From Treponema sp. (GTDB taxonomy: Bacteria; Spirochaetota; Spirochaetia; Treponematales; Breznakiellaceae), in the NCBI GenBank assembly GCA_031275535.1, contig JAISOR010000286.1, positions 1 to 10,874 on the forward strand: a stretch of 10,874 bases of DNA. The letters are read 5' to 3'. Shown piece after piece: positions 1 through 10,874 of this stretch. Within the stretch, counting starts at the first letter, position 1. Each line of letters begins with the position of its first letter. The translations under genes were made by a program, and so were the position numbers. Under the pieces are notes generated by a model that saw nothing but the letters and a program-made list of their open reading frames with translations, made no database searches and had not been told where the DNA came from.

Positions 1-213
1 CAATTTATCCACCAACCCCGACTTTATGTTGGCCACCACCTTCGCCCACTGAAAAGAGGAGGAGTAGACCACACAGGGCCAAAAATCACCTACACATTTG
101 AGGTATACCTGTTGAGTGATCAACCCGGTAACCTGGATGATCTCCTTAGTAAAGGTTACGTCGATTGCTTTATACCGTTCATAATATGTTGTTATTTTTT
201 GACTAGTTACCAT
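1..213 (-). CDS. 5' part of a conserved, possibly PilZ-like protein (runs off left edge)
   Basis: An open minus-strand frame of 71 codons starts at the ATG at 211-213 and runs off the left edge, so the C-terminal part is missing. It is preceded directly by an in-frame TAG at 214-216, which fixes the start. The visible peptide starts MVTSQKITTYYERYKAID, then has a segment with VYLKCVGDFWPCVVYSSS followed by an AKVVANIKSG stretch. No signal peptide or membrane segment is visible. The pattern resembles, from memory, small Treponema proteins annotated with a PilZ (c-di-GMP binding) domain, but the diagnostic RxxxR and D/NxSxxG motifs are not in the visible part, so function is open. No Shine-Dalgarno precedes the ATG, while a near-perfect sigma70 promoter lies immediately upstream, implying an almost leaderless mRNA. 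Coding is likely; the family is a guess. Confidence 0.6.
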   Translation of the reverse strand, partial: MVTSQKITTYYERYKAIDVTFTKEIIQVTGLITQQVYLKCVGDFWPCVVYSSSFQWAKVVANIKSGLVDKL

Positions 214-223
214 CTATCTATTT

Positions 224-252
224 ACTATAAAGGGCTTTAGGGGATACGTCAA
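224..252 (-). promoter_or_regulatory. Near-consensus sigma70 promoter of the left-edge gene
   Basis: On the minus strand, TTGACG (247-252) and TATAGT (224-229) are separated by exactly 17 bases. Each hexamer matches consensus at 5 of 6 positions. The predicted start is near 217, only about 4 bases before the ATG at 213, so there is no room for a Shine-Dalgarno. Confidence 0.7.
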
Positions 253-291
253 TGAAGCCCTCATGAAAGGCCCGGCAAAGCATTTACTGCT

Positions 292-382
292 TATCCGGGA
301 TGTCCCCCTATGGATTTACACTGCCACCCCATCAAGGTTCTCTCCACCGTACCGGTGCATTTCTCCGGGGGTATCCCGGATA
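292..382. repeat. 91-bp element with long inverted-repeat ends (structured RNA or MITE-like)
   Basis: TATCCGGGAT (292-301) and CCCCC (304-308) are complementary to GGGGG (367-371) and ATCCCGGATA (373-382), giving a 15-bp stem with one small internal loop. Inside are two further hairpins: CACCG-TAC-CGGTG (345-357) and ATGG (310-313) with CCAT (329-332), so the whole could fold as a three-way junction. A hairpin AAGCA-TTTAC-TGCTT abuts it at 278-292. I do not recognise a known RNA or riboswitch family, and no U-tract terminator follows on either strand. It could equally be a small non-autonomous mobile repeat. Confidence 0.5.
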
Positions 383-395
383 CATACCAAGATAC

Positions 396-450
396 TGCCC
401 GGCTTTTCCTTATATGGGGGGAAGAGGGGGTCCCTCGTATAATCCGGGCA
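396..450. repeat. Second inverted repeat with inner hairpin
   Basis: TGCCCGG (396-402) is complementary to CCGGGCA (444-450). Within the loop lies a 5-bp hairpin, GAGGG (424-428) with CCCTC (432-436). It adjoins the 292-382 element, so the two may be parts of one structured RNA or one composite repeat. No protein or known RNA is recognised here. Apart from these structures and the purine repeat at 479-515, I see nothing else in the stretch between the left-edge promoter and the SRP RNA gene. Confidence 0.35.
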
Positions 451-478
451 CAATCGACAGATTTCTCCGCCCCGCGCG

Positions 479-515
479 ACACTTTCTTCACTTCACTCCC
501 CACACTTCTCTTCAC
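479..515 (-). repeat. Purine-rich dispersed repeat, copy A
   Basis: On the minus strand this begins GTGAAGAGAAGTG, continues with AGTGAAGTG and ends GAAAGTGT, almost free of pyrimidines other than T. The same order of words occurs on the plus strand at 3464-3498 upstream of pyrF. It sits directly after the U-tract of the SRP RNA terminator. Function is unknown. Confidence 0.55.
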
Positions 516-538
516 AAAAAAAGGCCCCGCAGCCAGGA
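516..538 (-). terminator. Intrinsic terminator at the 3' end of the SRP RNA
   Basis: Seven T residues on the minus strand (516-522) follow the 3' half of the RNA's own GC-rich closing helix (TCCTGGCT then GCGGGGCC), which pairs with the 5' end of the RNA near 633-646. The closing stem itself thus appears to serve as terminator stem. Confidence 0.7.
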
Positions 539-647
539 CAGACCGAAGTCTGATGCCACGGCGCAACGAACAACCGCTTACCGTTGCTTCCTTCCGAACC
601 TGGCGGGGTTAGGCGGCGTCCGTTCGCATGGTTCCTGGCTACAGGGT
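516..647 (-). ncRNA. ffs: 4.5S signal recognition particle RNA (small bacterial form)
   Basis: The RNA of the signal recognition particle; with Ffh it targets nascent membrane and secreted proteins to FtsY. The minus strand carries the family's hallmark apical domain: CAGGTTCGGAAGGAAGCA (583-602), with the GGAA tetraloop and the symmetric and asymmetric internal loops that bind the Ffh M domain. The flanking arms pair, GCCGCC with AAGCGG-type partners and then GCGAACGGAC with GTTGTTCGTTGC. The closing helix AGCCAGGA (633-640) with TCCTGGCT (531-538) is perfect. The ends are estimated from the promoter (start near 647) and the run of seven U (516-522), giving about 130 nt, typical for the Alu-less form. 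There is no sign of an Alu domain. It lies just downstream of pyrD but has its own promoter. Confidence 0.95.
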
Positions 648-653
648 AAGGGT

Positions 654-682
654 ATACTACAATGCTCCCCAGGGGGAGTCAA
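654..682 (-). promoter_or_regulatory. Promoter of the SRP RNA gene with a dyad in its spacer
   Basis: On the minus strand TTGACT (677-682) and TAGTAT (654-659) are 17 bases apart; the start is predicted near 647, matching the 5' end of the closing helix. Nearly the whole spacer is a perfect inverted repeat, CTCCCC-CT-GGGGAG (665-678), which reaches into the -35 box and could be an operator. The -35 lies 18 bases past the pyrD stop. Confidence 0.6.
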
Positions 683-700
683 CCGCCCCGGGCTTCAGTT

Positions 701-1678
701 TCAGGCCCCTCTAATGCTTAGATCCGCCAGGCGTAAAAATCCCTTCTTTTGCATATACGCCCCAATACCCTCCACGATTTCGATCATGGCCGGGGGATGG
801 GCAAAGGTGGCGGTCCCGACCTGAACGGCGGAGGCGCCGGCCAGGAGGAATTCCAGGGCGTCGGAGGCGGCGGCGATTCCTCCCATGCCGATAAGGGGGA
901 CCTCCACGGCCTCCCGGAGTTCCCAGACCATGCGAAGGGCGATGGGCCGTATGGCGGGCCCCGAAAGGCCGGCGCTGAGGTTTTGAAAAACCGGCTTTCC
1001 GGCCTCTATATCAATAGCCATGGCCTTAAAGGTATTTACCAAAGAAAGGGCGTCCGCCCCGGCCTCTACGCAGGAACGGGCCACCGCATTAAGATCCGGG
1101 GCGTTGGGGGAGAGTTTTACCACCAGGGGCTTGGGACAGACCTTCCGTACCGACCGGACCACCGGGGCGGCGGCTTCCGGGTCAAGGCCAAAGGACATAC
1201 CCCCGGCCTTGACGTTGGGACAGGAAATGTTGAGTTCTATCATATCGACCGAACTGGCGCCAAGCAGCCGGGCCCCTTGGGTGTATTCTTCCACGGTGGA
1301 ACCCGAAAGGTTGGCGATCACCACCGGGCCCAGTGCCCTAAGCGCGGGCAGCTCCTTTTCAAGGAAGACCGCGATTCCGGGATTTTCAAGGCCGATGGAA
1401 TTCATCAAGCCCGAGGGAGTCTCGTGGAGCCGCCGGCCCGGATTTCCCTGCCGAGGATGGAGGGTCAGGCCCTTGGTGCAGATCCCCCCCAGCCCGGCTA
1501 TGTCCAGGAACCCCTGGTATTCCCGGCCATAGCCAAAGGTCCCCGACGCGGCTATGACGGGGTTTTTAAACCGGACCCCGGCGATGGATACCGATAGATC
1601 CGGGCCGGGCCGGGACCGCCCGGCTCCCGGCAGATCCGGCGGTGGGGGGAAATTCCGAGGGGGCTCCGGCCTATTCAT
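701..1678 (-). CDS. pyrD: Dihydroorotate dehydrogenase B, catalytic subunit
   Basis: FMN subunit of the class 1B enzyme, oxidising dihydroorotate to orotate and passing electrons to PyrK. 325 residues. Class 1 motifs are intact in order: ASGTFGYG (44-51), TKG lysine (K69), MNSIGLENPG (92-101), NISCPN with the catalytic cysteine C153 that marks class 1 (serine in class 2), VKLSPN (187-192), LVNTF (213-217), GLSGP (237-241), LIGMGGI (262-268) and VQVGTA (285-290). I chose the ATG at 1676-1678. A much longer open frame extends upstream, but only as a shadow of pyrK. This start leaves about 26 Pro/Arg-rich residues before the usual N-terminus, longer than most homologues. The ATG lies inside the last codons of pyrK (ATGAATAG, 8-base overlap), so the two are translationally coupled, as expected for subunits of one complex. 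Confidence 0.96.
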   Translation of the reverse strand: MNRPEPPRNFPPPPDLPGAGRSRPGPDLSVSIAGVRFKNPVIAASGTFGYGREYQGFLDIAGLGGICTKGLTLHPRQGNPGRRLHETPSGLMNSIGLENPGIAVFLEKELPALRALGPVVIANLSGSTVEEYTQGARLLGASSVDMIELNISCPNVKAGGMSFGLDPEAAAPVVRSVRKVCPKPLVVKLSPNAPDLNAVARSCVEAGADALSLVNTFKAMAIDIEAGKPVFQNLSAGLSGPAIRPIALRMVWELREAVEVPLIGMGGIAAASDALEFLLAGASAVQVGTATFAHPPAMIEIVEGIGAYMQKKGFLRLADLSIRGA

Positions 1679-2447
1679 CAAAAAGAAACTCCCCCGCCCG
1701 AAAGATGGGGCCGTCGGCGCAGCAACGCCGGTTGCCTCCGGTGGTCCCGACGGTGCAGCCCAGGCAGGCCCCGACGCCGCAGGCCATACGCCGTTCCACG
1801 CTGATAAAACAGGGAACCCCCGCGTTTTTACAGGCCCCGGCCACCGCCTTGAGCATCGGCTCCGGGCCGCAGGCATAGACCGCGGAATATGCCGCCGGTT
1901 CCAGAAAGTCCGGTATCCGGCCCCGAAGACCGGCGCTGCCGTCCTCGGTGGCGATGACCAGGGACCGGGGCCGCAGTCCCTCCGGGCAGAAGGACCCGGT
2001 CTTGAACCCCGCATAGAAGTCAAAGGAGCCGGGCGCAAGTTCCGCCCCAAAGGCCGCCAGGGGGGCAATGCCGATACCGCCGCCAATCAGGGCCGGGGGG
2101 CCGCCGGCCCCTTCCCGTTCCGCAGCGGCCGTCATATCCGCCCAGGCGTTACCCAGGGGCCCGGTAAGCTCCGCCCTTTCTCCCCTTCCCAGGGCGGCCA
2201 GTTCCCCGGTTCCCCGGCCCCGCCGGGCGATAAGGAAACGGACCCGCGCGGAGTCCCAGCCAAAGACGCTGATGGGCCGGCCCAGGAGCGTCGATGTCCG
2301 GCATGGCCGGATAAGGAAAAACTGCCCCGCCCTGGGGGCCGGCCCGGGCCAGGCAAATTCAAGGCGGAATACTTCGTCATTAAGCGGGACATTGGCCTTG
2401 AGTTCGCAGGGGAAGCATCCTCCGGGAAGCGGGCCGGCGGGGGGCAT
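1671..2447 (-). CDS. pyrK: Dihydroorotate dehydrogenase B, electron transfer subunit
   Basis: FAD and [2Fe-2S] subunit of class 1B dihydroorotate dehydrogenase; it carries electrons from PyrD FMN to NAD+. 258 residues, the usual length. Visible features: an N-terminal ferredoxin-reductase-like FAD barrel with GRPIS (56-60) and GPLGN (96-100); the NAD-binding domain with GGGIGIAPL (122-130) and YACGPEPML (191-199); and a C-terminal iron-sulfur motif after ERRMACG with cysteines C223, C228, C231 and, after a short loop, C243 preceding ADGPIF. All four cluster ligands are present. The start ATG (2445-2447) shares one base with the pyrF stop (TGATG). The 3' end overlaps pyrD by 8 bases. Order pyrF-pyrK-pyrD resembles pyrimidine operons of Gram-positive bacteria, where pyrK also precedes pyrD. 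Confidence 0.96.
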   Translation of the reverse strand: MPPAGPLPGGCFPCELKANVPLNDEVFRLEFAWPGPAPRAGQFFLIRPCRTSTLLGRPISVFGWDSARVRFLIARRGRGTGELAALGRGERAELTGPLGNAWADMTAAAEREGAGGPPALIGGGIGIAPLAAFGAELAPGSFDFYAGFKTGSFCPEGLRPRSLVIATEDGSAGLRGRIPDFLEPAAYSAVYACGPEPMLKAVAGACKNAGVPCFISVERRMACGVGACLGCTVGTTGGNRRCCADGPIFRAGEFLFDE

Positions 2448-3367
2448 CAGGGGGTTCCCGGTAAGCCGGCGGCCTTGACCGCCGCTCCGATGGCGTCCCG
2501 CATCGCGGCCGATGCCCGCCGGGCCGCGGCCGCCGCAAAGGCCATATCCGCCGCCGCCCCCGCGGGTTCCCCGGAAGACCAGGCCCGGAGGATGGACCGG
2601 GAGGCATTCACCACCCCGCCGTTGCCCTCCGGGAGGAAGAGCGCCGCATCATCCGCGGCCCCCCCCTGGGCGCCATAGCCGGGAATAAGGAAAAAGAGGT
2701 TCCGCCGTTTTTTTCGGAGTTCCCGGGCCTCTTCCCGTTCCGGGCCGGACTTTGGGTCCGCGCCCGCCACCGCGCCAAAGGCCCCGTAACCGTATTTGCC
2801 GGGATACGCGGCGGCCAGTTCCGATAGCCGGTCCCCCACGGCGTCGTACAGGCGGCCCCCGGCCTTCAGTTCCTGGTACTCAAAATCCCGCATCCCCCGG
2901 TTGCTGGTCCGCATCAGTACAAAGGCCCCCTTCCCCCCGGTTTCCGCATAGGAAAGCCATGGTTCGATGGAATCCATCCCCATATAGGGGGAAAGGGTAA
3001 CAAAATCCGCTTCAAAATCCCCCTCAAAATGGGCCTGGGCGTAGCGGATGGCCGTATCGGCTATGTCCCCCCGTTTAATATCCGCAATGACCAGGCTTCC
3101 CCGTTCACGGATGTACCGCAGGGTTTTGGCGTAAACCGCCAGGCCCGCCAGGCCCAGGGCTTCATAATAGGCGATCTGAACCTTGAAACAGGCGGCAACA
3201 TCCGCCACCGCATCGATAAGGGCCGTGTTATAGGCCAGAACCGCTTCGGCATCCGAGGCGGCCCTAAGGCGTTCCGCGGGGGGAATATAATCCGCGGCGG
3301 TATCCAGGCCCACGCACACATGCCCCCTGGCGGCCACCGCTTCGTAGAGTTTATCCATATTATACAT
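2447..3367 (-). CDS. pyrF: Orotidine 5'-phosphate decarboxylase, long (type 2) form
   Basis: Converts OMP to UMP, the last step of the pathway. 306 residues, in the range of the long type 2 family rather than the roughly 230-residue type 1. The signature VIADIKRGDI is at 93-102, with catalytic D96, K98 and D101; the upstream FKVQ lysine is K62. TLSPYMG (124-130), LMRTSN (151-156) and a C-terminal FLIPGYGAQGG stretch for phosphate binding are all present. The frame stays open further upstream to 3562, but the ATG at 3365-3367 has a good GGAGGA ribosome site six bases ahead and begins the conserved sequence, so I use it. A promoter lies at 3423-3451, giving a leader of about 50 bases. It heads the pyrF-pyrK-pyrD block and is separated from pyrC by a plus-strand nuclease gene. 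Confidence 0.95.
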   Translation of the reverse strand: MYNMDKLYEAVAARGHVCVGLDTAADYIPPAERLRAASDAEAVLAYNTALIDAVADVAACFKVQIAYYEALGLAGLAVYAKTLRYIRERGSLVIADIKRGDIADTAIRYAQAHFEGDFEADFVTLSPYMGMDSIEPWLSYAETGGKGAFVLMRTSNRGMRDFEYQELKAGGRLYDAVGDRLSELAAAYPGKYGYGAFGAVAGADPKSGPEREEARELRKKRRNLFFLIPGYGAQGGAADDAALFLPEGNGGVVNASRSILRAWSSGEPAGAAADMAFAAAAARRASAAMRDAIGAAVKAAGLPGTP

Positions 3368-3422
3368 ACCGGGTCCTCCATGGAATACAACAGGATGCTC
3401 CCCCGACAAAAGGAACGAAGGA

Positions 3423-3451
3423 AGTATACTACCTGGGGCTGATGTCCACAA
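3423..3451 (-). promoter_or_regulatory. Likely promoter of pyrF-pyrK-pyrD
   Basis: On the minus strand TATACT (3423-3428, 5 of 6 consensus) lies 17 bases after TTGTGG (3446-3451, half matching). The nonamer GTAGTATAC overlapping the -10 also occurs at the SRP RNA promoter. The start is predicted near 3416. No attenuator-type terminator is seen between it and pyrF. Confidence 0.5.
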
Positions 3452-3463
3452 GGGACGGAGAGT

Positions 3464-3498
3464 GTGAAGAGGAGTGGAGAGTGAAGTGGGGAAAGGGT
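3464..3498 (+). repeat. Purine-rich dispersed repeat, copy B
   Basis: It begins GTGAAGAGGAGTG, continues AGTGAAGTG and ends GAAAGGGT. It matches copy A (479-515, minus strand) word by word with a few substitutions and a short length change. It lies in the 281-base divergent region between pyrF and the nuclease gene. Confidence 0.55.
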
Positions 3499-3514
3499 AG
3501 AGAGGTAAGAAAGT

Positions 3515-3572
3515 GTGAAAAATTTTCACGGCAATTAAAGCAAAACGCCGCTTTAATCCCATTATATTGGGA
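3515..3572. repeat. Two short dyads in the pyrF/nuclease divergent region
   Basis: GTGAAAA-A-TTTTCAC (3515-3529) is a perfect 7-bp dyad. TCCCA-TTATAT-TGGGA (3557-3572) is a 5-bp dyad around a TTATAT core. A third, CCGCC-GCTCAA-GGCGG, follows at 3577-3592. They could be operators for either divergent gene or the border of the purine repeat. No regulator is recognisable from the sequence. Confidence 0.35.
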
Positions 3573-3602
3573 AAGGCCGCCGCTCAAGGCGGGTCTTCTC
3601 TC

Positions 3603-3631
3603 TTGTCCGGTATTCCGGCATAGGATATATT
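3603..3631 (+). promoter_or_regulatory. Possible promoter of the nuclease gene
   Basis: TTGTCC (3603-3608) and TATATT (3626-3631) are 17 bases apart. The predicted start near 3638 falls within the AAGGAG ribosome site (3637-3642), giving an unusually short leader, so the assignment is tentative. Confidence 0.4.
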
Positions 3632-3648
3632 TTTACAAGGAGCCAGAT

Positions 3649-4287
3649 ATGGGAAACGAAACACGGATACGGGAGCCGCAGCGGGGCCTAACCTTCGAGG
3701 ATGTCTGGGCCGCGATCCAGGAAACCGACCGAATGCTCAAAGAAATGAGCGTGGAAGCCGACCGGCGCATAAAAGAGACCGATCGACAGATGAAAGAGAC
3801 CGACCGGAAAATGAAGGAAACAGACCGGAAGATGAAAGAAACGGACCGGAAGATGGGCGAATTGGGAAACCGGTTTGGGGAACTGGCCGAACATCTGGTG
3901 GCGCCGAGTATCCACGAAAAGTTCAACGCCCTGGGCTACCACTTCGACGCCGTTAGTCCCGGCGGAACCGAGATCAAAGATCCCGACAGCGAAACCTACG
4001 CGGAAATAGACATTCTGCTCCAGAATACCGAATACCTTGTGGCGGTGGAGATAAAATCGAAGCTCCGGGAAAAGGACGTGGACGCCCATATCAGGCGGCT
4101 GGAGATCTTTCGGCGCTGGTCGGACAAGCACGGGGACAAGCGGAAGATCCTCGGGGCGGTGGCGGGGGCCATCGTAAGCCGCGAGGTACGGCACTATGCC
4201 CTGCAAGCGGGTTTCTATGTGATTGTCCAAACCGGGGACACGGTCAAGATAGATATCCCCAAGGGCTTTGTCCCCGGAGAATGGTGA
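3649..4287 (+). CDS. Predicted PD-(D/E)XK nuclease with N-terminal heptad coiled coil (DUF3782-like)
   Basis: A 212-residue protein, the only confident plus-strand gene. The start ATG (3649-3651) follows AAGGAG with six bases spacing; a longer open frame from 3442 lacks such a site. Residues 16-75 are highly charged helix, including four near-identical heptads KETDR(K/Q)M at 42-69 with Met and Thr at 3/4 spacing, expected to form a coiled coil. The C-terminal part (76-212) has the restriction-endonuclease-like core: an acidic helix around E90, then AEIDIL with D121, a strand and VAVEIKSK with E134 and K136, i.e. the D-x(n)-E-x-K pattern. From recall this matches the DUF3782 or related uncharacterised nuclease families that occur in many copies in Treponema, cyanobacteria and thermophiles. 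Substrate and role are unknown. It sits antiparallel between pyrC and pyrF, which would otherwise be adjacent, so it looks like an insertion. Confidence 0.85.
   Translation: MGNETRIREPQRGLTFEDVWAAIQETDRMLKEMSVEADRRIKETDRQMKETDRKMKETDRKMKETDRKMGELGNRFGELAEHLVAPSIHEKFNALGYHFDAVSPGGTEIKDPDSETYAEIDILLQNTEYLVAVEIKSKLREKDVDAHIRRLEIFRRWSDKHGDKRKILGAVAGAIVSREVRHYALQAGFYVIVQTGDTVKIDIPKGFVPGEW
3772..3855 (+). repeat. Four tandem 21-bp repeats coding for KETDRKM heptads
   Basis: Four consecutive 21-base units each encode KETDR(K/Q)M. The units differ mostly at synonymous sites, so the peptide is more conserved than the DNA. The unit length of exactly three heptad turns' codons allows copy-number change without frameshift and changes only coiled-coil length. 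Confidence 0.85.
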
Positions 4288-4304
4288 AGGGTAGGTTTAC
4301 CCTT
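4287..4304. terminator. Dyad between the convergent nuclease and pyrC 3' ends
   Basis: AAGGGTA-GGTT-TACCCTT is a 7-bp stem with a 4-base loop. It spans both stop codons (TGA 4285-4287, plus; TAA 4297-4299, minus). No T-run follows on either strand, so it may be a weak or processed 3' end rather than a classical terminator. Confidence 0.35.
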
Positions 4305-5706
4305 CAAAAACAATCCGGCCCTGGTGAATGGTCAGGAGTATCTTGCCGGATAGGTCCCGGCCTATAAAGGGTGAATTCTTTCCCCGGGATCTAAAGGATT
4401 CCGGCCCGGGCTTCCAGGAGGCGCCGGGATCGGTAAGGATGAGATCGGCCCGGAGGCCCGGCGTGATCCGGCCCCGGTCGGTAAGTCCCAGGAGCCGGGC
4501 GGGCTTGGCGCTCATCAGGGAAGAAAGCCGGGACAGCGTAAGGCCGCCCTCCCGGACCAATTCGGTCCGGCAAACCGCAAAGCTCGTCTCAAGCCCCGTA
4601 AAGCCCGGCATACCCCCGGCCTTATCCGCCCCGGTGTGGGGGGCATGATCGGTGGCCAGGGCATCTACGGTTCCGTCCAGGACCCCGGCGACAATCGCCC
4701 GCCGGTCCTCCGCGGTCCGCAGGGGCGGATTGACCCGGCCCAGGGATTCGGCCCCCAGGGACCGGGCGTCCGCTTCGGTCAGGGCTATATGGTGGGGGGC
4801 GGCCTCGCAGGTAAGGCGGAACCCGGCGGAAAGATCCGCGCCGGGGGAAGGCTGAGGGGAGGGCTCCTGCGGCCCGGAAACCGCCCCCTCCCCCTTAGCC
4901 CGGCGGATCATGTCCAGGGCTTCCCTGGTGGACACATGGGCAATGTGGACATGGCAGCCCTCTTTTTGCCCCAGTTTGATGGCCCGCCGGGTGGCCGTGT
5001 TTTCTTCAATCCGGCTCCAAACCTCCCGGGGTTTGCCGGCCTTCCTGGCCGCTTCCGCCTCCGCCCCACCGGCGTCGCAGTGGCAGGAAACGGGGATGCC
5101 CAAACGGCGGGCCTCGGCAAAGGCCGCCCGGAAGAGGGTGTCGTCGGCCAGGTCTTTGCCGTCCTCGGAAAGCATCCGGGGGATATAGGGGGAAGCGGCG
5201 GAAGGGGCGCCCCGCCGCAGGGTGGTGATAGCGGAGAGTTCCCGGCCTTCCATGTTCCGGGTCAGGGCCAGCACGGGGTATAGGTCAATAAGCCCCAAAG
5301 AGCGGGCCCGGTCCCGCAGGAGCGCGGCGGCTTCGGGGGTGTCGATCACCGGCCTGGTATTGGCCATGCAGACCACCGTGCCGTAACCCCCGGCAACCGC
5401 GGCCAGGGATGCGGACTCCAGGGTTTCCTTTTCGGGAAAACCGGGGTCCCTGAAATGGGCATGGAGATCAACCAGGGCGGGCATAAGCACCGGGAGCCTT
5501 CCCCCCGGCAGCGCGTAGTGGCGGCCGTCTATGATGCGGGCCGCGCCGTGGGCCGCGTCTGCGGCGGCGCCACAGGCGAGAGCATCCAGCCGGGCGGTCC
5601 CGTCCTGGGGGATAAGCCCGGTAATCAGGCCATCCTCTATGATCACCGCCCCGGGCATATCCGCCTCTTCATCCACGACGCGGACATTGAGGACTATGGT
5701 TTTCAC
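4297..5706 (-). CDS. pyrC: Dihydroorotase, class I
   Basis: Cyclises carbamoyl-aspartate to dihydroorotate. 469 residues, longer than the roughly 430 usual for this amidohydrolase class. Metal ligands are visible: [10 protein letters not shown] (H82, H84), LSEDG (D182), CHCD (H209), HIAHVST (H257) and LATDHAPH (D353). Substrate residues are in the HFRDPG arginine, MANTRPVID (114-122) and RVNPPLR (324-330). The extra length comes from an Ala-rich bulge near 45-57 and an inserted EPSPQPSPG segment (about 271-294) in the loop before the CEAAPHH motif. The start is a GTG (5704-5706) inside the pyrI stop (GTGA, 4-base overlap), so translation is coupled. It ends facing the nuclease gene with only 9 bases between stops. 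Confidence 0.95.
4850..4900 (-). repeat. Palindromic REP-like insertion inside pyrC
   Basis: GGCTGAGGGGAGGG (4850-4863) is complementary, with a one-base bulge, to CCCTCCCCCTTAGCC-type sequence (4886-4900). The element is in frame and encodes the low-complexity peptide with PSPQPSP that interrupts the dihydroorotase between RRA and [12 protein letters not shown]. Its GC-rich imperfect palindrome is typical of REP or MITE-like repeats that enter coding genes without breaking them. Confidence 0.5.
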
Positions 5707-6161
5707 CGGAAATCCCCGGCGCCGTTTCCGGCGTAGCTCCCCGCGGAACGGATCTCATCACAATACTCACAACGGTAGGTTCCCAGCTCCGGGTCTTCCA
5801 AATGAAAGATATGGGGGACATACTTTTCGGTAGAGGTTATGCACCGGGGATTCTTACAGATAAGAATATCCTCCACCCGCCGGGGCAATACGAGTTTTAT
5901 CTTTTCGGTAATCTGCTCATTTTCAATAATGTTCACCGTAATATGGGGATCAATAAGGCCAAGGATATCAAAATTAATAGTGATGGTATTATCAATCTTG
6001 ATGATATCCTTCCTGCCCATCTCATCGGAACTGGCGTTTACCACAAAGGCCACCGTATAGGGCGCCTTGTCGAGGCCCAGCCAGTTAAAAATATGGATCC
6101 CCTGGCCGGCTTTAATATGATCGATGACGATCCCGTTTTTTATTTTCGCGATATTTAACAT
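5703..6161 (-). CDS. pyrI: Aspartate carbamoyltransferase regulatory chain
   Basis: The non-catalytic chain of the class B ATCase holoenzyme; it binds nucleotide effectors (CTP and UTP inhibit, ATP activates in E. coli) and links catalytic trimers through a zinc domain. 152 residues, the family length. The N-terminal allosteric domain has IVIDHI (11-16) with the conserved Asp-His pair and the [11 protein letters not shown] block (48-58). The C-terminal zinc site is complete: C102 and C107 in CKNPRC, and C131 and C134 in CEYC. A short Gly/Ala-rich tail (about 140-152) follows. The start ATG overlaps the end of pyrB by 7 bases and the stop overlaps the pyrC GTG, so the three are one translationally coupled unit and feedback control of ATCase by pyrimidine nucleotides is to be expected. 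Confidence 0.97.
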
Positions 6162-7102
6162 AGGGCCCCTCCCTGCTCCCGGACCACTCCCAGGATCGAC
6201 GCCAGTAAAGCCATTCGGACATACATGCCATACTTGGCCTGTTTAAAATACGCGGCCCGGGGATCGGCGTCCACCTCTACCGCAATCTCGTTTACCCGGG
6301 GAAGGGGATGGAGGATGATCATGTTTTCCCGGGCCAATTCCATCTTTTCCGTGGTAAGGATGTAGCTGTCCTTGAGGCGTATGTAATCCTCCTCATTGAA
6401 AAACCGCTCCCGCTGTACCCTGGTCATGTAGAGGACATCCAGGCCGGCTATGACCTTTTCGAGCTGGCCGGTTTCCGTATAGGAGACCCCCTCCTTTTCA
6501 AGAACCCCCCGGGTAATGTATTCGGGGACCCTGAGTTCCGGCGGGGAGATGAAGATCAGCCTGACCCCGGAATAACGGGCCAGGGCCTTTGCCAGGGAGT
6601 GAACGGTCCGGCCAAACTTGAGGTCCCCGCAGAAACCCACCGTAAGGCCGCTAAAGCTCCCCCGGAGCCGCCGGATGGTAAGCAGGTCCGTCAGTGTCTG
6701 GGTGGGATGATGATGGCCGCCGTCCCCGGCGTTAATCACCGGCACGGAGGAATAGCGGGAGGCCAGCAGCGCGGCCCCCTCCTTGGGATTCCGCATAACC
6801 ACGGCATCGGCGTAACAGGCGGCCATCCGTATCGTGTCCGCCAGGCTTTCCCCCTTGGCCGCGGAACTGGAACCGGGCTCCGCAAAACCCAGGCAGCTTC
6901 CCCCCAGCCGCAGCATGGCCGCCTCAAAACTGAGCCGGGTCCGGGTGCTGGGCTCAAAGAAAAGGGTGGCCAGCACCCTTCCCCGGCAGCTTTCCCGCAG
7001 GTACGGGGCATCCTCCTCGATCCGTTCCGCCAAACGAAAAAGCCAGTCCATCTCTTCAATACTAAAGTTTCCCGGTTCTACGAGATGCCGTCCGGCAAGC
7101 AT
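6155..7102 (-). CDS. pyrB: Aspartate carbamoyltransferase catalytic chain
   Basis: Joins carbamoyl phosphate and aspartate, the committed step of pyrimidine synthesis. 315 residues, normal length. The carbamoyl-phosphate site [12 protein letters not shown] (48-59), the mobile loop lysine in AAKGESL (K83), the HPTQTLTDL block (132-140), and the aspartate-site [10 protein letters not shown] (264-273) are all present. The HPLPR motif and the company of pyrI identify ATCase rather than ornithine carbamoyltransferase. The ATG (7100-7102) has a strong GAGGAGG ribosome site (7107-7113) at tight spacing. An intrinsic terminator lies only about 20 bases upstream of the ATG, between the predicted promoter and the gene, so expression is probably controlled by transcription attenuation. 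Overlaps pyrI by 7 bases. Confidence 0.98.
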
Positions 7103-7235
7103 AGGCCCTCCTCAAAAAACAGCAAAAAAAAGGCCGCCCTAAGGCGGCTTTTATAAAACAGAAAAAATACCCCGTCCTGCCGAAAACACGAAACCCATCT
7201 GTCCAAGGCCTACCGGAGCGTCCTTTTAATACCAT
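7062..7235 (-). CDS. Candidate pyrB leader peptide frame (long, 57 codons)
   Basis: ATG at 7233-7235 opens a 57-codon frame through the U-rich tract (reading GYFFCFIK), through the terminator hairpin and the following T-run ([10 protein letters not shown]), ending out of frame 41 bases inside pyrB. The layout and the Phe-rich character recall the E. coli pyrL leader peptide. There is no Shine-Dalgarno, but the predicted transcription start is one base before the ATG. A competing 15-codon frame exists at 7151-7198. Translation is unproven. Confidence 0.35.
7124..7152 (-). terminator. Intrinsic terminator in the pyrB leader (attenuator)
   Basis: Minus strand: GCCGCC (7143-7148), a four-base loop, GGCGGC (7133-7138), then C and eight T (7124-7131). 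A U-rich tract (minus strand of 7154-7170, with a run of six T) lies immediately upstream. The plus strand also has TTTT after the stem, so it may work both ways. It lies between the predicted promoter at 7243-7271 and pyrB. Alternatively it simply ends the bacteriohemerythrin transcript. Confidence 0.85.
7151..7198 (-). CDS. Candidate pyrB leader peptide frame (short, 15 codons)
   Basis: The frame ATG (7196-7198) to TAA (7151-7153) encodes [15 protein letters not shown]. Its stop lies two bases before the terminator stem, so a ribosome terminating there would cover the 5' arm and prevent the hairpin. This position suits a ribosome-coupled attenuator, but the ribosome site ahead of it is weak. 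Confidence 0.35.
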   Translation of the reverse strand: MGFVFSAGRGIFSVL

Positions 7236-7242
7236 GATCTGT

Positions 7243-7271
7243 ATCTTATCAGGCTTTTCTTAAAAGGGCAA
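7243..7271 (-). promoter_or_regulatory. Predicted pyrB-pyrI-pyrC promoter
   Basis: On the minus strand TTGCCC (7266-7271) and TAAGAT (7243-7248) are 17 bases apart; each matches consensus at 4 of 6. The start is predicted near 7236, giving a leader of about 134 bases before pyrB. Confidence 0.45.
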
Positions 7272-7283
7272 TGGGCCAGTAAG

Positions 7284-7745
7284 CTATTCAGCCTTTTGCA
7301 AAAGCTTCTTCTTGTGGAGCGTCCGCTTCTTTAGGTCCTGCAGAAAGGCCCCATATTCTTTATCCGAGGATGTAATATGGGCAAAAAGCTTGTCCCTCAA
7401 ATATTGGACATAGGGACGGAAAGAAGAGGGGGTCCCCGTTTCAAAGGGCCCGGTTTGTGAAACAATACTCTTGAGATATTCCGCGTGTTGTTGTTTATGT
7501 CCCACAAGTCCGGGGTAATCGATAAATCCCAAGAGTTTTTCTTCTGTGGAAAAATGATATTTTATGTAATTCACGATGTTATGAATGCCCCGTTCAAAAA
7601 ATTCCCGGGCGGATTTTTCGTCCCTTTGAAAACAGCCTTCATAAAAAGTATTGATCATCGAAAACAATTCACGATGCTGTTCGTCAATCAAATTAATACC
7701 TACCGAATAGGAATTACTCCATTTGTTAATATGTTTATCTTCCAT
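7284..7745 (-). CDS. Bacteriohemerythrin
   Basis: A 153-residue single-domain hemerythrin-like protein, expected to bind O2 reversibly at a non-haem diiron site in the cytoplasm, for oxygen sensing, storage or detoxification. All seven ligands are visible with family spacing: H24 (VGINLIDEQH), H64 and E68 (YHFSTEE), H83 and H87 (HKQQH), H123 and D128 (AHITSSD). The C-terminus is Lys-rich. No membrane or signalling domain is attached. An ATG further upstream at 7778 is in frame, but it overlaps the predicted -10 box TATAAT (7777-7782), so the transcript would begin after it; the chosen ATG (7743-7745) has GGGAG upstream. It stands alone between sua5 and the pyr operon. In an anaerobic or microaerophilic host, oxygen protection is a reasonable inference. 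Confidence 0.93.
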   Translation of the reverse strand: MEDKHINKWSNSYSVGINLIDEQHRELFSMINTFYEGCFQRDEKSAREFFERGIHNIVNYIKYHFSTEEKLLGFIDYPGLVGHKQQHAEYLKSIVSQTGPFETGTPSSFRPYVQYLRDKLFAHITSSDKEYGAFLQDLKKRTLHKKKLLQKAE

Positions 7746-7776
7746 AAAAAACGACTCCCATAAGATTCTTACTCTC

Positions 7777-7806
7777 ATTATAGGAGGGAAGGAGGGATGT
7801 GCTTAA
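7777..7806 (-). promoter_or_regulatory. Promoter of the bacteriohemerythrin gene
   Basis: A perfect TATAAT (7777-7782, minus strand) follows an almost pure pyrimidine tract of about 16 bases; the best -35, TTAAGC (7801-7806), is weak with an 18-base spacer. The start is predicted near 7770. This rules out the ATG at 7778 and supports the one at 7745. Confidence 0.55.
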
Positions 7807-7832
7807 AAGCATGTTTTTAAAATATGGGCTTT

Positions 7833-8870
7833 TTAAAGATGATCTGTAATTTTTCCCGCCGCGGCCCTGGAAAGCCGATCATTGATGGCCAGGCCCAGGC
7901 CCTGGGGAGGGGCCCTTTCTGCCCGTATACGGGAGGCCCCCAGGCGATCCAGTTCATGGAGCAGATCGAAAAGATTCGCCGCCGCCGTCCGGAGATCCCC
8001 CGTTTCCGAAAGGGTCCAAACCTGGGCCGGGGGGACCGGAATCCCCTGCTCCCGGCGGGCTGCAATCCAGGCCTTGCGGGAACCGGGGGCAAAGAAGAGA
8101 TAAACCCCGGAGGGATCATAGTCCAGGGCGATCATTTCTTCGGGGCTGTGGAGGCTCAGGACGGTCCGGGGTGCATAGTGGCTCTTAAGCTGCCCCGGCG
8201 CCGTAGGGGCCCCCGAATCCCGGCCCGGCAAATCGACGGGGCCAATGAGGGCCTCAATCGTCTCCCGGGGAAGGCCGCCGGGGCGGAGTATCCGGGGCCT
8301 TTCCCCGGAAAGATCCAAAACCGTGGATTCCACCCCCACCGGGCTGCGCCCCCCGTCCAGGATAAAATCGACCCGTTCCCCCAACTGGTCCCGGACATGT
8401 TCCGCCCTGGTGGGGCTCAGGTAGCCGAAGGGATTGGCGCTGGGCGCGGCGATGGTCCCCGAGGAAAGGCGGATGAGCTTTTGGGCCACCGGATGATCCG
8501 GGAAACGGACCGCCACGGTGGGCAGCCCGCTGGTGGCAATATCCGGGACCCCGGGCCTTTTAGGCAGGATCAGGGTCAGCGGGCCGGGCCACAGGCGGCC
8601 GCAGAGGAGTTCAACCCTGGCCCGGGCGGTCCCGGCCAGGGAAGAAAGGTCCGCCAGCCGGTCAAGGCCGGCCATATCGGCGATATGGATTATCAGGGGA
8701 TCAAAACGGGGCCGGCCTTTGGCCTCAAAAACCCTAACCAGTGCGGGAATCGTAAAACCCTCCGCCCCAAGGCCATAGACCGTCTCTGTGGGAAAGGCAA
8801 CCAGCAGCCCCGCGTCCAGGGCCTCCGCGGCCCGGCGTATATGGGCCTCCGTAGGGGAAAGGATCTCCAT
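7833..8870 (-). CDS. sua5: L-threonylcarbamoyladenylate synthase, Sua5/TsaC2 type
   Basis: Makes threonylcarbamoyl-AMP from threonine, bicarbonate and ATP, the donor for the t6A modification of tRNAs that read ANN codons. 345 residues, the two-domain Sua5 form rather than the single-domain TsaC. The YrdC domain (about 8-205) has PTETVYGLGA (27-36), KGRPRFDPL (51-59), PSAN (143-146) and GVESTVLDL (179-187). The linker APGQLKSHYAPRT (224-236) closes the active site, and the Sua5 domain (about 235-345) ends with ANLFDLLHELD (298-308) and GLGLAINDRLSRAA (324-337). The start ATG (8868-8870) lies 8 bases after the stop of the YgjV-like gene; AGGGG upstream is distant, so translation is probably coupled. 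No clear strong terminator follows. Confidence 0.96.
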   Translation of the reverse strand: MEILSPTEAHIRRAAEALDAGLLVAFPTETVYGLGAEGFTIPALVRVFEAKGRPRFDPLIIHIADMAGLDRLADLSSLAGTARARVELLCGRLWPGPLTLILPKRPGVPDIATSGLPTVAVRFPDHPVAQKLIRLSSGTIAAPSANPFGYLSPTRAEHVRDQLGERVDFILDGGRSPVGVESTVLDLSGERPRILRPGGLPRETIEALIGPVDLPGRDSGAPTAPGQLKSHYAPRTVLSLHSPEEMIALDYDPSGVYLFFAPGSRKAWIAARREQGIPVPPAQVWTLSETGDLRTAAANLFDLLHELDRLGASRIRAERAPPQGLGLAINDRLSRAAAGKITDHL

Positions 8871-8878
8871 GGGAGAAG

Positions 8879-9535
8879 CTAAATTCCCCTTTGAAACAGT
8901 ACGGCCCCGCCGGTTTTGCCGGTTTCCGCAAAACCCATGCGGCGAAGGTACTTTACATGGGCGGGAACTTCCGCGGCGGCGGTGAAAACAGCGCCGGGAA
9001 CGGCAATCCGGGCGCTGACGGTTTCAAAGAAGAATCTGGCGTTTTTTAAATCCCGGTACGCGGGAATCGCATAATCCAGGAGGATGGCTATTTCATCCCC
9101 CGGCCCCCGCCGGAAGGCTACCAGGGAGACCGGCAGGGTTTCCCGCAGGATAAAACAGCACTCCGCCCCCGCCAGGGTCCCCGTTTCGGGGTTGGGATCA
9201 AAGGAGGGGAAAAAACGGGAAATATCTTCCCTGTGGAATAAAATAAAACGCCGGACATACTCATCCGAAAGGGGATTTACAAAGAGGACATCGAAGGTTT
9301 CGGGTTTCCGGGAATCCTGCCGAAGTTTGATCAAGTAGTAGATGTTGATCCCCACGGTGAATATATTGAGCAGGATGACCGGCAGGGAACGGATGCAGAT
9401 CCCATAAACGGCAAAGGTAAAGGACCCCGTCAGGTTCAGGACCCGCAGCCATTTAATGTTTTTCATGGTAATACTTACCGCGACCAGGACCGAGGCAAAA
9501 ATACCAAACCATTCAATAAACAAAGACCAGTCCAT
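8879..9535 (-). CDS. YgjV-like membrane protein with C-terminal GNAT-like domain
   Basis: 218 residues. The first 75 carry three hydrophobic segments (about 6-24, 31-48 and 51-70) with intervening TMKNIKWLR and ending in YYLIKLRQD. This pattern resembles the small YgjV (Imp-YgjV) inner-membrane family, of unknown function, with some likeness to PnuC-type half transporters. The C-terminal part (about 80-218) is soluble and looks like a diverged GNAT acetyltransferase: FILRETLPVSLVAFR, then EIAILLDYAIPAYRDLKNARFFFE, and a final YLRRMGFAETG. The acetyl-CoA pyrophosphate loop (Q/RxxGxG/A) is not clearly preserved, so activity is doubtful. A strong GGAGGAGG ribosome site lies 5 bases before the ATG and directly after the corA stop (13 bases between genes), so it is cotranscribed with corA and sua5. 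Its role is unknown. Confidence 0.85.
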   Translation of the reverse strand: MDWSLFIEWFGIFASVLVAVSITMKNIKWLRVLNLTGSFTFAVYGICIRSLPVILLNIFTVGINIYYLIKLRQDSRKPETFDVLFVNPLSDEYVRRFILFHREDISRFFPSFDPNPETGTLAGAECCFILRETLPVSLVAFRRGPGDEIAILLDYAIPAYRDLKNARFFFETVSARIAVPGAVFTAAAEVPAHVKYLRRMGFAETGKTGGAVLFQRGI

Positions 9536-9548
9536 CTGAACCTCCTCC

Positions 9549-10604
9549 TTAAATCCAATGGCGGCGCTTAAAAAAGATCAGCATCCCAATACCAATCGCC
9601 GCCATAATGCCCCAGACAATAGGGTAGGCATGGGGATAGTTAAGCTCCGGCATGTGGGGAAAATTCATGCCGTATACCCCCACAATAAAGGTAAGGGGGA
9701 TAAACAGGGTAGAGATGATGGTTAAGACCTTCATGATCTTATTCATCCGGTTGGAAACGGTGGAAAGGTTTACTTCCATTATTCCGGCAATAAGCTCCCG
9801 GTAGTTTTCCACGGTTTCCACGGCCTGGATCACATTATCATGGAGGTCCTTAATAAAGGGCCCCAGCTCGCCGCTTAAAAAAGACGATTCCGACCGGGCC
9901 AGGCTGGCCAGGCTTTCCCTAAGGGGCCAGATAACCCGCCGGACCCGGTGGAGGCGCTGTTTGACCTTTTGGATATCCGCCATAAAGGCCGTATCTTCTT
10001 CGTTCATGGCCCGGTCCTCAAACTGCTCTATCCCCGCGCCCAGCGCGTCCAGGGCCAGAAAGTACTCGTCCACCACCGCATCCATGATGACATAGGCCAG
10101 ATAATCGGCGCCCAGCCTGCGGATCCGTCCCATGTTATCCAGAATCCTCCGCCGGATGCCGTCAAAGGTATCGCCGGGAACTTCCTGAAAGGAGATCACC
10201 GTATCGCCGGTCAAAATCAGGCTTATCTGATCAAACACCATGGGGCCCTCGTTTTGGGGGCTTATTTCCTTGAGGGTAATAAACAGATAGTCGTCAAATT
10301 CCTCAACCTTGGGCCGGTGTTCCGTATTCAGGATATCCTCGATGGTGAGGGGATGGATCTTGTAAACCGCCGCCAAGCGGCTTATGGCATTACTGTCCTT
10401 AAGGCCGTATATGTTTATCCAGCTGATCCCCGACGGATTACGGTACTCCAGCAATTCATCCACCGTCCCGGCGGACTTAACCCAGGCGCCTATGGGATCA
10501 TAGCCTATAATCGACAGGGCCATATCCGCGGGGACCCGATCTCCCACATACACGGCGCTTCCCGGCGGCATTCCTATATCTGACCGTTCAAATTTCGTGG
10601 TCAT
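9549..10604 (-). CDS. corA: CorA-family magnesium/cobalt transporter
   Basis: A pentameric inner-membrane channel for Mg2+ (also Co2+ and Ni2+). 351 residues, standard for the Thermotoga-like CorA group. The cytoplasmic funnel domain includes the conserved HPLTIEDILNTEHRPK (84-99) and a long helical stalk with many charged residues (about 180-290). Two C-terminal membrane helices follow (about 292-311 and 326-344). The selectivity motif YGMNF is at 311-315, with MPEL after it, and the protein ends in a basic KRRHWI tail. No Shine-Dalgarno precedes the ATG, but a promoter with 17-base spacing puts the transcription start on the ATG itself, so the message appears leaderless. First gene of the set corA, ygjV-like, sua5. 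No Mg2+ riboswitch fits between promoter and start. Confidence 0.96.
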   Translation of the reverse strand: MTTKFERSDIGMPPGSAVYVGDRVPADMALSIIGYDPIGAWVKSAGTVDELLEYRNPSGISWINIYGLKDSNAISRLAAVYKIHPLTIEDILNTEHRPKVEEFDDYLFITLKEISPQNEGPMVFDQISLILTGDTVISFQEVPGDTFDGIRRRILDNMGRIRRLGADYLAYVIMDAVVDEYFLALDALGAGIEQFEDRAMNEEDTAFMADIQKVKQRLHRVRRVIWPLRESLASLARSESSFLSGELGPFIKDLHDNVIQAVETVENYRELIAGIMEVNLSTVSNRMNKIMKVLTIISTLFIPLTFIVGVYGMNFPHMPELNYPHAYPIVWGIMAAIGIGMLIFFKRRHWI

Positions 10605-10610
10605 GGGGTA

Positions 10611-10639
10611 ATAATACTATGAAACAAAGCTCTTGTCAG
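10611..10639 (-). promoter_or_regulatory. corA promoter predicting a leaderless mRNA
   Basis: On the minus strand CTGACA (10634-10639) and TATTAT (10611-10616) are 17 bases apart; each hexamer matches consensus at 5 of 6. The predicted start is 10604, the A of the corA ATG. Confidence 0.65.
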
Positions 10640-10667
10640 CAGGACGCAGCAATCCCACATATGAACG

Positions 10668-10760
10668 AAAAAATGGCCCGGGCAGAATATCTAAAAGCGG
10701 CCACGCTTGCCCCTGCGGGGCTTCGGTCAAGTGTCCGCTTTTAGATAACCCGCCCGGGCC
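10668..10760 (-). terminator. Long two-part hairpin followed by a U-run
   Basis: Outer arms GGCCCGGGC (10675-10683) and GCCCGGGCC (10752-10760) pair perfectly. Inner arms ATCTAAAAGCGG (10689-10700) and CCGCTTTTAGAT (10735-10746) also pair perfectly and continue with CAC and TTG pairs around a GCCCC-TGC-GGGGC top. On the minus strand an A and then six T (10668-10673) follow the outer arm. It would end a minus-strand transcript entering from the right. At about 86 bases it is far longer than a usual terminator and might be a stable small RNA or the 3' end of one. Confidence 0.65.
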
Positions 10761-10808
10761 GTTGTATCTTTCTCCAATGGTGGAATTACTGCTTTTTAAG
10801 ATGGTCCT

Positions 10809-10874
10809 TTATGGTAAAAAACGATGAAACAAGCTTAGTACCCATACGAAAAAAGGAAGATCAAAGGGTTGTTT
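10809..10874 (-). CDS. Possible C-terminal end of a gene off the right edge
   Basis: A minus-strand frame is open from the edge to TAA at 10809-10811, giving 21 residues ending in FHRFLP and rich in hydrophobic and aromatic residues, as in the end of a membrane protein. It stops about 49 bases before the long terminator, which is the expected layout. Other minus frames stop within 13 codons or fewer, so the evidence is weak. Confidence 0.25.
   Translation of the reverse strand, partial: KQPFDLPFFVWVLSLFHRFLP

Follow-up and report, generated by a model that had tools for sequence, protein, structure and literature searches.

Gene order and leader elements at the pyrB locus

The window, the whole 10,874-nucleotide stretch of Treponema DNA analyzed here, carries on its minus strand a bacteriohemerythrin gene followed by a leader region, pyrB, pyrI, and a gene for a pyrC-type amidohydrolase. 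pyrB encodes the aspartate carbamoyltransferase catalytic chain (6155..7102, with its ATG at 7102) and pyrI the regulatory chain (5703..6161), and the amidohydrolase (4297..5706) is a dihydroorotase judging by its family and position. Within the pyr cluster, an open reading frame (ORF) lies on the opposite strand (3442-4287, plus strand); it contains a 21-nt tandem repeat of 4.7 copies (3758-3855) and gave weak matches, under the curated cut-offs, to the DUF3782 and PD-(D/E)XK nuclease models. Elsewhere, the window matched the Bacterial small signal recognition particle RNA (544-640, minus strand; 54.2 bits).

All elements of the leader region lie on the minus strand. Its promoter consists of a -35 box (TTGCCC, 7266..7271) and a -10 box (TAAGAT, 7243..7248) separated by a 17-nt spacer, and it was the best in its stretch when promoters were chosen blind. 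A 57-codon leader ORF (7062..7235), predicted to be leaderless, begins with an ATG at 7235-7233, 7 nt after the -10 box, crosses the terminator hairpin, and enters pyrB in another frame. A second frame of 15 codons starts with an ATG at 7198 and stops at 7153-7151. The U-rich tract at 7153..7169, presumably a UTP-sensitive pause region, lies just before a sequence with the make-up of an intrinsic terminator (7124..7148), the putative attenuator: arms of GCCGCC and GGCGGC (7148-7143 and 7138-7133) enclose a TTAG loop and are followed by one C and eight U (T at 7131-7124). The pyrB ribosome binding site, GAGGAGGG, occupies 7106..7113. An earlier note on this DNA had placed the promoter and both leader frames at these positions and had also listed the U-rich tract, the stem, the eight U, and the ribosome site; its coordinates were exact to the base. 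It was equally right that the short frame stops two bases before the stem and that the long frame passes through it, like E. coli pyrL.

The hairpin ranked first among the 24 sites that a terminator scan found in the window, compared with 16.2 ± 4.0 sites expected in shuffles, which means that chance accounts for most such sites. The promoter has 8 out of 12 consensus bases and scored 10.3 bits on a sigma70 matrix; it was absent from the list of a strict scan because it falls one consensus base under the limit. When the 205 bases preceding the stem were dinucleotide-shuffled 1,000 times, 45 shuffles had a promoter of this quality, 16 had a blind-best promoter together with a nearby start whose frame stayed open to the stem, and 3 had both. 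Searching plasmids with the leader by blastn produced no match.

Leader layout in related genomes

We collected relatives of the locus by searching with PyrB. Among species genomes, this search yielded at least 80 loci, with a best identity of 85% among the matches listed; of the 80 matches listed, 70 had titles of spirochaetes, mostly Treponema MAGs, and 10 of Clostridia-type bacteria. Judging by their names, many of the relatives' bins presumably come from termite guts. A search across the whole family of one relative produced a match in 189 out of 195 genomes, some only weak, as would be expected from other carbamoyltransferases. The upstream regions gathered numbered 209, of which 182 were distinct and 138 were of the family type, a set that contains L032, placed outside the clade by the PyrB tree. 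From the second search, 100 further stretches were taken and about 14 near-full-length rows were left out; L089 was dropped, as was L077 (without upstream DNA). Promoters were picked blind, with score as the sole criterion, from the 170 nt preceding each hairpin. Because single-linkage clustering at 65% identity chained the leaders too extensively to count independent cases, 40-base de-duplication was used instead. The automatic calls for L120, L126, and L206 were judged wrong and relabeled before forms were counted on the tree and in the family set.

Inspection of the first 39 regions by eye revealed a promoter, an ATG, a short frame, and a hairpin in about 20. When 63 distinct pyrB terminators were assessed blind, 32 were preceded by a frame that starts 5-11 nt past the -10 box and stays open as far as the hairpin, a count that includes three implausible calls (15, 19, and 163 nt from the stem) retained because the test was blind; in the remainder, 2 frames ended early, 13 lacked a start, and 16 lacked a promoter. 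A control drawn from 792 kb of relative G142 (both strands, about a fifth of the genome) comprised 66 terminators. Only 4 of these had an open leader frame: the genome's own pyrB leader, two frames running 162 and 1,672 nt past the hairpin, and one 18-nt leader; the full layout occurred three times, at the first three of these sites. The difference (32/63 versus 4/66) corresponds to a Fisher value of 9e-9 that ignores kinship among leaders; since the leaders are related, this and the other tests overstate independence, and their significance values are inflated.

Among the 34 leaders with a start, 32 were open to the stem in frame 0, compared with 5 in frame +1, 16 in frame +2, and 12.8 ± 2.5 (maximum 21) in 2,000 shuffles. 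A stop codon fell within -9 to +3 of the stem in 15 out of 34 leaders, and in 14 relatives it ended 0-4 nt before the stem; the other two frames had 0 and 5 stops within -9 to +3, and shuffles 3.4 ± 1.7 (maximum 10). By eye, the leader peptides had no obvious common sequence across the clade. A recurring layout, an open frame, and an enrichment in U are what this comparison of sequences reveals.

As the earlier note had cautioned, the hairpin might be a mere terminator of the upstream bacteriohemerythrin gene, with pyrB transcribed from another promoter. It does share its strand with the hemerythrin gene and lies about 135 nt past the stop codon of that gene, and in L007, L141, L160, and L179 the terminators follow the end of a co-directional gene, by eye. 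Yet the upstream ORFs of 44 loci formed 33 clusters, with 26 out of 44 on the opposite strand, and the promoter, leader frame, and hairpin persisted despite these changes in the comparison of relatives that the note had proposed. (We took the longest ORF of at least 80 aa, not always a gene; this covered 44 out of 51 attenuator loci, the other 7 having no sequence or ORF.) The leader frame is open far beyond chance, and the strict scan, which also missed the leader promoter, listed none for the 30 nt that separate the U run from pyrB. Because the layout ahead of pyrB is retained across differing upstream ORFs, we consider it quite improbable that the hairpin only ends the bacteriohemerythrin transcript.

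Predicted transcript start

Promoters scored 7.5 bits or more in 49 leaders; in these, an ATG occurred 34 times at 5-11 nt past the -10 box, most often at 6-7 nt (19 cases). From promoter spacing only, we infer that transcripts start at the leader ATG: with this ATG mostly 6-9 nt past the -10 box, the first base of the RNA is predicted to be its A or to lie one or a few bases upstream. The leader ATGs generally lack a preceding Shine-Dalgarno site (the window reads GATACAGATC); in L003, L102, L011, L143, and L167, a few G upstream of the ATG would make weak pairing possible. A sub-group (L017, L119, L128, and L159) has a 5' stretch of about 10-20 nt, and L028, L197, L199, and L208 have, by eye, a longer 5' stretch with G-rich parts before the leader ATG.

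These offsets bear on the two leader frames, which the earlier note had offered as equals. The 57-codon frame follows the start-offset rule of the relatives and is favored because its start coincides with the predicted transcript start; the 15-codon frame does not begin at the position used in relatives and is probably a chance or secondary frame.

Leaderless mRNAs look common in the spirochaete G142 (stretches L306-L345). In a set of 937 ORFs, each at least 150 aa long and taken from the first ATG, a good promoter stood 5-9 nt before the ATG 58 times, with a peak at 6 nt (26), and an SD-like site was present in none of the 58. Separately, in 8 out of 63 terminator-free family-type regions (L018, L033, L156, L174, L175, L184, L213, and L214), a promoter-like site lies 5-11 nt before the start of pyrB, as if pyrB itself were leaderless.

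Length classes, U tract, and candidate signal

With duplicates removed (L177 = L021 and L212 = L034), the 33 leaderless leaders that we compared comprised 17 long ones (66-126 nt) and 16 short ones (36-43 nt). In the long class, to which the window belongs, the frame crosses the stem in 12 leaders and the stop abuts the stem in 5; in the short class, 12 leaders have a stop abutting the stem and 4 a frame crossing it. In the long class, U made up 61% of the bases between -20 and -10 relative to the stem, and a run of four T was present in 13 out of 17 long versus 5 out of 16 short leaders, the U tract being mostly absent from the short class. At -30 to -10, U amounted to 45% versus 31% ± 1.7% in within-leader shuffles. 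A further composition count, on 31 leaders, omits rows with a doubtful promoter or start (L005, L120, L028, L208, L012, L126, L091, and L152), and the count of TTT additionally omits L212. In the resulting 30 leaders, TTT occurred 52, 48, and 43 times in the three frames; such neutrality would be expected if selection acted on bases and not on Phe codons, as at a polymerase pause site.

Such neutrality is hard to reconcile with classic amino-acid attenuation, in which stalling at Phe or other codons would shift hairpins, even though the leader peptides contain more Phe than any other residue (10.3% of 677 residues in 31 leaders). Phe has no known link to pyrB, and inspection of 26 leader folds, none of the short class, revealed no competing antiterminator: the terminator hairpin was kept in the minimum-energy fold, and no other hairpin competed with it. 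Codon sensing is therefore very improbable in our estimation.

The pyr operons of Bacillus use PyrR-type attenuation, and an RNA-binding protein of this type or a riboswitch might be envisaged here as well. Weak matches to the PyrR model occurred in 43 out of 78 relatives, probably representing other phosphoribosyltransferases; none of the 78 family relatives (the window's own genome is not among them) exceeded the cut-off, compared with 6 out of 14 control genomes. The leader had no Rfam match at gathering scores, only sub-threshold ones, and the 26 folded leaders had no shared fold. Three of these 26 (L155, L017, and L094) folded more stably than shuffles, with z below -2. We regard control by PyrR or a riboswitch as extremely improbable. 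After testing against relatives, folds, and models, the upstream-gene terminator, PyrR, codon sensing, and a riboswitch were all set aside.

UTP is our best guess for the signal in the window because the U enrichment is positional and frame-blind and neither a PyrR in relatives nor a shared fold was found that could serve as sensor. On these sequences, UTP is the likely signal for the long class, including the window, and is weakly supported for the short class, leaving room for another signal. A leaderless attenuator that depends on coupling might, for instance, report translation capacity or the balance of polymerase and ribosome instead of UTP. The short class would suit such a device, as 12 of its 16 stops abut the stem and only 5 leaders have a run of four T. 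By contrast, the long class, including the window, has a sharp U peak (61%) at the position where pausing would give the ribosome time to catch up, and the layout turned up at pyrB but at none of the other genes scanned. That scan of the oriented strand, which covered about 1.5 kb upstream of each match and would miss a more distant operon head, found no such layout at 91 carA, pyrE, and Xan_ur_permease loci (31, 30, and 30, respectively), bar one hit that is coding sequence by eye. The pyrE match was over the cut-off in 1 out of 29 genomes, the others having weaker phosphoribosyltransferase matches. With no such leader found at the carA, pyrE-like, and permease genes scanned, no second pyrimidine operon backs the signal. 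Altogether, a device that senses coupling and not UTP appears rather unlikely to us.

Distribution and phylogeny

Among the 138 family-type regions, 63 had no terminator, 4 were too short, and 20 had a terminator with no recognized leader; within this last group, L007, L141, and L160 are, by eye, ends of upstream genes. A further 16 regions were labeled 'utr', with L012, L120, L126, and L206 doubtful among them, and 35 were leaderless, a tally that still counts both copies of the duplicate pairs. Roughly half of the related regions, then, have lost the device or lack it.

In the PyrB tree, built from 61 rows, a clade of 55 family members was supported at 98/93. Its early branches include L110 and L028 (attenuator with a 5' stretch) and L003 (leaderless), and the layout occurs on late branches too. 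The window grouped with L002, L106, and L109, all leaderless, with modest support (86/62). The leaderless label needed 11 changes on the tree, versus a shuffled mean of 15.9 (2 out of 500 shuffles were as low), which implies loss or regain in several branches; the tree is rooted at its midpoint, many of its inner branches are open, and the direction of change is inferred.

Two kinds of repeated sequence were also seen in these regions. Short AACTTCAGTT-like sequences, often palindromic, lie upstream of pyrB in 11 out of 138 family-type regions by a loose pattern (L040, L124, L135, L140, L148, L152, L153, L156, L194, L197, and L113), and perhaps form a dispersed repeat family. In L091, tandem TTGAGCCATTGCCAAGTGGCA-like units extend to just before the hairpin, where relatives carry the leader.

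A candidate leaderless attenuator of pyrB-pyrI-pyrC

We consider it probable, on the evidence of these sequences, that a coupling-dependent, leaderless, pyrBI-type transcription attenuator controls pyrB-pyrI-pyrC. RNA polymerase would begin at, or a few bases from, the leader ATG, and a ribosome would load on the bare 5' AUG once it is clear of polymerase, without a Shine-Dalgarno site. With ample UTP, polymerase would pass the U-rich tract quickly and stay ahead of the ribosome, so that the hairpin would fold and transcription would stop. With scarce UTP, polymerase would linger in the U tract, and the ribosome would close up and cover the 5' arm of the hairpin. Covering this arm, by a frame that crosses the hairpin in the window or by a stop 0-4 nt before it in 14 relatives, would lead to readthrough into pyrB. 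The earlier note had proposed this pyrBI logic, with a frame abutting or crossing the hairpin and a U tract just before it; it fits the window and the long class of 17 leaders to which the window belongs.

E. coli pyrL is described as following this pausing and coupling logic (PMC10135430; PMC5021804), with a pause that is sequence dependent and does not act via a NusA-sensitive hairpin (PMC9291695). The window has in common with E. coli pyrBI/PyrL a promoter, a frame crossing a GC hairpin, a U-rich tract, a U run, pyrB with pyrI, and a hairpin-to-pyrB distance of 30 nt. In E. coli, an untranslated 5' stretch with a Shine-Dalgarno site (GGGAGGATGTATG) precedes the leader frame, whereas the ATG of the window follows the -10 box by 7 nt; leader translation led by a Shine-Dalgarno site, a feature of the E. 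coli case and not of the principle, is absent from the window. Also unlike E. coli pyrBI, relatives have 36-43 nt leaders whose stop mostly abuts the hairpin, and pyrC follows pyrI. A second E. coli control, outside the attenuator, acts by reiterative initiation at a U run at the transcript start (PMC6245113); the window has no such run, as its predicted start reads CATGG.

In E. coli reporters described in PMC4824070, a ribosome at a stop codon a few bases before a hairpin blocks termination: with the stop codon 5 bp before the terminator, termination fell from about 90% to under 10% in a translation-dependent manner. These are reporter constructs, not a natural pyrimidine switch. Transcripts of Sinorhizobium meliloti trpL and Streptomyces leuL, trpL, and ilvL start at the leader ATG, according to PMC7298713 and PMC8079986, as is predicted for the window. 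Those attenuators are described as sensing amino acids by codons and hairpins, whereas here we found no frame codon bias and no competing hairpin. What would be new at the present loci is a leader that starts at the predicted transcript start, together with the long U-tract class and the 36-43 nt class. Neither such a leader in Treponema nor a leaderless pyrB leader was found in the open-licence literature searched.

We tentatively put forward a wider possibility, which we hold as conceivable and by no means probable: that leaderless attenuators are family-wide and that the smallest, in which 36-43 nt separate the AUG from the hairpin (roughly the footprint of one ribosome, and 10-13 codons if the stop abuts the hairpin), have lost the U-tract sensor and may read the race between 5'-AUG loading and polymerase directly. 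The long U-rich forms and the 5'-stretch forms of other branches would then be older.

pyrBI-type control is known from enterobacteria, and the attenuator proposed here would bring it into spirochaetes, coupled to leaderless mRNA. Natural attenuators of graded length would provide a test of how fast a ribosome loads on a bare 5' AUG and catches polymerase. If the smallest leaders do read this race directly, leaderless translation itself would set the pyrimidine genes.
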